Below are positions 1 to 64,000 of a DNA stretch of 64,000 bases, in pieces. The stretch lies in contig NZ_UWPJ01000029.1 of NCBI RefSeq assembly GCF_900606115.1, forward strand, positions 62,001 to 126,000, in the 5' to 3' direction. The notes under the pieces are model-generated. The model was not told the DNA's origin and did not search any database. It was given only the letters and a program-made list of their open reading frames with translations. The position numbers were made by a program, and so were the translations under genes. This stretch comes from Pigmentiphaga humi. Lineage in GTDB: Bacteria > Pseudomonadota > Gammaproteobacteria > Burkholderiales > Burkholderiaceae_B. How positions within the stretch are numbered: position 1 is the stretch's first letter; every line of letters begins with the position of its first letter.

Positions 1-460
1 TGCGCTGGCACACCAGCCTTGCTAGATGGAGCGGCAGTTCTTTGACGGCGAGCGGATACCAGTTGATCAGCCGTTGCTCATCCTTGTCACTGAGCCTCTT
101 GCATGCATCGGCAAAGACATCTTCGGGGTCAATGCGATTGCCGACGAGGAAGGTGTTCCAGTCCATCTGCAACACCGTGCAGTCGAAATCCTCTTGCAGC
201 TTGGCTGCATTCTTGAGCTGCGCACGGTGCCAGCGATCGAGAAGCAGAACCTCCAGGAAGCTGAACATCAGGGCGGCGAACGCGATGAACGGCTTTGAAG
301 GGAGGAGCAAGGCTGACACGATCAGGCCGATGATCGGGAACACGAGCGAGATGATTAGGCTCACCGCTTGCACATTTTTGGCCCTGCGGTAGATCAGCGT
401 CCTGGCACGCAGCAAGTTGAGCATGCGCGTCTCCACCTGCTTCTGGTCGATTTTATTCAT
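1..460 (-). CDS. S-4TM family pore-forming CBASS effector (C-terminus beyond window)
   Basis: The reading frame starts at the ATG at 460-458 and stays open to the left edge, giving about 153 residues of a longer protein. A basic N-terminal helix is followed by two hydrophobic segments at roughly residues 29-53 and 55-73, then a conserved block with EDFDCTVLQMDWN. That block matches the family pattern of S-4TM (SMODS/SLOG-associated four-TM) proteins, which act as membrane effectors in CBASS. The second pair of membrane segments would lie beyond the window. It is the last visible gene of the CBASS operon, 57 bases after the E2 gene. By family knowledge, a cyclic nucleotide made by the CD-NTase would trigger membrane disruption and death of the infected cell. 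The family call is fairly sure; pore formation is inferred. Confidence 0.82.
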   Translation of the reverse strand, partial: MNKIDQKQVETRMLNLLRARTLIYRRAKNVQAVSLIISLVFPIIGLIVSALLLPSKPFIAFAALMFSFLEVLLLDRWHRAQLKNAAKLQEDFDCTVLQMDWNTFLVGNRIDPEDVFADACKRLSDKDEQRLINWYPLAVKELPLHLARLVCQR

Positions 461-517
461 GCTGCTCTCTGCTTCTTGCGTCGTTGCTGTCGTTATGCGA
501 TCTCAGTCGTCGCTGGC

Positions 518-973
518 TTAGGCCCAGCGCTTCTTGCGTAGCTGCGGATGCTCGCCGCCGCCAGCCCATACCCCAGTGGTCAGCCAGTTCTCGAAGTGCC
601 ACAGCCACTCCGAAGTCCAGGCGATGTAGGTGTCGACCAGCTTCATCTGCGGTACCCACTCACGCTGTTTCGGCCACCAGAGACAAAGCTTGGTGCCGGG
701 GCCGTTGTTGGGGTAGATATGGGGCAGCGCAACTTCGTCGGTCAGAGTCGTCAGGTCAGGACTTAGTACGAACATTTCTGGTGGGCGCGAATCGGGTGTC
801 AAGCGCAGTTCACATTCGTAGACACGACCGAAGTCGCTTGGTGCTAGATGGAATCGATAGCGCAGGGCGCGACCTGACAGAAACATCAGCCGGGCACCAT
901 CAAGAGGCAAGGTGCGCAGTTCCATGGCTCGCTGGGCCAAGGTCGGTATGGGCGGAGCCGGGTAAGGCGTCAT
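518..973 (-). CDS. CBASS-associated E2-like ubiquitin-conjugating-fold protein
   Basis: This 151-aa protein has the features of the stand-alone E2-like proteins of short type II CBASS. YPN at residues 87-89 resembles the E2 His-Pro-Asn element, followed by a candidate catalytic Cys97 in TKLCLWWP and a Trp-rich C-terminal helix region. Its ATG overlaps the CD-NTase stop by one base (TGATG), so the two are translationally coupled. No E1 (Cap2-like) or JAB peptidase (Cap3) gene is visible, which fits systems in which an E2 alone modifies the CD-NTase C-terminus and raises its activity. Genes beyond the left edge cannot be excluded. The activity is known for the family; the partner here is inferred from the overlap. 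Confidence 0.83.
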   Translation of the reverse strand: MTPYPAPPIPTLAQRAMELRTLPLDGARLMFLSGRALRYRFHLAPSDFGRVYECELRLTPDSRPPEMFVLSPDLTTLTDEVALPHIYPNNGPGTKLCLWWPKQREWVPQMKLVDTYIAWTSEWLWHFENWLTTGVWAGGGEHPQLRKKRWA

Positions 974-2232
974 CAGTGGCCGAAATACGTATGAGGTCGC
1001 GCTGCGACACTGACCGGTGCGGCTACCGCCGACGAGATCAGCGTCACCCGGCCAGCAGCGTGACTAGTCTGGCGCCGCTGGGTCTGGTCCTGCTGGATAG
1101 CGCCCGCGCAGCGAGGTCCGAATGCGCTCTCCAGCGCCTTGAGCAAGACATCCATGCCCTGGTGATTCTCGATGGCATGCAAGATGCGTTTCAGATCCTC
1201 GATCAGGCGGCGGTGCCACGCCCAGAACGCCTCCTGCCGCGCCGAAGAATTCATGCCGCCGGCCAGGTTGTCTCGGGGGGCGGACGGGTTGGGCAGAACC
1301 CATTTTTCGGAACTGTCGGAGCAGGAAATCCGCTCGAAGTGCAGCGGCATCCGTTCCACGATATCGAGCAGCAACTCCAGGGGACTCTCGTGCGGCTGCG
1401 GCGCTTCTACCGCGTAGGCCATCGCGGCCAGCGTCGTCAGGAAGACGGACGAAGGCGCCATGTCTTGGCTCCCCTGCGCAACGCCGAAGGCTACATTGCG
1501 GTGCAGCTTCAACAGTTGCACCAGTCGGCACAGTAATCGGTCAAACACTTCCTGCGCATCAGGCAGCGGCGCCACTTCCGCGCGCGTCACCGAATCCATC
1601 GCCTCCGAGAAGCGCACCACGTCTGTGAAATTTGGCGAGATCGCGGCAGCGATATCGAAATGCTTCGCGTACCCGCGCGGGTTCGTCGAGTCGAAGAGCC
1701 GCAGTTCGCGGTCAGGGATGAGGCCGTGTGTCTCGCCGAACGGCGCGGCCAACAACGGCGAGTCAATGACCGGCGCGATGTCGGCACACATGCCTTCGGC
1801 GTATTCCAGCGTCGCACAACGTTCCCAGCGGCGCAGCTGGAGGCCATGCGCATCGGCGTAGCGGGACAAGGCGCGATGCAGTCGGTCGAGAAGCAAGGCT
1901 GGTCCGTGCTCACCGTCATACTTGTGACGCGCCCCAGATGCCAGGCGTGCGATCAGATCGATGTCGAAACCCTCCCGCGAGCCATCGCGGGGCCGCACGA
2001 CGGTGCCCAACTGCCGGGAACCGTGGGCGTGGATTTGGATGAGATCGCCCTGGAACTCCGGGCAGGCCGAGAGGAACTCGCCGGTGCTGTTGTAGGAACG
2101 CTCCAAGGCCGACAACTGGGTGGCCGTGGGCTCATTGGCGCGGGCGATGACGTCCACTAGGTGGAAGAAGCGCGCCGATGCCCGCATCGAGATGCGGGGG
2201 CGCTGAGGGAGAGTCACAGGTTCGCGGATCAC
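973..2232 (-). CDS. CD-NTase (cGAS/DncV-like nucleotidyltransferase), CBASS signal synthase
   Basis: The 419-aa protein carries the SMODS nucleotidyltransferase core: GSRQLGT at residues 71-77, the paired metal-binding aspartates D90 and D92 in GFDIDLI, and the third aspartate D151 in CADIAPVID. The fold makes a cyclic di- or trinucleotide from NTPs on phage infection. The product cannot be predicted from the sequence. The C-terminal half is the usual helical part and ends in a flexible tail reading ARPHTYFGH, with the only nearby glycine one residue from the end. This matters because E2-type partners act on CD-NTase C-termini. It is the second gene of the operon, 57 bases after the small YjzC-like gene and overlapping the E2 gene. 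Confidence 0.92.
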   Translation of the reverse strand: MIREPVTLPQRPRISMRASARFFHLVDVIARANEPTATQLSALERSYNSTGEFLSACPEFQGDLIQIHAHGSRQLGTVVRPRDGSREGFDIDLIARLASGARHKYDGEHGPALLLDRLHRALSRYADAHGLQLRRWERCATLEYAEGMCADIAPVIDSPLLAAPFGETHGLIPDRELRLFDSTNPRGYAKHFDIAAAISPNFTDVVRFSEAMDSVTRAEVAPLPDAQEVFDRLLCRLVQLLKLHRNVAFGVAQGSQDMAPSSVFLTTLAAMAYAVEAPQPHESPLELLLDIVERMPLHFERISCSDSSEKWVLPNPSAPRDNLAGGMNSSARQEAFWAWHRRLIEDLKRILHAIENHQGMDVLLKALESAFGPRCAGAIQQDQTQRRQTSHAAGRVTLISSAVAAPVSVAARPHTYFGH

Positions 2233-2289
2233 GGGGTCTCCTTGAAATTCTTGTTGATGGCCTTCTGCTGTACCTGGACTCGCCCCGGC

Positions 2290-2454
2290 TCAGCGCTTGT
2301 GCTTCGTGGGGTCCACAAGCTTGTAGCCTTGGCCCGGCCGCGGCGTCGGCGGCAGCGGCTTGCCTTTCACGCCGGTCACTTCATTGCCGGTGCCCGGGTT
2401 CTGGTACTGGCCGGACTTCGGTGCCGGCGTGCCGGGCTTCAACGTCTTGCTCAT
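2290..2454 (-). CDS. Small YjzC-like protein heading the CBASS operon
   Basis: A 54-residue, Pro/Gly/Lys-rich protein beginning MSKTLKPGTPAPKSGQY, followed by a GNEVTGVKGKPLPPTP block. The pattern 'KPG..APKSG.Y...GNEVT.VKG.P.PP' resembles the small YjzC family, although the cysteines of the metal-binding versions are absent. The ATG is at 2454-2452 and the stop at 2292-2290. It is the first gene of the CBASS transcript, 57 bases before the CD-NTase, and about 90 bases from the inverted repeat shared with the divergent regulator. No function is known to me. Being first in the operon it should be made in quantity, so it could be a regulator, scaffold or modification substrate. Confidence 0.7.
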   Translation of the reverse strand: MSKTLKPGTPAPKSGQYQNPGTGNEVTGVKGKPLPPTPRPGQGYKLVDPTKHKR

Positions 2455-2544
2455 AGTCGTCCCCTTTCAGGATCGGTTGGTTGATTGCGACATCCGGCCT
2501 CCCTGTTCCCCACTGGCTGTGTTACCAAATCGGGGTTGCGCGGA

Positions 2545-2587
2545 AAGTTCGGAAATATCAAAATAATAATTCTGGACTTCCGAACTT
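2545..2587. promoter_or_regulatory. Inverted-repeat operator between CBASS operon and its regulators
   Basis: AAGTTCGGAA at 2545-2554 and its exact reverse complement TTCCGAACTT at 2578-2587 face each other across an AT-rich 23-base spacer. A partial third copy (ATCCGAAC) lies at 2616-2623, just before the regulator's ATG. The site sits in the gap between the divergent CBASS operon and the XRE gene, where a repressor of both would bind. The repeats are read directly; binding by the XRE protein is inferred. Confidence 0.6.
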
Positions 2588-2627
2588 CTGGAGTCAAGTA
2601 TTTTTTTTATTGGAAATCCGAACAAGC

Positions 2628-2954
2628 ATGCCAACACTGGGCGAGAAAGTCCGCACATTGCGGAAGAAAGCAGGCTTGACGCTAGAACAGTTCGCCGAGC
2701 AGATCGGTGCGTCCAAGTCATCCGTATGGGAACTGGAGAACAAGGAAAAGGCCCGCCCGTCCGCCGACCGGATCAATGAGGTGGCCAAGGTTTTGGGCGT
2801 GACGCCCGAGTTCCTGATGAACGACGACGTCGCCGAGCCCTCGATCGACGTGGCCGACGAAGCCTTCTTTCGCAAGTACCAATCGCTGGATACCGGGGTG
2901 AAGCAGCAGTTGCAGGAGATCCTCAGCGTTCTGGACAAGAAGGCTGGCTCTTGA
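2628..2954 (+). CDS. XRE-family repressor, CapH-like
   Basis: A 108-aa protein starting MPTLGEKVRTLRKKAG. The helix-turn-helix covers about residues 8-60 (LTLEQFAEQIGASKSSVWELE), followed by a C-terminal helix that probably dimerises. The start at 2628 is chosen because the HTH begins right after it, while longer upstream frames run through the AT-rich operator region. The stop overlaps the TTG start of the next gene. An HTH regulator paired with an ImmA-like protease and divergent from CBASS is the arrangement of the CapH/CapP module, in which CapH represses CBASS and is destroyed by CapP after DNA damage. The role is inferred from this arrangement. Confidence 0.85.
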   Translation: MPTLGEKVRTLRKKAGLTLEQFAEQIGASKSSVWELENKEKARPSADRINEVAKVLGVTPEFLMNDDVAEPSIDVADEAFFRKYQSLDTGVKQQLQEILSVLDKKAGS

Positions 2955-3817
2955 AAGTGGGGCTTTCCGCATCGGGCGAGGCGATCAAGCTGGCGAAACT
3001 GTGGCGCGCCGTCCACGGCCTGACGTTTCCGATCAACGCCGGAGCGCTGGCGCAGGAATGGTCCAGGAACGTTGCGCCCGATGCGCCGATCGGGGAGTTG
3101 CAAGCCCGAGAGTTGCCAGGATTCGAGGGCGGGTTGTTCTGGCTGAAGGAGCGGAAGGTCTGGGCGCTGCTGTACCACCCGCACGAAGACCTGCCAGGAC
3201 GAGCGAACTTCACTGTCGCTCATGAGTTCGGGCACTACGTCCTGCATCGCAAGCTGCAGGAGGCGTTCCAATGCTCCCAGAGCGCGACACTAGGGATCAC
3301 CAGGGCCAAGATCGAGCGCGAGGCAGACCAGTTTGCGTCGTACCTTCTCATGCCGATCGACGACTACACCCAGCAGGTGCGTGGGCGCCGTATCACTCTT
3401 GATCTTTTGGGTGAGTGTGCTGACCGTTACGGTGTCTCTCTCACGGCCGCCATCCTCAAATGGTTGGAATTCACGGATCAGGCAGCCGTCGCCGTCATGG
3501 GGCGGGAAGGGATGCTGCACTGGTGGAAGGCCAGCAGCAGTGCAAAGAAGTATGCGTTGGGAGCGCTTCGGGAGGGTATGGAACTGCCCTCGGCCTCGCT
3601 TGCCGTGGACCCAGCACAAGCGACTTCAACCGCAGACTACCGCTTGGGCGTGGAGCACGCCGATGGCGTGTGGCCCATCAATCTTCCCCTGCGCGAGATG
3701 GTCGTGCTGTCGGACCGATACGACATGTCCATATCGCTGTTGGTTCTCGACGCACCTGGGGTGGATCATCCAGACGAGCCTGACGAAGACATGACGACCA
3801 ACTTACCCTCGTTCTGA
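2951..3817 (+). CDS. ImmA/IrrE-family zinc metallopeptidase, CapP-like
   Basis: The 288-aa protein has the zinc motif HEFGH at residues 91-95, followed by EREADQFASYLLMP at about 122-135, which supplies the third ligand typical of ImmA/IrrE proteases. A C-terminal domain of about 120 residues, probably the sensor part, follows. Translation starts with TTG at 2951, overlapping the regulator's TGA. In the CapH/CapP pair the protease cleaves the repressor when it senses DNA damage, releasing CBASS transcription; ImmA does the same for integrative-element repressors. Target and trigger here are inferred. The divergent CBASS operon makes CapP the better reading than a mobile-element ImmA. Confidence 0.87.
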   Translation: MKVGLSASGEAIKLAKLWRAVHGLTFPINAGALAQEWSRNVAPDAPIGELQARELPGFEGGLFWLKERKVWALLYHPHEDLPGRANFTVAHEFGHYVLHRKLQEAFQCSQSATLGITRAKIEREADQFASYLLMPIDDYTQQVRGRRITLDLLGECADRYGVSLTAAILKWLEFTDQAAVAVMGREGMLHWWKASSSAKKYALGALREGMELPSASLAVDPAQATSTADYRLGVEHADGVWPINLPLREMVVLSDRYDMSISLLVLDAPGVDHPDEPDEDMTTNLPSF

Positions 3818-4307
3818 GCCTTGCTGTCGGCCGCTCAGATGCGGCGCGTTCGATGCAGCACCAGCCTAATCTCTAGGCAGTCTGAACTGATGCGTCCGAA
3901 TGTGACGATCTAGGCGAAATGCCTCTCTCGGACAAAGCCGACATTGAGTAGTTTGGCCTGAGCGTCAGCAGCCAGCCTGAAGTCGTCACATTGGGACCGC
4001 CTACTGTTGGTCGCTTGCAGGCAGAGGGTAGCTTCCTGTGCACGGCAAGGATGGTTGGCACGCCCAAAGGCGCTGGTTAAGGCCATAGGGACGTGGCAGC
4101 CAGGGCGTTTCCAGAGAGGGAATCAAGGACTGCGTTGTACTCCAGCCACTCATCCAGATCGGAACGCAGGCGCTACTCTTGCGGAAAGACGAAGGACGGC
4201 TTGCGTGACATGTTCGCTATTTAGTTCAGAAAATTGTGATTTCGACCACAATAGCGAAACTATGCTATGGCTAGCTAGGATTCCGTCAAATGCTCGCCTT
4301 TGGGTTG
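3818..4307. other. Intergenic region with no convincing gene
   Basis: About 490 bases between the CapP-like gene and the convergent nuclease-like gene. Short frames exist on both strands but none has a ribosome-binding site, a recognisable motif or consistent codon use. The AT-rich stretch near 4215-4270 may mark a decayed element boundary. I see no tRNA, insertion-sequence end or clear terminator. Confidence 0.5.
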
Positions 4308-5675
4308 TCAGCCCGTCAGAACGCTGTAGCGCTTGAACAGAGCCTCAAAGAACGTCTTCACGTCGGCCTTCGCCGTCGGCACTTGCAGCTCCGCGGCTCC
4401 GAAACGAAAAACTTCATAGCCTGCGAGCTTCAGTTCGCGATCGGCCTTAACCATCTGCGCATAGCGCTGCACATCGGCGTTGCCTGCGGTGTCCGCGTAG
4501 TGGTGCTTACCATCGACCTCGATGACGACCCGAACGCCCTGTGGCAGCAGGAGCAGAAAGTCCATGCGAAATCGCAAAAGCGCATCCGGCCCTCTCTCCT
4601 TGATCGTACGTGGGTCCCAGTGCAGCCAAACTTCCGGCAGTAGCGCAGGCAGGTTCGGAACCGCACCGCGAAACCCTTCGAAGAAGGCATCGAAAAGTAG
4701 GGTCTGCGGCGGCGAGTTACGGGGCAAGCTGGCCTTGAGGCGCCTGTACAGTGAGAGCTTGGCCTGCGTTGCATCGGCGATCTGCTCGGTGTCGCTCCAC
4801 CACTGCTGCAGATCGTTCCAGCGCAGTCCGTCGTTGCCGATGAAGCGGTCATAGACGAGTACCTTGTCCGCGTTGGTGACAATCTCGACGTCGTTGTCCA
4901 GCGCGTCGCGGAAGCGCAGGTCGGGCTTGTCGGGTGAGGCGAAGATGAGATTCTTCGGCCGGCTCCTAGTCGCCGCGTGCAGTGAAACCAATGAGAAGAC
5001 CGGGTAACCGCCTTCCAAGTCGGTCTCGCGCAGTTCGACGCTGCAACCGCGCAGTGGCTCGTTGACGCAAGCGACGAAGTGGCGTTGCGCTGCCTCGTCG
5101 GGACGCACGTCGGCGGAAGCCAACCCCTCCAGGAACAGCGCGAAGCGCCGGTCGGAAGCGTCATAAGCGCCTAACTGGTCGAACAGCGTTTCGGCCGGCC
5201 AATCCTCTGGGTTCCGATGAACGTGCTGCTGGATTTCATCGCGCAGGCCTGTGGGCTTGCCGCCTATGAGGTGCATCCAGTCATCGGCGTCCAAGATCCA
5301 CAGGCGTTCCAGCAACTCGTCGAACCTCCGAGCATCCCCATACAAGTCTTCGCTATTAAGCCTGCGCGCGATCTCGCGCCGATACCGCTTCGGAATGGGC
5401 GGGCATGCACTGTCGCTCCAGAGGATGTCTTGAATCTGGTTGCGCGTAGTGGCATTGGGCGGGTGGCGGATCAGCAGTTTGCGGGCCACTGCAGGCAACT
5501 CGGTATCCGCAAGCGCATTGAAGCTGGCTGTCATTCGTTCCCGCTTGGAGCCATCATCGGGAGGCACGGGCAGGCCCAACTCTTCGCAGAGTGTTGGCAG
5601 CATAGTGTGCGTGCCAGCATCCTTCAGACCGGTTACCAGGGACTCCAACAAGTTGCGAAGTTGAGCGTAGTCCAT
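4308..5675 (-). CDS. AbiJ-N-terminal-like / PD-(D/E)XK nuclease-like putative abortive-infection protein
   Basis: About 455 residues from the ATG at 5675 (MDYAQLRNLLESL). A longer frame exists, but this start lies 11 bases after the preceding gene's stop. The N-terminal 80 residues (leucine-rich start, TMLPTLCEELGLP, GSKRERMTASF) resemble the AbiJ N-terminal domains found in abortive-infection proteins. The C-terminal domain carries D372 in FRMDFLL and E386/K390 in VIEVDGKHHY, followed by KADRELKLAGYEVFRF, a PD-(D/E)XK nuclease pattern. The middle is unrecognised. Its place directly behind an AbiEi/AbiEii-like pair suggests it is the effector of a three-gene defence operon. Nuclease activity is inferred from motifs only. 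Confidence 0.65.
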   Translation of the reverse strand: MDYAQLRNLLESLVTGLKDAGTHTMLPTLCEELGLPVPPDDGSKRERMTASFNALADTELPAVARKLLIRHPPNATTRNQIQDILWSDSACPPIPKRYRREIARRLNSEDLYGDARRFDELLERLWILDADDWMHLIGGKPTGLRDEIQQHVHRNPEDWPAETLFDQLGAYDASDRRFALFLEGLASADVRPDEAAQRHFVACVNEPLRGCSVELRETDLEGGYPVFSLVSLHAATRSRPKNLIFASPDKPDLRFRDALDNDVEIVTNADKVLVYDRFIGNDGLRWNDLQQWWSDTEQIADATQAKLSLYRRLKASLPRNSPPQTLLFDAFFEGFRGAVPNLPALLPEVWLHWDPRTIKERGPDALLRFRMDFLLLLPQGVRVVIEVDGKHHYADTAGNADVQRYAQMVKADRELKLAGYEVFRFGAAELQVPTAKADVKTFFEALFKRYSVLTG

Positions 5676-5686
5676 GGGGCCGTAAC

Positions 5687-6559
5687 TCAACCTCGCAGCG
5701 CCATCGCACGTAGGAGAGTATCGATCTGCCCAAACGCATCCTGTTGCCACTGTTCGGGCGTGCGATCACCCAGCGCATGCGTGTCTTCGACGAAACGCCT
5801 CACGCAGGTGGGACCATGTCCTTCGAAGGCGTCAAACTTGTCGGCGATGTGCTGGAAACCTCGTTCGCCGCTTGCGTGTCCCAGGAGCGGAAGGCATTGC
5901 TGCGCCAGAGCCTCAATGCCATCAGGATAGTTCCGCACACAGTAGTAGATGTCGTAGGCATCCTTCTGCTTGTAGCGGCCCGCCAACGCATGGCCTTTCA
6001 TTGCCAGTAGTGCAGGGATAGAGCACACCGCAATCTCCACGCGGTTGGTCCCTCCGTTCGGCATCGGGCCCGCCACCGCCACCAGTTGATAGAACCGCAT
6101 CGCCAAGTCAGCGCCGTCAGCACGCTGTACGGCAAAGTCGCTGATCAGGGGAGGATTGTTCTTGACGATCTCTGCATCGCGCGGCATCAAGAAATCGACC
6201 ACGATGTCGATCCCCTCTCCACCGTCCTTCACGGGAACCTGACGAACCAGTTGGAACCGTCGAAGCCCGTCGCGCTGGGCATATCCATGACCCTGAAGCG
6301 CACCGATCAAGGTTGCGTATTCACCGTCGCCGAGAGCTTCTGCATCAAGTCCAATGTCTACATCGAGTGTGCCGACGTGGGGCATCTCCTCGTTGGCCAG
6401 TAGCAGCCAGGGGACTGCACCACCTATGATGGCGAACTTGCCTTTGAAGCTACCAAGTATCTGGCCGATCTCGATCAGCACGGATTTCACGGCCGCAGTC
6501 GTGCGGTCGTCATATTCGGCGGCCGATTGTGGTTCCTGGGGGGGTGTCATTTGGGCCAT
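5687..6559 (-). CDS. AbiEii-like nucleotidyltransferase
   Basis: A 290-aa protein with the DNA-polymerase-beta-like core: IIGGAVPWLL at about 44-53, the metal pair D66/D68 in TLDVDIGL, and the later YKQKDAYDIYY element typical of AbiEii/MenA-type toxins. AbiEii toxins are nucleotidyltransferases; some add nucleotides to tRNA ends. The gene overlaps the end of the AbiEi-like gene. Starting at the fourth codon (6550) would give an ATGA overlap, so either start is possible. It lies second in the minus-strand trio, 11 bases before the nuclease-like gene. Its substrate is unknown. Confidence 0.8.
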   Translation of the reverse strand: MAQMTPPQEPQSAAEYDDRTTAAVKSVLIEIGQILGSFKGKFAIIGGAVPWLLLANEEMPHVGTLDVDIGLDAEALGDGEYATLIGALQGHGYAQRDGLRRFQLVRQVPVKDGGEGIDIVVDFLMPRDAEIVKNNPPLISDFAVQRADGADLAMRFYQLVAVAGPMPNGGTNRVEIAVCSIPALLAMKGHALAGRYKQKDAYDIYYCVRNYPDGIEALAQQCLPLLGHASGERGFQHIADKFDAFEGHGPTCVRRFVEDTHALGDRTPEQWQQDAFGQIDTLLRAMALRG

Positions 6560-7608
6560 GTAAGCTTTTCCTTGCGCAGGTGGTCGGCGGCCTCGGCGCC
6601 GCGTTCGCCGGCAATGGAGAGGTCGAGGTAGGTTTGAACCAGGCTTGTGCAGACTGCGCCCGGCGCAGGTTCAATGGTGTCGGCAAACAATCCCGTGTCT
6701 TTCGGCACGGTGATGACCACGTTCTCGCCCTTCGCGGCAGGCGTGAGTTTCAGCGTTGCCTGAAGCTCACGCAGACCATCTTCGTCGGCGAAGAAATAGT
6801 GCGTGCCGGTACGACCGTAGGGTGAAAGCCACTGCGCTGCCGAGAACGATGCGAAAGCAGCATGCCCGGGACCGTCTTTGGCGCGCAATGCGCTACGGGC
6901 AGCTTCTTCGAACGCGCTGCCATGCAAAGGCGTGTAGAACCGCAGCCGCTCACCTGGCGGTGCTGTGTAGCTGTCCCGCCATGCGTCCACCAGTGCGTCG
7001 GGATCTGAGAGAACGAGGCCGTCATCTGAGGCGCGTGCCCATTCTCGATCGATCAACCCGGTGCGCACATTACTGACGTGCCCCAGGCTGACTCCGGAGA
7101 TTTCTGACAGCTCGGTGACACGCCAAGCACGGCCTGGCTCGCGCAGCATGGTGCGCAAAACCTGGGCCGACTTCGGCCTGAACAACGACTTGAGTTCGCG
7201 TTGCTCCGCCGCAGGCTTGTCCGTCACCATGCGTTCGATGAACACGCCGCGGAAGGCGATCCGGGCGTTTCCTTCCAGGTCGAGATAGCTGACACCCTTC
7301 TCTTCGCACAGTTGCCTTACCGCAGGTGAGATATAGGGGGCGATGAAGACGGGCGTTGCCTCGGGAGTTCGCTGCGCAACGTAGTTCCGCAGTTCCAGCA
7401 GCGCGGACCGGGCGTACCGCGGTTGCCCGTTCGACTTGTACTCGCAGATGAGCAGATGCTGCCGCCCGTCCACGAGCAGCCGGGCGATAAGGTCCGGCTC
7501 CCAATCGTCGGACATAGCCTCGGCTTCGATCCCTTCGACCTGAAGGATCGGGATCTTTGCAAGCAAACGGCGCAGTGCCTCACCAGCCCGAGCCTCAGAC
7601 TCTTTCAT
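6547..7608 (-). CDS. AbiEi-like antitoxin/regulator with nuclease-like N-terminus
   Basis: 353 residues from the ATG at 7608. An earlier in-frame ATG at 7647 is rejected because AGAGG lies 8 bases before 7608 and the earlier start would run through an operator palindrome. The N-terminal domain has PD at residues 38-39 and E56-Y-K58, a PD-(D/E)XK-like pattern, then DLEGNARIAF. A winged-helix domain (RVTELSEISGVSLGHVSNV) follows. Proteins of this shape are annotated as type IV antitoxins of the AbiEi family, which repress their own operon through inverted repeats. Two matching palindromes sit just upstream. It overlaps the AbiEii-like gene by 13 bases. Confidence 0.78.
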   Translation of the reverse strand: MKESEARAGEALRRLLAKIPILQVEGIEAEAMSDDWEPDLIARLLVDGRQHLLICEYKSNGQPRYARSALLELRNYVAQRTPEATPVFIAPYISPAVRQLCEEKGVSYLDLEGNARIAFRGVFIERMVTDKPAAEQRELKSLFRPKSAQVLRTMLREPGRAWRVTELSEISGVSLGHVSNVRTGLIDREWARASDDGLVLSDPDALVDAWRDSYTAPPGERLRFYTPLHGSAFEEAARSALRAKDGPGHAAFASFSAAQWLSPYGRTGTHYFFADEDGLRELQATLKLTPAAKGENVVITVPKDTGLFADTIEPAPGAVCTSLVQTYLDLSIAGERGAEAADHLRKEKLTWPK

Positions 7609-7620
7609 TAAATTGGCCTC

Positions 7621-7638
7621 TTTCAGCATTCGCTGAAA
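7621..7638. promoter_or_regulatory. Operator palindrome 1 of the AbiE-like operon
   Basis: TTTCAGC and GCTGAAA face each other across four bases, directly upstream of the ribosome-binding site of the AbiEi-like gene. It shares its half-sites with the palindrome at 7688-7705. Autorepression by the AbiEi-like protein is the likely use; this is inferred. Confidence 0.6.
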
Positions 7639-7687
7639 GTACCACATTTTTTGAAGAGCATCGCCAAAATTTCACTTATAAAGTCAA

Positions 7688-7705
7688 TTTCAACATATGC
7701 TGAAA
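7688..7705. promoter_or_regulatory. Operator palindrome 2 of the AbiE-like operon
   Basis: An 18-base near-palindrome, TTTCAACATATGCTGAAA, 67 bases centre-to-centre from the first. Both fit TTTCA(A/G)CAT..GCTGAAA. Paired sites around the promoter are typical of AbiEi-type cooperative autoregulation. Confidence 0.6.
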
Positions 7706-8236
7706 CCATTCCATAGAGTGAAATTGCCTGTAGACGAAAGGAGCAAAGACTGGGCTCCATGGAGCGGAAACCGCATGGTGCCTGTTGGAGCAGCAGCTTG
7801 CCAGTGTGCGCGGAACTGGTACAAAATGCGGTACATTCCCGCTCTCCGAACGGGAGTAACCTTTTATAAATCAATGGGTTGGGTGCTTGATGTTGTTCCC
7901 TTCACCCGCTCCAGTCCGCTGACATCCAGGGTTTTCAGGGATGGCTAGTTAGTGATCAAGCTCTTGATCTTCCAAAAGAATCTCCGGATCCGCATAGTCT
8001 GCCGACGAAGGCCGTTAAACTGCTTATTCCCCTCGGCGCTGGGATGAGACACACGCCCTTTCTCCGCTCCGCTGCAAATGGCGGGAGAAAATCATAGTTG
8101 TCGCTTTCGCCTTGCAATTTGTCGGGCGGCTGCTTCGCGTCTGAAGGCGGTTGCCAGAATTGCTGGTATCCGACTGAATGAGAAGGATCGAAAGCTGCCG
8201 ATGATGACAGACAGCTGTCGTTCCTGTTTAGTCCGA
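7706..8236. other. Gap without a supported gene; possible decayed element boundary
   Basis: About 530 bases with no frame that has both a start context and a recognisable product. The hexamer GGTACA occurs twice, at 7818-7823 and 7830-7835, followed by a CCCG/CGGG hairpin at about 7838-7854. It could be a leftover recombination site of an integrating element, but no integrase is present. Confidence 0.35.
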
Positions 8237-8707
8237 TCACCGTCTGCGTTTGGCTGCAAGCACAAGCGCATTCCAATCATCCGGCGGATCCCCTCTATCC
8301 AGCATCTTCCTGAATACACGATAAGCATCGTCGTCGCTTTCGTAGGCGCGTTTTGTGTCTTCATTATTGACCCACGCTATCACGATGATCTTGCTGGCCG
8401 CGTGATATCGAAAGAACAATCGGTGCTGTTGGAAGAATTTGGCTCGGAACCAGTGTTTGTGCTGGTCTCTCAGCGTTCCACCTTGCCGGTATTCCGCTCG
8501 CGTCGGGTCTTGGGGGATGATCTCGAAAGCCAATCGCGCAATGGCAGCCAGGCGCTTCGTGGCATTGCGTCGATGGTATCCGTCCGGATCCTTGCGTTTC
8601 AGGGATTCGACTTGCTTCTGCAGACTATCCAGTTGCGCACGAAAGAGCGGATGCAGGTAGATGGTCCAACCGTTGACGGTAACGGGGGCGCTCGATTCAG
8701 CCGTCAT
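8237..8707 (-). CDS. yhaV: Type II toxin YhaV family ribonuclease
   Basis: A 156-aa protein with the family pattern throughout: VNGWTIYLHPLF near the N-terminus, KRKDPDGYHRRNATKRLAAI in the middle, HWFRAKFFQQHRLFFRY, then VIAWVNNEDTKRAYESDDDAYRVFRKMLDRG.PPDDW. YhaV is a RelE-like mRNA endoribonuclease neutralised by PrlF (SohA). The length matches the E. coli protein. The start overlaps the end of the antitoxin gene by four bases, so the two are coupled. The region around it lacks other mobile genes. Confidence 0.93.
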   Translation of the reverse strand: MTAESSAPVTVNGWTIYLHPLFRAQLDSLQKQVESLKRKDPDGYHRRNATKRLAAIARLAFEIIPQDPTRAEYRQGGTLRDQHKHWFRAKFFQQHRLFFRYHAASKIIVIAWVNNEDTKRAYESDDDAYRVFRKMLDRGDPPDDWNALVLAAKRRR

Positions 8708-9036
8708 TCGTCATCTGCGGACAGCGGTGCATCGAAGTCGATATTTCCAGCCTCGCGCGATGCCTTTTCCATGGAAGCACGCAAGTCGCTCGATAAGGGC
8801 ACTAGGCGTTCCGGATGCGACGCGATGTCGTGGGCGAGGAAAGCCAGGAATGCTCCAAGCGCGGGGTCTTCATCATCGGCATCTTCGGCACGCGAGAGCA
8901 CCACCTCTCCGTTGGCTCGGATGCTGTAGTGGATCTTGTCGCGTTTTTTCAGGCCAAGGGCGCGTCTTACCGTTTCAGGAACGGTGGTCTGGTAGCGTTC
9001 GGTAAGGGTGGACTCAACGTCAAGGGTTGTGGGCAT
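8704..9036 (-). CDS. prlF: PrlF-family antitoxin of the YhaV pair
   Basis: 110 residues from the ATG at 9036. A longer frame would extend through the operator palindrome, so the internal start is chosen. The N-terminus (LTERYQTTVPETVRRALGLKKRDKIHYSI) is an AbrB-like swapped-hairpin DNA-binding domain, and the acidic C-terminal part would wrap the toxin. PrlF neutralises YhaV and the complex represses the operon. The large palindrome 23 bases upstream is the expected operator. Confidence 0.9.
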   Translation of the reverse strand: MPTTLDVESTLTERYQTTVPETVRRALGLKKRDKIHYSIRANGEVVLSRAEDADDEDPALGAFLAFLAHDIASHPERLVPLSSDLRASMEKASREAGNIDFDAPLSADDE

Positions 9037-9058
9037 GATGATCTCGCAAGAGTAGATG

Positions 9059-9090
9059 AGACATGGTAATGCAATTGCATTACCATGTCT
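9059..9090. promoter_or_regulatory. 32-bp perfect palindrome, PrlF/YhaV operator
   Basis: Positions 9059-9090 read identically on both strands, centred on GCAATTGC with outer arms AGACATGG/CCATGTCT. It lies immediately upstream of the PrlF gene. AbrB-type antitoxins bind such symmetric sites, so autoregulation by PrlF or PrlF-YhaV is likely. The symmetry is exact; binding is inferred. Confidence 0.75.
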
Positions 9091-9399
9091 ATGTAGAGTC
9101 GCAATCGAGGCCATGGCAGCTATCACGACGCCCCCCGATGTCTCTCACCGACTGGTGCTGACCACGGAATCCAACCGCGGTGGTCGACGGTGTTGGGACG
9201 GGTGTGCCCCGTTTCTGTCCCGTTGGGCGGTAGTGATTGAATCTCCAGCCTGATCGGTTCATTAAGGGCTAAGGCCAACAGGCCAGTGGCGGCCTGTCCA
9301 ATTCCACATGGCCTGATGCCGAAGCAACCCGTTGTGAGTTCATGACGGCTACCCACCGCTCGGACAAACGTTTCGGCCCGGGTTGATATGTCGTCTTGT
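9091..9399. other. Gap without a supported gene
   Basis: About 310 bases between the PrlF operator and the repeats ahead of the XRE gene. Only short overlapping frames without motifs are present. I see no RNA gene or insertion-sequence end. Confidence 0.45.
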
Positions 9400-9500
9400 A
9401 TTCAGATATGAATTAAGAATTTACTTAAGTGTTCATATATGAATTGATACTCAGGGATTGGCGGGTTGATCGCAGTTTGTCTGTGTACTCAAATATGAAC
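9400..9500. promoter_or_regulatory. Three TTCA.ATATGAA operator repeats upstream of the orphan XRE gene
   Basis: ATTCAGATATGAAT at 9400-9413, TTCATATATGAA at 9432-9443 (a perfect palindrome) and TCAAATATGAAC at 9489-9500 share one consensus. They lie in an AT-rich stretch ending about 40 bases before the start of the XRE gene. Clustered copies upstream of an XRE regulator suggest cooperative autorepression, as in HipB-type operons. Confidence 0.6.
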
Positions 9501-9541
9501 GCCTAATGATTGTTTTTAACCCTATCTGAGCAGGCGCAAAC

Positions 9542-9955
9542 ATGCCATCTTCCGAGCCGAGAAATCCTGGCCCACGGGTTGTGTTGCCGCGCCCCGTAGA
9601 GCGCGCGTTGCACCGCCTTGGGCAGGACATCTCGATTGCGCGCCGTGTGCGCCGCCTAAGCCAGGAAGACCTGGCACAGCGTATTGGCACGTCACTGAGC
9701 ACACTCAGGCGCATGGAAGACGGCTATCCCGGCACCGCCCTGCATACTTTTCTGCGTGCCTTGCATGTACTGGGCCATCTCGAGGACGTGGTAAAGGTGA
9801 TGGCCACGGAGAATGACAGGCTGGGGATGGAGCTGGTGCGGGAGCAGTTGCCGCAACGGGTGCGAACATTCCGTGGGAACAAACCACGAGCTGACCGTCC
9901 CGCTGCCGCCAAAGAGAGCGCCGCTGATGACGCCGATGAGTTGGAGGGCTTCTGA
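9542..9955 (+). CDS. XRE-family (HipB-like) regulator, no toxin partner visible
   Basis: 137 residues with a helix-turn-helix at about 28-80 (DISIARRVRRLSQEDLAQRIGTSLSTLRRMEDG), a helix LVREQLPQRV and an acidic C-terminal end. The pattern resembles HipB-type antitoxins that precede a HipA kinase gene, but no HipA frame follows: the next gene is the convergent MarR gene at 10127-10648. It is either a solitary regulator or what remains of a toxin-antitoxin pair. It is the last gene of the accessory region. Confidence 0.75.
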   Translation: MPSSEPRNPGPRVVLPRPVERALHRLGQDISIARRVRRLSQEDLAQRIGTSLSTLRRMEDGYPGTALHTFLRALHVLGHLEDVVKVMATENDRLGMELVREQLPQRVRTFRGNKPRADRPAAAKESAADDADELEGF

Positions 9956-10126
9956 CGCCGGTCAAGGCATCCCGGCGTCAGGCTTTGAAGGGCATCGGAG
10001 CTCCAGCGGCCAGGTCTTGGGGCGGCTATCTCCGGGTAGCGGCAAACGCAGCGCGTTCAGCCACGACGAGCGTTGGTTGCGAGATGCGCGGTCGGCCATG
10101 TGCCCCTATTAGTGGGGTCTGCCCCA

Positions 10127-10648
10127 TCAGGCCGTATCGCCAGCGTACTCAATAGACGTCCCAGCATAAAACAGCAGAATGGACAGAGCCTGTTCCTTTT
10201 CCTCCTCGCTGAGGCTGCCGGTAAACGCGTCGACATCGGCCTGGACGGCGGCGTCGATGCCCGTCAGCAGGGCGATGCCGGTGTCGGTGACGGTGACCCG
10301 GGTCTCGCGCCGGTCTTCGCCTTCGCGGCTGCGGACGGCATGGCCGCTGTCGACCAGCGCGCGCACCAGGCTGGAGGCGAAGGCCTGGGAGATGTCGAGC
10401 CGGTCGGCGATGTCCTTGACGCGCAGGCTCTTGCTGGGGCTTCCGTAGACCTGGATCAGCGCCTGGTGCGCAAGCGGGTCGATGTGCGCCTGCCTGGCTT
10501 GTTCCTCGACCATGCGGAACACTTTGCGCAGCAGGTAGCGAGCGCTGGCGATGCCCTTGAAATAGACGTGCTTGTCCTTGCGCGAGCGGGACCGGACGGT
10601 GGCCTGGCGGCGTTTCTCCAGTCTTTGAGCGTCTATGGTGTCCGCCAC
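10127..10648 (-). CDS. MarR-family transcriptional regulator of the HpaB-like operon
   Basis: 173 residues with a winged helix in the middle (LRVKDIADRLDISQAFASSLVRALVDSGHAVRSREGEDRRETRVTVTDTG) and flanking dimerisation helices, a normal MarR length. It is divergent from the HpaB-like operon, and the palindrome TTAGTTAACTAA lies in the shared gap. MarR proteins usually release DNA when an aromatic ligand binds, so the ligand is probably the operon's substrate or an intermediate. Confidence 0.88.
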   Translation of the reverse strand: MADTIDAQRLEKRRQATVRSRSRKDKHVYFKGIASARYLLRKVFRMVEEQARQAHIDPLAHQALIQVYGSPSKSLRVKDIADRLDISQAFASSLVRALVDSGHAVRSREGEDRRETRVTVTDTGIALLTGIDAAVQADVDAFTGSLSEEEKEQALSILLFYAGTSIEYAGDTA

Positions 10649-10744
10649 CTCGTGGTCTCCTTTGGGCTGTGCTGTCGTGGCCGCACCGCAGCGTGCATGG
10701 CGGCTCCGGCATTGTAATCAGCGTCCCTCATTCTCGTATTTATA

Positions 10745-10767
10745 TTAGTTAACTAAACTAGTTGACA
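10745..10767. promoter_or_regulatory. MarR operator and promoter of the HpaB-like operon
   Basis: TTAGTTAACTAA at 10745-10756 is a perfect 12-base palindrome and is followed by AACTAGTT at 10756-10763. A TTGACA hexamer at 10762-10767 overlaps the second site, with a weak TAGGAT 18 bases further on. A repressor bound here would block the promoter reading toward the HpaB-like gene. Confidence 0.55.
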
Positions 10768-10937
10768 GATATATATGGTCGTAATTAGGATGTTGTAAAG
10801 GGTTCGGCGAAACCGCGGCGCGCAGCTGGCGACGGGGACCGGTGCGGGCGATCGTGCGTGTCTCGGATGCCCGTTCCCTTGCTGCTGGATGCGTTTCCTT
10901 TTCCTTCCACGAACGATCGTGTTGTTCGGAGAGCCGC

Positions 10938-12449
10938 ATGAACATGCCCGTCCCGAGGTCTGCCGTCCTGCCTGGAGGGCTGCGCACCGGAGCCGATTAC
11001 GTCGACGCCATCCGGGACGACGGCCGCACCGTGTACTACAACGGGGAGGTGGTCCGCGACGTGGCCGCGCACCCGGCTTTCCGTGGGGCGGTCGAGTCCG
11101 TAGCGTCTCTCTACGATCTCGCGGCTTGCCCCGACAACATCGACAGCATGACGTACGAGGTCGATGGCACCGGCAGGCGTGCGCTGCATTGCTATCGCGT
11201 CCCCCGCTCGGTGGAGGAGTTGCGCGCGGCGCGCGGCATGTCCGCGGCCTGGGCCGAAGCGACGTGCGGGCTGATGGGGCGCACGCCCGATCACGTGGCC
11301 GGTTTTCTTTCCGGGTTCGCCGCCAAGCCGGCGCTGTTCGCCTCGGCCGGGGCGGGCTATGGAGAGAACGTGGAACGTTTTTTCCAATTCGCCCGGGACC
11401 GGCATCTGTATGTGTCCTACGCCATCGTGCCGCCCCAGATCGACCGCAGCAAGCCGGCGCACCAGCAGTCCGATCCGACCTTGTACGCCGGCGTCGTGGC
11501 CGAGCGCGACGGCGGCATCGTGATCAAGGGGGCGCAGCAATTGGCCACGGGCGCGGTGTTGTCCGACTACATATACGTGAGCTGTATCCATCCGCTCCAG
11601 CCCGGCGATGAGAACTATGCGTTCGGTGTCGTCATCCCGATGAATGCGCCGGGCCTGAAGGTCTACAGCCGAAAATCGTTCGCCCACGGCGGCGATGCAC
11701 GCGACTATCCCTTGTCCGCGCGATTCGACGAGACCGACGCGCTGCTGGTGCTCGACGACGTGTTCGTGCCTTGGGAGCACGTTTTCATCTATCGGAACCT
11801 GGACGTGTGCTGGAACCAGTGGTGGAAGACGCCGGCGCATTCGTACGGCAACTACCAGGCTCAGGTGCGCTACGCGACCAAGCTGCGCTTTTTGCTGGGA
11901 CTGGCCAAGCGGATAACCGAGATCACCGGCGTGGACGCCATGCCGCCGGTGCGCCAGCAGCTGGGCGAACTGGCGGCCCAGGCGACCATCGTCGAGTTGA
12001 TGATCGACGCCCAGGAAAGCCGGGCGACCGTCGATGGCGACGGCGTGGTTTGGCCGGCCAAGTCGGCGCTGTACGCGGTGATGTCGCTGCAAGGCCAGTT
12101 GAATTCGCGCATGGTGGATATGCTGCGCGAGCTGTCGGGCGGCTCGATGATCATGCTGCCGTCGTCGCTGGCCGATTTCGACCACCCGGATGTGGCGCGC
12201 GACCTGGAGCGCTACATCGCTTCGCCGGGCTATCCGGCACGCGACCGCGTGGCGTTGTTGAAGATGGCCTGGGACCTGATCGGCAGCGAGTTCGCCGGCC
12301 GCCACCAGCAGTACGAGAAGTTCTATGGCGGGGCGTCGTTCCTGGTCAAGCAGAACATGTTCCGGACCTACGATTTCGATGCGGCCACTTCCCTGGTGGA
12401 TCGCGCGCTGGCCGGCGTGGCGGCGCCGGCGGACGGGGCCGCGGCTTGA
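10938..12449 (+). CDS. HpaB-like FADH2-dependent 4-hydroxyphenylacetate 3-monooxygenase family protein
   Basis: 503 residues from the ATG at 10938, with GGAGAG just upstream. The sequence follows the HpaB/PvcC family: RTGADYVDAIRDDGRTVYYNGE at the start, the acyl-CoA-dehydrogenase-like middle (SYAIVPPQIDRSKPAHQ), LDDVFVPWEHVF, and the C-terminal helical domain (GSMIMLPSSLADFDHP). These enzymes use reduced FAD from a separate reductase (HpaC) to hydroxylate phenols. No reductase gene lies nearby, so one is supplied from elsewhere. The family covers other phenolic substrates and some dehydratases. It heads an operon with CMD, 2OG-oxygenase and Bug genes. Confidence 0.85.
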   Translation: MNMPVPRSAVLPGGLRTGADYVDAIRDDGRTVYYNGEVVRDVAAHPAFRGAVESVASLYDLAACPDNIDSMTYEVDGTGRRALHCYRVPRSVEELRAARGMSAAWAEATCGLMGRTPDHVAGFLSGFAAKPALFASAGAGYGENVERFFQFARDRHLYVSYAIVPPQIDRSKPAHQQSDPTLYAGVVAERDGGIVIKGAQQLATGAVLSDYIYVSCIHPLQPGDENYAFGVVIPMNAPGLKVYSRKSFAHGGDARDYPLSARFDETDALLVLDDVFVPWEHVFIYRNLDVCWNQWWKTPAHSYGNYQAQVRYATKLRFLLGLAKRITEITGVDAMPPVRQQLGELAAQATIVELMIDAQESRATVDGDGVVWPAKSALYAVMSLQGQLNSRMVDMLRELSGGSMIMLPSSLADFDHPDVARDLERYIASPGYPARDRVALLKMAWDLIGSEFAGRHQQYEKFYGGASFLVKQNMFRTYDFDAATSLVDRALAGVAAPADGAAA

Positions 12450-12474
12450 GGCGGCCCGTATCTGGAGAGTGACG

Positions 12475-12861
12475 ATGGACGAACGTTTTACCAAGGGCCT
12501 GGCCACGCGCAAGCAGGTGCTGGGCGAGATGCCGGTGGCGCAGCGGGTGGCCTCGGCGCAGGGCGAGTTGAACGCGGACCTGCAGAAGTATCTGACCGAG
12601 TTCGCCTGGGGAGACATCTGGTCGCGCGGCCAGCTCAGCCTGCGCGATCGCAGCCTGGCGACGATTTCCATGCTGGCCGCGCAGAATCGCCCCACTGAAC
12701 TGAAGACGCACATCGAAGGCGCGCTGAACAACGGCGTGACGATGGAGGAGGTCGCGGAGGTCTTTCTGCACGCCGCGGTCTATTGCGGCTTCCCGGCTGC
12801 GATGACCTGCATGCGGCTGGCCAAGGAAGTGGCGGCGGCGCGCCAGGGCGCGGCAGGCTAG
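12475..12861 (+). CDS. Carboxymuconolactone decarboxylase family protein
   Basis: A 128-aa all-helical protein typical of the CMD/AhpD-like family in length and pattern (FAWGDIWSRGQLSLRDRSLATISMLAAQNRPTELKTHIEGALNNGVT.EE..E...HAAVYCGFPAA). The usual AhpD CxxC pair is absent, pointing to the PcaC-like branch, which decarboxylates ring-cleavage lactones in the beta-ketoadipate pathway. It starts 25 bases after the HpaB-like gene behind GGAGAG. It probably acts on a downstream intermediate of the same pathway. Confidence 0.85.
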   Translation: MDERFTKGLATRKQVLGEMPVAQRVASAQGELNADLQKYLTEFAWGDIWSRGQLSLRDRSLATISMLAAQNRPTELKTHIEGALNNGVTMEEVAEVFLHAAVYCGFPAAMTCMRLAKEVAAARQGAAG

Positions 12862-12927
12862 CGCCACGGGTTTCTGCATTCGTGCAATCGGCGCGGACGG
12901 GATGTCCGCATTTGCTTGGGGATGATC

Positions 12928-13959
12928 ATGGCTTTGCCCGAGTTCAAGAAAGTCTTTGCCCACGAAGTACCTGTCATCGATCTGTCGGTGCTGCAATCCG
13001 GCGATCCGGCGGCGTACCGCGACATTGCCCACCGCATCGCCGAGGCCTCCCACAGCATCGGCTTCTTCTACGTGGTGAACCACGGCATGCCGGCCAGCCG
13101 CATCGACGCCATGTTCGACGTCGCCAAGCGCTTTTTCGCGTTGCCGCTGGAAGAGAAGATGGCGATTCGCCTGGCGCTGTCCGACAAATACCGCGGTTAT
13201 CTGCCGTTCAAGATGATGGGCGCGGATCCGAGCCTGAAGGGCAATCTGCACGAAGCCTTCCAGATCCACACCGAACTGCCGCCCGACCATCCGGCCGTGC
13301 TGGCCGGCAAGCCCTTGCACGGCGCCAACCAGTGGCCGGCGTCGCTGCCCGAACTCAAGACGGAGATGCTCGCCTACTTCCGGGACATGTCGGTGCTGTC
13401 GCAGACGTTCCTGCGCATGTTCGCGGTCGGCCTGGACCTGCCGCCGGATTCGTTTACCCGGTATTTCCAGAGTCCGATGATGCAGCTGCGCATCATGCAT
13501 TACCCCCCGCAGGAGCCGACCGAGTCCGGCGATCACCTGGGCACGCGGCCGCACACGGATTCCGGAGCCTTCACCTTTCTCGCGCAGGACGAGGTCGGCG
13601 GCCTGGAGATCCTCAGCCCGGCCGGCGACTGGATCACCGTGCCGCCGCTGCGCGGCAGCTTCGTGATCAATATCGGCGAGATGATGAAGATATGGACCGA
13701 CGGCATGTATGCCGCCACGCCGCACCGCGTGATCAATCGCTATGGGCTGGAGCGCTATTCCATGCCGTTCTTCGCCACGCCGGACTTCGACGCGGTGATT
13801 ACGCCGCTGCTGTCCAACCCGGACCGCGACAAGGCGGCCGAGCCGCCCAAGTTCGCCACCTCGGTGGCGGGGGACAGGCCGATTACCTGCGGCGAGATCC
13901 TGACGTATCTGTACGGCCGCATATGGCCGTCGACCAAGGTTCAGAGGGTGGATGCCTAG
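12928..13959 (+). CDS. 2-oxoglutarate/Fe(II)-dependent oxygenase (isopenicillin N synthase-like)
   Basis: 343 residues with the non-haem iron triad H209-x-D211 (RPHTDSG) and H266 (TPHRVIN), and the distal RYS element that holds 2-oxoglutarate. The N-terminal DIOX_N part (VPVIDLSVL... GFFYVVNHG) is also present. The start at 12928 is preferred because GGGGA sits 5 bases upstream; ATG at 12922 and TTG at 12916 are alternatives. It lies third in the operon, 66 bases after the CMD gene. Such enzymes hydroxylate or cleave small molecules; the substrate is unknown. Confidence 0.88.
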   Translation: MALPEFKKVFAHEVPVIDLSVLQSGDPAAYRDIAHRIAEASHSIGFFYVVNHGMPASRIDAMFDVAKRFFALPLEEKMAIRLALSDKYRGYLPFKMMGADPSLKGNLHEAFQIHTELPPDHPAVLAGKPLHGANQWPASLPELKTEMLAYFRDMSVLSQTFLRMFAVGLDLPPDSFTRYFQSPMMQLRIMHYPPQEPTESGDHLGTRPHTDSGAFTFLAQDEVGGLEILSPAGDWITVPPLRGSFVINIGEMMKIWTDGMYAATPHRVINRYGLERYSMPFFATPDFDAVITPLLSNPDRDKAAEPPKFATSVAGDRPITCGEILTYLYGRIWPSTKVQRVDA

Positions 13960-14019
13960 CCAGGCCGGCCATCGAAGGCAGTGTCCAAGGCAAGTCAAGA
14001 CTATCGGGGTGATCGCATC

Positions 14020-14973
14020 ATGAGAAGCGCAAAATGGGCGGGGGTGTTCGCAGTGCTGTTTTCTCTGGCCGGACCGGCAGCCGCGCAGGACGGCTATCCG
14101 ACGCGGCCGGTGCAGTTGATCTATCCGTTCGGCAGCGGCGGGACCGACTCGCTGTTCCGCGTGTTCGCCATGGCGATGGGCAAGCAGGGCGGCGAGCAGT
14201 TCGTCTACATCAACCGGGAGGGCGCTTCGGGGGCCATCGGCGCCGCTTCGGTGGCGCGGGCCCAGCCGGATGGCTATACGTTGATGATCGGGCCCTCTAT
14301 CGTCATGACCAATCTGCCCTACACGCAGAAGGACTTGTCCTATACCTTCGACTCCTTCGATTTCGTCTGCCAGTTGAACGTCAACGCCTTCGTGCTGGCG
14401 GTTCGCGCAGACTCGCCGTACAAGCGGCTGGAGGACCTGCTCGACGCGGCGCGCAAGAGCCCCGGCAAATTCAACTACGGGCATTCCGGCACGTATACCG
14501 ACGTTCATCTCAACATGCTGACCCTGGCCAAACAGGCGGGTGTGCAAGTGCAGGACATCGCCTACCGTGGCGACGGCCCCAATTTGCTCCGGCTGCTGGC
14601 GGGAGACCTGGAGTTCACCATCAATTCGGTGGTGTCGGTCGCGTCTCGCAACGACGTGCGTCCGCTGGCGGTGTTCTGGGACCGCCGCCATCCCGCGCTG
14701 CCGGATGTGCCATCGGTCGTCGAATTGGGCTACTCCAGCTTCTTCACTGGCTACCAGGGCGTCTACGCCCCCAAGGGCACGCCGAAACCGGTGATCGGCA
14801 AGCTCGAGGACATGTGCATGAAGGCGGTGCAAACCGAGGAATACCAAACCGCGGCGCAGAAGCAGGGCGCGGCGGTGGTGCCCATGAGGAGCGAGCCCTT
14901 TGCCGCCGAGGCGCGCAAGAACTACGAAACCAAGGGCAAGCTGTTCGGCGAATTGGGGGTGCAGCCGCAGTAG
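14020..14973 (+). CDS. Bug/TctC-family periplasmic solute receptor
   Basis: 317 residues with a signal peptide (to about residue 22, LAGPAAAQDG) followed by the Bug pattern YPTRPVQLIYPFGSGGTDS, VARAQPDGYTL and AYRGDGPNLLRLLAGDLEF. Bug proteins bind carboxylates or aromatic acids in the periplasm. No TctA/TctB membrane partners occur in the window, so this is one of the many orphan receptors typical of Bordetella relatives. It is fourth in the HpaB-like operon and may deliver the pathway substrate. It diverges from the usual core, with PFGSGGTDS in place of PFAPGGxxD. Confidence 0.88.
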   Translation: MRSAKWAGVFAVLFSLAGPAAAQDGYPTRPVQLIYPFGSGGTDSLFRVFAMAMGKQGGEQFVYINREGASGAIGAASVARAQPDGYTLMIGPSIVMTNLPYTQKDLSYTFDSFDFVCQLNVNAFVLAVRADSPYKRLEDLLDAARKSPGKFNYGHSGTYTDVHLNMLTLAKQAGVQVQDIAYRGDGPNLLRLLAGDLEFTINSVVSVASRNDVRPLAVFWDRRHPALPDVPSVVELGYSSFFTGYQGVYAPKGTPKPVIGKLEDMCMKAVQTEEYQTAAQKQGAAVVPMRSEPFAAEARKNYETKGKLFGELGVQPQ

Positions 14974-14982
14974 CGGAGGCGC

Positions 14983-15001
14983 GCGGCACTGGCAGTGCCG
15001 C
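14983..15001. terminator. Hairpin between convergent Bug and TauE genes
   Basis: GCGGCACT and AGTGCCGC form an 8-bp stem around GGC. It lies in the 33-base gap between convergent genes, so it could stop transcription from either side. There is no T run. Confidence 0.5.
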
Positions 15002-15006
15002 CGCGT

Positions 15007-15759
15007 TCAGCCTGCCAGGGTGGCCCAGATCAGGCTCGCCCCGGACAGGATCAGCAGGCCGCATACCAGCCACTCCACCGCCCGGCGCGAAAAACGCGGC
15101 GGATGCCGGGCCTGCCACCAGGACACCCCGGCCACCGCCGGGATCGCCGAGACCGCCAGGAGCAGCGAGCGCCACGAAAGTTCGCCGCTGCCGGCCACCA
15201 GCACCAGGCGCAGGGCGGCGTTGGCGGCGAACATGATGAACAGGCATTCCTTGACGCGGCCCCTGTCCATGGGCTCGCGATACAGGTGGTAGACCATGGG
15301 CGGGCCGGAGGTGGAGAACAGGCCGCCCAGCAGTCCCGACAGCGTGCCGTAGAACCAGAGCGCGGGCTTGCCCGACGGGCGTGGGCGCGGCGCGCGCTGC
15401 GCGAGCAGCAGCAGCGAACATCCGATGATGGCCGCGCCGAGCGTCAGGCGCAGCACGTGCATGGCGTTGTTGCTCAGCCATGCCAGCACGATCACTCCCG
15501 CCAGCACGCCGAGCAGGCTGCTGGCGAGAATGGGGCGCAGCAGTTCCCAATCGAATGAAATGCGGTGGTAGCGCCAATAGGCCCAGGCATTGACGAGGCT
15601 CAGGACGCTGGCCACGTTGGCGGCATCGGTGATGGGCATGATCCCCAGCGCGCCGACCATGCCCAGCAGCAGCAGGGCGAACGCAAAACCCGTGAGCGTC
15701 TGGCAATACGCGGCGACGGCCACGCAGACGAGGAACAGAAAGAAAGTCAGCAAGGTCAT
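15007..15759 (-). CDS. TauE/SafE-family membrane permease
   Basis: 250 residues from the ATG at 15759. Eight or so hydrophobic segments run through the protein, with the family turn GLLGGLFSTSGPPMVYH in the middle. TauE/SafE proteins export or import sulfonates and other organic anions. The substrate is not readable. The gene is transcribed away from the LysR gene upstream on the same strand and may belong with it. Confidence 0.85.
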   Translation of the reverse strand: MTLLTFFLFLVCVAVAAYCQTLTGFAFALLLLGMVGALGIMPITDAANVASVLSLVNAWAYWRYHRISFDWELLRPILASSLLGVLAGVIVLAWLSNNAMHVLRLTLGAAIIGCSLLLLAQRAPRPRPSGKPALWFYGTLSGLLGGLFSTSGPPMVYHLYREPMDRGRVKECLFIMFAANAALRLVLVAGSGELSWRSLLLAVSAIPAVAGVSWWQARHPPRFSRRAVEWLVCGLLILSGASLIWATLAG

Positions 15760-15799
15760 GGGTGGGCATGCTACCGGAGAACGGGCCGGCAGTCGGGCT

Positions 15800-16726
15800 T
15801 CAACTGTTCCTGGCAGCTCCCGTTCCCAGCAGCCGGCCGATGTCCTGCTCGGCCAGCAGCGCCACGGTGCCCTGGGCGAGCTGCGACAGCGGCCGGTCGC
15901 GCGCGGTGGCCAGCACCAGGTCGTTGAGTATGCGCGGGGCGCCGATGGCCGATACGTGGAAAGGCTTGCCCGCGCGGGTGGTGGAGGCGGGCGCCGCGCT
16001 GCGCGGCACGATGGCATAACCCTGTCCGCTCTGGGCCAGCTTGAGCAGGGTATGGACGGCGTCGACTTCGGCCACGACGTTGAGCTTGATGCCGTGCGGC
16101 CGGCAGTTGGCCTCGATGACCGCGCGTATCGCGTTGGGAATGCTGGGCGCCAGTACGGGATAGCGCTCCAGCTCGCGCGCCTGCAGATGCGCCGGCAGCG
16201 GAAAATCGGCGGTCGGCCGCCCGCACAGCACCATGTCCTCGCGGTAGAGGCTGCGGTACTCCAGCTTGGGGCTGGGAGACGGATCGAACAGCAGCGCGAT
16301 TTCTATCTTGCCCAGGATCAGGTCTTCGCGCAGCGCGGCGCTGAGTCCTTCCGATACGGAAATCGAGGCTTGCGGATAGCGCCGCCGGAACTGCTTGACC
16401 AGCTCCGGCGTCAGCACGTGGGCCACCCGCGGCGGCAGGCCGACCGTGAGGCGGCCGGTGGGCTGGCCGCGCAGCGCCTGGATGTCGGTGCGGGCCTGCC
16501 GGGTCAGCTTCAGGATGGCCAGGCCGTACGAGAGCAGGCACTTGCCCGATTCGGTGGGCTCCACGCCGCGGCCGGTGCGGGTCAGCAGGTGGGTGTGCAG
16601 ATCCTGTTCCAGCAGGCGGATGTGGCGGCTCAGGGTAGGCTGGGAAACGCCGAGCACCGAGGCCGCGCGCGTCAGGCTACCGAGTTCGGCCACGTGGACG
16701 AACGATTCGAGCTGCTGCAGATCCAT
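15800..16726 (-). CDS. LysR-family transcriptional regulator
   Basis: 308 residues, with the N-terminal winged helix (LESFVHVAELGSLTRAASVLGVSQPTLSRHIRLLEQDL) and a type-2 periplasmic-like ligand domain. It most resembles the Nac/Cbl-like group (VGLPPRVAHVLTPELV). It is divergent from the Bug gene at 16857, so it probably controls that operon and possibly the TauE gene behind it, 40 bases downstream. Ligand unknown. Confidence 0.9.
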   Translation of the reverse strand: MDLQQLESFVHVAELGSLTRAASVLGVSQPTLSRHIRLLEQDLHTHLLTRTGRGVEPTESGKCLLSYGLAILKLTRQARTDIQALRGQPTGRLTVGLPPRVAHVLTPELVKQFRRRYPQASISVSEGLSAALREDLILGKIEIALLFDPSPSPKLEYRSLYREDMVLCGRPTADFPLPAHLQARELERYPVLAPSIPNAIRAVIEANCRPHGIKLNVVAEVDAVHTLLKLAQSGQGYAIVPRSAAPASTTRAGKPFHVSAIGAPRILNDLVLATARDRPLSQLAQGTVALLAEQDIGRLLGTGAARNS

Positions 16727-16856
16727 GGTATTTAATTATCGGATATCAGATGTTGAGGTTATTTTATTGATGAATGGATCGCCTGTCCGCACAATGCCGG
16801 CCATCGATAAAACGCTGCATGCAGCCCGCTGCCGCGCAGCCCTTTCAGGAGACCCC

Positions 16857-17831
16857 ATGCATTCGATCCGCAGACTCGCGGCGCCGTTGGCGCTGCTGTT
16901 GGCCGGCGCCGCGAGCGGCACCGCGCAGGCGCAAGCCTATCCCGATCATCCGGTTCGCCTGGTGATTCCCTTCGCGCCCGGCGGCAGCAACGACATCGTC
17001 GGCCGGCTGATCGGCGAGGAACTGGCCAAGCGCCTGGGCCAGCCCTTCATCGTCGACAACCGCGGCGGCGCGGGCGGCACCATCGGCACCGACCTGGTGG
17101 CCAAGTCGCGCCCCGACGGCTATACGCTGCTGCTGATCTCCACGCCGCACACGGCCAACTCGACGCTGTACAAGAAGCTGCCTTACGACCCCGCCAAGGA
17201 TTTCGCGCCGGTCGCCAGGCTGGCGACGGCGCCGCTGCTGATCTCGGTCTATCCAGGCCTGCCGGTCAAGACGCTGCCTGAGCTGATCGCCTACGCCAAG
17301 GCCAATCCGGGCAAGCTCAACTATGTCTCGTCGGGCGTGGGCAGTTCGCAGCACCTGGTCAGCGAACTGTTCGAAAGCCGCGCCGGCATTTCGATGACGC
17401 ACGTCCCCTACAAGGGGGCGGGCGCGGCGCTGGCCGACGTGGCCGCGGGGCATGCCCAGGTTTCGGTGGGCACCGTGCTGCAGGCACTGCCGCACGTCAA
17501 GGCCAATCGCCTGCGGCCCCTGGCTGTGACCGGGACCAAGCGGCAGCCGGTCGTGCCCGACGTGCCGACGGTCGAGGAAGCCGGCCTGAGCGGCTACGAT
17601 GGCGATAACTGGTGGGGCATCCTCGCGCCGGCCGGCACGCCGCCCGCCATCGTGGGCAAACTGAACAAGACGATAGGCGAGATCCTGGCCGAACCCGACA
17701 TGCGCAAGCGCCTCGAGGCGGAGAGCGCGTCGGTCGCCTACCTGGAACCGGAAGCCTTCGGCAAGTTCATGGCGGGCGAGACCACCAAGTGGGCGGAGTT
17801 GATCAAGCGGCTGGGCATTCAAGCCGATTGA
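16857..17831 (+). CDS. Bug/TctC-family periplasmic solute receptor
   Basis: 324 residues from the ATG at 16857 behind AGGAGA. A signal peptide ends near residue 26 (ASGTAQAQAYPDHPVRL). The core has FAPGGSNDIVGRL, DNRGGAGGTIGTDLVAKSRPDGYTLLL and HVPYKGAGAALADV, all typical of Bug proteins. It faces the LysR gene at 15800-16726 and is followed, after a repeat-like gap, by the dimeric-barrel and enolase-superfamily genes, to which it may bring a hydroxy- or aromatic acid. Confidence 0.92.
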   Translation: MHSIRRLAAPLALLLAGAASGTAQAQAYPDHPVRLVIPFAPGGSNDIVGRLIGEELAKRLGQPFIVDNRGGAGGTIGTDLVAKSRPDGYTLLLISTPHTANSTLYKKLPYDPAKDFAPVARLATAPLLISVYPGLPVKTLPELIAYAKANPGKLNYVSSGVGSSQHLVSELFESRAGISMTHVPYKGAGAALADVAAGHAQVSVGTVLQALPHVKANRLRPLAVTGTKRQPVVPDVPTVEEAGLSGYDGDNWWGILAPAGTPPAIVGKLNKTIGEILAEPDMRKRLEAESASVAYLEPEAFGKFMAGETTKWAELIKRLGIQAD

Positions 17832-18000
17832 TTGGTCCCCCCTACGCGCTTACGCGCGCCCGGAGTGGTGGGCCCCCAGCCGCTACGCGGCAGCCCCCCG
17901 AGGGGGCCTGGGCCCGCCTCGGGGCGGCCCGGCGCCGGGCCCCAGGGGGCGTAACGAACGGACCGGCGAAGCCGGATCCGCTGTGCCCTGGGTCAGAACA
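17832..18000. repeat. GC-rich intergenic repeat-like stretch
   Basis: This 170-base gap holds CCCCCC and GGGGGC runs flanking short inverted repeats such as ACGCGCTTACGCGC and GCCGCTACGCGGC. A related, shorter piece (ACCCCCTGCGCGCTTTGCGCG, then CTAGGGGGCGG) lies at 27905-27944. This is the look of the palindromic intergenic repeats of Bordetella and Achromobacter genomes. No gene is present. Confidence 0.5.
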
Positions 18001-18045
18001 TCCGCTGTGTCCGAAACCTACTTTACCTAGATCTAGGAAATGGAT

Positions 18046-18675
18046 ATGAGTATTGCCGCGCTGTTGCTGCGGTACACCCCGGCGCCGCAGGACACTGCGG
18101 CCATCGAGCTTCTGGCCGCGGAAGCGGTGGCGCGGCATCCCGGCCAATTGGCGTGCGTGGACGCCAACCGTGCGCTGGACGGTTCGGCGCTTTACCTGTA
18201 CTTCTGGTTCGCCGAAGGCACCGAGGACCGCACGCCGGTCGTGGCGGCATTGGCCGAATTGGCGCGCCTGCGCCTGCCGGGCACGGATCCGGCCGTGCTG
18301 GAACTGGCGTCCGTGCAGGATCTGCCGGGCGCTTCCAGCGGCCAGGCCGCGCCTTATCACTACGTGGTGGAGACCGACCTGCGGCCGGATGCCGCGACCG
18401 AACTGGACAACTGGTACCGGCAGGAACACCTGCCGGGCCTGGCCGCGGTCGAGGGCAACGTGCGCGCGCGCCGGCTGGTGGCGCATTCGGCCGGCGGACT
18501 GCCGCGGTCGGTGGCGTGCTATGAACTGACCACGCCCGACGTCAAAACGCATCCGGCCTGGCTTGCCGTGCGCGCCACCGAGTGGTCCGGCCGCGTTCGC
18601 CCCTGTTTCCAGAATTCGCTCCGGGTCATGTGCGAGCGCATCCATACCCTCGAACCCGGCAAAGGACAGTCATGA
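18046..18675 (+). CDS. Unknown protein with probable dimeric alpha-beta barrel fold (EthD-like)
   Basis: 209 residues from the second ATG at 18046, chosen because AGGA lies 7 bases upstream; the ATG at 18040 is too close. The C-terminal half (YHYVVETDLRPDAATELDNWYRQEHLPGLAAVEGNVRARRLV) matches the EthD/dimeric-barrel pattern, in which a 'NxWY..EHlP...' helix lies on a small beta-sheet. The N-terminal half looks like a degenerate copy of the same domain. The stop overlaps the start of the enolase-superfamily gene (ATGA), so it is likely to act in the same pathway. Function not known. Confidence 0.6.
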   Translation: MSIAALLLRYTPAPQDTAAIELLAAEAVARHPGQLACVDANRALDGSALYLYFWFAEGTEDRTPVVAALAELARLRLPGTDPAVLELASVQDLPGASSGQAAPYHYVVETDLRPDAATELDNWYRQEHLPGLAAVEGNVRARRLVAHSAGGLPRSVACYELTTPDVKTHPAWLAVRATEWSGRVRPCFQNSLRVMCERIHTLEPGKGQS

Positions 18676-19829
18676 CTTCTTCCGCTACTGGCACCGCGTC
18701 TCCATTGGCCGATGCCCGCATCACCCGTATCGAGACCATTCCCCTGAAGGTGCCGCTCGAACGCGCGGCGACCGGTTCGACGCTCAAGCTGACGCATCGC
18801 TGCACCATCGTCACGCGCGTGCACACCGATGCCGGCGTGGTCGGCGAATGCTTCAACGCCAACGACGACGAACTGCAGGCGGACATCATCCGGCTGATCC
18901 ACGATGAGCTCGAGCCGCTGCTTCGGGGACAGCGGGTGGCCGCCATCGACGACGCGTGGGCGGCGGCGCGCCGGTCCACCGAGCCCTTCCTGCGCGACCG
19001 GCGCGTGGCGCTGCGCGCCCAGGCCTGCGTGGACAGCGCGATGCACGATGCCGTCGGCAAGCTCGCCGGCGCGCCGCTGCACCTGCTATGGGGCGGCGCG
19101 CGCGAGCGCGTGCCGGTGGTCGCGCTGGGCGGCTATTACCGCCAGAGCGGAGACCTGGAAGCGCTGGCCGACGAAGTCGCGGAACTGAAGGCCTTCGGCA
19201 TTCATGGGCTGAAACTGAAGATAGGCGGCAAGACGCCGGCCGAGGACGCCCTGCGGGCGGAGGCCGTGCGCAAGGCCGGCGGCGATGCGTTCACGCTGGC
19301 CTGCGATGCCAACCAGGGCTGGACGCGCGAACAGGCGCTGGAGTTCGTGCGCCGCACGCGCGACTTGAACCTGGCGTGGTTCGAGGAACCCTGCCGGTGG
19401 GACAACGACCGCGCCGACATGGCGGTGGTGCGCGCGGTGGGCGGCGTGCCGACCGCGGCCGGCCAGAGCGAGCTGTCGCGCTTCGGCTGCCGCGACCTGC
19501 TGACCGCGGGCGCGATCGACATCTGCAATTTCGACGCGAGCTGGGGCGGCGGTCCCACCGAGTGGCGCCGCGTGGCCATGATGGCCTCGGCGTTCAACGT
19601 CACGGCCATGCAGCACCTGGAGCCGCAGATCGGCCTGATGATGTCCGCCGGCGTGAGCAACGGGCGCTATGCCGAAGTCATGCTGCCCTGGCGCGATCCG
19701 TTCTTCTACAAGCTGGTCGCCAACCAGCCCGAGCGGCCGTTCGTGGATGGCTACTACACGCTGCCCACGGCGCCCGGCTGGGGCATGGTGTTCGACACCG
19801 ACTACCTCGAGTTCGCGCGCCGCAAGTAG
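18672..19829 (+). CDS. Mandelate racemase-like enolase-superfamily enzyme
   Basis: 385 residues with the mandelate-racemase pattern: K181-x-K183 (KLKIGG), metal ligands D212 (CDANQGW), E238 (FEEPC) and E267 (GQSELSRF), and the D288/H315 dyad (NFDASWG, AMQHLEPQ). Such enzymes abstract a proton next to a carboxylate, causing racemisation, dehydration or cycloisomerisation. The His-Asp dyad argues for the racemase or acid-sugar-dehydratase branch rather than muconate cycloisomerase. The gene overlaps the preceding dimeric-barrel gene by ATGA and belongs to the operon headed by the Bug at 16857. Confidence 0.85.
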   Translation: MTSSATGTASPLADARITRIETIPLKVPLERAATGSTLKLTHRCTIVTRVHTDAGVVGECFNANDDELQADIIRLIHDELEPLLRGQRVAAIDDAWAAARRSTEPFLRDRRVALRAQACVDSAMHDAVGKLAGAPLHLLWGGARERVPVVALGGYYRQSGDLEALADEVAELKAFGIHGLKLKIGGKTPAEDALRAEAVRKAGGDAFTLACDANQGWTREQALEFVRRTRDLNLAWFEEPCRWDNDRADMAVVRAVGGVPTAAGQSELSRFGCRDLLTAGAIDICNFDASWGGGPTEWRRVAMMASAFNVTAMQHLEPQIGLMMSAGVSNGRYAEVMLPWRDPFFYKLVANQPERPFVDGYYTLPTAPGWGMVFDTDYLEFARRK

Positions 19830-19854
19830 GGGTGGCGGCGCGGCCCGTCGTTGC

Positions 19855-21207
19855 TCAGCGCGCGGCCAGCCCTGCTTCCACCGCACGCGCGATGGCGAGC
19901 AGCCGGCGGTCCTGCCCGCGGGGGGCCGCCAGCATCAGGCCCACCGGCGCGCTGCCGGGTTCATGGCAGGGCAGGGAAATCGCGCAGCCGTCCAGGAAAT
20001 TGATGATCGAGGGATTGCGCAGCATCAGCATATTGGCGCGGGCATAGGCCGCGTCGTCCGTCAGGTCGGCCAGTGCGGGCGCGATGGCCGGCACCGTCGG
20101 GCAGACGATCGCGTCCACGCCGGCGAAATGGCCCGCGGCGCGCGCGATCCAGCCGGCGCGGCGCTCGTTCAGCTCGGCAAGGTCGGCGGGCGTCAGTTGT
20201 GCACCCTTTTCTATCCTGGTCCTGACGCGCGGATCGTATTGCGCGCCGTGCCGCGCCATCATGTCCCGGTGCAGCGGATAGGCTTGCGCGGCGGTGTAGC
20301 CGCCCTTGGCATTGATTTGCGCCAGTTCGCCGAACTCCGCGAACGGCAGGTCGACGAGGGCGGCGCCCGCCTGCGAAAGCCGCCGCAGCGCGTCCTGGAA
20401 GGCGGTTGCCACGGCCGTGTCCATGTCGTCGAGCACGACGGTCTGCGGCACGGCCAGGCGCAGTCCGGCCAGCGCGGGACGTTCGCCGAGATCGACCGGT
20501 TCGCCCGCCAGCACGGCGTCGAAGATCGCGCAGCAGTCCACGGTCCGGCCGATGCCGCCTATGCTGTCGAGCGTCGTGGACAGCGGGAAGGCGCCGTCGG
20601 CGGGCACGCGCGCGGCGGTGGGCTTGAAACCGGCCAGGCCGGTCAGGGCGGCGGGAATGCGGCACGATCCGCCGGTGTCCGTGCCCAGGCCGATGGCGGC
20701 CATGCCGTCGGTGACGGAAATCGCCGCGCCCGAGGACGAGCCGCCGGGGATGCGTCCGGTCTGCCTGTCGTAGGGGTTGAGCGGCGTGCCGTAGTGCGGA
20801 TTCAGGCCGAGCCCGGAATAGGCGAACTCGGTCATGTTGGAGCGGCCGATGATGACGAAGCCGGCCGCGCGCAGGCGCGCAACGGCCGCGGCATCGCGTG
20901 CGGCGGGCGGATTGCCGGCCAGCACGCGCGAACCGGCCGTGGTCGCCTGGCCGGCGATGTCGAACAGATCTTTGATCGAGATTGGGATGCCGGCGTAGGG
21001 CCGGGACCGGTCGCCGCGCGCGCGGGCGCGGTCGATGTCGTCGGCGGTGCGCAGCGCCGCCTCGGCGTCGAGCGAGATATAGACGCGCGCGCCTTCGCCG
21101 GATGGGTCCCCGGCGCGCGCCAGGCAGTCCTGCACCAGTGCGCGGCTGGTGACCTGGCCGGCTTGCAGGGCCTGGCTCAGTGCGTCGAGGGGGGGCAGAA
21201 GCGGCAT
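19855..21207 (-). CDS. Amidase-signature family hydrolase
   Basis: 450 residues from the ATG at 21207. The catalytic triad is visible: K79 in SIKDLF, the cis-serine in GGSSSG (157-159) and nucleophile S181 in GTDTGGSCRIPA. The family (GatA/AtzF type) hydrolyses amide bonds of varied substrates. It is the last gene of an operon with cupin, DUF2848 and FAD-monooxygenase genes divergent from LysR 23717. A role in releasing ammonia from an aromatic or open-chain amide of that pathway is inferred. Confidence 0.87.
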   Translation of the reverse strand: MPLLPPLDALSQALQAGQVTSRALVQDCLARAGDPSGEGARVYISLDAEAALRTADDIDRARARGDRSRPYAGIPISIKDLFDIAGQATTAGSRVLAGNPPAARDAAAVARLRAAGFVIIGRSNMTEFAYSGLGLNPHYGTPLNPYDRQTGRIPGGSSSGAAISVTDGMAAIGLGTDTGGSCRIPAALTGLAGFKPTAARVPADGAFPLSTTLDSIGGIGRTVDCCAIFDAVLAGEPVDLGERPALAGLRLAVPQTVVLDDMDTAVATAFQDALRRLSQAGAALVDLPFAEFGELAQINAKGGYTAAQAYPLHRDMMARHGAQYDPRVRTRIEKGAQLTPADLAELNERRAGWIARAAGHFAGVDAIVCPTVPAIAPALADLTDDAAYARANMLMLRNPSIINFLDGCAISLPCHEPGSAPVGLMLAAPRGQDRRLLAIARAVEAGLAAR

Positions 21208-21220
21208 CGTCGGTTCTCGG

Positions 21221-21607
21221 TCAGGCGGGATCGTAATAGTGTATTTCGAGCAGCAGGCATCCGCCTTCGGATTTGAACGGACCATGCCAGGCGCCGGGCG
21301 GGCGCACGGCATAGGTATAGCCGGAGAAGGGCGTGCCGCCGTTGCCGTCGGCGTCGTTGCCCACGGTCAGGTCGCCGGAAACCAGGAAGACTTCTTCCCA
21401 GTAGTCGTGGACGATGGGCTGGCCGGTATGGAAGCCGGGCGGGAAGCGCAGCAGGCGGGTGCGGCTGCCCTGCTTGTTCAGCTCGTCCAGCGAGCCGGAC
21501 AGGATTTTCTCCATGGCGCCCGATGCGGGGTCGTAGCCGGCCGGCAATTGCCAGCCGCCGTCCATGTCTAGGGTGTGGAACTCGTCGTGCTTTTTGGTGA
21601 CGGGCAT
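21221..21607 (-). CDS. Cupin-domain protein
   Basis: 128 residues forming one cupin barrel. The metal motif is GFHTGQPIVHDYWEEVFLVSG (H..H....E..G), and the second motif is PPGAWHGPF. Single-domain cupins of this kind are often dioxygenases, isomerases or binding proteins. It lies 27 bases after the DUF2848 gene and 13 bases before the amidase, so it is in the same transcript and probably works in the same degradation route. Activity unknown. Confidence 0.8.
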   Translation of the reverse strand: MPVTKKHDEFHTLDMDGGWQLPAGYDPASGAMEKILSGSLDELNKQGSRTRLLRFPPGFHTGQPIVHDYWEEVFLVSGDLTVGNDADGNGGTPFSGYTYAVRPPGAWHGPFKSEGGCLLLEIHYYDPA

Positions 21608-21634
21608 GGGGTGCTTTCTCCTGTTCCTGTCGGG

Positions 21635-22315
21635 TCAGCCGGCAACCGGCAGCGTGTCGATGCGGTAGGCGTGGCGTAGCGTGCGCTCCAGCACCGGATC
21701 GTGCAATTCGACGTCGAATTCGGCGGCGGGGCGGATGCCGCCCAGGGCCGCCAGGGTGCCGCAGAACATGAGTCCGCCCTCGGGCAGTTCGCCCCGGTTG
21801 TCGGCATAGCCGGCGATCAGCTCGCGCGGATCCTGCATGGTCGTGACGGGGCCTTCCTGATATAGCACGCGCCTGCCGTTCTCGGCGATGTGCGCGCGCA
21901 GGCGCAGTGCATCCCAATGGGCGGCGACGTCGTCGAACAGCCACCAGTCCCGGCCGATGGGCTTGTCGCAGAGCTGTTTGGAAATGGCCACGCCCATGGT
22001 TTCGACCTTGCGGTCCGTATGGTCCGAACCTATGCCTATCCAGAGGCGGCCGTCCAGCCGCAGCACCGCGAATTCGGCTTCGCCGCTGGAGTCTTCGCCG
22101 CTGACTTCGATGGCCGGCGCGGTGGTCAGGCGCGCGGCCGCCACGCGGTAGTACATGGGGGTCGAAGCCGGACGGGGCACGCCCAGCTCCTCCAGTTCGG
22201 CGATGTGTTTTTCCATCGCGGCGCGGTCGCGGCCGGTCCAGCCGGCGATGACGGCATGGCCGATGGCGGCGTCGCGCGTGATGGTTTCTGCGCGGGTGAT
22301 CAGATTCAATTGCAT
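21635..22315 (-). CDS. DUF2848 family protein
   Basis: 226 residues from the ATG at 22315. The sequence reads as the DUF2848 family, distantly related to fumarylacetoacetate hydrolase folds: IAGWTGRD, IGIGSDHTDRKVE, SKQLCDKPIGRDWW and GLMFCGTLAALGGIRPA. Members occur in amide and aromatic catabolic operons, usually next to amidases, as here. A hydrolase or decarboxylase role is plausible but undemonstrated. It lies 85 bases after the FAD monooxygenase gene. Confidence 0.8.
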   Translation of the reverse strand: MQLNLITRAETITRDAAIGHAVIAGWTGRDRAAMEKHIAELEELGVPRPASTPMYYRVAAARLTTAPAIEVSGEDSSGEAEFAVLRLDGRLWIGIGSDHTDRKVETMGVAISKQLCDKPIGRDWWLFDDVAAHWDALRLRAHIAENGRRVLYQEGPVTTMQDPRELIAGYADNRGELPEGGLMFCGTLAALGGIRPAAEFDVELHDPVLERTLRHAYRIDTLPVAG

Positions 22316-22400
22316 GGTGGAGGACTCGGGGCGGCGGCCCGCGCTGCCTGGCAAGAGGCAGCACGGGCCGCATGGGGGAAAGGAGCCGGAGCGGTGCCGG

Positions 22401-23615
22401 TCAGGCCTGCCGTGCTGCCTGGCTCTCCGCCTGGCGCAGGCTGCTGATCATGGAGACCTTCATCAGGTATTCCCTGGCCAGCTGCCGGTCGGCGGCGGTG
22501 CGTGTCATCTCCTCGCGCCAGGCTTTCTGCCTGGTTGCGTCGCGCGTTTCGAGATTGGTCTTATTGGCGATGGTGATCGTGTTCACGTAGTCGAGCGCCA
22601 CCGGACGCCGCTCGGCCTCGTAGCGGTCGAGCAGCGCGTCGTCCGCCTGCCCGAGGCAGACCCGGGCGAGTTTGTCGGCGATGTTGAACGCGTCGTGGAT
22701 GCCGCCGTTCATGCCCATGCCGCCCAGCGGATTGTTCAGGTGCGCGGCATCGCCCGCCAGGAAAGCGCGGCCCACGCGGTAGCGCGGCGCGACGCGCTGG
22801 TGCACCGAGTAGATGGTGCGGTGCTCGATGAGATAGTCGCCGGGCCGGGCGTAGACGCGCTGCAGCCGGCGCTGGATGCTGGCGTCGGACAGGATGTCCG
22901 CCTCTTGCTCGTCGGCGCCGACCGGCAGCATGACGCGCCACAGTCCGGGCACCCGCAGCAGGAAAAACCATTCTTCCGGGTCGGCGAAGTAGCTCACCTC
23001 GGCCAGGCCGGGGATGACCTGGCCGAAATCGAAAGGCGTGCTGGCCACCAGGAAGCGCTCGCCCCAGGTGAAGCCGTCCAGCACCACGCCCAGCAGGTCG
23101 CGCACGATGCTGCGTCCGCCGTCGGCCCCGATCAGCCAGGCGCCGTGTTCGGCGGAGATGCTGCCGTCGGCATGCTGCACCGCCAGCGTGACGCCGTCGG
23201 CCTGCTGTTCCATCCCGACGACCGTGGCGCCGAAGCGCACCTCGGCATGATCAAAGCGCGCCAGGCGCTCGACCAGGATGGCGTTGAGCTTGAACTGTTC
23301 GCATTGCAGCCGGAACGGGTGCGCGGTCTCGCCGCTGATCGCGCCGAAGTCGAATTCGGCGACCCAGCCTTTGCGGTCGCGGTACTGCATGCGCGGCGCG
23401 ACCAATCCGATGTTGATGAGTAATTTCGAAACATCGAAACGCGCCAGCAGATCGAGCGTGGCCGGCTGGAACGTCGAGGCGCGCAAGGTCTGGGGCAGCG
23501 CCGGCTCGGCCTCGAATACCGTGACGGGAATCCCGGCATCGGCGAGGACGTTCGCGGCGACGAGGCCGACCGGGCCGGCGCCGGCGATCAGGATGCGTGG
23601 TGGATGTGCGGTCAT
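22401..23615 (-). CDS. FAD-dependent aromatic monooxygenase
   Basis: 404 residues with the flavoprotein hydroxylase signatures: GAGPVGL at about 12-18 for FAD binding, the DG motif GADGGRS and the GD motif FLAGDAAHLNNPLGGMGMNGGIHDAFN. The pattern is that of UbiH/MhpA/PHBH-type enzymes, which use NAD(P)H to hydroxylate or cleave aromatic rings. It heads the operon with DUF2848, cupin and amidase, divergent from LysR 23717. The substrate may be a phenolic or pyridine-type compound; this is a guess. Confidence 0.9.
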   Translation of the reverse strand: MTAHPPRILIAGAGPVGLVAANVLADAGIPVTVFEAEPALPQTLRASTFQPATLDLLARFDVSKLLINIGLVAPRMQYRDRKGWVAEFDFGAISGETAHPFRLQCEQFKLNAILVERLARFDHAEVRFGATVVGMEQQADGVTLAVQHADGSISAEHGAWLIGADGGRSIVRDLLGVVLDGFTWGERFLVASTPFDFGQVIPGLAEVSYFADPEEWFFLLRVPGLWRVMLPVGADEQEADILSDASIQRRLQRVYARPGDYLIEHRTIYSVHQRVAPRYRVGRAFLAGDAAHLNNPLGGMGMNGGIHDAFNIADKLARVCLGQADDALLDRYEAERRPVALDYVNTITIANKTNLETRDATRQKAWREEMTRTAADRQLAREYLMKVSMISSLRQAESQAARQA

Positions 23616-23716
23616 GGCGTGCTGAGTCGTGGACGGGTCGGCACATCCTAGGAGTCTTGCCCCTGCGCCAGCAAACGATTTATTCTGGACACATCTTGAG
23701 TTTTTGGAACGACCCC

Positions 23717-24703
23717 ATGCGACGCAGGCTGCCCAGCATCACCGCGCTGACGGCGTTCGATGCCGCGGCCCGGCATCTCAGCATCACCCGCGCGGCCAAC
23801 GAGCTGGCGCTGACCGAGAGCGCCGTGTCGAGGCAGATCTCGCTGCTGGAAGAACAACTGGGCGTGCGGCTGTTCCACCGCATCAAGAAGCGCATTTCGC
23901 TGACGCGCGCAGGGCACATGTACAGCGCGCGCGTGGTGCAGACCATCGAGCGCATCGAGCGCGATACGCTCGAGGTCATGGGGCACGAGGGCGACGGCGC
24001 GGTGCTCGAAGTGGCGGCCCTGCCGACGGTGGGCGCGCAATGGCTGGTGCCGCGCCTGTCCACCTTCTATGCGCAGCGGCCGAGCGCGACCGTCCATGTA
24101 AGCGCGCGCAGCACGCGTTTTTTCTTCAGCGAAAGCGCGCTCGACGGCGCGCTGTATTTCGGCGCCTCGGATTGGCCCGGCGCACGCACCGACTACCTGT
24201 TCGACGAAGTCCTGCTGCCGGTGGGCAGTCCGCTGCTGCTCGACGGCGCCGCGTCGCTGGATGCGGATGCCATCGTGCGCTGCCGCCTGCTGCACTTGAT
24301 GACGCGGCCCGAAGCCTGGCGGCTCTGGTGCGGCGTGGCCGGGCTGGGCGACGTGAACGTGATGCGCGGTCCGCGCTTCGAGGTCCAGTCCATGCTGATC
24401 AGCGCGGCATGCGCGGGGCAGGGCGTGGCGCTGCTGCCGCGCTTCCTGATCGGCGATCAACTGCGTTCGGGCAAGCTCAAGGTGCTGGCCGATCTGCCCG
24501 TGCGCAGCGAGGGCGCCTATTATTTCGCCTATCCCGAAGAAAAGGCGGGGGACGCTTTGCTGACGGAGTTCAGGGCTTGGCTGCAGGACCAGAGCGAGCT
24601 GTTCAGACGCGGGGCCAAGCGAGCCGGTAGCGCGCCAGCCGCTCCGGGTCCAGCCAGTCGTCGGAGCCGGCGGACGCCGGCAGCGCGACGCGGCCCTGCC
24701 TGA
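23717..24703 (+). CDS. LysR-family regulator (GcvA-like) with long C-terminal tail
   Basis: 328 residues from the ATG at 23717 (MRRRLPSITALTAFDAAARHLSITRAANELALTESAVSRQI). The GcvA-like layout and ligand domain are complete by about residue 296. The remaining tail of about 30 residues (GAKRAGSAPAAPGPASRRSRRTPA) is basic and low-complexity and runs 101 bases into the convergent enolase gene. It controls, by position, the divergent FAD-monooxygenase operon. Confidence 0.88.
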   Translation: MRRRLPSITALTAFDAAARHLSITRAANELALTESAVSRQISLLEEQLGVRLFHRIKKRISLTRAGHMYSARVVQTIERIERDTLEVMGHEGDGAVLEVAALPTVGAQWLVPRLSTFYAQRPSATVHVSARSTRFFFSESALDGALYFGASDWPGARTDYLFDEVLLPVGSPLLLDGAASLDADAIVRCRLLHLMTRPEAWRLWCGVAGLGDVNVMRGPRFEVQSMLISAACAGQGVALLPRFLIGDQLRSGKLKVLADLPVRSEGAYYFAYPEEKAGDALLTEFRAWLQDQSELFRRGAKRAGSAPAAPGPASRRSRRTPAARRGPA

Positions 24704-25709
24704 TGACGGGCGTGCCGGCCACGACCTGTTCGGCCAGCGTCAGGAAGAACGTCTGCTCGGCGGGAAAGGCGCTGTCCGCCTCCGGAACGGCCGCCGCCTG
24801 CTGCAGGTTGACCAGCGTGCCCAGCGCGCTTTCGGCGTAGATGCCGGTAGCGATGCGGGCGCCGTGTGCCACGGCCAGCGCCTGCATGGCCTGCGCTTCT
24901 CCCATGCCGATGCGGCCGGGCTTGGCACTGAGCGCGCGGGCGCCGCGTTCCAGGAAAAGGGCGGCCTCGGCCGTAGTGGTGCAGGCGCTGTCGACGATGA
25001 TGGGCAGGCGGGTGCCTTGCTGCAAGGCTTCGAAATGGCGGTCGGGACGCAGCGCGCAGGGATCCTCGGCGGCTTGCACGCCTTCTTCTTCCAGCAGGCG
25101 CAGGTAGGCGGCGGCTTCGTCGCGGCCATAAGCGCTGTTGGCATCGACGCTCAGCCGCGCGCCGTCGCCCAGTACGCGGCGTATGGCGCGCAGCGCGCGC
25201 CGGTCGGTGTCCATGCCCTGGCCGCCCTTCACCTTGAAGGCGCGTATGCCGTGGCGCTCGGCCACCTCCGCGGCTTCGCGCGCCATGACCTCGGGCGGTT
25301 GGCGGGTGACCGTCCAGGACACCTCGACTTCGCGGCTGCCGTTCCAGCACTGCCACAGCGGCCGGCCCGCCGCCGCGGCGCGCAGCATGGCGCACGCGCT
25401 TTCCAGCATGCCCTTGGCCATGCGGTTTTCGGGAATGGGCGCCAGCGCCGCGCGCACCGCCTGCGGATCGCCCACGTCGATGGCCGCGACCGCGGGCATG
25501 ACGAGATCCTGCAGGCTGGCGCACAGCGAGGCCGGCGAAACGCCCGACCAGGTCGCCTTGACCGTGCCCTCCGCCAGGCCGGCGTGGCCGTCTTCGGATG
25601 CGATGCGCAGCAGCGCATACAGGCCCGAATCTTCGACGGCGTTGGCCCAGACGACCTGGCGCAGATAGGGCAGGCGGTAGAACTCCAGCGACCAGCGGGC
25701 GATCTTCAT
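24603..25709 (-). CDS. Muconate cycloisomerase-like enolase-superfamily enzyme
   Basis: 368 residues. K159-x-K161 (FKVKGG), metal ligands D189 (VDANSAY), E215 (AEDPC) and D240 (VDSACTT), and K263 (SAKPGRIG) give the Lys/Lys arrangement of the muconate-lactonising and dipeptide-epimerase branch. That contrasts with the His-Asp enzyme at 18672. It starts seven bases after the Bug gene's stop, so the two are one operon; the Bug protein probably supplies the substrate. The specific reaction cannot be named. Confidence 0.85.
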   Translation of the reverse strand: MKIARWSLEFYRLPYLRQVVWANAVEDSGLYALLRIASEDGHAGLAEGTVKATWSGVSPASLCASLQDLVMPAVAAIDVGDPQAVRAALAPIPENRMAKGMLESACAMLRAAAAGRPLWQCWNGSREVEVSWTVTRQPPEVMAREAAEVAERHGIRAFKVKGGQGMDTDRRALRAIRRVLGDGARLSVDANSAYGRDEAAAYLRLLEEEGVQAAEDPCALRPDRHFEALQQGTRLPIIVDSACTTTAEAALFLERGARALSAKPGRIGMGEAQAMQALAVAHGARIATGIYAESALGTLVNLQQAAAVPEADSAFPAEQTFFLTLAEQVVAGTPVIRQGRVALPASAGSDDWLDPERLARYRLAWPRV

Positions 25710-25716
25710 GGAGCCG

Positions 25717-26697
25717 TCAGTCCATCCGGATGCCGACTTTCTTGACGAGCTTGCCCCAGGTGTCCATTTCCCGTTCGACGTGGGCGCGGAACTCGTCGGG
25801 CGTGGTGCCCAGCATCTGCACGCCTTCCGACTTGAACTGCTCGCGGAATTCGGGCGCCTGGACGACCTTGTTCAGTTCGCGGTTCAGCTTGTCGACGATG
25901 GGCTGCGGCGTGCCGGCCGGCGCGACGTAGCCCCACCACCCGGAGGCATCGTAGCCGGGGTAGGTTTCGGCGATGGCCGGCACGTCGGGCAAGACGTCCA
26001 TGCGCTTCTGGCCGGTGACGGCGAGGGCCTTGACGCGGCCCGGTTTCAGGAAGGCCATGGCGCCCGTGTAGGTGCTGAACGACAACTGCACCTGGCCGCT
26101 GCTCAAATCGTTGAGGCCCTGGGCCAGACCTTTGTACGGCACGTGCATCAGGTCGATCTTGGCCATGTCCTTGAGCATTTCCCCCATCAGATGGGCGCTG
26201 CCGCCGTTGCCGGTGGATGCGTACGAGATCGTGCCGGGCTTGGCCTTGGCCAGCGCGACCAGTTCCGGGATGGTGTTGGCCGGCAGGTTGGGCGTGGCGA
26301 TCATGACGTAGGGGGAGGTGCCCACCAGCGAAATGAAGCTGAAGCTCTTGATGGAATCGTAGGGCAGCTTGGCCACCAGACTGGGGTTGATCGAATGGGA
26401 GGCTGCGGTCTGCAGCAGCGTGTAGCCATCGGGCTCGGCGCGCGCGACGTATTCGGTGCCGATGACGGTGCCGCCGCCCGGCTTGTTCTCGACCACGACG
26501 GTCTGCTTGAGCGATTCCGACAGCTTTTGCGCGATGCGGCGCGCCAGCACGTCGTTGATGGCGCCCGGCGTATAGGGAACGATGATGCGTATCGGCCGGG
26601 AGGGATAGTCGGCCGCCGATTGGGCATGGACGGCCGGGGCGATGGCGGCCAGCGCCAGGGCAAGGGCACTGGCGCGCAGGGCGTGGCGTTTGAGCAT
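25717..26697 (-). CDS. Bug/TctC-family periplasmic solute receptor
   Basis: 326 residues: signal peptide ending near AVHAQSA (about 26), then PSRPIRIIVPYTPGAINDVLARR, ENKPGGGTVIGTEYVARAEPDGYTLL and HVPYKGLAQGLNDL. PYTPGAIND differs from the common PFAPGG. It is the first gene of an operon with the muconate-cycloisomerase-like enzyme. Confidence 0.92.
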   Translation of the reverse strand: MLKRHALRASALALALAAIAPAVHAQSAADYPSRPIRIIVPYTPGAINDVLARRIAQKLSESLKQTVVVENKPGGGTVIGTEYVARAEPDGYTLLQTAASHSINPSLVAKLPYDSIKSFSFISLVGTSPYVMIATPNLPANTIPELVALAKAKPGTISYASTGNGGSAHLMGEMLKDMAKIDLMHVPYKGLAQGLNDLSSGQVQLSFSTYTGAMAFLKPGRVKALAVTGQKRMDVLPDVPAIAETYPGYDASGWWGYVAPAGTPQPIVDKLNRELNKVVQAPEFREQFKSEGVQMLGTTPDEFRAHVEREMDTWGKLVKKVGIRMD

Positions 26698-26913
26698 GGA
26701 GTCTCCTCTCTCGAATATATCTGGGGGATGAAGGTGGCGTTGCCGTCGCCGTTATTGTTGTTAGTATCAACTATGAGCGGGTTCAAACAATACACCAACA
26801 AGTTGCCGTATTCAACTATATTTGCCTGGACGGAGTAAGGTATTCCCCTGATGGCGCAAAGCCCCGGGTTACCATGCGCCCTCTCCGGATTTCGTTCCCG
26901 AATGGAAGCCAAG

Positions 26914-27936
26914 ATGACCGCATTGTCCATTCTCGACCTTTCCCCCATCTGCGCGGACGGCACCGCCGCCGACGCCTTGCGCAATACCCGCGACCTGGCC
27001 CGGCACGCCGAGGATTGGGGCTATCGCCGCTACTGGCTGGCCGAGCACCACAACATGCCGGGCATCGCCAGCGCGGCCACGTCGCTGGTCATTTCCCACG
27101 TCGCCGCCGCCACGCGCACCATGCGCGTGGGCGCCGGCGGCATCATGCTGCCCAACCACTCGCCGCTCGTGATCGCCGAGCAGTTCGGCACGCTGGCGTC
27201 GCTCTACCCGGGCCGCATCGACCTCGGCCTCGGGCGGGCGCCGGGTTCCGACCAGGCGACGGCGCGGGCGCTGCGCCGCCACGACCAGGACAGCGCCGAT
27301 CGTTTCCCGCAGGACGTCGCCGAGCTGCAGGCTTATTTCCAGCCGGCCCGGCCAGGCCAGGCCGTCCAGGCCGTGCCCGGCGCGGGACTGGACGTGCCGC
27401 TCTGGCTGCTCGGCTCCAGCCTGTTCAGCGCCCAGCTGGCGGCGCAGATGGGGTTGCCTTTCGCGTTCGCCTCGCACTTTGCGCCGGGCTACATGAGCGC
27501 GGCGCTCGATCTTTACCGCACCCGCTTCCAGCCCTCGGCCGCCTTGCAGCAGCCTTACGTCATGCTGGGCTTGAACGTGTTCGCCGCGCCGACGCGGCAA
27601 GAAGCTGCCCGCCTGTTCACCTCGCTGCAACAACAGTTCGTCAGCCTGATCCGGGGTACGCCCGGCAAGCTGCCGCCGCCGGTGGACGACATGGACGCGA
27701 TCTGGTCGGGCGCGGAGCGTGCGCATGTCGAGCGGGCGCTGGCCTGCACGGTGGTGGGCGACCCCGCGCAGGTGGAAGCGGGCATGCGCGCGTTCGCGGA
27801 GCGCACGGGCGCGGACGAATTGATGATTACGGCCCCGGTCTACGACCACGCGGCCAGGCTGGCGTCGTTCCATGCCGTCGCCAAAGCAGGCGAGAGGATT
27901 GGCCCACCCCCTGCGCGCTTTGCGCGTTCCCTCTAG
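26914..27936 (+). CDS. LLM-class flavin-dependent oxidoreductase
   Basis: 340 residues from the ATG at 26914; the ATG at 26902 is a possible longer start. The luciferase-like monooxygenase pattern is clear: [51 protein letters not shown], and a C-terminal DELMI.A block. Enzymes of this class use FMNH2 or F420 on diverse substrates; FMN is likely in this organism. It is divergent from the Bug/enolase operon and monocistronic, ending in a repeat-like stretch. Confidence 0.88.
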
Positions 27937-27944
27937 GGGGCGGA
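27905..27944. repeat. Short GC-rich intergenic repeat piece
   Basis: ACCCCCTGCGCGCTTTGCGCG followed by a CTAGGGGGCGG segment resembles part of the stretch at 17832-18000. It overlaps the last codons of the LLM gene, whose C-terminus ([10 protein letters not shown]) may therefore be repeat-derived. Confidence 0.4.
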
Positions 27945-27958
27945 ATGTAGTGGGGTCG

Positions 27959-27983
27959 ATTACGTCATAAAGCATTACGTCAT
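27959..27983. promoter_or_regulatory. Direct repeat ATTACGTCAT upstream of the SDR gene
   Basis: ATTACGTCAT occurs at 27959-27968 and again at 27974-27983, ending 24 bases before the SDR start codon. Phased direct repeats like this could bind a regulator. No candidate regulator gene sits beside it. Confidence 0.4.
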
Positions 27984-28007
27984 CACGCAACAGGAGAGGT
28001 GCACGGT

Positions 28008-28781
28008 ATGGAGCTGGGACTGCAGGGCAAGGTGGCGGTGATTACGGGCGCGACGGCGGGCATCGGCCTGGCCACCGCGCTCAAGTTCATCGAGGAAGGC
28101 GCGCGGGTGGCGATCTGCGCGCGCAATGCGGAGAAGCTGGAGCGCACGGCCGAGTTCCTGCGCGCCAAGGGCGGCGACGTGTTCGCCCAGGCCACCGACG
28201 TGTCCGATCCGGCGCAGATCGAAAGTTTCATGACTGCGCTGGTGGCGCATTTCGGCCGATTGGACATCCTGGTCAATAACGCTGGCACGTCCATGCGCGG
28301 GCCTTTCCTGAACGTCAGCGACGCGGACTGGGAGGCCGACATGCAGCTCAAGCTGTTCGGCGCGATCCGTTGTTCGCGGATCGCGGTCGGCCATATGAAG
28401 AAGCAGGGCGGCGGCCGCATCGTCAACCTGTCGACCATAGGCGGCAAGCAGCCGGCCGCCACGTCGATGCCGACCTCGGTGTCGCGCGCGGCCGGCCTGG
28501 CGCTGACCAAGGCTTTGTCGCGCGAGTTCGCGGCCGACAACATCCTGGTCAACGCGGTCTGCATAGGCAAGATCAAGGCGGGCCAGCACGAGCGCTCCGC
28601 GGCCAGGAAAGGCCAGGATCCCGACGACCTGTACCGCGAGTTCGCGCGCGGCATTCCGCTGGGCCGGGTGGGCGAGGCCGAAGAGGCCGCCAACGTGATC
28701 GTGTTCCTGGCCTCGCAGGCGGCCAGCTACGTCACCGGCTCCAGCGTCAACCTCGATGGCGGGGCGTCGGGCGTCATGTAG
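28008..28781 (+). CDS. SDR-fold oxidoreductase lacking the YxxxK motif
   Basis: 257 residues behind CAGGAGAGG. The Rossmann cofactor site TGATAGIG (about 13-20) and NNAG (90-93) are intact, and S142 is in place. Where the catalytic Tyr and Lys should stand, the sequence reads T156-S-V-S-R160, so both are substituted. The family is the divergent short-chain dehydrogenase group. It may still be active with another acid or act as a binding protein. It is monocistronic, followed by the MarR operator at 28824. Confidence 0.85.
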   Translation: MELGLQGKVAVITGATAGIGLATALKFIEEGARVAICARNAEKLERTAEFLRAKGGDVFAQATDVSDPAQIESFMTALVAHFGRLDILVNNAGTSMRGPFLNVSDADWEADMQLKLFGAIRCSRIAVGHMKKQGGGRIVNLSTIGGKQPAATSMPTSVSRAAGLALTKALSREFAADNILVNAVCIGKIKAGQHERSAARKGQDPDDLYREFARGIPLGRVGEAEEAANVIVFLASQAASYVTGSSVNLDGGASGVM

Positions 28782-28823
28782 TCCGGGCGAGGGGATTGCC
28801 AACATGGCGTTCCCTCCTATATA

Positions 28824-28842
28824 GTTAGTTCTTCTAACTAAC
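28824..28842. promoter_or_regulatory. MarR-type inverted repeat upstream of the MarR/exporter pair
   Basis: GTTAGTT at 28824-28830 and AACTAAC at 28836-28842 form a perfect 7-base inverted repeat with a 5-base spacer, ending 44 bases before the MarR gene. The half-sites TTAGTT/AACTAA are the same as in the operator at 10745-10756. Confidence 0.6.
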
Positions 28843-28886
28843 TTCTTGCGCGAACCGCTGCCGCCCGGCGCCGGCTCGCCGCGTTC

Positions 28887-29324
28887 ATGCCAGACTCCTC
28901 CAGCCCTGAATCCATAGAACTGGCCGCGCGGCTGCGGCCGGCCATTCTTCGCCTGAACCGCATGCTGCGGCGCGAGACCCAGGGTTTCGGCGTTTCCCCG
29001 CTGATGGTCATGCTGCTGTCGGCCATCGACAAGGAGCCGGGCATAGGCGTCAGCGACCTGGCCGCGCGCGAGAACATGCGCGCGGCTTCCATGAGCCATC
29101 ACATCAAGCAACTGGAAGCGGCCGGCTACATCCAGCGCGACCAGACCCTGCATACCGACAAGCGCCGGGTCGGCCTGGCCGTCACCCCTCTGGCGCGCAC
29201 GCTGATCGCCGATGTGCGCAAGCGGCGCACCGACTGGCTCGCCAGCCGCATCGGCATGCTCCCCCCGTCTTCCCGCGATGCGCTGAAGCAGGCGATGGAC
29301 GCCCTGTCGCGCCTCGGAGAGTAA
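28887..29324 (+). CDS. MarR-family regulator of the adjacent exporter
   Basis: 145 residues with the winged helix IGVSDLAARENMRAASMSHHIKQLEAAGYIQRDQTLHTDKRRVGLAVTPLA. The exporter gene follows 13 bases later in the same direction, the classic MarR/EmrR-efflux arrangement. It probably represses both through the inverted repeat upstream, with induction by toxic phenolics or drugs. Confidence 0.9.
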   Translation: MPDSSSPESIELAARLRPAILRLNRMLRRETQGFGVSPLMVMLLSAIDKEPGIGVSDLAARENMRAASMSHHIKQLEAAGYIQRDQTLHTDKRRVGLAVTPLARTLIADVRKRRTDWLASRIGMLPPSSRDALKQAMDALSRLGE

Positions 29325-29337
29325 GAAAGGCACCCCC

Positions 29338-30783
29338 ATGTCCGCCAGCAATCAGACTACCGATAGCCAGCTTTCCCTGTTCGGACGCGCCCGGCAGCGC
29401 ATCTCGTCGATGATGGTGCCGCTCATCATCGGCTGCGCGCTGTTCATGCAGATGCTGGATTCCACCGTGATCACCACCGCGTTGCCGGCCATGGGGCATT
29501 CGCTGGGCGAGGACCCGGTCAAGCTCAACGTCGCCATCACGGCCTACCTGCTGAGCGCGGCCGTGTTCGTGCCCATCTGCGGATGGGCGGCTGACCGCTT
29601 CGGCGCGCGCCGGGTATTCACCTCGGCGATCGTGCTGTTCACGCTCAGTTCGACGCTGTGCGGCGTCTCGCACACCCTGGGGCAGATCGTCGCCGGCCGC
29701 ATCCTGCAGGGCTTTGCCGGCGCGATGATGGTGCCGGTCGGGCGCATCGTGCTGTTGCGCTCGGTGCCCAAGTCGGAACTGGTCCGGGCCATGTCCTTTC
29801 TGAGCATGCCGGCGCTGCTGGGGCCTATTTTCGGGCCGGCGGTGGGCGGTTTCCTGGTCGAGTACGCGTCCTGGCGCTGGATTTTCTTCATGAACCTGCC
29901 CATAGGCGTCCTGGGCGTGGTCCTGACGCTGCGCTACATCAAGGAGGAGGCCTCCGAGCGCGTGCCGCAGCCGCTGGACGTGGTGGGCTTCCTGCTGACC
30001 GCCGTGTGCATGGGAACGCTGGTGTTTTGTTTCGAGGCCGTGGGCCACGGCGTGCTGTCGTCGGGCATGGTGGCCGGCCTGCTGGCGCTGGGCTGCCTGT
30101 GCGGCTATCTATACCTCAGGCATGCGGAACGCTCGCCGAACCCCATCCTCGATTTTCGGCTGCTCAAGATCCCGACCTTCTCGGTCGCGCTGCTGGGCGG
30201 CAACCTGTGCCGGCTGGCGGTGGGCGCGGTGCCCTTCCTGCTCGCCATGCAGTTGCAGATCGCATTCGGTATGGGGCCGTTCGCGGCCGGCCTGCTGACC
30301 TTCGCCGGCGCGCTCGGCGCGTTGATGATGAAGATGATCGCCAGTCCCATCATCCGGCGCTTCGGATTCCGCCGCACGCTGCTGGGCAACGCCTTCCTGT
30401 GCGGCCTGAGCATCCTGGGGTGCATCCTGTTCACGCCTGTCACGCCGCACCTGGTCATCATCGTGGTGCTGATGCTGGGAGGACTGTCGCGCTCGCTGCA
30501 GTTGACCGCGGTGAATTCGCTGTCTTACGCGGACATCCGCTCCGACCAGATGGCGCGCGCCACCGGCCTGGCCAGCGCGGTCCAGCAACTGACGATCAGC
30601 CTGGGCGTGGCGCTGGCGGCCTTCGTGCTCAAGTGCAGCATGGCGCTGCGCGGCTCGGGCACGCTCGAGGACATGGACGTCACGTACGGCTACCTGGTGA
30701 TCGGGATATCCATGATGCTGTCGGTCACGGCCTTCCGCAAGCTGGCGCCCAACGCCGGCGCCGAGGTCAGCGGCAAGCGCTGA
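29338..30783 (+). CDS. MFS drug exporter, DHA2 (EmrB/QacA) type
   Basis: 481 residues with about 14 hydrophobic segments. MQMLDSTVITTALP in the first helix, the antiporter loop GWAADRFGARRVF, and GPIFGPAVGGFL in TM5 are the DHA2 signatures. Such proteins export hydrophobic compounds in exchange for protons. No EmrA-type adaptor is next to it. It is co-transcribed with the MarR gene and ends at a bidirectional hairpin. Confidence 0.9.
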   Translation: MSASNQTTDSQLSLFGRARQRISSMMVPLIIGCALFMQMLDSTVITTALPAMGHSLGEDPVKLNVAITAYLLSAAVFVPICGWAADRFGARRVFTSAIVLFTLSSTLCGVSHTLGQIVAGRILQGFAGAMMVPVGRIVLLRSVPKSELVRAMSFLSMPALLGPIFGPAVGGFLVEYASWRWIFFMNLPIGVLGVVLTLRYIKEEASERVPQPLDVVGFLLTAVCMGTLVFCFEAVGHGVLSSGMVAGLLALGCLCGYLYLRHAERSPNPILDFRLLKIPTFSVALLGGNLCRLAVGAVPFLLAMQLQIAFGMGPFAAGLLTFAGALGALMMKMIASPIIRRFGFRRTLLGNAFLCGLSILGCILFTPVTPHLVIIVVLMLGGLSRSLQLTAVNSLSYADIRSDQMARATGLASAVQQLTISLGVALAAFVLKCSMALRGSGTLEDMDVTYGYLVIGISMMLSVTAFRKLAPNAGAEVSGKR

Positions 30784-30805
30784 CGCCCGGCCGGCTACCG
30801 GCAGG

Positions 30806-30826
30806 CCGGCCGCGCGATGCGGCCGG
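30806..30826. terminator. Bidirectional hairpin between exporter and fumC
   Basis: CCGGCCGC and GCGGCCGG form a perfect 8-bp stem around a 5-base loop in the gap between convergent genes. Confidence 0.6.
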
Positions 30827-30829
30827 TGT

Positions 30830-32218
30830 TCAGCCGGGGTGGGTCATGTCGCGCGGCACCACCCACTGGTCGAACTGCTCGGCGGTCAGGTGGCCGAGCG
30901 CCAGCGCCGATTCCTTCAGCGACAGGTTTTCCTTGTGCGCCTTCTTGGCGATCTGGGCGGCCTTGTCGTAGCCGATGTGCGGGTTCAGCGCGGTGACCAG
31001 CATCAGCGAGCGGTCCACCAGTTCGGCGATGCGCTCGTGGTTGGGCTCCAGCCCGGCCACGCAGTTCTTCTCGAAGCTCGCCATGCCGTCGGCCAGCAGC
31101 CGCACCGATTGCAGGAAGTTGTGGATCAGCAGCGGCTTGAAGACGTTCAGTTCGAAATTGCCGCTGGCGCCGCCGATGTTGATGGCCACGTCGTTGCCCA
31201 GCACCTGCGCGCCCAGCATGGTCAGCGCCTCGGACTGGGTCGGGTTGACCTTGCCCGGCATGATGGAGCTGCCCGGCTCGTTTTCGGGAATGCGGATTTC
31301 GCCCAGCCCCGAGCGCGGGCCGCTGGCGAGCCAGCGCACGTCGTTGGCGAGCTTGATCAGCCCCGCCGCCAGGGTCTTGAGCGCGCCGTGCGAGAACAGC
31401 ATGCCTTCGTGCGAGGCCAGTGCCTGGAACTTGTTGGCCGCCGATTCGAACGGCAGCCCGGTTTCCTTGGCAAGCTCGGCGGCCACGCGCGCGCCGAACT
31501 CCGGATGCGTGTTCAGCCCGGTGCCGACGGCGGTGCCGCCCACGGCCAGCTGCAGCAGGCCGCGCTGGGCGTAGCGGATCTGTTCCTCGGCCAGCGCCAG
31601 CTGCGCTTCATGGCCGGACAGTTCCTGGCCCAGCGTCAGCGGGGTGGCGTCCTGCAGGTGGGTGCGGCCGATCTTGACGATGTCGGCATAGGCGTCGGCC
31701 TTCTCCGCCAGCGTCCTGCGCAGCTGCGCCAGCGCGGGCAGCAGGCGGTTGTGGATCTGCAGCGCGGCGGCCACGTGCATGGCGGTGGGGAACATGTCGT
31801 TGGACGACTGGCCGCGGTTGACGTGGTCGTTGGGATGGACGAGCCGCGATTCGCCGCGCTCGCCGCCCAGCAATTCCGAGGCGCGGTTGGCCAGCACCTC
31901 GTTGACGTTCATGTTGGATTGCGTGCCCGAGCCGGTCTGCCAGACGCTCAGCGGGAACTCGTCGGGCCAGTTGCCCGCGATGACTTCGTCGGCGGCCGAC
32001 ACGATGGCCTGCGCCAGCCTGGCGTCGAGCAGGCCGAGCCCGGCGTTGACGCGCGCCGCGGCGCGCTTGACGCGGGCCAGCGCCTCGACCAGCGGGGCGG
32101 GCATCTTCTCGGTGGAGATCGAGAAAAATTGCAGCGAGCGCTGGGTTTGCGCGCCCCATAGATGCTCGGCGGGGACTTCGATCGGGCCGAAGGTGTCTTT
32201 TTCGACGCGGGTATTCAT
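30830..32218 (-). CDS. fumC: Fumarate hydratase class II
   Basis: 462 residues from the ATG at 32218, the normal class II length. The superfamily signature [11 protein letters not shown] is present, together with the substrate-site element [14 protein letters not shown], the N..SSND element and [16 protein letters not shown]. The enzyme interconverts fumarate and malate in the TCA cycle and is the oxygen-stable, iron-independent form. It is divergent from the polyphosphate phosphotransferase gene. Confidence 0.96.
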
Positions 32219-32372
32219 GTGGGCTATCTCCTGTTCAGCGTTTACAGGACGGCGGGATGCAGCAGGGCGGATGTTCCATCCGATCAGGTTAGCAGATGCT
32301 GCCGACACGCGGCTTGTGCCCCTTCGGGCGACTGTGGTAAAGCTTGCGCGTGCCATCTTCCGGAGCGCCGCC

Positions 32373-33845
32373 TTGTTCCAGCAAGCCGAACTCGACCCTG
32401 TCCTGGCCGACGCCGAATACAAGCGGCGCGAGCCCGCCTTGCGCATCGCGCTGCTGCAAAGTCAATACGATCTCCTCCGCAAGCGCGACCGCGCGCTGCT
32501 GGTCGTGGTGGCGGGCGTGGACGGCGCGGGCAAGGGTTCGGCCATCAACCAGCTCAACGAGTGGATGGACCCGCGCCACATCCGCACTCTGGCGTTCGGC
32601 GACCCCTCGGCCGACGAGGCGCAGCGGCCGCCCATGTGGCGCTACTGGAATGCTTTACCGGCGCTGGGGCAGACCGGGATCGTGTTCGGCTCCTGGTACG
32701 CGCCGCTGTTCCTGGAGGCCGCGCGCAAGAAACCCGACATGAACCGCATCGAGGCCATGGCCGCCGAGATCGCCCGCTTCGAGGCCATGCTCGCCGGCGA
32801 GCGGGTGCAGGTTCTCAAGCTCTGGTATCACCTGTCGCGCGAGGCCCAGGCCGCCCGCATCCAGTCGCAGCTGGCCAATCCCGCCACGGCCTGGCGCGTG
32901 TCCGAAGCCGATCTGGAGGTTCCCCGCAAATTCAAGCGCCTGCGCGCCGCCGGCCAGATCGTGCTGGAGTCGACCCATACGCCGCATGCGCCCTGGCGCG
33001 TCGTGCCCAGCGCCAACGAGCGGCTGCGTACGATAGAGACGGCTGGCGCCGTGCTGGAAGCCCTGCGGCGCAAGCTGCCCGCGGCGCCGCGCAAGCCGCC
33101 TGCCATACCGGGCGCGCAAAGCGGGCATGGCGAGGCGCCGGCGCTGGAGCCGGTCCCGGATGCCCGCAAGCTCGACGACGGCGTGTATGAGCGGCAACTG
33201 GCGGCCTGGCAGGCGCGCCTGTCCGCGCAGGTGCGCCGCAAACGGTTTCGCAAGCGTTCGCTGGTTCTGGTGTTCGAAGGTGTGGACGCGGCGGGCAAGG
33301 GCGGGGCCATCCGCCGGGTGGCCCACGCGCTGGACGTGCGCGACCTGGAAATCGTGCCGATTTCCGCACCCAGCGACGACGAGCGCGCGCATCCTTATCT
33401 GTGGCGCTTCTGGCGGCATCTGCCCTTGCACGGCCGGGTCTGCATTTTCGACCGGTCCTGGTACGGCCGGGTGCTGGTCGAGCGGGTCGACGGGTTGATT
33501 CCGCCGGCCACCTGGAAGCGCGCCTATGTCGAGATCAACGATTTCGAGGAGCAATTGCGCCGCGGCGGCGCCGTGGTGATCAAGTTCTGGCTGGCGATTT
33601 CGCGCGACGAACAGCTGCGGCGCTTCCATGAGCGGCGCGACTCGCCGTTCAAGCAGTTCAAGCTGACGCCGGACGACTGGCGCAACCGCCGCAAATGGGA
33701 CGACTACGCCCAGGCCGCGCAAGACATGCTGGCCCGTACCGACACGGCCCACGCGCCGTGGGTGGTGGTCGCCACCGACGACAAGCGCGCGGCGCGCCTG
33801 CTGGTGCTCGAGCATATCGTGCAGGCGCTGGAGGAGGCGTGGTGA
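32373..33845 (+). CDS. pap: Polyphosphate:AMP phosphotransferase, two PPK2 domains
   Basis: 490 residues from a TTG at 32373. The frame is open much further upstream, but that part is antisense to fumC. GGAG lies 7 bases before the TTG, and FQQAELDP is the expected family start. Two PPK2 domains are tandem: Walker [10 protein letters not shown] near residue 50 and GVDAAGKGG near residue 305, with SWYAP and SWYGRVL in the lids. Two-domain proteins of this family (class II PPK2) phosphorylate AMP to ADP with polyphosphate. Monocistronic. Confidence 0.9.
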
Positions 33846-33893
33846 GCGCTCCGGCGGCCGGTTCCGTTCCCGGTAGAAACGCTGCCGCTGCCT

Positions 33894-35333
33894 TCAACGT
33901 ACCTGGGCAATCACCTGGGCGACCGCCGCGGTGAGTTTCTTCACGTAAGGAATGTGCAGGAATTCATTGGGGCCGTGGGCATTGGACTTGGGCCCCAGCA
34001 CGCCGGTTATCAGGAATTGCGCCTCGGGGAATTTCTCGCCCAGCATGCCCATGAACGGGATGGTGCCGCCTTCGCCTATCCAGGCCGCGCCCTGTCCGAA
34101 AACCGTACGGGAGGCCGAGTCGAGCGCCCGCTCCAGCCACGGCGCGGTGGGCGGCGCGTTCCAGCCGCTGGCGCCTCCCTCTGAATGGAAGCTGACCTTG
34201 GCCTGGTAGGGCGGATCGCTCTCCAGCGCCGCCTTCATGGCGCGGGTGGCGCGTTCGGCATCCACCGTGGGCGGCAGGCGCATGCTGAGCTTGAGGGAAG
34301 TCTTGGGGCGCAGCACGTTGCCGGCGGCGTCGATGGCCGGCAGGCCGGCCCCGCCTGTTACCGAGAGCGCGGGCCGCCAGGTGCGGTTGAGCAGGCCCTC
34401 GACCGGATCGGTGGTGGTGGGCTGGGCATGGGCGTGGCCGTCCGGGCCGTGCGAGCAGCCGACCCAGGGAAACTGCTTCCAGACCTGGTCGCCGAGGATG
34501 GCGCCGGCCACTCCGGCCTGGGCCAGGCGCTCGGCCGGGATGTCGGCATGCAGCTCGGGCAGCAATACGCGTCCGCTGCCGGGATCGTCCAGGCGGTTGA
34601 GCAGTTGCCGGGCGATGCGGAACGACGAGGGCACCAATCCGCTTGCCATGCCCGAATGTACGCCCTCGGTCAGCACCTCGACCGTCAGCACGCCGCCCGT
34701 CAGGCCGCGCAGCGAGGTCGTGACCCACAGCTGATCGTAGTTGCCGCAGCCCGAATCGAGCCCGATCACCAGCGAAGGCGTGCCGATGCGCGGCGCCAGC
34801 AGGTCCAGGTAGGCCGGCAGGTCGTAGCTGCCGCTTTCCTCGCAGGTCTCGATCAGGCCCACGCAGCGGGGCCGCGGGACGTTCTGGCCATCGAGCGCGG
34901 CCAGGACGGTCAGCGCGGCATACAGGGCATAGCCGTCGTCGGCGCTGCCGCGGCCATAGAGCTTGCCGTCCTCGATCTTGGGCGTCCACGGGCCGAGATC
35001 CTCGCGCCAGCCCGTCATCTCGGGCTGCTTGTCGAGGTGGCCGTAGAACAGGATGGTGCGGTCGTCCCCCAGGCCCTGGGTGGCGGGCGCCTCGAAATAC
35101 AGGCACGGCGTGCGGCCGTCTATCGACACGATCTCCACCTTCAGCCCGCTTACCGCCTGCGTCCGGGCCCACTGCGCCGCCGCCGCCACCACCTCGGCCA
35201 GATGGCCGTGCTCGGCCCAGCTGGCATCGAACATGGGGGACTTGGCCGGCACGCGCACGTAGTCGGCCAGCAGGGGAATGAGTTCCTCGTCATAGCGCCG
35301 CGCGACGAGCGCAGCCAGGTCGGACATATCCAT
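33894..35333 (-). CDS. M20-family metallopeptidase (dipeptidase-like)
   Basis: 479 residues with the M20 metal-site pattern: LFYGHLDKQPE, GRGSADDGYALY, and the general base in ETCEESGS, then NAHGPNEFLH. The insertion between the two halves forms the dimerisation domain. The family cleaves dipeptides or N-acyl amino acids. A GGAG precedes the ATG at 35333. The gene stands alone, convergent with the polyphosphate gene. Confidence 0.9.
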   Translation of the reverse strand: MDMSDLAALVARRYDEELIPLLADYVRVPAKSPMFDASWAEHGHLAEVVAAAAQWARTQAVSGLKVEIVSIDGRTPCLYFEAPATQGLGDDRTILFYGHLDKQPEMTGWREDLGPWTPKIEDGKLYGRGSADDGYALYAALTVLAALDGQNVPRPRCVGLIETCEESGSYDLPAYLDLLAPRIGTPSLVIGLDSGCGNYDQLWVTTSLRGLTGGVLTVEVLTEGVHSGMASGLVPSSFRIARQLLNRLDDPGSGRVLLPELHADIPAERLAQAGVAGAILGDQVWKQFPWVGCSHGPDGHAHAQPTTTDPVEGLLNRTWRPALSVTGGAGLPAIDAAGNVLRPKTSLKLSMRLPPTVDAERATRAMKAALESDPPYQAKVSFHSEGGASGWNAPPTAPWLERALDSASRTVFGQGAAWIGEGGTIPFMGMLGEKFPEAQFLITGVLGPKSNAHGPNEFLHIPYVKKLTAAVAQVIAQVR

Positions 35334-35723
35334 GGCGATCTCCGCAAATACTGCCCCCAGTGTAGTTCTTGTCCACGGAAAGCAGGCGTTGCAATATTTA
35401 CATGTAGTTTTTACTTATGCCCGCATCCTGCAAATGGCAATTCTTATAACGCGCGGCGGTGCCATCTTCGATTTCACCTGGCGCCACGGCCGCTTCAACG
35501 TGTGCGCCATGCGTGGCACACAATCTGCTTAGTACCAACGCGAACATCAACCACAGGACCCGCACCCACACGCCAAGCGATCCTGGCACGACCCGACCGC
35601 TTCCACGAAGCGCGTCGGACCGAAGCCAGGGAAAACGCGGATCTGGCTCTGCCAGGCCGCCGGCTCCGCCTCCTCCGGGGGCGCGCGAAGCGAGCAGGGG
35701 TGGGCTTCCCTCAGGAGAAAGCC
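35334..35723. other. Upstream region of the DUF1328 gene; no supported gene
   Basis: About 390 bases. The first half is AT-rich (TTGCAATATTTACATG near 35389, TTCTTATAAC near 35441) and could hold promoters for the divergent M20 and downstream DUF1328 genes. Short frames occur on both strands but lack a ribosome-binding site and family similarity. Confidence 0.45.
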
Positions 35724-35945
35724 ATGTTGCGTTGGGCTACTATCTTTTTCATCATTCCCCTGCTGACCGCCGTGATGGGTTGGAGCGATCTGGCAGGCAG
35801 CGCGGCGGACATCGCGACCATTCTGTTCGTCGTATCGCTTGGCGCTTTCCTGGCTACTTTCTTCCTGAAGGTGCCCGAGGAAGCGGAAGAGGAAACTGCA
35901 GACCAGGAGTGGTCCCGGGAGTGGGCCCGCGAATGGTCGCGTTGA
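35724..35945 (+). CDS. DUF1328 small membrane protein with Glu/Trp-rich tail
   Basis: 73 residues behind CAGGAGAAA. MLRWATIFFIIPLLTAVMGW and the following SDLAGSAADIATILFVVSLGAFLATFF form two membrane helices in the DUF1328 (YtjA) pattern. The extension of about 20 residues is unusual, acidic and repetitive, ending EWSREWAREWSR. YtjA-like proteins are stress-associated; function not established. Confidence 0.8.
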   Translation: MLRWATIFFIIPLLTAVMGWSDLAGSAADIATILFVVSLGAFLATFFLKVPEEAEEETADQEWSREWAREWSR

Positions 35946-35997
35946 GCCGGCCGTCGAGCGCGAGGATAACGACCATCATGCTGTATAAAGCTTGCCC

Positions 35998-37119
35998 ATG
36001 AATGCTGCCATCAGCGCAACCGAACTTGCCTGCGCCGTGCCGGATCGCCTGCTGCGGGATACGCCCTGCGTACTCTGGTCGGCGACGCCGGATGGCGACT
36101 GGGATTACGTCAACTCCGCCTGGACCCGCCTGACCGGACAACCGGTGGAGTCGGCGCTGGGAACGGGGTGGCTGGCCTGCGTGCCCGAGGCGCGGCGTGC
36201 GCAATTGGCCGAGGAACTGGGCAACGCGCTGGCGGCAGCCGAGCCGTTCAACCTGCGCACGGTGGTGCTGGCGGCCGACGGCACCGCTTGTCCGATGCTG
36301 ATGCAAGGCCGGCCCGGGGTCGAGCCGAATCTGCAACTGACAGGGTTCAGCGGCACCTTGCTGCCGCTCAGGAACGAAGACGAGAGACAACAAGAGGCTT
36401 TTCTGTCTCGACTTTCGCACGAGTTGCGCTCGCCGCTCAACGGCATACAAAGCTGGGCGCACGTGCTCGAGAGCCGCGTCGACGGGCAGACCCCGGGGCT
36501 GGTTCGCGCCCTGGGCGGGATACGCACCGGCATCCAGCAACAAGTGCAATTGCTCGATGAGCTGATGGATGCGAGCCATGCCATGACGGGCCGGATGCGC
36601 CTGGCCATGGAAACGGTCGGGCTGGGCGCCCAGGCGCGCGACGCGGCCGCGCGCGCGGCGACGCAGGCGCAGGCGCGCAGCGTCGTGCTGGAGGTGGAGC
36701 TTCCGTCGAGCGAGTTGTGGGTGAGCGCCGCGCCGGAACGGGTGCGGCAAATGCTGGATTATCTGGTCGACAATGCGATCCGGTGCAGCGAGCCGGGTGC
36801 CGCCGTGATCCTCAGCCTTGCCCAGGATGGCCGCGAGGCCCGCATGACAGTGGCCGACAGTGGGCAGGGCATCAGTGGCGACGTCCTGCCTTATCTGTTC
36901 GATCCTTTCCGATCGCCTGCGGGCATGCGTTCGCCGCGCGTCGAGGGCCTGGGCCTGAGGCTGGCGATGGTGCGGCTGCTGGCGGAATTACATGGCGGAC
37001 GCGTCGGCGTCTGCCAGGACGAGGTGGGCGGCGTGCGGTTTTCCGTCCATCTGCCTCTATTGCCTGAGGCGCCGGGCGAAGCCGAAGCCGAAGCCGGGAC
37101 ATCCCGGCCGGCTGACTAA
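35998..37119 (+). CDS. PAS-domain histidine kinase without adjacent regulator
   Basis: 373 residues from the ATG at 35998; an in-frame TTG at 35992 is possible. A PAS-like domain (about 20-125, VLWSATPDGDWDYVNSAWTRLTG) is followed by HisKA with H141 in SRLSHELRSPLNG, then an ATPase domain with N-box DYLVDNAIRCSEPG, G1 VADSGQGI and G2 EGLGLRLAMV. There is no transmembrane segment, so it is cytoplasmic. No response regulator lies nearby. Signal unknown. Confidence 0.88.
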   Translation: MNAAISATELACAVPDRLLRDTPCVLWSATPDGDWDYVNSAWTRLTGQPVESALGTGWLACVPEARRAQLAEELGNALAAAEPFNLRTVVLAADGTACPMLMQGRPGVEPNLQLTGFSGTLLPLRNEDERQQEAFLSRLSHELRSPLNGIQSWAHVLESRVDGQTPGLVRALGGIRTGIQQQVQLLDELMDASHAMTGRMRLAMETVGLGAQARDAAARAATQAQARSVVLEVELPSSELWVSAAPERVRQMLDYLVDNAIRCSEPGAAVILSLAQDGREARMTVADSGQGISGDVLPYLFDPFRSPAGMRSPRVEGLGLRLAMVRLLAELHGGRVGVCQDEVGGVRFSVHLPLLPEAPGEAEAEAGTSRPAD

Positions 37120-37197
37120 CCGCCTTTTTACTGTCGCTTGCGGGCAAAAGCCTGGCCGGGGCGCGCAATGCGCCCGCGGCGGCAAGCGGGCGGCGCA

Positions 37198-37416
37198 CTA
37201 CTTCTTCGGCCGCTCCGGCTTGACTTCCCAGTCCTTGTCGTCCTTCCCGGTCTTGACGGGTTTGCCGGTTTGCGCGCCGGTGCCGGGCGCAATCGGGTCG
37301 CTCGCCGGAAAGCTGTCTTCCAGGGCTTCGTCCAGCTGCTCCTGGTAGGTGGGCAGGTTCTCATCCTTCTTGTCCGCCCCAGCCTGGTCGGAATGCTTCT
37401 TGGATCCTGTCGTCAT
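37198..37416 (-). CDS. Small hydrophilic protein with DEALEDSFPASDP motif
   Basis: 72 residues from the ATG at 37416. The sequence is very charged, with a conserved centre QLDEALEDSFPASDPIAPG and a lysine-rich C-terminus. Small proteins with this motif occur widely in proteobacteria next to stress genes, without a known function. It lies 40 bases after the MscS-type gene on the same strand and may be co-transcribed. Confidence 0.7.
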   Translation of the reverse strand: MTTGSKKHSDQAGADKKDENLPTYQEQLDEALEDSFPASDPIAPGTGAQTGKPVKTGKDDKDWEVKPERPKK

Positions 37417-37456
37417 CGCATACTCCCGCAAGTTGAGCACCATGTATTGGCAAGCG

Positions 37457-39778
37457 TCATGCCCGCTCGGCGCCAGCCGGGGGCGGAGCGGCGGGGGGCA
37501 GTTCGCGTTCCGCCGTGGGCGCATCCACGCGTGTGACGAAACTGGCCTGCGGATTGGCCATCCGTATGCCGCGTTCGCGGAAGCGGCGATAGAGGCGCTG
37601 GTTGAAGCTGCGCTGCACGGCCCAGCGGCCGCGGTCCAGCGTGCGGATCTGGCCGGCCAGGGTAATCGTCGCGCCGTCCACCTGATCCACGCCCCACAAG
37701 TCCAGGTCGGCCAGGATCAGCGGGCCGAGCTGGGGATCCTTGCGCATCTCGGCGCCGATTTCGCGGATGGTGGCGATCACCTGGTCCAGGTCGGAATCCG
37801 CGCGCACGCTGACGCGCACGGCAGCGTTGCCGATGCCGCGATTGCTGTTCGAAACCGTGCTGACCGAACTGAACGGCACCACGTGCAGGGATCCGTCGCC
37901 GGCGCGCAGCCGGACCGTGCGGATGGACAGGTATTCCACCGTGCCGGACACTCCGGCCAAGGTGACCGAATCGCCCACTTGCATGGCGTCTTCCATCAGC
38001 AGGAAGATGCCCGTAATGAAATCCTGCACCAGCTTTTGCGAGCCGAAGCCCAGGGCCACGCCGATGATGCTGGCCCCGGCCAGCAGCGGGGCGATGTTGA
38101 TGCCCAGTTCGTTGAGCGCGGTGAACAGCACCACCAGCGCGATGACGATGAACATCGTCGTGCGCAGGATGGGCACCAGCGTGCGCAGGCGCGTCGCGCG
38201 GGCGATTTCGCCCCCTTTGCTCCAGCGCTCCATGCGCCGGTTGATGGACAGGTTGGCGGCCTCCCAGGCGCCCAGCGCCAGCATGCAGGCGATCGCGATG
38301 GTGGCGATGGCCGAGGCCAGCCTGCGCCCCACGGTGCCGGCGGCGAACCACTCCAGCGCGTGCAGGCCCCAGACCTGCAGCAGCGCGATGATCGTGGCGA
38401 CCATGACCAGCGCCAGCACGGCGCGCTGGGCCAGCGTGTGGTAGCTGCTGCGCCCGGAGCGCGCGGCCTCCGGCCCGGGGGCCTCGTGGGAAAACGCGCG
38501 GTCCAGCGCACCCAGCAGGACGAGCGAGGCGACCGAGGCGACCAGCATCACCAGCGCGGTGGCCCAGACGTAGCGCAGCAGCGAGGCAAAGCCGCTGGCC
38601 GCGCCGAGCGCCCAGACCACCCATAGCGCAGCGATGACGGCGATCGCGACCGGCGCCCATATATCGGCCAGGATCTGCCGCAGCCCGCTGTCCTCGCTGC
38701 CCCGCATCCAATGCGACACGGCATGGCGGCGCTGGATCACCATGACGATCAGCATGGCGTGCGCGGCCAGTCCCACCAGTTTGGACAGCGCATTGCGCGC
38801 GTCGGCGTCGGCGCCCAGCAGGAAAGCGATCTCGGTGGCGGCCACGCCGAAGGCGGCCACCACCACGATGCGCCGCAGCCAGACGTCCAGATAGCGGGCC
38901 GACTCTTCGCTCAGCCGGCTGAGCCGCAGGCCCGGGCTGGCGGGCGTCGTCAGCAGCCGCAGCGCGGCCAGCGTCAGCCGCGTGCCCACGTAGGCGCCGA
39001 TGAACGGCAGCAGGAATGGGAAAAACCCCGCGCCCGGCCCGCCGAACAGGGCGCCCAGCACCGTCGTCGTGGCCAGGAAACCGAGCAGCGGCACCAGCGT
39101 CACCACGGCATAGGCCAGCGCGTAGGGTACGCGGCGGGCGATGCGCAGATGATAGTCGCGCCCCGGCGCCGCCTGCGGCGCGCCGGCCTCGGGAGGCGCG
39201 GCCTGGACCCCCCGCTCGGCATGGCGGCGGTCGGCCTGCTCGATCAGCAGCACGCGCGGCCGCTTGAGCAGGCGCGCGACCAGGGCTTCGGCCGCCAGCG
39301 CGAGCGCCAGGATCAGCGCGATCGTCCCGATTGCCCACAGCGTTTCGGCGCGCGCCTCCGGCGTGCCCAGGTAGCGCTGCCACCAGGCGCCCGCGAAACG
39401 CACTTGCAGCAACGTGGCGGCCGTCAGCCGCAGCTCGCTCTGGATCGAATCGAGCCAGCGGCCCATCTGCCCGAACGCCAGCGCCACCACGCCGTCCTTC
39501 TCCAGCGCGACCGGCTTGGCCGGTGCGGGCACAGGCTCGGGTTCCGGTACGGCCGGCACGCTTTCGCCGCTGGCTTGCGCGATTACGCTGAGCGTCTGCT
39601 CCAATTCCTTGCGGCGGGCATCGTCGCGCAGGATCTCCAGCACCTGGCCTGCCTGGGCAGGCGTGACGGCCGGTTGCGGGGCCGGCTCGGCGGCGCGGGC
39701 GAGGCCCAGCCAGGACGCGGCGCACAGCAGCAGGAGGGCGAGGCGGGTGGATAGGCGAGGTGTCGGCATGGGAGGCAT
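37457..39778 (-). CDS. Large MscS-family mechanosensitive channel
   Basis: 773 residues: signal peptide to about residue 30 (LGLARAAEP), a periplasmic domain, about ten membrane helices between roughly 145 and 560, then the MscS pore and beta-domain (LLAGASIIGVALGFGSQKLVQDFITGIFLLMED, VGDSVTLAGVSGTVEYLSIRTVRLR). The architecture is that of YbiO/YnaI/MscK-like channels, which open during osmotic downshock. The gene is monocistronic or shared with the small gene downstream. Confidence 0.9.
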   Translation of the reverse strand: MPPMPTPRLSTRLALLLLCAASWLGLARAAEPAPQPAVTPAQAGQVLEILRDDARRKELEQTLSVIAQASGESVPAVPEPEPVPAPAKPVALEKDGVVALAFGQMGRWLDSIQSELRLTAATLLQVRFAGAWWQRYLGTPEARAETLWAIGTIALILALALAAEALVARLLKRPRVLLIEQADRRHAERGVQAAPPEAGAPQAAPGRDYHLRIARRVPYALAYAVVTLVPLLGFLATTTVLGALFGGPGAGFFPFLLPFIGAYVGTRLTLAALRLLTTPASPGLRLSRLSEESARYLDVWLRRIVVVAAFGVAATEIAFLLGADADARNALSKLVGLAAHAMLIVMVIQRRHAVSHWMRGSEDSGLRQILADIWAPVAIAVIAALWVVWALGAASGFASLLRYVWATALVMLVASVASLVLLGALDRAFSHEAPGPEAARSGRSSYHTLAQRAVLALVMVATIIALLQVWGLHALEWFAAGTVGRRLASAIATIAIACMLALGAWEAANLSINRRMERWSKGGEIARATRLRTLVPILRTTMFIVIALVVLFTALNELGINIAPLLAGASIIGVALGFGSQKLVQDFITGIFLLMEDAMQVGDSVTLAGVSGTVEYLSIRTVRLRAGDGSLHVVPFSSVSTVSNSNRGIGNAAVRVSVRADSDLDQVIATIREIGAEMRKDPQLGPLILADLDLWGVDQVDGATITLAGQIRTLDRGRWAVQRSFNQRLYRRFRERGIRMANPQASFVTRVDAPTAERELPPAAPPPAGAERA

Positions 39779-39879
39779 GAACGCGAGTCGGATCGAGGCG
39801 ATTCTACCCAGCGTGCCGGCCCGGACGTATGGCCGGATGTATCGGATGGGCGCATTCGCCGGGGCGCGGCTGCGGCCAC

Positions 39880-39909
39880 TTGCACAGGTTCAAAAAATTA
39901 CGCTATAAT
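39880..39909 (+). promoter_or_regulatory. Promoter of tRNA-Lys
   Basis: TTGCAC at 39880-39885 and a perfect TATAAT at 39904-39909 are 18 bases apart; the mature tRNA starts 14 bases after the -10 box. Confidence 0.75.
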
Positions 39910-39923
39910 TTTTCTTCTTTGCA

Positions 39924-39999
39924 GGGCTGTTAGCTCAGTTGGTAGAGCAGCGGACTCTTAATCCGTAGGTCGAGTGTTCGAGCCACTCACAGCCCACCA
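39924..39999 (+). tRNA. tRNA-Lys (anticodon CTT)
   Basis: 76 bases including an encoded CCA. The acceptor GGGCTGT pairs with ACAGCCC. The D-arm (AGCTCAGTTGGTAGAGC) and T-arm (GTGTTCGAGCCAC) are canonical, and the anticodon loop CTCTTAA carries CTT. It has its own promoter and a strong terminator. There is no integrase next to it. Confidence 0.97.
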
Positions 40000-40006
40000 G
40001 TATTCG

Positions 40007-40042
40007 AAGGCCGTTGACGATCAACATCGTCAACGGCCTTTT
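40007..40042 (+). terminator. Intrinsic terminator after tRNA-Lys
   Basis: A perfect 15-bp stem (40007-40021 with 40026-40040), loop CAAC and TTTT at the end. The symmetric stem would also stop the convergent TonB-domain gene. Confidence 0.9.
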
Positions 40043-40094
40043 GCGTTTCTGAACGCAGCGGCTTTTCTCCGATATCGGAAATAGAGGATTCCGC

Positions 40095-40844
40095 CTAGAG
40101 CGCCGGGGAAGCCTGCCGATGCCCCGAAAGCTCCTTGAGGGCAGCGTCGGCGCCCTCGTCCGTCTCCAGGAATCCCGCTTCCTGCGTCGCAGCGACGATG
40201 GCATTGCCATAGGTCATGACGGGATCCTGGCGGCAGCGTTCGACGGCGTTGGCGAAGATGCCCGGAAACGCAGCGGCGTAGTTTCTGCGGCGCTCTTCCC
40301 TGGATTGAAGCCCGGCCGTGGCCGAAAGATGGGGCTCGCCTTGGAGGAGCGCCTGCATTTCGTTCAGAGTCCGTTGAAAACGGACCGTGTGTTCCATGGA
40401 CGCGCCGGGATTCGTCGTCCGATGGGCGTCGATTTCGTCGTTGAATTCGCGGCATGCCTGAACGAAGAGCCCGGCCTTCGAATCGCTTTCGTCTGCCCGT
40501 GGGTTGAGCGAGAATCGGATCGGCAGGTGCGTCGCGACGAGCTGGTCGACGTCGTCGGGGAAGGGCCGGTACCGGGCCGCGCCGACTGCGTCCACGGCTG
40601 CTTTGTCGAGCAGCGGAAATCCCGACGATTGCCAGACCGATACCGAAGCGGGAACACCGCTGGAGGAGATCACGACATGGACGATGACCGTGCCCTCCTG
40701 GCCCATTCTCTTGGCTGCGTGCGGGTAGACGACCTTCGGCCACTGGGTAAAGACCAGATCTTTTCTTTCCAGTGCAGAAGCATTGGACGCCGGCAGAAGG
40801 GACAGCAGCCCGGCAAGGAGCAGTCCCGCGGTGAGTCTTGTCAT
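40095..40844 (-). CDS. Exported protein with TonB C-terminal-like domain
   Basis: 249 residues with a signal peptide (to about residue 24, PASNASALE) and then a TonB-C-like fold: VVYPHAAKRMGQEGTVIVHVVISSSGVPASVSVWQSSGFPLLDKAAVDAVGAARYRPFP. The proline-rich linker of true TonB is absent. The C-terminal half is helical and unrecognised, with a few cysteines. It stands alone. It may be an energy-transducer relative working in the periplasm; the function is uncertain. Confidence 0.75.
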   Translation of the reverse strand: MTRLTAGLLLAGLLSLLPASNASALERKDLVFTQWPKVVYPHAAKRMGQEGTVIVHVVISSSGVPASVSVWQSSGFPLLDKAAVDAVGAARYRPFPDDVDQLVATHLPIRFSLNPRADESDSKAGLFVQACREFNDEIDAHRTTNPGASMEHTVRFQRTLNEMQALLQGEPHLSATAGLQSREERRRNYAAAFPGIFANAVERCRQDPVMTYGNAIVAATQEAGFLETDEGADAALKELSGHRQASPAL

Positions 40845-40965
40845 GCTTTTTAAATCCTTCTGACGCAGGCGACCCTGCCCGCGGTGCCGGGCTGTCGATC
40901 GCTGCTGTCGGAATCACCGATGCGAACGCCAGCGATTGTAGCGATATCCTGCGCCGGCGCCGCAC

Positions 40966-41691
40966 CTACATCGGCGCTGATTTCTCCTCGATCGCCAATT
41001 GTTGCCGCCGGTGCAACACCAGCCATTTGCCCACTACGACGACGAACAGCGCGGCGGCGATTTCCACGGTCAGTTCGAGCATCGCGCTCGGTTCGCCCAG
41101 GTGCTCGAGGACGAAGGCGTCCCCCATCAGCATGCCGCCGGCTATCCATCCCAGCATGGCGGCCCCCAGCGTGACGATGACCGGAAAGCGGTCGATCAGT
41201 TTCAGCACCAGCGTGCTGCCCCACACGATGATGGGAACGCTGACGCACAGGCCGAAGATCACGTAGTACAGCTGGTGTCCCAGGTGGGCGTTCTCGGCCG
41301 CGCCGGCGATGGCGATGACGTTGTCCAGGCTCATGGCGAGATCGGCGATGACGATGGTCCGGATGGCGGACAGGATCGACGTGCCGCCGTGGACGTTGCC
41401 GTGTTCGTCCTTGCCCTGCGCCAGCAGCTTGATGCCTATCCACACCAGCAGCATGCAGCCCGCTATTTTCAGGAAGGGGACGTTCAGCAGCGCCAGCGCG
41501 AAGGCGATCAGCAGGACACGAAGCAGGATGGCTCCGGCCGTGCCCCACAGGATGCCCGTGAGTCGCTGCCGGTGCGGCAAGTTGCGACAGGCCAGGGCGA
41601 TGACGACGGCGTTATCGCCGCCCAGCAGGATGTCGATCAGGATGATCTGGAATACGGCGCTCCAATGAAGCGTCTCGGCGAGTTCGAGCAT
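40966..41691 (-). CDS. TerC-family integral membrane protein
   Basis: 241 residues with about seven membrane helices and the two acidic TerC motifs DILLGGDNAVVIALA near residues 19-33 and DLAMSLDNVIAIAG about residue 120. TerC-type proteins handle divalent metals, often manganese, and support membrane-protein assembly. I see no convincing yybP-ykoY riboswitch upstream. Monocistronic. Confidence 0.9.
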   Translation of the reverse strand: MLELAETLHWSAVFQIILIDILLGGDNAVVIALACRNLPHRQRLTGILWGTAGAILLRVLLIAFALALLNVPFLKIAGCMLLVWIGIKLLAQGKDEHGNVHGGTSILSAIRTIVIADLAMSLDNVIAIAGAAENAHLGHQLYYVIFGLCVSVPIIVWGSTLVLKLIDRFPVIVTLGAAMLGWIAGGMLMGDAFVLEHLGEPSAMLELTVEIAAALFVVVVGKWLVLHRRQQLAIEEKSAPM

Positions 41692-41780
41692 GAGCCTGTC
41701 CCCCTGGAGAACAAGGAAGGCCGCATCGACACGAGCGGAAGTCCGTTCGAAGGGATGAGCTGCGGGTCATTCTAGGCTTG

Positions 41781-41797
41781 GAACGCTCGAAACGTTC
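41781..41797. promoter_or_regulatory. Inverted repeat upstream of terC-family gene
   Basis: GAACG and CGTTC face each other across seven bases, 90 bases before the TerC start. It could be an operator or a terminator stem for the upstream gene. It lacks a T run. Confidence 0.35.
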
Positions 41798-41893
41798 TAA
41801 TAATGGCACTATTGACAGGGGTAATCGCGGCGAATGCGCGCGAGACGATGCTTGCGTCCATGGCGGACGCAAGCCAGCCAGCCTGCCGGCGGC

Positions 41894-42379
41894 TTACTTG
41901 GGGGCCTTCTTGCTGGGGGCCTTCTTGCGCGGAGGCGCTTTTTTCTTCCCGGCTTTCTTTGCGGGCGCAGGTTTGTCGGCCGAGGCTTGCGGGCCAGCCT
42001 GGGAGGGCGCGGCCGCCGACGCGCCGGCATCGCATTGCGTGCGAGCGGCATCGACGTCGATCTTGCGCGCGGACAGCGTGGCGAGGATGTGGGTGACCGT
42101 GTCGTAGCAGGCGGCGATGTTGGCCTTGGCCGCGGGCTGGTTGGCGGCCAGGGCTTCCTTGGTGGCCGCGACTTCTTTGCTGAGCAGGGCGCGCGCTCCG
42201 CAGTAGGCCGAGCGCAGTTCGGCGTTGTTCAGGCTCTTCAATTGGGCCGGGGTACGCCGCTCACATGCGGCGTGGGCCGGGGAGGCCGCCAGGACGGGCA
42301 GGCCCAGAATCAGCACGGCAAGAGCGATCCGGACGCGGTGGGCGGGGACCCATGCAAGGCGTATCGTCGGGCTTCTCAT
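41894..42379 (-). CDS. Exported protein with lysine/alanine/proline-rich tail
   Basis: 161 residues from the ATG at 42379. A signal peptide ends near LAASPAHAACE (about 38), then an alpha-helical domain with cysteines (LKSLNNAELRSAYCGAR, NIAACYDTV), and a low-complexity tail with KAGKKKAPPRKKAPSKKAPK. The PAKK-type tail resembles histone-H1-like or DNA-binding tails, but the signal peptide places it outside the cytoplasm. No family recognised. Confidence 0.7.
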   Translation of the reverse strand: MRSPTIRLAWVPAHRVRIALAVLILGLPVLAASPAHAACERRTPAQLKSLNNAELRSAYCGARALLSKEVAATKEALAANQPAAKANIAACYDTVTHILATLSARKIDVDAARTQCDAGASAAAPSQAGPQASADKPAPAKKAGKKKAPPRKKAPSKKAPK

Positions 42380-42447
42380 CCGTCCAAGTGTACTTGCCCG
42401 CGATGAACGGCCGGCGCCAGCCCGGCGCGAAAGTCCCCGGCTTGTTC

Positions 42448-43416
42448 TTATTCCACCGTTATCCTGGCATCCTTGACCAGTTTGCCGAAGCGTTTGTAGT
42501 CGTTGTCGAGCCGGTCGGTCATGTCCGCCGGAGAGCCTGGCAGCGGCACGTAGCCCATGCCGGTGAGCTTTTCGCCGATCTTGGGCGTGCGCAGGATCTT
42601 GTTGATTTCCTGATTGATGCGCGCCACCGCCTGGGGCGGCGTGCCGGCGGGAGCGGAGAAGCCTATCCATACGGCGATGTCGAATCCCGGAACGCCGGCT
42701 TCGTTTACCGTGGGCACGTCGGGCAGCGCCGCGAAGCGCTTGGCGGTAGAGACCGCCAGCATCTTCAAGGTGCCCGCCTCGACGTGCTGCCGCACCGGCG
42801 CGAGCGAGCTGAAGGTCGCGTCGACCCGTCCGGCCACGACATCCGACACGGCGGCTACCTGGCCTTTGTAGGGCACGTGCAGCATGGGCGCCGCGGCCAT
42901 GATCTTGAACAGCTCGGCCGCCAGGTGTCCGGAGGAGCCGTTGCCGGACGATGCGATCGTTAGCGAGCCGGGTTGTTTCTGCGCGTGCGCGATCAGTTCG
43001 CGCACGTTGGACACGCCCAGGTCTTTCCTGACGACCAGGAAGAGCGGCACGTCGGCGACCAGCGCGACGTGGGCGAAGGCCGTGGCCGGATCGTAGGGCA
43101 CGGTCTGCAGGTGGGGCAGGATGGTGAACGGGGGATCGGAGCCGCCGATCAGCGTGTAGCCGTCCGGCGCCGCGGTCGCGCCGGCGCGCGTGCCGATGAC
43201 GCCGGCCGCGCCGCCGCGGTTTTCCACCACGACGGGCTGGCCGAGCGCCGTGGCCAGTTCTTCGCTGACGATGCGGATGGTCGTGTCGGCCGCCGCGCCG
43301 GGCGCGAACGGGACGATGGTGCGGATGGGGTGGTCGGGCTTCCAGGCGGTCTGGGCCGAGGCTGGCGCCACGGCCAGCACGGCCAGTGTTTGCAATGCGC
43401 AGAGCAAGTGTTTCAT
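42448..43416 (-). CDS. Bug/TctC-family periplasmic solute receptor
   Basis: 322 residues: signal peptide (to about 21, APASAQTAW), then DHPIRTIVPFAPGAAADTTIR, ENRGGAAGVIGTRAGATAAPDGYTLI and HVPYKGQVAAVSDV. It is the last gene of the CitE / enoyl-CoA hydratase / CoA-transferase operon, which suggests its ligand is an acid that is then CoA-activated. Confidence 0.92.
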   Translation of the reverse strand: MKHLLCALQTLAVLAVAPASAQTAWKPDHPIRTIVPFAPGAAADTTIRIVSEELATALGQPVVVENRGGAAGVIGTRAGATAAPDGYTLIGGSDPPFTILPHLQTVPYDPATAFAHVALVADVPLFLVVRKDLGVSNVRELIAHAQKQPGSLTIASSGNGSSGHLAAELFKIMAAAPMLHVPYKGQVAAVSDVVAGRVDATFSSLAPVRQHVEAGTLKMLAVSTAKRFAALPDVPTVNEAGVPGFDIAVWIGFSAPAGTPPQAVARINQEINKILRTPKIGEKLTGMGYVPLPGSPADMTDRLDNDYKRFGKLVKDARITVE

Positions 43417-43462
43417 GAGTCGTCTCCTATGCCTCGTGGGGCTGTTGTTGTGGCGTACCTGG

Positions 43463-44587
43463 TCAAGGACCGATCAGGCTGTTGTCTTGTCCCAGTCCGG
43501 GTGCTTCGTCGAAGCTTCCCGGCCGCAGGCCGTCTATGGTGAACGGCAGTCCGACGCGGTGGCGGCCGGTCTTGGCGGATGTGCCGATGACGGCATTGGT
43601 CTTGACCTGCTCCGATGCGATGGCTTCCGGAATGGTGTTGTAGCTGGAGCAGGGTACGCCCGCCGCCTGGAGCCTGCGCATCCAGTAGGCGCGCGGCTGC
43701 CCGCGCAGGATGTCCGATATGCGCAGCGCCAATTCCTGCTTGTGGCGCATGCGCGAGGCATTGCTCGCGTATGCGGGGTCGCTTGCCCATTCGGCGTGGC
43801 CCAGCACGTCGGCCAGGCGGGCGAATTGGGCGTCGTTTCCCGCGGCAATGACCAGCAGCCCGTCCTGGGCGGCGAAGGCGTCGTAGGGAACGAGCAGGGG
43901 ATGGCCGTTGGCGCGCCGCTCGGGAATGCGGCCTTCGTTCAGATAGCCGCTGACGTCCATCGAGATCCAGGCCAGCGCGGTATCCAGCAGCGACAGATCG
44001 ACGATCGCGCCGCGGCCGGTCTGTTCGCGCTTGCGTATCGCGGCCAGGGCGGAGATGACGATCCACATGCCCGATCCCATGTCCACGATGGAAGGGCCGG
44101 TCCTCAGCGGCGGGCCGTCGGGCGTGCCGTTGACGCTGGCCAGGCCGCTGTAGGCCTGTGCCAGGGGTTCGAAGCCGGGCAGGGCCGCCAATGGGCCGCT
44201 CCGGCCGAACGCAGACAGGTCGCAATAGACCAGCCGCGGATAGCGCGCGGTGAGGGCGGGGCCGTCTATGCCATGCTGCGCCACGATGCCCGGACGCAGA
44301 TTGCTGATGACGATATCGGCGGTGCCCACCAGCGCGAGCAGTCGTTCGCGTCCCGCCTCGGACTTGAAATCCAGGGCCACGGAGCGTTTGCCCCGGTTCA
44401 GGTCCCGGAACAGCAGCGCATCGCCGCCGTCGTAGGGCTGGCCCATGCGCCGCGCCGCATCGCCGTGACGGGGCTCTTCGATTTTGATGACTTCCGCGCC
44501 CAGGTCGGACAGGATCATGCCGCCGTAGGGTGCCGAGAGAAATTGTCCCAGCTCGATTACACGCAGGCCTCGCAGCCAATCCGCCAT
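43463..44587 (-). CDS. CaiB/BaiF family CoA-transferase
   Basis: 374 residues from the ATG at 44587, 4 bases after the hydratase stop. Class III CoA-transferase signatures are present: LRVIELGQFLSAPYGGMILSDLGAEVIKIEEP, RGKRSVALD, and the catalytic aspartate region SIVDMGSGM. These enzymes move CoA between carboxylic acids. In this operon it should activate the imported acid for the hydratase. Confidence 0.92.
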   Translation of the reverse strand: MADWLRGLRVIELGQFLSAPYGGMILSDLGAEVIKIEEPRHGDAARRMGQPYDGGDALLFRDLNRGKRSVALDFKSEAGRERLLALVGTADIVISNLRPGIVAQHGIDGPALTARYPRLVYCDLSAFGRSGPLAALPGFEPLAQAYSGLASVNGTPDGPPLRTGPSIVDMGSGMWIVISALAAIRKREQTGRGAIVDLSLLDTALAWISMDVSGYLNEGRIPERRANGHPLLVPYDAFAAQDGLLVIAAGNDAQFARLADVLGHAEWASDPAYASNASRMRHKQELALRISDILRGQPRAYWMRRLQAAGVPCSSYNTIPEAIASEQVKTNAVIGTSAKTGRHRVGLPFTIDGLRPGSFDEAPGLGQDNSLIGP

Positions 44588-44591
44588 GCGT

Positions 44592-45371
44592 TCATGCTCC
44601 CTTGAAGACCGCATCGCGCTTCTCGGCGAAGGCCGCGCGGCCTTCTCTGGCGTCATCGGTCGCCAGCAGGTGCCGGATCATGACTTGCTCCATGCGCAGT
44701 CCGGTCGCCATGTCGACGTCCTGGCTCCTGACGGCGAGTTCCTTGGTGGCCTGTACCGCCAGCGGCCCGTTGCGAATGATGCGATGCGCGTATTCCCGCG
44801 CCTTGTCCATCAACTGTTCCCTGGGCACGACCGCATTGACCAGACCCCATTTATGCGCGTCCCGGGCCGAGATCGGATCGCCGGTCAGCAGCATTTCCAT
44901 GGCGATCGCGTAAGGCAGCTGGCGCAGCGGACGCTGGGTGCCCCCATTGGCCGCCAGCAGCCCGCGTTTGACCTCGGTGATGCCGAAGGTGGCGGTATCG
45001 ACCGCGACGCGGATGTCGGTCGCGAACAGCAGCGTGATGCCGCCGGCGAAGCAGTTGCCGTTGACGGCGGCGATGACGGGTTTCCAGACTTCCAGCCCAC
45101 GATTCAGGAGCTGGTCTTTCTGGGTCAGGAACATGTCGCCCATTCCGTCGAACACGGATTCCATGTTCTTCAGGTCCGCGCCGGCGGAGAAGGTTTTCTC
45201 GCCGGCGCCGGTAATGATCGCCACGCGTATCCGCGGGTCGTCCCGCACGTGCGCCCAGGCTCGCGATAGCGCCGCGTAGTGCTCGCCGTCCATCGCGTTG
45301 TGCTTTTCCGGGCGGTTGATGGTGATGGTGCAGATTCCATCCGTGGTTTCGACGTCGACGGACATGGTCAC
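44592..45371 (-). CDS. Enoyl-CoA hydratase/isomerase family protein
   Basis: 259 residues of crotonase fold: INRPEKHNAMD, the oxyanion loop FSAGADLKNM, then AAVNGNCFAGG and the GITEVKRGLLAANGGTQRLPR-like segment (here AANGGTQRPLRQLPYAIAM). The glutamate in ITEVKRG is in the usual catalytic place. It overlaps the CitE-like gene by ATGA. In the operon it would hydrate the unsaturated acyl-CoA. Confidence 0.9.
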   Translation of the reverse strand: MTMSVDVETTDGICTITINRPEKHNAMDGEHYAALSRAWAHVRDDPRIRVAIITGAGEKTFSAGADLKNMESVFDGMGDMFLTQKDQLLNRGLEVWKPVIAAVNGNCFAGGITLLFATDIRVAVDTATFGITEVKRGLLAANGGTQRPLRQLPYAIAMEMLLTGDPISARDAHKWGLVNAVVPREQLMDKAREYAHRIIRNGPLAVQATKELAVRSQDVDMATGLRMEQVMIRHLLATDDAREGRAAFAEKRDAVFKGA

Positions 45372-46261
45372 CCCTTGTGCGCGTAAAGATTGGCTCGATC
45401 GAGCAGGGTGCGGGCCTGCCGAAGATGAGGCATGTCCAGCATCTTTCCGTCCAGGCCCACCACGCCTCGCGCGCCGTCCGCGAAGCTGTCCACGACGCGC
45501 CGGGCGTCGGCGATTTCTTCGGGAGTGGGCGAGAACAGCTCATTGATGAGGGCGATCTGGTCCGGGTGGATGGCAAGCTTTCCCGTGAAGCCGGCCTGCC
45601 GGGCCAGCACGCATTCCTCGCGCAATACGGCGGCATCCCGATATTCGCCGCAGATCGTGTCGATCGGGCTGACGCCGCAGGAGCCGGCCGCGAGCAGGCA
45701 GACGCCGCGGGCATGGGCATACAGGGTTTCGAACGCGCCGTCGGGGCCGCGGTTGGTGCTGGCGCCCAGGGCCGCCATCAGGTCGATCGGCCCCCAGGAA
45801 AAGCCGACCAGCCTGGGCGCGGCATCGACGAATGTGTGGGCCTGCAGTATCGACTGCGGGGTTTCCGTGAGGGTGGGCAAGACCTGGATCCTGCCTGCTT
45901 CCAGACCTGCCTGGACCTCCAGGGCGCTCAAGTAGTGATCGAGCGCCAGCAAGTCGCCGCCGGAACGCACTTTCGGTACGAGGATGCCGTCCGGGGCGCC
46001 CGCCACGACGGCGGCGAGATCCGCCAGGGAGGCCGGATCCTGGACAGGCTTGCAGCGTATCCATATTTCCTGCGCGCGGCCGCCGGGCCTGTGCTCGTCC
46101 AGGTAGGCCCGCGCATTGGCGCGGGCGGCCTGCGCATTGGATGCGCTGACCGAATCTTCCAGATCGAGGATGAGCGCGTCGGCCGGCACCGAGCCCGCCT
46201 TGGCGAGTTTGCGCGCGCTGTCGCCTGGTACGAACAGGAAGGATCGAGCCGGTGTCTTCAT
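45368..46261 (-). CDS. HpcH/HpaI-family (CitE-like) CoA-ester lyase
   Basis: 297 residues from the ATG at 46261, which has AGAGGA upstream; the longer TTG start at 46273 lacks this. Family pattern: RSFLFVPGDSARKLAKA, DALILDLEDSVS, LVPKVRSGGDL, GFSWGPIDLMAALGA and GKLAIHPDQI. CitE-like proteins cleave citryl-, malyl- or 3-methylmalyl-CoA type esters. With hydratase and CoA-transferase downstream, this could break a hydroxyacyl-CoA into acetyl-CoA and a keto acid or glyoxylate. Confidence 0.9.
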   Translation of the reverse strand: MKTPARSFLFVPGDSARKLAKAGSVPADALILDLEDSVSASNAQAARANARAYLDEHRPGGRAQEIWIRCKPVQDPASLADLAAVVAGAPDGILVPKVRSGGDLLALDHYLSALEVQAGLEAGRIQVLPTLTETPQSILQAHTFVDAAPRLVGFSWGPIDLMAALGASTNRGPDGAFETLYAHARGVCLLAAGSCGVSPIDTICGEYRDAAVLREECVLARQAGFTGKLAIHPDQIALINELFSPTPEEIADARRVVDSFADGARGVVGLDGKMLDMPHLRQARTLLDRANLYAHKG

Positions 46262-46375
46262 CAGTCCTCTCAAATGTTCAGGCCGGTCCAGCTCTCAGAA
46301 TTGGTCATGGATGGCCGGTGCGACCGGGGTAGGGCATGGCTGCTGTTTCCCCTTGGTCGATGGGGGTATGCTAGT

Positions 46376-46404
46376 CATCCATCCAGAAGTTGGGCTTATG
46401 GATG
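46376..46404. promoter_or_regulatory. Inverted repeat for the divergent LysR
   Basis: CATCCAT at 46376-46382 and ATGGATG at 46398-46404 are exact reverse complements separated by 15 bases, in the gap between the LysR gene and the CitE-like operon. The site ends 15 bases before the LysR ATG, fitting autorepression plus activation of the divergent operon. Confidence 0.6.
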
Positions 46405-46419
46405 TGATACGGAGACCTT

Positions 46420-47430
46420 ATGGCATTCACGCTGGTGCAGCTGCAGCACTTCAGCGCGGTCGTGCGCTATGGCTCTTTCTCCGCCGCGGCACGGGCGCTC
46501 GGCGTGGCGCAGCCGGCAATCAGCCAATCCGTGGCCGCGCTGGAAGAAGACCTGGGCGTGCGCCTGTTCGACCGCAATTCCAGAAAATGCACGCCGACCG
46601 CCGCCGGCCTGGTGTTCGTGAATGAAGCGGCGCAGATCATCTCCAGCGTGTCCGAGAGCCGCGAGAAACTGCGCCAGTTCCAGACGGGAAAGTCGGGCAA
46701 AGTGGTAGTGGGCCTGACGCCCGGCATCAGCAATCTCGTCGGCGAACATCTGCTGCGCCACATGCATGAGACTGCGCCGGGGCTGGACGTCATCATCGTC
46801 GAGGCATTCATGACGCGGCTGCAGGAATTCCTGCTGGAAGAGCGCATCGACTGCGCCGTCTCGTATGGCCTGGATACGGACAGCCCAGCCACGCGTACGT
46901 GGCAACTGGGCTATGAGCCCTTCTGCCTGGTGGGCAAGCCCGCGCTCTTCGAGCAATTGGCCGGCGGCGAGACCGTCGGCATCGAAGAGATCGCCCGCCT
47001 GCCCCTGTTCCTGGCCACGCTGTCGTACGAGGAGGGCGTCGGCCGCCTGTTGATCGACACCGCCCGCAAGCGGGGGGTCGAGCTGGACGTGCGTCACCAG
47101 GTGCAATCGCTTTCGCTGATCAGGCGCCTGCTATTGCACAAAGGCCTGGCGACCGTCACGCCGATTGGCGCGATCATCGACGAACTCTGCGACGGGCGCC
47201 TGGAAAGCCGGCCGCTGGCGGACGGGGCGTTCGTGTATCCGGTCCAGTTCGCCATCGCCGCGCATCGCAATTTCGGCATCATCGAAAAAGGGGTGATGAA
47301 CGGCATTGCCGCGGTGACGAAGGTCCTGCTGCATGATTCGGGGATCTGGCGGCGCCAGCCGGGAAGCGGCGCCCGCCCGGACGTGCGGCGATACCTGGAC
47401 CACGCGATGCGGGCGCCCCAAGGTGGATAG
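46420..47430 (+). CDS. LysR-family transcriptional regulator
   Basis: 336 residues, with the HTH LVQLQHFSAVVRYGSFSAAARALGVAQPAISQSVAALEEDLGVRLFDRN and a normal ligand domain (GKVVVGLTPGISNLVGEHLLRHMHE). The C-terminus carries a tail of about 20 extra residues (GSGARPDVRRYLDHAMRAPQGG). It is divergent from the CitE/enoyl-CoA hydratase/CoA-transferase/Bug operon and probably controls it. Confidence 0.9.
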   Translation: MAFTLVQLQHFSAVVRYGSFSAAARALGVAQPAISQSVAALEEDLGVRLFDRNSRKCTPTAAGLVFVNEAAQIISSVSESREKLRQFQTGKSGKVVVGLTPGISNLVGEHLLRHMHETAPGLDVIIVEAFMTRLQEFLLEERIDCAVSYGLDTDSPATRTWQLGYEPFCLVGKPALFEQLAGGETVGIEEIARLPLFLATLSYEEGVGRLLIDTARKRGVELDVRHQVQSLSLIRRLLLHKGLATVTPIGAIIDELCDGRLESRPLADGAFVYPVQFAIAAHRNFGIIEKGVMNGIAAVTKVLLHDSGIWRRQPGSGARPDVRRYLDHAMRAPQGG

Positions 47431-47526
47431 GTTCCACTGCGGCGACGCGATTCCGCCCGCGCGCCCAGGCCGGGTACATTGCTTGCTCATCAGTTCCGCA
47501 TTGGCATCCGCTGAACTGCTCTGACG

Positions 47527-47772
47527 ATGGACTATATCGATTTGCTGGAATGGCCGGCGATGGCGGCGTCGCTGGCGGCGGCCTGGCTTGTCGCTTCCCG
47601 CCACAAAGGACGGCGCAATACCGGTTTCTGGGTGTTCCTGTCGAGCAATGTCCTGTGGGTGGCATGGGGCGTCCACGACCAGGCATGGGCGCTGGTGGCT
47701 CTACAGGTAGGTTTGGCGCTTTTGAATATTCGCGGCGTCTGGAAGACCGATCACGATGCCGAGCCTGGCTGA
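47527..47772 (+). CDS. Small two- or three-helix membrane protein
   Basis: 81 residues. Hydrophobic stretches are AAASLAAAWLVAS, GFWVFLSSNVLWVAWGV and ALVALQVGLALLNIRGVW. The pattern FW.F..SN.LW..WG....A......... resembles small transporter-like or half-SWEET-like proteins, but I cannot assign it. It lies 42 bases before the PncC-type gene in the same direction. Confidence 0.6.
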   Translation: MDYIDLLEWPAMAASLAAAWLVASRHKGRRNTGFWVFLSSNVLWVAWGVHDQAWALVALQVGLALLNIRGVWKTDHDAEPG

Positions 47773-47814
47773 CGATCCTGCCCGTTCCGGCAAGGCGCCG
47801 AAGGGGAAGCTGAC

Positions 47815-48315
47815 ATGCAAGCGACGGCAGAAGATGTCTTGGCATTCTTGAAGGACAAGGGCCTGGTGCTGTCCACGGCGGAGTCGTGCACGTCCGGCCT
47901 GATCGCGTCGGCGCTGGCCGACGTTTCGGGGGCGGGAGCGTGTCTGGACCGGGCGTTCGTCACTTACAGCGTCGAGGCGAAGATCGAGATGCTGGGCGTG
48001 TGCCGCGACACCATCGAGCGCTGCAATCTCACCAGCGAGGCGGTGGCGAGGGAAATGGCCCTGGGTGCGCTGGCGGCGTCCCGGGCCGACGTGACGGTGG
48101 CCAACACCGGCGTGGTCGATTCGACCGACGACGAGATCCCCGCGGGCACCCAGTGCCTGGCCTGGGCGTTCAGGCAGGCAGGCGACCAGCCTGCGATATT
48201 CAGCGAAACCGTGCGTTTCGACGGTGACCGGCGCGCCTTGCGGGAGCAATGCGTGCGGTATGCGCTGACGCAGCTGCCGGTGTACTACCGGCGCATGGCC
48301 GGCGGTACGGACTGA
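47815..48315 (+). CDS. CinA C-terminal/PncC-type nicotinamide-nucleotide amidase family
   Basis: 166 residues of the CinA C-terminal domain alone: VLSTAESCTSGLIASALADVSGAG, the nucleophile Ser in AESCT, YSVEAKIEMLGV and VTVANTGV. PncC deamidates NMN to NaMN in pyridine-nucleotide recycling. The fit to GPDG-type motifs is poor in the third block, so the activity is likely but not certain. Confidence 0.85.
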   Translation: MQATAEDVLAFLKDKGLVLSTAESCTSGLIASALADVSGAGACLDRAFVTYSVEAKIEMLGVCRDTIERCNLTSEAVAREMALGALAASRADVTVANTGVVDSTDDEIPAGTQCLAWAFRQAGDQPAIFSETVRFDGDRRALREQCVRYALTQLPVYYRRMAGGTD

Positions 48316-48381
48316 GCGGCTGCCCAAGACGCATGCCCGGCGGAATGCAGGAATGGCTGGCAAGGATCGCGCGGCGCGTTA

Positions 48382-48405
48382 GAATGAATGGGAATCGTTG
48401 TTATT
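48382..48405 (+). promoter_or_regulatory. Possible Fur box upstream of the ECF sigma gene
   Basis: GAATGAATGGGAATCGTTGTT reads as a degenerate run of NAT(A/T)AT-like units typical of Fur sites, about 65 bases upstream of the sigma factor start. A Fur site would make the whole iron-uptake cluster iron-repressed. Confidence 0.4.
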
Positions 48406-48468
48406 AGCGTTACGCATGGGCGGGCCGCGGCTCGCCCATGCGGCGTAGACCATCGCCGAGGCGCCGTC

Positions 48469-48981
48469 ATGCCGGGAACCGGCTACCCTTCCCAGGAATT
48501 CTCCGACTTCTATAGCGACCATCACGGCTGGCTGCTGGCCTGGCTGCGCAAGAAACTGGGCTGCCCCCATTCCGCGGCGGACGTGGCGCAGGATACCTTT
48601 ACGCGCATCATCGCCTCGAGCAACCGGATCGCCCCGCGCCAGCCGCGCGCCTACCTGACCACGGTGGCTTCGCACATCCTGGTGGACCAGGCCCGGCGCC
48701 GCAAGATGGAGCAGGCCTACCTGGACACGCTGCAGCTGGCCGCGGCGCAACAGGAGGGCTATCCCTCGCCGGAGCGGGCGCTGGTGGCGCTGCAGGCCTT
48801 GCAGCGCATCGGCGACGCCTTGCACGGCCTCGGGGAAAAGCCCAGCCGGGCCTTCATTCTGCATTACCTGGGCGGCGAGACCTTGGACGCGGTGGGGCGC
48901 GAACTGGGAGTGTCCACCGCGATGGCGCACAAATACGTGGTGCGCGCGCTGGTGCATTGCCATCGCTGCCTGGAGGCGTGA
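48469..48981 (+). CDS. ECF sigma factor, FecI type
   Basis: 170 residues from the ATG at 48469. Region 2 (FYSDHHGWLLAWLRKKLGCPHSAADVAQDTFTRII) and region 4 (LHYLGGETLDAVGRELGVSTAMAHKYVVRAL) follow the FecI pattern. Its gene precedes an anti-sigma/FecR gene and a TonB receptor with a signalling domain, so it should transcribe that receptor when the ferric ligand binds. Genes overlap or nearly so. Confidence 0.92.
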   Translation: MPGTGYPSQEFSDFYSDHHGWLLAWLRKKLGCPHSAADVAQDTFTRIIASSNRIAPRQPRAYLTTVASHILVDQARRRKMEQAYLDTLQLAAAQQEGYPSPERALVALQALQRIGDALHGLGEKPSRAFILHYLGGETLDAVGRELGVSTAMAHKYVVRALVHCHRCLEA

Positions 48982-48983
48982 GC

Positions 48984-50012
48984 GTGAGCCGTTCCGCCAT
49001 CGCCGAGGAAATCGTCGAACAGGCCGCCGAGTGGCAGGTGCTGCTGTCCTCGCATGCGGGCACGGTCGGCGAGCGCCAGGCGCTGCAAGCCCGCTACGAG
49101 GCCTGGAAACACGCCAGGCCGGAGCATGCGCAGGCCGCCGGCCGCCTGGAGCGCCTGATCGGCGACGTGCGCGCGGCCACCTGTACGCCCGTGCTGGCCG
49201 ACGCCGGCCAGCAGGCGCTCGCGGCAGGCCGGCGCGTCGTGCGCAGGCATGGCAAGGCCAGGCGCATGGCTGGGGCGGCGCTGCTCGCATTGGCTGTCGC
49301 CGTACCCGCTGCCTGGCTGCCGCTGCAGCACTATTCGCTGGGAATGCTGCTGGCGGATTTCCATACGCAGCCCGGCGCGTGGCGCACGGTGCGCCTGGCC
49401 GACGGAACGAGCCTGACGCTGGGCAGCGCCAGCGCCGCCAATTACCGCTACGACGCCGGCCGGCGCGAACTGGAACTCGTCCAGGGGCAGCTGATGGTGG
49501 ACGTGGCCAAGGACGCGAGCAGGCCGTTCACGGTGGTGACGCCCGAGGCGCGCATCACGGCGCTGGGAACGCGCTTTGCGGTCACCCGCCATGAAGGCAT
49601 GACGGAATTGTTCATGCTGGAGTCCGAGGTGCGGGTGCAGGCCGCCGGTACGCCCGCCGTCCCGGGCCTGGTGGTGCGCGGCGGGCAGCGCGTGCGCATC
49701 TGGGCGGACCGCGTCGGGGCCGTGCAGCCGCTGGACGTCGTGGCCGCGGGCAACTACTGGCACGACCGCAGGCTGGTCGTCGATGACATGCCGTTGCCTC
49801 AGGTGCTGGACCTGCTGGCGCGCGAACGGCCCGGGCTGGTGAGCTTCGACCGCCAGGCGCTGGCGCGTTACTCCGTGTCGGGCGTGCTGGACTTGGGCGA
49901 CCCGGAGCGCGCCATGCAACTGCTGGCCACGAGCTTCCCGATCCGGGTGCGCAGCTTCGGGCCGTGGCTGATCCGCATCGATCCAATGCAGGAAAATCCG
50001 CCGCCCGGTTGA
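48984..50012 (+). CDS. FecR-family transmembrane sensor/anti-sigma protein
   Basis: 342 residues from the GTG at 48984; GGAGG at 48972-48976 is 7 bases away, while the GTG at 48978 is too close. A cytoplasmic anti-sigma part (about 1-90) is followed by a membrane helix (MAGAALLALAVAVPAAWLPL), then the FecR domain (DFHTQPGAWRTVRLADGTSLTLGSASAANYRYD) and a periplasmic STN-like C-terminus. It relays the receptor signal to the sigma factor. Gene order FecI-FecR-receptor is standard. Confidence 0.92.
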   Translation: MSRSAIAEEIVEQAAEWQVLLSSHAGTVGERQALQARYEAWKHARPEHAQAAGRLERLIGDVRAATCTPVLADAGQQALAAGRRVVRRHGKARRMAGAALLALAVAVPAAWLPLQHYSLGMLLADFHTQPGAWRTVRLADGTSLTLGSASAANYRYDAGRRELELVQGQLMVDVAKDASRPFTVVTPEARITALGTRFAVTRHEGMTELFMLESEVRVQAAGTPAVPGLVVRGGQRVRIWADRVGAVQPLDVVAAGNYWHDRRLVVDDMPLPQVLDLLARERPGLVSFDRQALARYSVSGVLDLGDPERAMQLLATSFPIRVRSFGPWLIRIDPMQENPPPG

Positions 50013-50065
50013 AATCGGCGCGCGCTCTTCGTCATAGAAAGGAAACCACTGGCGAAGGGCCCACC

Positions 50066-52582
50066 ATGTCTACCAACCATCCATCGTTCCACCCGCCTCG
50101 TCCATCGTCGGTCAGGCGGTCCACCGCGGCGTCGGTGGCCCTGGCGCTTGCCTGGGCCGGCTTGTGCGCCGGGCCGGGCGCGCAGGCCTGGGCCCAGACC
50201 GCGCCCGCCGGCCAGGCCGATGCCGCGCGCAATTACGCCATTCCCGCCGGCCCGCTGGGGGCGACGCTCAGCCGCTATGCCAGCGAGTCGGGCGTGACGT
50301 TGACCATGGACGCGGCGCTGGTGCGCGGCCTGAACACGGAGGGGCTGGCCGGCGCCTATGGCGTCGAGGCCGGTTTCCAGCGGCTCTTGCGCGGCAGCGG
50401 CCTGCAGGCCGAACGCACGTCGTACGGCTACCGGCTGGTGCGCGCGGCGGGCGCCGAGTCCAGCGCCGCGGCTGCGCCCCAGACTTTGCAGACCATCGAT
50501 GTGGTCGGCCGGGGACCGGCCGAATCCTACGCGGCGCGGGAAACGCTGTCAGGGTCCAAGACGGCGACCGGCCTGGCCGAGATCCCGCAGTCCGTATCGG
50601 TCGTCACGCGGCGGGAAATGGATGCGCAGGGCGTGCAGACCGTGAGCGAGGCGCTGCGCTACACCCCCGGCGTCTTCGCCGAGACGCGCGGCACGTCGGC
50701 GCGCTACGACATTCCCCAGATGCGCGGCTTCGGCGGCGACGGCATGGGGGGCGGCTATCGCTACCTGGACGGCCTGCGCGTCTTCAACACCGCCTACTAC
50801 GCCACGCCGCAGTTCGACCAGTACGCGCTGGACAGCATCGAAGTCCTGCGCGGCCCGGCTTCCGCGCTCTACGGGCAGAGCAGCCCCGGCGGCCTGCTCA
50901 ACCTGACGTCCAAGCGGCCCACGGCCGATACGCTGCGCGAGGTGCAATTGCAGGCCGGCAGCCATGACCGCTATCAGGCCGCCTTCGACCTGGGCGGCCG
51001 GGTGGACGAAGAAGGCCAGTTCCTGTATCGGCTGACCGGGCTGGCGCGCCAGGCGAATACACCGACCGCCCATACCAAAGAGGAGCGCATGCTGGTCGCG
51101 CCCGCCTTGACGTGGCGCCCCTCGGCGCGGACCGAACTGACCCTGCTGGCGTCTTATCAGCACGATCCGCGCAATGGCTGGCACGGCTGGGTTCCGGCGC
51201 AAGGCACGCTGCTGCCCAATCCGGTCGGCACGGTGCCGCGCGACTTCTTCGACGGCGATCCTTCCATCGACCGATTCGACCGCACCCAGAAATCGGTCGG
51301 CTACCTGTTCTCGCACAAGCCCGACGACACGTGGACCTTGCGCCAGAACCTGCGCTACATGACGGTCGACGTCGAGGATCGCAACGTCTACAGCCTGGGC
51401 CTGGCCAGTTCGGCCGGCGTGCCCACCGACTATCGCACCTTGCGCCGCGGCGCCTATCGCTCCGACGAGCGCATCCGGGCGCTGACCATCGACAACCAGG
51501 CGCAGGCCACGTTCCGCACCGGCGAGCTGGCGCACACTCTGCTGATGGGCGTCGATTACCAGAAACTGGATAACCGGGTCGGCATAGGCTATGGCTCGGC
51601 GCCGGACATCGATATGTTCGATCCGGTCTACGGCATGGCCATCGCCACGCCGGCCGTCACGCAGCTGATCGACCAGCAGCGCGACCAATGGGGCTTCTAT
51701 GCGCAGGACCAGGTGCGCTGGAACCGGTGGATAGGCACGCTGAACCTGCGCCACGACCGCTCGTCGTCTTCCACGGCGACCAGCAATCCGCAGACCGGCG
51801 CCCCCGCTGCCGTGGCCGACCAGAGCGAGCGTGCCTGGACCGGCCGGGCGGGGCTGGTCTATGCCTTCGACAATGGCCTGTCGCCCTATGTCAGCTATGC
51901 CACGTCGTTCGAGCCGCTGCTCGGCGTGGACATGAATGATTCGACGTTCAAGCCGACCAAGGGCCGGCAGTACGAGGTCGGGGTCAAGTACCAGCCGGAG
52001 GGCTGGAACGGCCTCTTGAGCGCGGCGCTGTTCGACATCTCCCAGACCAACGTGCGGTCCGCGGCGACCGACATGCCCGGCAAGTACCGGCAGTTGGGCG
52101 AGGTGACCTCGCGCGGGGTCGAGCTGGAAGCGAAGTTCGTGCCGCTGCCGCGGCTCAATGTCGTGGCCTCCTATTCGTATCAGCGCGTGGAAATCGCCAA
52201 GGACGATCCGGCCACCAGCGGGGGTATCAGCAACCAGGGCAAGACGCCTTACCTGACCCCGGCGCACCAGGCGTCGCTGTGGACCGACTATACCTTCGGC
52301 GGCACGCTGGCCGGGCTGACGCTGGGCGCGGGCATACGCTACGTCGGATCGACCTGGGCCGATTCGGCCAATACGGCCAAGGTGCCCGCCTATACCCTGG
52401 TCGATGCGCTGGCGCGCTACGAGCTCGGCCGCCTGGACAACAGCATGCGCGGCGCCGCGGTGGCGCTGAACGTCAAGAACCTGTTCGACGAATCGTACGT
52501 GGCGGGTTGCGCGGGACGCCTGACCGCATGCTATTGGGGCTATGGACGAACCGTGATGGCGACGCTCTCCTACCAATGGTAA
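50066..52582 (+). CDS. TonB-dependent ferric-siderophore receptor with signalling STN domain
   Basis: 838 residues from the ATG at 50066. A signal peptide ends near residue 45 (AQAWAQTAP). The STN domain follows (RNYAIPAGPLGATLSRYASESGVTLTM, about 58-125). Then come the TonB box/plug (PQSVSVVTRREMDAQG, YTPGVFAETRG) and a 22-strand-type barrel ending YQW with the terminal aromatic. The plug resembles the FhuE/FpvA-like siderophore receptor group. The STN domain signals through FecR. The particular siderophore is not readable. Confidence 0.92.
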   Translation: MSTNHPSFHPPRPSSVRRSTAASVALALAWAGLCAGPGAQAWAQTAPAGQADAARNYAIPAGPLGATLSRYASESGVTLTMDAALVRGLNTEGLAGAYGVEAGFQRLLRGSGLQAERTSYGYRLVRAAGAESSAAAAPQTLQTIDVVGRGPAESYAARETLSGSKTATGLAEIPQSVSVVTRREMDAQGVQTVSEALRYTPGVFAETRGTSARYDIPQMRGFGGDGMGGGYRYLDGLRVFNTAYYATPQFDQYALDSIEVLRGPASALYGQSSPGGLLNLTSKRPTADTLREVQLQAGSHDRYQAAFDLGGRVDEEGQFLYRLTGLARQANTPTAHTKEERMLVAPALTWRPSARTELTLLASYQHDPRNGWHGWVPAQGTLLPNPVGTVPRDFFDGDPSIDRFDRTQKSVGYLFSHKPDDTWTLRQNLRYMTVDVEDRNVYSLGLASSAGVPTDYRTLRRGAYRSDERIRALTIDNQAQATFRTGELAHTLLMGVDYQKLDNRVGIGYGSAPDIDMFDPVYGMAIATPAVTQLIDQQRDQWGFYAQDQVRWNRWIGTLNLRHDRSSSSTATSNPQTGAPAAVADQSERAWTGRAGLVYAFDNGLSPYVSYATSFEPLLGVDMNDSTFKPTKGRQYEVGVKYQPEGWNGLLSAALFDISQTNVRSAATDMPGKYRQLGEVTSRGVELEAKFVPLPRLNVVASYSYQRVEIAKDDPATSGGISNQGKTPYLTPAHQASLWTDYTFGGTLAGLTLGAGIRYVGSTWADSANTAKVPAYTLVDALARYELGRLDNSMRGAAVALNVKNLFDESYVAGCAGRLTACYWGYGRTVMATLSYQW

Positions 52583-53805
52583 GGAGGCTGGCGAGCACGG
52601 CGCACCGGCTGGCCGGCCTGGCAATGGCCGGCTTCCTGGTCGTGACGGGCCTGACCGGAGCGGTCATCTCGTGGGAGCACGAGGTCGACGAGTGGCTCAA
52701 CCCTCACCTGTTCCGGCCTGCCGCGCCCGGCCCGCTGCTCGGGCCTTTCGAGTTGGCGCGGCGGGTGGAGCAGGCGGACGGCCGCGTCGCGGTATTCTCC
52801 CTGCCGCTCGGCTACGACGGCGAGCATGCCGTGGACCTGTTCGTCGAGCCCCGGCGCGATGCAAGGACGGGCAGCCGGTTCGCGGTGGACTACAACCAGG
52901 TCTTCATCGATCCGGCAAGCGGCGAGATCGTCGGGCGGCGCATGGCCGGCAAGCCGGCGCTGGACCGCGAGCACTTGATGGCCTTCCTGTACCGGCTGCA
53001 CTACAGCCTGCACGTTCCGCCCTTCTGGGGAACGGACAAATGGGGAGTCTGGCTGCTCGGCGGGATCGGGCTGCTGTGGATGCTGGACTGTTTCACCGGC
53101 CTGGTGCTGACGCTGCCGGCGCGGGGCGGCGCCCGGATCAAGGCGGGCAGGCCGGCCCGGAGCGGGTGGTCGCGCTGGAAGGTGTCGTGGCAGATCAAGC
53201 GCGGCGCCGGCAGCTACCGCCGCGTGCTCGACTTGCATCGCGCCTTCAGCCTGTGGCTGTGGGGCCTGCTGCTGGTGGTGGCGGCGACGTCCTGGACGCT
53301 GAATCTTTCTACGGAGTTGTTCCGGCCCATGCTGGGAGCCGTTTCCAGCCTGACGCCCGATCCGTTCGCGCACCGGCAGCCGGTTCCCGCGGCGCAGCGG
53401 CGCCCACCGCGGCTCTCCTTCGAGCAGGCCGCCGGCCTGGCCGAACGCGAGGCGCGCGCGCTGGGCTGGGACCTGCCCGCGGGGTCGATTTTCCATGCCG
53501 GCGCCTATCGGCTCTATTGCGTCGAGTTCCATGCGGAAGGCGACGAGCATGGCCCGGGCCTGGGGCCGCGGCGCATGTGCCTGGACGGCGACACCGGAGA
53601 AATCCTGGAGCGGCGCGTACCTGGAGAGGGCACCTTGGCCGACAAGATCGTGCACCTGCAGTTTCCGCTCCATTCCGGACGGCTGCTGGGCACGCCGGGA
53701 CGCATACTGGTTTCGCTGACCGGCGTGGCCGTGGCCATGCTCTCGATCACCGGCGTCATCCTGTGGTGGAGGAAGCGCCGCGCGCGGGCTCGTGCCGCCC
53801 GCTGA
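52576..53805 (+). CDS. PepSY-domain membrane protein of iron uptake
   Basis: 409 residues from the ATG at 52576, overlapping the receptor stop by seven bases. The expected SD (AAGGAGG, 52581-52587) lies just inside the frame, after the ATG. The protein has about four membrane helices: AGLAMAGFLVVTGLTGAVISW at the start, GVWLLGGIGLLWMLDCFTGLVL, LWLWGLLLVVAATSW and the last near ILVSLTGVAVAMLSITGVILWW. It has a periplasmic PepSY region. Such proteins accompany siderophore receptors and are thought to help ferric reduction in the periplasm. Confidence 0.87.
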   Translation: MVRRLASTAHRLAGLAMAGFLVVTGLTGAVISWEHEVDEWLNPHLFRPAAPGPLLGPFELARRVEQADGRVAVFSLPLGYDGEHAVDLFVEPRRDARTGSRFAVDYNQVFIDPASGEIVGRRMAGKPALDREHLMAFLYRLHYSLHVPPFWGTDKWGVWLLGGIGLLWMLDCFTGLVLTLPARGGARIKAGRPARSGWSRWKVSWQIKRGAGSYRRVLDLHRAFSLWLWGLLLVVAATSWTLNLSTELFRPMLGAVSSLTPDPFAHRQPVPAAQRRPPRLSFEQAAGLAEREARALGWDLPAGSIFHAGAYRLYCVEFHAEGDEHGPGLGPRRMCLDGDTGEILERRVPGEGTLADKIVHLQFPLHSGRLLGTPGRILVSLTGVAVAMLSITGVILWWRKRRARARAAR

Positions 53806-53850
53806 TCGGAGGTATTCTGGGCGCTGGTTCCACCGAGTCCAGGAGTTCCC

Positions 53851-54828
53851 ATGGCTGCGAGATTGCTGAAGGCCTTGTCGGTTGCCGCGTCGTTGCTTCT
53901 TGCCGGAGCGCCCCCGCTTGCGGCGGCCGAGTACCCGGATCGGCCGCTGCGCCTGATCGTGCCGTTCGCGCCGGGCGGCGGCACCGACCTGGTGGGACGC
54001 ATCGTCGCCACCAGCCTGGGCAAGCAGCTCGGGCAGACCGTGGTGGTCGAGAATCGCGGCGGGGCCGGCACGGTCATCGGCTCGGATGCCGTGGCCAAAT
54101 CCGCGCCCGACGGCTACACCATCCTGCTGAACGGCGGGTCGATGGCATTCCTCTCGGCCTTGTTCAAGACCGTGCCGTTCGACGTGGCCAAGGATTTCCG
54201 CCGCATCAGCACGGTATCCGAGCAGGCCTACGTGCTGACGGTCAGCAATACGCTGCCGGTCGATACCGTCCAGGAGCTCGTCGCCCTGGCCAAGTCCAAG
54301 CCGGGCGAGCTGACCTACGTCAGCGCGGGCATCGGCAGCGCGACCCATCTGGAGTCCGAACTGCTGTGGCACGAGCTGGGCATCAAGTTGCTGCACATTC
54401 CCTACAAGGGCACGGCGCCGGCGGTGTCGGACCTGATCGCCGGCAATGTGAAGGTCATGTACACCACCTTGGCGGCGGCTTCCGAGCTGATCAAGACCAA
54501 CAAGGTGAAGGGGCTGGCCGTCAGCACTGCCGGGCGCAGCCCGCTGTTTCCCGGAATGCCGACGATCGCCGAGACCGTCAAGCCCGGCTTCGCCCAGGGC
54601 AGCACGCTGTCGTTGTTCGTGCCGGCCGCCACGCCCCGGCCGGTGGCCGACAAGCTGTTCGACGCCACCGTCAAGGCGCTGGGCGACAGGGAACTGCTCG
54701 AACAATACAAGGCGCAGGCCTTGCTTCCGGTGGCGTCGAAGTCGCTGGAAGAGGCCGATGCGCAGCAGCGCGCGGCGATCGCCCGCTGGGCCGAGCTGAT
54801 CAAGAGCACCGGCATCAAGGCGGAATGA
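53851..54828 (+). CDS. Bug/TctC-family periplasmic solute receptor
   Basis: 325 residues: signal peptide (to about 25, PPLAAAEYP), then DRPLRLIVPFAPGGGTDLVGRI, ENRGGAGTVIGSDAVAKSAPDGYTILL and HIPYKGTAPAVSDL, all canonical. It is followed, after a hairpin, by an alpha/beta-hydrolase gene. Confidence 0.92.
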   Translation: MAARLLKALSVAASLLLAGAPPLAAAEYPDRPLRLIVPFAPGGGTDLVGRIVATSLGKQLGQTVVVENRGGAGTVIGSDAVAKSAPDGYTILLNGGSMAFLSALFKTVPFDVAKDFRRISTVSEQAYVLTVSNTLPVDTVQELVALAKSKPGELTYVSAGIGSATHLESELLWHELGIKLLHIPYKGTAPAVSDLIAGNVKVMYTTLAAASELIKTNKVKGLAVSTAGRSPLFPGMPTIAETVKPGFAQGSTLSLFVPAATPRPVADKLFDATVKALGDRELLEQYKAQALLPVASKSLEEADAQQRAAIARWAELIKSTGIKAE

Positions 54829-54848
54829 GCGCCGCGGCAACAATACAG

Positions 54849-54866
54849 GCCGGCCCGAGGGCCGGC
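54849..54866. terminator. Hairpin between Bug and hydrolase genes
   Basis: GCCGGCCC and GGGCCGGC are complementary around a minimal loop, followed by TT. It could reduce read-through from the Bug gene into the hydrolase. Confidence 0.45.
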
Positions 54867-54889
54867 TTCAACGACACAGGAGGGTGGGC

Positions 54890-55675
54890 GTGGACCAGTA
54901 CATCGAGGTGAACGGCATCCGCATGCGCTACCGCGTCGAGGGCCGCGGCGACTGGCTGGTCCTGATCCACGGCGTGGGCGGACGCCTGGAGCAGTGGGAC
55001 CAGTTCGTGTCCCTGCTGGGCGGCGGCTACCGCACGCTGCGTTTCGACCAGCGCGGCATGGGCGAGACCTCGAAACCGGAAGGCCCTTATCGCGTGGACG
55101 ATTTCGTTGCCGACGCGCACGCGCTGATGGAGGCGGTGGGCGCCGAGCGCTGCGTGCTCGCCGGGGTCTCCCTCGGCGCGCTGGTGGCGCAGGGCTACGC
55201 GCTGGCGCATCCCGGCAAGCTCGACAAGCTGATCCTGCTGGCCGGCATCGCCGGCCGCACGGACGAAGAGAAACGCCGCGTGCAGGAACGGCTGAGCATC
55301 GTCGCCGAGGGCATTCCCGGCCAGCACTTCGAGAATTCGGTCGATCGCTGGTTCACCGACGAGTTCCGCGCCCGGCATCCCGAGATCATCGCCGCCTATG
55401 CGGCCAGCAACCGCAAGAACGATCCCAAGGCCTACGCGGCGGCGTATGCAGTGCTGGCCAATACGGATTTCGCCGACCGCCTGCACGAGATAAAGGTGCC
55501 CACGCTGATCGTGACGGGCGAGCACGACAAAGGTTCGAATCCGCGCATGGCGCATTTCATGCACGACAGGATCGCCGGATCGCAGGTGCACATCCTGCCC
55601 CGGCTGCGCCATTCGCTGCTGATAGAAGGACCGCGGCAGGTGCTGGACGTCGTGGAGCCCTTTCTGCGCGCCTAG
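54890..55675 (+). CDS. Alpha/beta-fold hydrolase
   Basis: 261 residues from the GTG at 54890, with AGGAGG 6 bases upstream. The oxyanion HG (LIHGVGG), nucleophile elbow GVSLG (Ser in VLAGVSLGAL), the acid in VTGEHDK and the catalytic His in LRHSLLIE follow the family. The type resembles 3-oxoadipate enol-lactonase (PcaD) and related esterases. It lies behind the Bug gene and probably processes its imported compound; the substrate is unknown. Confidence 0.87.
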   Translation: MDQYIEVNGIRMRYRVEGRGDWLVLIHGVGGRLEQWDQFVSLLGGGYRTLRFDQRGMGETSKPEGPYRVDDFVADAHALMEAVGAERCVLAGVSLGALVAQGYALAHPGKLDKLILLAGIAGRTDEEKRRVQERLSIVAEGIPGQHFENSVDRWFTDEFRARHPEIIAAYAASNRKNDPKAYAAAYAVLANTDFADRLHEIKVPTLIVTGEHDKGSNPRMAHFMHDRIAGSQVHILPRLRHSLLIEGPRQVLDVVEPFLRA

Positions 55676-55816
55676 GCGCATGGCCGATGGCCGCCGCTGC
55701 GCGGTGGCCGGTTCGAACTTGCGCGCGTTGCGAAAATGCCGCCGGGCTTTCAGCCGCCGCGGCCAGGCGTAAGATACGCACCACCCCCGATTGCCGCCCG
55801 CTCGCCGCGCCCAGCC

Positions 55817-56917
55817 ATGGCCTCCTCCGCATCCCGCGTACCCGTGATCGACGCGATCAAGGCGGTCGCCTGCCTGTCCATCGTGCTGCATCACCTGGCT
55901 TTCTACGGACCGATGTCCGAGGTGGCCAGGCCGCTGATGCCGGGCTTGCTGGATTGGCTCTATCACTATGGCCGGATGGCCGTGATGGGCTTCTTCGTGG
56001 TGTCGGGTTTTCTGACGGCGCGCGCGTTCGCGCCCGACGGGATGGCACTGCTGGCCCGACCCTGGCCGGCGATACGCCAGCGCTACCTGAGGCTGGCTTT
56101 GCCGTTCCTGGCGGCCATCATGCTGGCTATCGGCTGCGCCGCGATCGCGCGCGCCTGGCTGCCGCACGAGTCCGTCCCCGGCTCGCCCACCTTGCCGCAA
56201 CTGCTTGCGCACGTGGCGCTGAGCAATGGACTGCTCGGACAGGAATCGCTGTTCGCCGGTGTCTGGTACGTGGGCATCGACTTCCAGCTTTTCAGCGTGC
56301 TGGCGCTGCTGGCGTGGATCTCCCAGGCGGCGGGGCGGCGCTATCCTCCCGCACGCTGGGCCGGCGCCGCGGCGATCGGCGCCTTGACGCTGGCGTCGCT
56401 GTTCGTGTTCAACCGCAATGCGTACTGGGATGAAACCGCGCTCTATTTCTTCGCCTACTACGGCCTCGGCTGCGGGGCGTACTGGCTGACGGGCCGCCCG
56501 GGCGGCGGGCTGCTGCTGGCCGGCATGGCCGCCATCGTCGCCGTGGCGCTGATCGTGGATTTCCGCGCGCGGGTGCTGGTCGCGGCGGAACTCATGCTGT
56601 TGCTGGGCGGCATGCGGCAGGCCGGCGTGCTGGAAAGCGTGCGGGTGCCGGCGGTGCTGAGCCGGCTGGCCCGCATTTCCTATTCGGTCTTCCTGGTGCA
56701 CTTCCCGCTATGCCTGCTGGTCAGCGCGGCGTTCTTCCACTTCTTCCCGCAGAGCGTGGCGGCCAATGCGGCCGGGATGGCCGTTGCGGTGGCGGTCAGC
56801 CTGGCGGGAGGCGCGCTGTTCCATCGCCTGGTGGAGCAGCGCACGCTGGATCCGGCGGTCCGGCGCGGCATCCTGGCGAGCGTCGCGCTGGGCGCGGTCG
56901 CGGTGATGGCCCGGTGA
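55817..56917 (+). CDS. Acyltransferase family 3 membrane protein
   Basis: 366 residues from the ATG at 55817, with about ten hydrophobic helices. The family start VIDAIKAVACLSIVLHHLAFYGP carries the conserved catalytic His region. FFVVSGFLTAR and the late FLVHFPLCLLV segment are typical. Such proteins acylate sugars or lipids at the cell surface, for example O-antigen or osmoregulated glucans. The gene stands alone. Confidence 0.85.
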   Translation: MASSASRVPVIDAIKAVACLSIVLHHLAFYGPMSEVARPLMPGLLDWLYHYGRMAVMGFFVVSGFLTARAFAPDGMALLARPWPAIRQRYLRLALPFLAAIMLAIGCAAIARAWLPHESVPGSPTLPQLLAHVALSNGLLGQESLFAGVWYVGIDFQLFSVLALLAWISQAAGRRYPPARWAGAAAIGALTLASLFVFNRNAYWDETALYFFAYYGLGCGAYWLTGRPGGGLLLAGMAAIVAVALIVDFRARVLVAAELMLLLGGMRQAGVLESVRVPAVLSRLARISYSVFLVHFPLCLLVSAAFFHFFPQSVAANAAGMAVAVAVSLAGGALFHRLVEQRTLDPAVRRGILASVALGAVAVMAR

Positions 56918-57047
56918 GGCCGGCGCGCGTCCACCTCCATTCAACATATCGAAACAGCATTCAGATTTTTCACCCGGCACTGCGGGCACCAAGCGGCTGG
57001 TGGCAGACTCTCGGCGCGAAACCGAGAATAAAGAGGAGACCACCAGC

Positions 57048-58031
57048 ATGCATCGCACTTTGACGATGGCCGTCCGGCTGGCCTGTGGCGTTCTGCTTGC
57101 CGGCGCATGGACCGCGGCGGCAGCCCAGGCCGACTATCCCGCCAGACCCATCAAGCTCGTCGTGCCGTATCCGCCCGGCGGCATCGGCGACACGATGTCG
57201 CGCGATCTCGGCTCGCGCATGGCGAAGCGTTTCGGGCAGCCGGTCGTCATCGAGAACCGGCCCGGCGCGAGCCAGATGATCGGCGCCGAGTATGTCGCCC
57301 GGTCGCCGGCGGACGGCTACACCCTGTTCCTGGGAAGCCTGACCAGCCTGGGGCTGGTCGCCTACTCGCAAAAAGCCATTTCGTACGATCCCGTGCGGGA
57401 TTTCGCGCCGGTTTCGATGTTCTTCAGCACGCCGTTGTACATGGTCGTGAATCCCAGCGTTCCCGCCAGCGACGTGCCGACGTTCATCGCCTGGGCGAAG
57501 AGCCATCCCGGCAAGGCATCGTTCGGTTCGATCGGCATCGGCGGCTCGCTGCATCTGGCGGGCGCGATGTTCAACGCGGCAACCGGCACCGATATGCAGC
57601 ACATCCCGTACAAGGGCAGCATGCCGGCCTTGAACGATCTGCTCGCGGGCCGCATCGACGTCATGTTCGATGCGGGCACGTCGTCCCTGCCGCAGGTGCG
57701 GGCAGGCAAGCTGCGCGTGCTCGGGGTGACCAGTGCCAAGCGGGCGAGCGGTACGCCGGAGATTTCCACCATCGCGGAGCAAGGCGTCGGCAGCTACGAT
57801 GCCTCGTTCTGGTTCGGCATCGTGGCGCCAGCGGGGACGCCCAAGGAGACCGTGCAGAAATTGTCGGCGACGATCAACGACATTCTTCGCCTGCCGGAGA
57901 TACGCGACCGCTACAAATCGAATGGCGTGGAAGTCGAAGGCAGCACGCCCGAAGAGATGGCGGCGCAGATCAGGAAGGACCTGCCCCGCTGGACGGAGAT
58001 CCAGCGCCAGGCCGGCATCGTGCCGGAGTGA
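57048..58031 (+). CDS. Bug/TctC-family periplasmic solute receptor
   Basis: 327 residues from the ATG at 57048 behind AGAGGAGA. The signal peptide ends near AAAQADYPA (about 26), followed by PIKLVVPYPPGGIGDTMSRD, ENRPGASQMIGAEYVARSPADGYTLFL and HIPYKGSMPALNDL. A SnoaL/NTF2-like gene follows four bases after its stop, so the two form a pair. Confidence 0.92.
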   Translation: MHRTLTMAVRLACGVLLAGAWTAAAAQADYPARPIKLVVPYPPGGIGDTMSRDLGSRMAKRFGQPVVIENRPGASQMIGAEYVARSPADGYTLFLGSLTSLGLVAYSQKAISYDPVRDFAPVSMFFSTPLYMVVNPSVPASDVPTFIAWAKSHPGKASFGSIGIGGSLHLAGAMFNAATGTDMQHIPYKGSMPALNDLLAGRIDVMFDAGTSSLPQVRAGKLRVLGVTSAKRASGTPEISTIAEQGVGSYDASFWFGIVAPAGTPKETVQKLSATINDILRLPEIRDRYKSNGVEVEGSTPEEMAAQIRKDLPRWTEIQRQAGIVPE

Positions 58032-58035
58032 CGGC

Positions 58036-58482
58036 ATGGATGGCATGGACGACGCGGTTCGGCGGGCCATCGAGTGGGACTGTTCCCGGTTGATGCTGGC
58101 CTTCTATGACCGCTTCGACAACTGGGACTACGAAGCCATGGCGGCGATGTTCGCCGAAGAAGGCGTCTGGCTGCGGGCAGGCAAGCGCCTCGTGGGTCGC
58201 CAGTCCATCCTGGACGAACTGTCCACCCGGGCGACGACGCAGGTGATCCGGCACGTGGTGACGAATCTCATCGTCGATGTCCTGGACCGGCAGCACGCCA
58301 GATCGAGCTGCTACGTGACGGCTTGGCGGTACGACGACGGCCGGCCGCGCGCCGATCCGCCTGTGGTGCGCTGGCCGGCGATGCTGGTGGTGGTGACCGC
58401 GATGCTGGAACGGCGCGGCGCATGCTGGCAGATCGCCGGCAAGGAAACGCGCCGCGAGTTTCTGTTCCCCGAGCAGGGCTAG
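58036..58482 (+). CDS. SnoaL/NTF2-like small protein
   Basis: 148 residues of a cystatin-like fold: LAFYDRFDNWDYEAMAAMFAEEGVWLRAGKRLVGRQSILDELSTR at the start, TNLIVDVLDRQHARSSCYVT and a closing strand. Such proteins isomerise or bind small organic molecules, or are beta-subunit-like parts of ring-hydroxylating dioxygenases. It starts four bases after the Bug stop, so it shares its transcript. The role is unknown. Confidence 0.8.
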   Translation: MDGMDDAVRRAIEWDCSRLMLAFYDRFDNWDYEAMAAMFAEEGVWLRAGKRLVGRQSILDELSTRATTQVIRHVVTNLIVDVLDRQHARSSCYVTAWRYDDGRPRADPPVVRWPAMLVVVTAMLERRGACWQIAGKETRREFLFPEQG

Positions 58483-58519
58483 CGGCGCCGGGGCGTGTGC
58501 CGCCCCGCACCGCCGCGCT

Positions 58520-59305
58520 TCAGCACATGCCCTGGAAGGCGCCGCCGTCCATGAGTATCTGCTGGTTGGTGATGTAGGCCGCGGCGGGACTGCACAGGAA
58601 TGCGCAGGCGGCGCCCATCTCGCCGGGATCGCCCAGCCGGCCCGCCGGAATGGCGGCCTGGACCGCCTCGCGCTGCGCGGGGTAGTCCCGTCCGGCCGCG
58701 CGGGCCTCGCGCTCCAGGCCGGCGCGCTGCCGGTCGGTATCGAAACGGCCCGGAAGCAGGCTGTTGAGCGTCACGCCCCGGCACATGGCCTGCGGGGCGA
58801 TGCCTCCCATGAAGCCGGCAAGCCCCGCCCGCGCGGCATTCGAGACCGGCAGGTTGGGGATGGGCGCGCGCAGCGACGCCGACGAGATGGCGATCACCCG
58901 GCCCCAGCCGCGCGCCATCATGGCCGGGACGGCGGCGGTGATCAGCGCGATCGGCGCGACCAGGCAGGCATCCAGCCCGGTGCGCCAATCCGGCGCGGAC
59001 AGCATGCGCCAGTCCGCGGCGGCCGGCCCGCCGACATTGGCGACCAGCACGTCGGCGTCCGCCGCCGCCGCGAGCAGCCGTTCGAGCCCCTGAGCCTGGG
59101 CCAGGTCGGCGTGGATGGCCTGTACTTCGACGTCCGGCGCCGCGGCCCGCACCGCCTGTTCCGCGCGGGCCAGCGTGTCCGCGTCGCGGCCGTTGAGGAC
59201 GACGTCGAAGTCCATGCGCGCCAGCGCCAGCGCGCAGGCATGGCCCAGCCCGCGGCTGGAGGCCGTCACCAGCGCGCGGCGGCGGACGAGTGACGGGCGC
59301 GTCAT
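58520..59305 (-). CDS. SDR-fold oxidoreductase lacking the YxxxK motif
   Basis: 261 residues from the ATG at 59305, overlapping the Bug stop (ATGA). The N-terminal cofactor site (TASSRGLG), NVGG and S142 region (ISSASLRAP) are SDR-like. At the expected Tyr/Lys positions, however, the sequence reads S155-N-A-A-R159. This divergent group is found in several bacterial paralogues. It is the last gene of the HpaI-aldolase/E1/quinone-oxidoreductase/Bug operon, followed by the convergent NTF2-like gene. Confidence 0.87.
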   Translation of the reverse strand: MTRPSLVRRRALVTASSRGLGHACALALARMDFDVVLNGRDADTLARAEQAVRAAAPDVEVQAIHADLAQAQGLERLLAAAADADVLVANVGGPAAADWRMLSAPDWRTGLDACLVAPIALITAAVPAMMARGWGRVIAISSASLRAPIPNLPVSNAARAGLAGFMGGIAPQAMCRGVTLNSLLPGRFDTDRQRAGLEREARAAGRDYPAQREAVQAAIPAGRLGDPGEMGAACAFLCSPAAAYITNQQILMDGGAFQGMC

Positions 59306-60285
59306 TCGTCGTCCAGGCTGATGCCGGTCTGCTTGAAGAAGCGCGTCCAGCGCGCGATCTCGGTCTCGATCAGCGCGCCGAATTCGGCGGGGGTGCTGGC
59401 GACCAGTTCCACGCCCTGCTTGCCCAGTTTGTCCCGCAAGACACGGTTGCGCGTGATGTCGGCGATCTCCGCCGCCAACCGGTCCACGATCGGCTGGGGC
59501 GTGCCGGCGGGAGCCACGATGCCCCACCAGGGCGTCACGTCGTAGTTGGGCAAGCCGGATTCGGCGACGGTGGGCACCTCGGGCAGGTAGGAAAAACGCT
59601 TGGCCGAAGTGACCGCCAGCAGTTTCAGCCGCCCCGACTGCACGTGGGGCAATGAGGAGGGACCGCCGTCGAACATCATCTGGATGCGGCCGCCGAGCAG
59701 GTCGGCGATCGCCGGGGCGCTGCCCTTGTACGGAATGTGCGTCAGGTCTATGCGGGCGTCGGCTTTCATGAGTTCCGCCGCCAGGTGGGTGGAACTGCCG
59801 GCGCCGATGGATCCGTAGTTGAGTTTGTCGGGATGGCTGCGCGCATAGGCGATCAGTTGCTTGACGTTGTCGACGCCCAGAGACGGGCTGGCCACCAGGA
59901 TGAGCGGCGCGTCGAACAGGCGCGACACCGGCGCGAAATCCTTGCGCGGATCGTAGGGCAGGCTCTTCATGCCCGCGGGGTTCAGCGCGAAGCTGCTGAC
60001 GCTGGCGAGCAGCAGCGTGTAGCCGTCGGGCGCGGCGCGCGCGACGTTTTCGGTGGCGATGACCAGCTTGCCGCCCGGCCGGTTTTCGATCACCACCTGC
60101 GTGCCCAGGCGCTGGGCGAGCTGCTGGCCGACTTCGCGGCTGACGGTGTCGCCCACGCCGCCGGGCGGATAGGGCACGACCAGCCGGATGGGCTTGTCGG
60201 GATAGGCGGCATGGGCCAGGCTCGCGCAGGCCAGCGCGGCGCCGGCAATGGCGTACGCGATGGCCGGAAGAATGCGTTGGTTCAT
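59302..60285 (-). CDS. Bug/TctC-family periplasmic solute receptor
   Basis: 327 residues: signal peptide (to about 26, ASLAHAAYP), then DKPIRLVVPYPPGGVGDTVSREVG, ENRPGGKLVIATENVARAAPDGYTLLL and HIPYKGSAPAIADL. It is the fifth gene of the minus-strand operon and overlaps the following SDR gene, 50 bases after the oxidoreductase. Confidence 0.92.
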   Translation of the reverse strand: MNQRILPAIAYAIAGAALACASLAHAAYPDKPIRLVVPYPPGGVGDTVSREVGQQLAQRLGTQVVIENRPGGKLVIATENVARAAPDGYTLLLASVSSFALNPAGMKSLPYDPRKDFAPVSRLFDAPLILVASPSLGVDNVKQLIAYARSHPDKLNYGSIGAGSSTHLAAELMKADARIDLTHIPYKGSAPAIADLLGGRIQMMFDGGPSSLPHVQSGRLKLLAVTSAKRFSYLPEVPTVAESGLPNYDVTPWWGIVAPAGTPQPIVDRLAAEIADITRNRVLRDKLGKQGVELVASTPAEFGALIETEIARWTRFFKQTGISLDDE

Positions 60286-60335
60286 GGTGTCTCCTTGCGC
60301 CCCTTCGGAGGGGCGATGTCTGGATATGAGAATGG

Positions 60336-61337
60336 CTAGGGTTGTCCGACGGCGAGGACGAGCTTGCCGATGAGCGCGCCGTCTTCCATGGTGCGATGGG
60401 CCTGCGCCGCCTCGGACCAATCGAGCACGGCCTGCACCACCGGCATGCCGAGGCCGGCGTCGAGCCTGGGCCACCAATGGCGCCGCAGCTCGTCGGCGAT
60501 GGCCGCCTTCTGCGCCACTGTGCGCGGGCGCAGGGTGGAGCCGGTGAGCGTGGCGCGCCGGCGCAGCATCGTGGTGATGTCGAGGGTCGCCTGCGCGCCG
60601 CCCATGAAGGCAATGGCGGCGATGCGGCCGTCCATCGCCAGGCAATCGAGATTGCGCTGGAGATAGGTGCCCGCGACCATGTCGAGGACCACGTCGACGC
60701 CCTGGCTGCCGGTGTAGGCCAGGGCTTCGGCCACGAAGTCCTGCTCGCGATAGTCGACGGCCAGGTCCGCGCCCTGCGCCAGGCAGTGGGCGACTTTCTC
60801 CGCGCTGCCCGCGGTGGCGATGACGCGCGCGCCCATGGCCTTGCCCATCTGGATAGCGGTGGTGCCGATGCCGCCCGAGCCGCCGTGCACCAGCAGGGTC
60901 TCTCCCGCCTGCAGGCGGGCGCGGCGGAACACGTTGTCCCAGACGGTGAAGCAGGTCTCGGGCAGCGCCGCGGCATGGCTGAGCGGCATGCCGCGCGGAA
61001 TGGGCAGACAGTGCGCGGCGGGCGCGACGCAGTATTCGGCGTAGCCGCCGCCCGGCGTCAGCGCGCACACCTGGTCGCCCGCCCGCCATTGCTCGACGCC
61101 CTGCCCGACGGCCTCGACCGTGCCGGACACTTCGAGGCCGATGATGGGCGAGGCGCCCGGCGGAGGCGGATAGCGGCCGATGCGCTGCGCCACGTCCGGC
61201 CGGTTGACGCCGGCGAACAGCACGCGGATGAGCACGTCTCCCGGTCCCGGTTCGGGGCGCGGGCAGCGCGCGGGTTTCAGGACTTCCGGGCCGCGGCCCT
61301 GGCCGTAGTCGATGTATTGCATGTCGGTCGTATTCAT
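60336..61337 (-). CDS. NAD(P)H:quinone oxidoreductase, zinc-free MDR (PIG3-like)
   Basis: 333 residues from the ATG at 61337, overlapping the E1-beta stop (ATGA). The cofactor site HGGSGGIGTTAIQMGKAMGARVIATAGS and EVSGTVEAVGQGVEQWRAGDQVCAL are family marks. Zinc ligands are absent. The protein reduces quinones or enones with NADPH. Its position within the E1 operon suggests a role in a side path of the same compound. Confidence 0.9.
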   Translation of the reverse strand: MNTTDMQYIDYGQGRGPEVLKPARCPRPEPGPGDVLIRVLFAGVNRPDVAQRIGRYPPPPGASPIIGLEVSGTVEAVGQGVEQWRAGDQVCALTPGGGYAEYCVAPAAHCLPIPRGMPLSHAAALPETCFTVWDNVFRRARLQAGETLLVHGGSGGIGTTAIQMGKAMGARVIATAGSAEKVAHCLAQGADLAVDYREQDFVAEALAYTGSQGVDVVLDMVAGTYLQRNLDCLAMDGRIAAIAFMGGAQATLDITTMLRRRATLTGSTLRPRTVAQKAAIADELRRHWWPRLDAGLGMPVVQAVLDWSEAAQAHRTMEDGALIGKLVLAVGQP

Positions 61338-62317
61338 CGGGTCACCATCGATTGCGCGGCATGGACGATATCGGGCACCTGGGGAATCAGGGCCTCCTGC
61401 AGGTGGGGGGCGGCCGGCATGCGCGCATCGGGTGCGCCCAGGCGCATGACCGGTGCGGCCAGCTGGCCGAAGCATTCCTGCTGTACCCGGGCGCAGATTT
61501 CCGCGCCGAAGCCGCCCGTGACGTTGGCCTCGTGCACCACCAGCAGGCGCCGGGTCTTGCGCACGCTGTCGAGCAGGGCGGGCCAGTCGAAGGGCGCCAG
61601 CCAGCGGGCGTTGAGCACGTCGGCGTGGATGCCCTGTCCGGCCAGCTCGTCGGCGGCGGCGCGGGCCTTGTAGAGCATGGCGCCCCACGACAGGATGGTC
61701 AGGTCGGCGCCTTCGCGGCATCGCCGCGCGCCGGCCGCGGCCTGGACCGGATCGCCCAGGACCACGTCTTCGGCCTGGGCGTGGTAGAGGCCGCGATTTT
61801 CGATGACCATGACCGGGTCGTCGTTCCAGACCGCGGCCAGCAGCATGTCGTGCGCATCCTGGGCGGTGGCGGCCACGCCCACGCGCAGGCCGGGCACGTG
61901 CGTGAAGAAGGCTTCCAGATTCTGCGAGTGCTGCGCGCAGGAGCCGGGCAGCGCGCCCATCTGGGTGCGGATGACCAGCGGAGCGCCGAGGCGGCCGGCC
62001 GAGACGTAGCGCACGTTGGCCGCCTGGTTGACGATCTGGTCCATGGCGACCAGGCTGAAGTCTATCCACATGATTTCGACGATGGGGCGCAGGCCGCACA
62101 TGGCCGCGCCGACGGCGCTTCCCAGCATGGCCGTTTCGCTGATGGGTGTATCGAACACGCGGCGGGCGCCGAAATCGCGCTGCAGATCCTTGGTGACGCC
62201 GAAGACGCCGCCGGGCTTGCCGACGTCTTCGCCGAACAGCAGCGTGTCGTCGCGTTCCTGGAGCGCGCGCCGCAGGGCCGCATTGATGGCCTTGGCATGG
62301 GTCAGGAGTTCAGGCAT
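61334..62317 (-). CDS. Thiamine-dependent 2-oxoacid (or acetoin) dehydrogenase E1, beta subunit
   Basis: 327 residues of the transketolase-pyrimidine/C-terminal type: MPELLTHAKAINAALRRALQ, FGEDVGKPGGVFGVTKDLQR, FDTPISETAMLGSAVGAAMCG and the later SWGAMLYKAR. It overlaps the alpha-subunit gene by eight bases. Together they form a heterotetramer that decarboxylates a 2-keto acid (or acetoin) with thiamine diphosphate. No E2 or E3 gene lies in the window. Confidence 0.92.
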   Translation of the reverse strand: MPELLTHAKAINAALRRALQERDDTLLFGEDVGKPGGVFGVTKDLQRDFGARRVFDTPISETAMLGSAVGAAMCGLRPIVEIMWIDFSLVAMDQIVNQAANVRYVSAGRLGAPLVIRTQMGALPGSCAQHSQNLEAFFTHVPGLRVGVAATAQDAHDMLLAAVWNDDPVMVIENRGLYHAQAEDVVLGDPVQAAAGARRCREGADLTILSWGAMLYKARAAADELAGQGIHADVLNARWLAPFDWPALLDSVRKTRRLLVVHEANVTGGFGAEICARVQQECFGQLAAPVMRLGAPDARMPAAPHLQEALIPQVPDIVHAAQSMVTR

Positions 62318-63248
62318 AGAGATGTTCCAGAATGTCGTGGGTGGCGGCGGGCGGCGCGGCCAGGGCCTGTTCGGCGGCTTCGTCGATCTCGCGGCGCGCG
62401 GCGGTTTCGATCGCGTCCAGCCGTGCCGGCTCGATGCCGCGGCCGGCCAGTTCCTTGCGCAGGCGTGCGATGGGCTCGTCGAGCTTGGCCTGGGCCAGTT
62501 CGCCCTTGGGCCGGTAGCCCTGCATGTCGCCGTAGTAGTGGCCGACTAGCCGCTGCGTGGTCATCTCGATCAAGGCCGGCCCCTTGCCCTGGCGGGCCGC
62601 TTCGGCGTGGCGGGCCACGCAGTCGGCCACGGCTTGCGCGTCGTTGCCGTCGATGCGCTCGCCGGGAATGCCGTAGGATTGCGCGCGCTTGTACAACATG
62701 GGGTCGCGCACGGTTTCCGCCAGCGGCGTCAGTTCGGCGTAGGTGTTGTTCTCGCAGATGAACAGCACGGGCAGGTTCAGGTAGGCGGCAAAGTTCATCG
62801 CTTCGTGTATGCCGCCCTGGTTCATCGCGCCGTCGCCGAAGGCCGTCAGCGTCACCGCGCCGTCCTCGCGGAGGGTGCTGGCCAGGGCCGATCCGCACGC
62901 GATCGGCGCGCCGGCGCCGACGATGGAGTTCTCGCCATAGAAACCCCAATCGGCGGCGCTGAAGTAGGCCGACCCGCCGCGCCCGCGGCATACGCCGGTT
63001 TCGCGGCCCATCAGTTCGGCGATGATGCGGGTGACGGGCACGCCGCAGGCGACGGCCCAGCCGTGTCCACGGTAGGTGCTGAAGACGCGGTCGCCGCGCT
63101 GCAGGCCCGCCAGGGCGCCGGCATAGATGGCCTCCTGGCCGTTGCACAGGTGCACCGAGCCTTGGATGACCTGCTGCTTGCGCAGCTCGGTGATCTTCTC
63201 TTCCATGAACCGGATGCGGTACATGGTTTCGAGGAAGCGTTCGCTCAT
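62310..63248 (-). CDS. Thiamine-dependent 2-oxoacid (or acetoin) dehydrogenase E1, alpha subunit
   Basis: 312 residues. The ThDP-binding region reads GDGAMNQGGIHEAMNFAAYLNLPVLFICENN, the classic GDGA...N motif, with GHGWAVACGVP before it. The gene start overlaps the aldolase stop (ATGA). It pairs with the beta-subunit gene. The alpha/beta shape is that of pyruvate, branched-chain keto acid and acetoin E1; without an E2 the substrate stays open. Confidence 0.92.
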   Translation of the reverse strand: MSERFLETMYRIRFMEEKITELRKQQVIQGSVHLCNGQEAIYAGALAGLQRGDRVFSTYRGHGWAVACGVPVTRIIAELMGRETGVCRGRGGSAYFSAADWGFYGENSIVGAGAPIACGSALASTLREDGAVTLTAFGDGAMNQGGIHEAMNFAAYLNLPVLFICENNTYAELTPLAETVRDPMLYKRAQSYGIPGERIDGNDAQAVADCVARHAEAARQGKGPALIEMTTQRLVGHYYGDMQGYRPKGELAQAKLDEPIARLRKELAGRGIEPARLDAIETAARREIDEAAEQALAAPPAATHDILEHLYA

Positions 63249-64000
63249 GAGGGGTCTCGCTGGAGTTGGGTGGAAGATTGCGCGCCCAGGGCGGGCCGCA
63301 GGCGGGCGGCCAGGCCGTCGGCGCTTTTCACCAGCAGTCCGAGATCCGATCCGGCCGCCACCAGGCGGGCGCCCGCCGCGGCGTAGCGCGGGCAGTCGGC
63401 TTCCGATGCCAGGATGCCTGCCGGCTTGCCCGCGCGGCGCACGGCGGCGATGCCTTGCTCGATGCGTTCGACGACGCGGGGATGCGAGGGCTGGCCCAGC
63501 AGGCCCATGTCGGCGGCCAAGTCGTTGGGGCCGAAGAAGACGGCATCGACGCCATCGACCGATGCGATGTCGTGGGCCCGGTCCACGCCGGCCGTGGACT
63601 CGGCCTGCACGATCAGGGCTGGGCGCGGCGCCGTGTCCGCGTCGCGCACGGCCTGCCTGCCGTAGCGCAGAGCGCGCACCGACCCGGCCACGCCGCGTAT
63701 GCCCAGCGGGGGGTAGCGCAGATAGCTGGCGGCGCGTTCGGCCGTGGCCGCATCGTGCACGTTCGGCAGCATGAGGCCGTCCACGCCCAGGTCGGCGTAC
63801 AGCTTGAAGCTGGCCAGGTCCAGGCCGGCCACCCGTATGACGGCCTGCGTGCCGGAACCCGCCAGCGCCAGCAGCTGCGCATGCAAGTGGGGCAGGGAGC
63901 TGGGCGTATGCTCCGCGTCGAACAAGAGGTAGTCGTAGCCGCTGTGCGCCAGCGCTTCCGCGACCTGCGTGCTGTAGCTACAGCAGAACAGGCCGAGCAG
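63245..64000 (-). CDS. HpcH/HpaI-type 2-oxoacid aldolase (5' end beyond window)
   Basis: The frame stays open to the right edge, with the family start (LLGLFCCSYSTQVAEALAHSGYDYLLFDAEHTP) visible only in part, so at least 252 codons lie inside. The core VQAESTAGVDRAHDIASVDGVDAVFFGPNDLAADMG is typical: E and D ligands of Mg2+ in QAES and GPNDL, and the IRVAG arginine. The class II aldolase cleaves 4-hydroxy-2-ketoacids. It is the first visible gene of the minus-strand operon and overlaps E1-alpha. Confidence 0.85.
   Translation of the reverse strand: MLGLFCCSYSTQVAEALAHSGYDYLLFDAEHTPSSLPHLHAQLLALAGSGTQAVIRVAGLDLASFKLYADLGVDGLMLPNVHDAATAERAASYLRYPPLGIRGVAGSVRALRYGRQAVRDADTAPRPALIVQAESTAGVDRAHDIASVDGVDAVFFGPNDLAADMGLLGQPSHPRVVERIEQGIAAVRRAGKPAGILASEADCPRYAAAGARLVAAGSDLGLLVKSADGLAARLRPALGAQSSTQLQRDPS

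Follow-up and report, generated by a model that had tools for sequence, protein, structure and literature searches.

What does a gene for a protein of 54 amino acids do when it stands in front of the CD-NTase of a CBASS operon? The question is raised by a 64,000-nucleotide stretch of the Pigmentiphaga humi genome (contig NZ_UWPJ01000029.1, positions 62,001 to 126,000 of the forward strand), referred to here as the window. Immune operons are described by their cyclases, conjugation enzymes, and effectors, and studies restricted to core genes would miss a gene of this kind. An earlier note on the window called the protein YjzC-like and treated it as a part of CBASS, with modification by the lone E2 among its suggested roles. 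In the analysis reported below, the protein seems to be a helper common to bacterial immune systems and no component of just one, because its relatives are also found first in several unrelated immune operons.

The operon and its controller

The operon is ordered 54-aa gene, CD-NTase, lone E2, S_4TM effector, and second CD-NTase, and it diverges from a capH-capP pair (2628-3817) that was absent from the earlier note. The features are as follows.

L118:8096-9538 (G000:C51), wholly past the window's left edge: second CD-NTase, SMODS and AGS_C, 480 aa, closing the operon after S_4TM
1-460, minus strand: first part of the S_4TM effector (Pfam S_4TM 3.5e-89), the whole of which is 302 aa at L118:9553-10461, beyond the window's left edge
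518-973, minus strand: lone E2 (PADLOC E2 PDLC00863, E = 1.5e-52; no Pfam match)
973-2232, minus strand: CD-NTase, SMODS (PADLOC Cyclase PDLC00817, E = 3e-217; Pfam SMODS 5e-8)
2290-2454, minus strand: gene of the 54-aa basic, cysteine-free protein, first in the operon (ORF and substitution pattern)
2545-2587: perfect 10-bp inverted repeat AAGTTCGGAA / TTCCGAACTT (arms 2545-2554 and 2578-2587), candidate CapH operator
2569-2597, minus strand: promoter-like TTGACT-17-CAGAAT, reading into the 54-aa gene and overlapping the inverted repeat
2628-2954, plus strand: capH-like XRE repressor (PADLOC capH 1.4e-29 on ORF 2481-2954, match from residue 49)
2951-3817, plus strand: capP-like M78 peptidase (PADLOC capP 2.6e-69; Pfam M78 4e-16)

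Judged by its content of a SMODS CD-NTase, an E2 without E1 (Pfam and PADLOC found no E1 among the five operon genes), and an S_4TM effector, the operon is a type II-short CBASS, and the small gene is its first, with the CD-NTase starting 57 bp further on, as the earlier note had placed it. With the known type II-short CBASS under CapH-CapP, it has in common the CD-NTase, the lone E2, the membrane effector, and the divergent capH-capP; it differs in the extra first gene and in the second CD-NTase (SMODS-AGS_C) at its end, which makes two cyclases in one operon. By the profile matches listed above, the controller is an XRE repressor with an M78 peptidase, divergent from the operon. The intergenic gap between the capH-like gene and the 54-aa gene is 173 bp, and the promoter-like pattern was found once in it, against a mean of 0.3 in shuffles. 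Both the inverted repeat and the promoter-like site are largely kept in eight relatives (an alignment of nine sequences), the second hexamer of the site being variable among them, and the lie of the repeat across the site is consistent with a candidate binding place for CapH at a shared promoter. An integrase-like reading with an in-frame stop, recognized by eye at L118:6640-7500 (plus strand), adjoins the operon and is consistent with an island.

Coding evidence, family membership, and predicted fold

The small gene is 165 bp long, with its ATG ending at 2454, a Shine-Dalgarno-like AAAGGGGA before it at about 2460-2467 (judged by eye), and a product that reads MSKTLKPG...PTKHKR. Compared with it, five of the eight relatives in the same cassette carry 4-8 synonymous and 0 non-synonymous changes, the remaining three give dN/dS of 0.02-0.075, and relatives in other settings give 0.09 (L038) and 0.08 (L039); for L043, synonymous sites are saturated and yield no ratio. 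Because non-synonymous changes are few or absent and dN/dS does not exceed 0.09 against these relatives, the substitution pattern indicates that the ORF is a true protein gene under purifying selection and no chance ORF. A leader peptide or attenuator was ruled out because the amino acid sequence is conserved. The earlier description of a small, basic (pI 10.4), cysteine-free, and conserved 54-aa protein is thus borne out.

The name YjzC-like fits the family better than it fits the window protein. The YjzC profile, Pfam PF14168, was matched by 46 of 67 relatives at E ≤ 0.01 (best 2.2e-8), whereas the window protein scored 12.8 bits (E = 0.16), below the gathering cut-off of 25 bits; searched at E ≤ 0.01, the window's own genome gave no match to the profile, and among the control genomes Bacillus subtilis gave matches. 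The window protein resembles the YjzC family in that both are small basic proteins and differs in falling below the cut-off and in lacking the GPRGG stretch. The alignment of the 67 sequences has eleven invariant columns, and 105 of the 108 relatives of 50-75 aa are free of cysteine. A search of titles and abstract openings, with most subscription papers and preprints outside it, found neither a published function of YjzC nor anything in print on the family in immunity. YjzC does not occur in PMC13373217, which gives the genes found behind CapK-CapS.

AlphaFold2 modelled the window protein as three main strands without a helix (pLDDT 85.8, pTM 0.62), and a long-type relative in the same strand pattern (pLDDT 83.1, pTM 0.63). 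Foldseek matched the window model to no known fold at E ≤ 0.001, VIA structural comparison gave best Z values of 2.5 and 3.4 for the two models, and a sequence search of solved structures returned one row at chance level (E = 1.3). In a search of viral models, the sole match of the long-type model at E ≤ 0.001 was a 'YjzC-like protein' of a phage contig (E = 3.7e-5). We infer that the protein would be a binding protein, because it is predicted to be all-beta, is small and basic, and has no catalytic site evident.

A relation to zinc ribbons was considered and rejected, and is at most a lead. The pattern GPRGG...PPTPKPG is similar to the CxxCG...PPCPKCG of a zinc ribbon, and the weak VIA rows of the window model include rubrerythrin and MCM (Z 2.1-2.4). 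The metal-binding cysteines of a zinc ribbon are missing from the nearly cysteine-free family, a search of 241 loci (2.4 Mb) gave no convincing relative with such cysteines, and the long-type model raised no zinc ribbons.

Distribution and neighbourhoods of the relatives

Among 300 genomes of the order, 7 had a relative of the small gene, one of them being the genome of the window. Relatives were also found in 36 plasmid records, and a search of 50,697 phage records gave no match; the plasmid-type gene was present in 1 of 5,426 Escherichia coli genomes. On genome contigs, 120 stretches with a relative were confirmed, and the 80 whose relative was most like the window protein were used; this ranking and the use of two peptide patterns mean that the window clade is over-represented. 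The calling of ORFs was crude, and the fetched region was short in some survey loci (3.3 kb for L162, 4.1 kb for L203).

Thirteen profiles were scanned around 114 loci; with nine members of the window clade and three survey loci set aside, 102 were counted. Of these, 13 had a CD-NTase, Ubl, ThiF, or E2 match downstream, always on the same strand; CapP lay upstream and divergent in 14, with four further CapP placements that differ; and CapK/CapS-like genes were present at two. At least one partner (CapP in place, CapKS, or one of the scanned immune genes) was recorded at 22 of the 102 loci and none at 80, although L015, L039, and L046, counted among the 80, have partners by other evidence. Several profiles of this first scan include their own seed loci, and one of its CD-NTase seeds was in a wrong frame; the scan was re-run with a corrected seed and with self-matches excluded: the immune genes were then downstream on the same strand in 11/11 loci, and CapP was upstream and divergent in 13/14, the exception (L015) being two copies on one record. 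Some loci are not independent, L014 and L080 having one protein, as do L078 and L079.

Where the distance was measured, the CapH match started 121-235 bp from the small gene in 21 of 23 loci. The intergenic regions of L010, L019, and L216 have strong palindromes, a palindrome is also present in that of L164, and those of L049, L099, and L166 have weak ones; none was found in L078 and L085. In Pfam tallies of the neighbours, from which 19 loci (window clade, near-duplicates, and cut records) were left out, the commonest families among 43 next-downstream genes in range were Multi_ubiq (5) and SMODS (4), and those among 51 upstream divergent genes were the XRE HTH families (9) and M78 (4).

The payloads behind the small gene are unlike one another and comprise type II-short, II-long, and III CBASS, Bub-like and Bil-like operons, and SIR2. 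The larger classes are these:

II-short or similar CBASS: L118, L038, L058, L099, L164, L166
Bub-like: L014, L071, L080, L081, L085, L094, L108, L261

Within the first class, L038 has a CD-NTase, an E2, and a 4TM effector, L058 and L099 have a CD-NTase and an E2 (direct comparison), and L164 and L166 have a patatin, a CD-NTase, and an E2-like protein with SEC-C, for which the E2 call is weak (Pfam E of 0.09 and 0.002). PADLOC assigned L037 (phospholipase, DncV-like cyclase, E1-E2, JAB) to type II-long CBASS and L044 (cyclase, HORMA, TRIP13, TIR effector) to type III CBASS; a further SMODS match follows the CBASS genes of L037. L046 carries a SIR2_2 protein, the PADLOC candidate PDC-S25.

Bub-like and Bil-like are names assigned here from the content of Multi_ubiq, E2, ThiF, and DUF6527 and from PADLOC BilC and BilD. 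A relative of the small gene comes first in these operons, and in several Bub-like loci CapHP- or CapKS-like genes lie beside it; their payload is unlike that of the window, and the small gene is not among their described parts, as far as we have seen. In L085 and L071, the genes are Multi_ubiq, E2 (Prok-E2_E, below cut-off in L085), and ThiF. In L081 and L108, HATPase-like and wHTH-like proteins, common to both loci and in L081 below the Pfam cut-off (E = 0.002 each), are upstream of the small gene, Multi_ubiq, ThiF, and DUF6527, an order that, with the names assigned here, fits a Bub operon under CapK-CapS as these controllers are described in PMC13373217. The two records come from distant groups (Citrifermentans for L081, Chitinophagaceae for L108), and CapK/CapS-like genes, small gene, and Bub-like genes occur together in both. 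The Bil-like locus, L039, consists of a Ubl-like ORF (by eye), a 147-aa ORF, BilC (6e-8), and BilD (6e-26), and the profile scan found no CapP there.

Three further settings were recorded in passing. In L216, CapHP and the small gene are followed by a 292-aa protein (6855-7733) that by eye looks like E2 plus SEC-C; it has no relevant Pfam match and is itself a seed of the profile that finds it. L123 (genome G220) holds a divergent family member. Upstream of it, on the same strand, the CapH and CapP profiles match weakly; downstream there are CD-NTase-like and E2-SEC-C-like matches, and SMODS gave no match in that genome. On a Rhodococcus plasmid (L009) and a Clavibacter plasmid (L013), family members are near YfbU-family genes.

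Small plasmids present the gene in a stand-alone setting. On the 4,000-bp Klebsiella quasipneumoniae plasmid L019, it is the sole annotated gene between a CapH-like gene and the replication region on its strand, and an unannotated 54-aa ORF across the record's start (23-187) follows it; this second product could be the real output. The CapHP and small-gene cassette, whole or in part, was found in six plasmid records. The 30 plasmid records with a CD-NTase relative and the 36 with a small-gene relative have no accession in common in the two listings.

Surveys started from other genes

The CD-NTase survey comprised 22 loci, namely the window's, a further 10 among 369 genomes of the class, and 11 among 399 genomes belonging to G665's family. 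The small gene was near four (window, G665, G539, and G507) and absent from 18. The window and G665 are not counted as independent, G665 being of the same clade, with its gene known beforehand and itself the centre of the second CD-NTase search, and among the 20 loci found independently of the small gene two (G539 and G507) carry it. The gene therefore does recur with CBASS, and from the gene's side the same association is seen at L037, L038, L044, L058, L099, and L123. In the CapP survey, where CapP-type denotes full-length places at E ≤ 1e-39, four of 20 places had the small gene divergently beside CapH (window, G539, G507, and G630) and 16 did not; seven of the 20 were near a CD-NTase, three of these with the small gene. 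The other M78 loci, part of the weaker places, had it in 0 of 25, a weak contrast with the CapP-type places when the window is left out (3/19 against 0/25, Fisher 0.07). Multi_ubiq was found in 12 of 369 genomes, with the small gene at one of the 12 loci, in the order CapH-CapP-gene-Ubl-ThiF-DUF6527 on one strand, and absent from 11.

At the rate of 7 in 300 genomes and an even spread, the chance of these associations would be 9e-7 for CD-NTase (2/20), 3e-10 for CapP (3/19), and 8e-4 for Multi_ubiq (1/12). Allowing for an island effect of 100-fold raises these to 9e-3, 3e-4, and 8e-2, respectively. G539 and G507 are counted in both the CD-NTase and the CapP surveys. The small gene is optional in every kind of system surveyed.

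Discussion

We think it somewhat probable that the small gene is a portable output of Cap controllers, induced early on damage and acting by itself, and that it is the promoter-proximal gene of the CapH-CapP switch. Its position, the gene order, and the plasmid case together point to an output of damage controllers that would need neither CBASS nor E2. Also in favour are the purifying selection, the three surveys started from other genes, the variety of payloads, the strand and placement of the neighbours, and the likeness between the window and L039, which is confined to the gene. On the other side stand the 80 loci without recognized partners, the majority of CapHP, CD-NTase, and Multi_ubiq loci, which have no small gene, the weak contrast between CapP-type and other M78 loci, the higher chance figures under an island effect, the second ORF of the 4-kb plasmid, and the intergenic regions of L078 and L085, in which no palindrome was found. 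According to PMC13373217 and PMC10233336, CapH is a repressor, and CapP, stimulated by single-stranded DNA, cleaves it and so relieves repression of the operon. In the window's operon, the 54-aa protein would accordingly be the first product made once DNA damage or phage infection is sensed. Its action would be independent of cyclase, E2, or any one effector, since relatives of the gene lead immune operons that work by unrelated mechanisms and can also accompany CapHP with nothing else. It would be an early-acting protein of immunity or stress and may bind a target common to damaged or infected cells, such as nucleic acid, a cellular housekeeping protein, or a protein of the phage, with an effect that may be protective, toxic, or braking.

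In a bolder form, offered tentatively as a possibility, one small protein would come first whenever a Cap controller senses damage, would have an anti-phage or cell-protecting action of its own, would be common to CBASS II-short, II-long, and III, Bub-like, Bil-like, and SIR2 systems, and would be able to work alone on small plasmids. A first output common to unrelated immune systems, if true, would point to a shared step after damage sensing. By description only, the small uncharacterised YegP-type genes behind the damage-sensing CapK-CapS (57 of 443 capKS loci in PMC13373217) are alike in being small genes behind a damage-sensing controller; the 54-aa gene differs from them, so far as that source describes them, in being mostly beside CapHP and often followed by an immune operon.

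That the protein instead tunes its own switch, for instance as an inhibitor of CapP, as an aid to CapH, or through the shared promoter, seems unlikely to us. The gene does lie beside the controller in CapHP loci, at the distances from the CapH match given above, and directly behind the CapK/CapS-like genes of L081 and L108. A feedback role, however, would leave the circuit of the 4-kb plasmid with no annotated output, and it has to contend with a gene that accompanies at least two controller types, with many loci in which no controller was found, and with the 16 CapP-type loci that have no small gene.

We hold it to be decidedly unlikely that the gene is cargo carried by defence islands and plasmids, often ending up behind an inducible promoter and functionally unconnected with the payload. 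Its presence in plasmid records and the 80 loci without recognized partners are in keeping with cargo, as is the block of likeness between the window and L039, which has 83% DNA identity, is limited to positions -25 to +179 of the gene, and is the only likeness that L039 shows to the 5.5 kb surrounding the small gene of the window. The order and strand of payload (11/11) and CapP (13/14) in the re-run and the purifying selection within the CBASS cassette speak against cargo.

A partner specific to CBASS or E2, acting as a substrate or as a controller of the lone E2 or the CD-NTase, is very improbable: Multi_ubiq and SMODS are the commonest next-downstream families, and L216 has CapHP, the small gene, and an E2-like protein with no cyclase found, but six close CD-NTase and E2 loci (L152-L157) have no small gene (five of the six also no CapP), and the protein is unlike a beta-grasp modifier, both predicted models having strands only where a ubiquitin-like fold has a helix, and the window protein ending in KHKR with no C-terminal glycine for conjugation, processing to an inner glycine being possible. 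Dependence on E2, at first suggested by the Bub-like and E2-SEC-C loci, was given up in view of the type III CBASS and SIR2 settings. We found no E2 in the annotated gene sets of L044 and of the small plasmids, including those with CapHP alone, and the profile scan of L046 gave none, a scan that can miss E2s, as it did the E1-E2 protein of L037. Since an E2 could not be located in some of the settings, the suggestion that the protein is modified by the lone E2 is unsupported as a general role, and the assignment to CBASS holds for the window's operon without being specific, the gene being first in Bub-like, Bil-like, and SIR2 loci as well and alone with CapHP on small plasmids. The protein may still be an inhibitor or a general cofactor, the other roles suggested in the earlier note.

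Other defence-like genes in the window

Three other places on the minus strand of the window resemble defence genes. At 4308-5675, an AbiJ_NTD3 protein (8e-39), which also matches DUF559 weakly, probably represents a further defence gene. A pair at 5687-7647 has weak AbiEii and AbiEi_2 matches below cut-off and is type IV TA-like. The YhaV toxin at 8237-9126 (Pfam 1e-59) has an AbrB-like ORF before it, recognized by eye, and the two are likely a TA pair.
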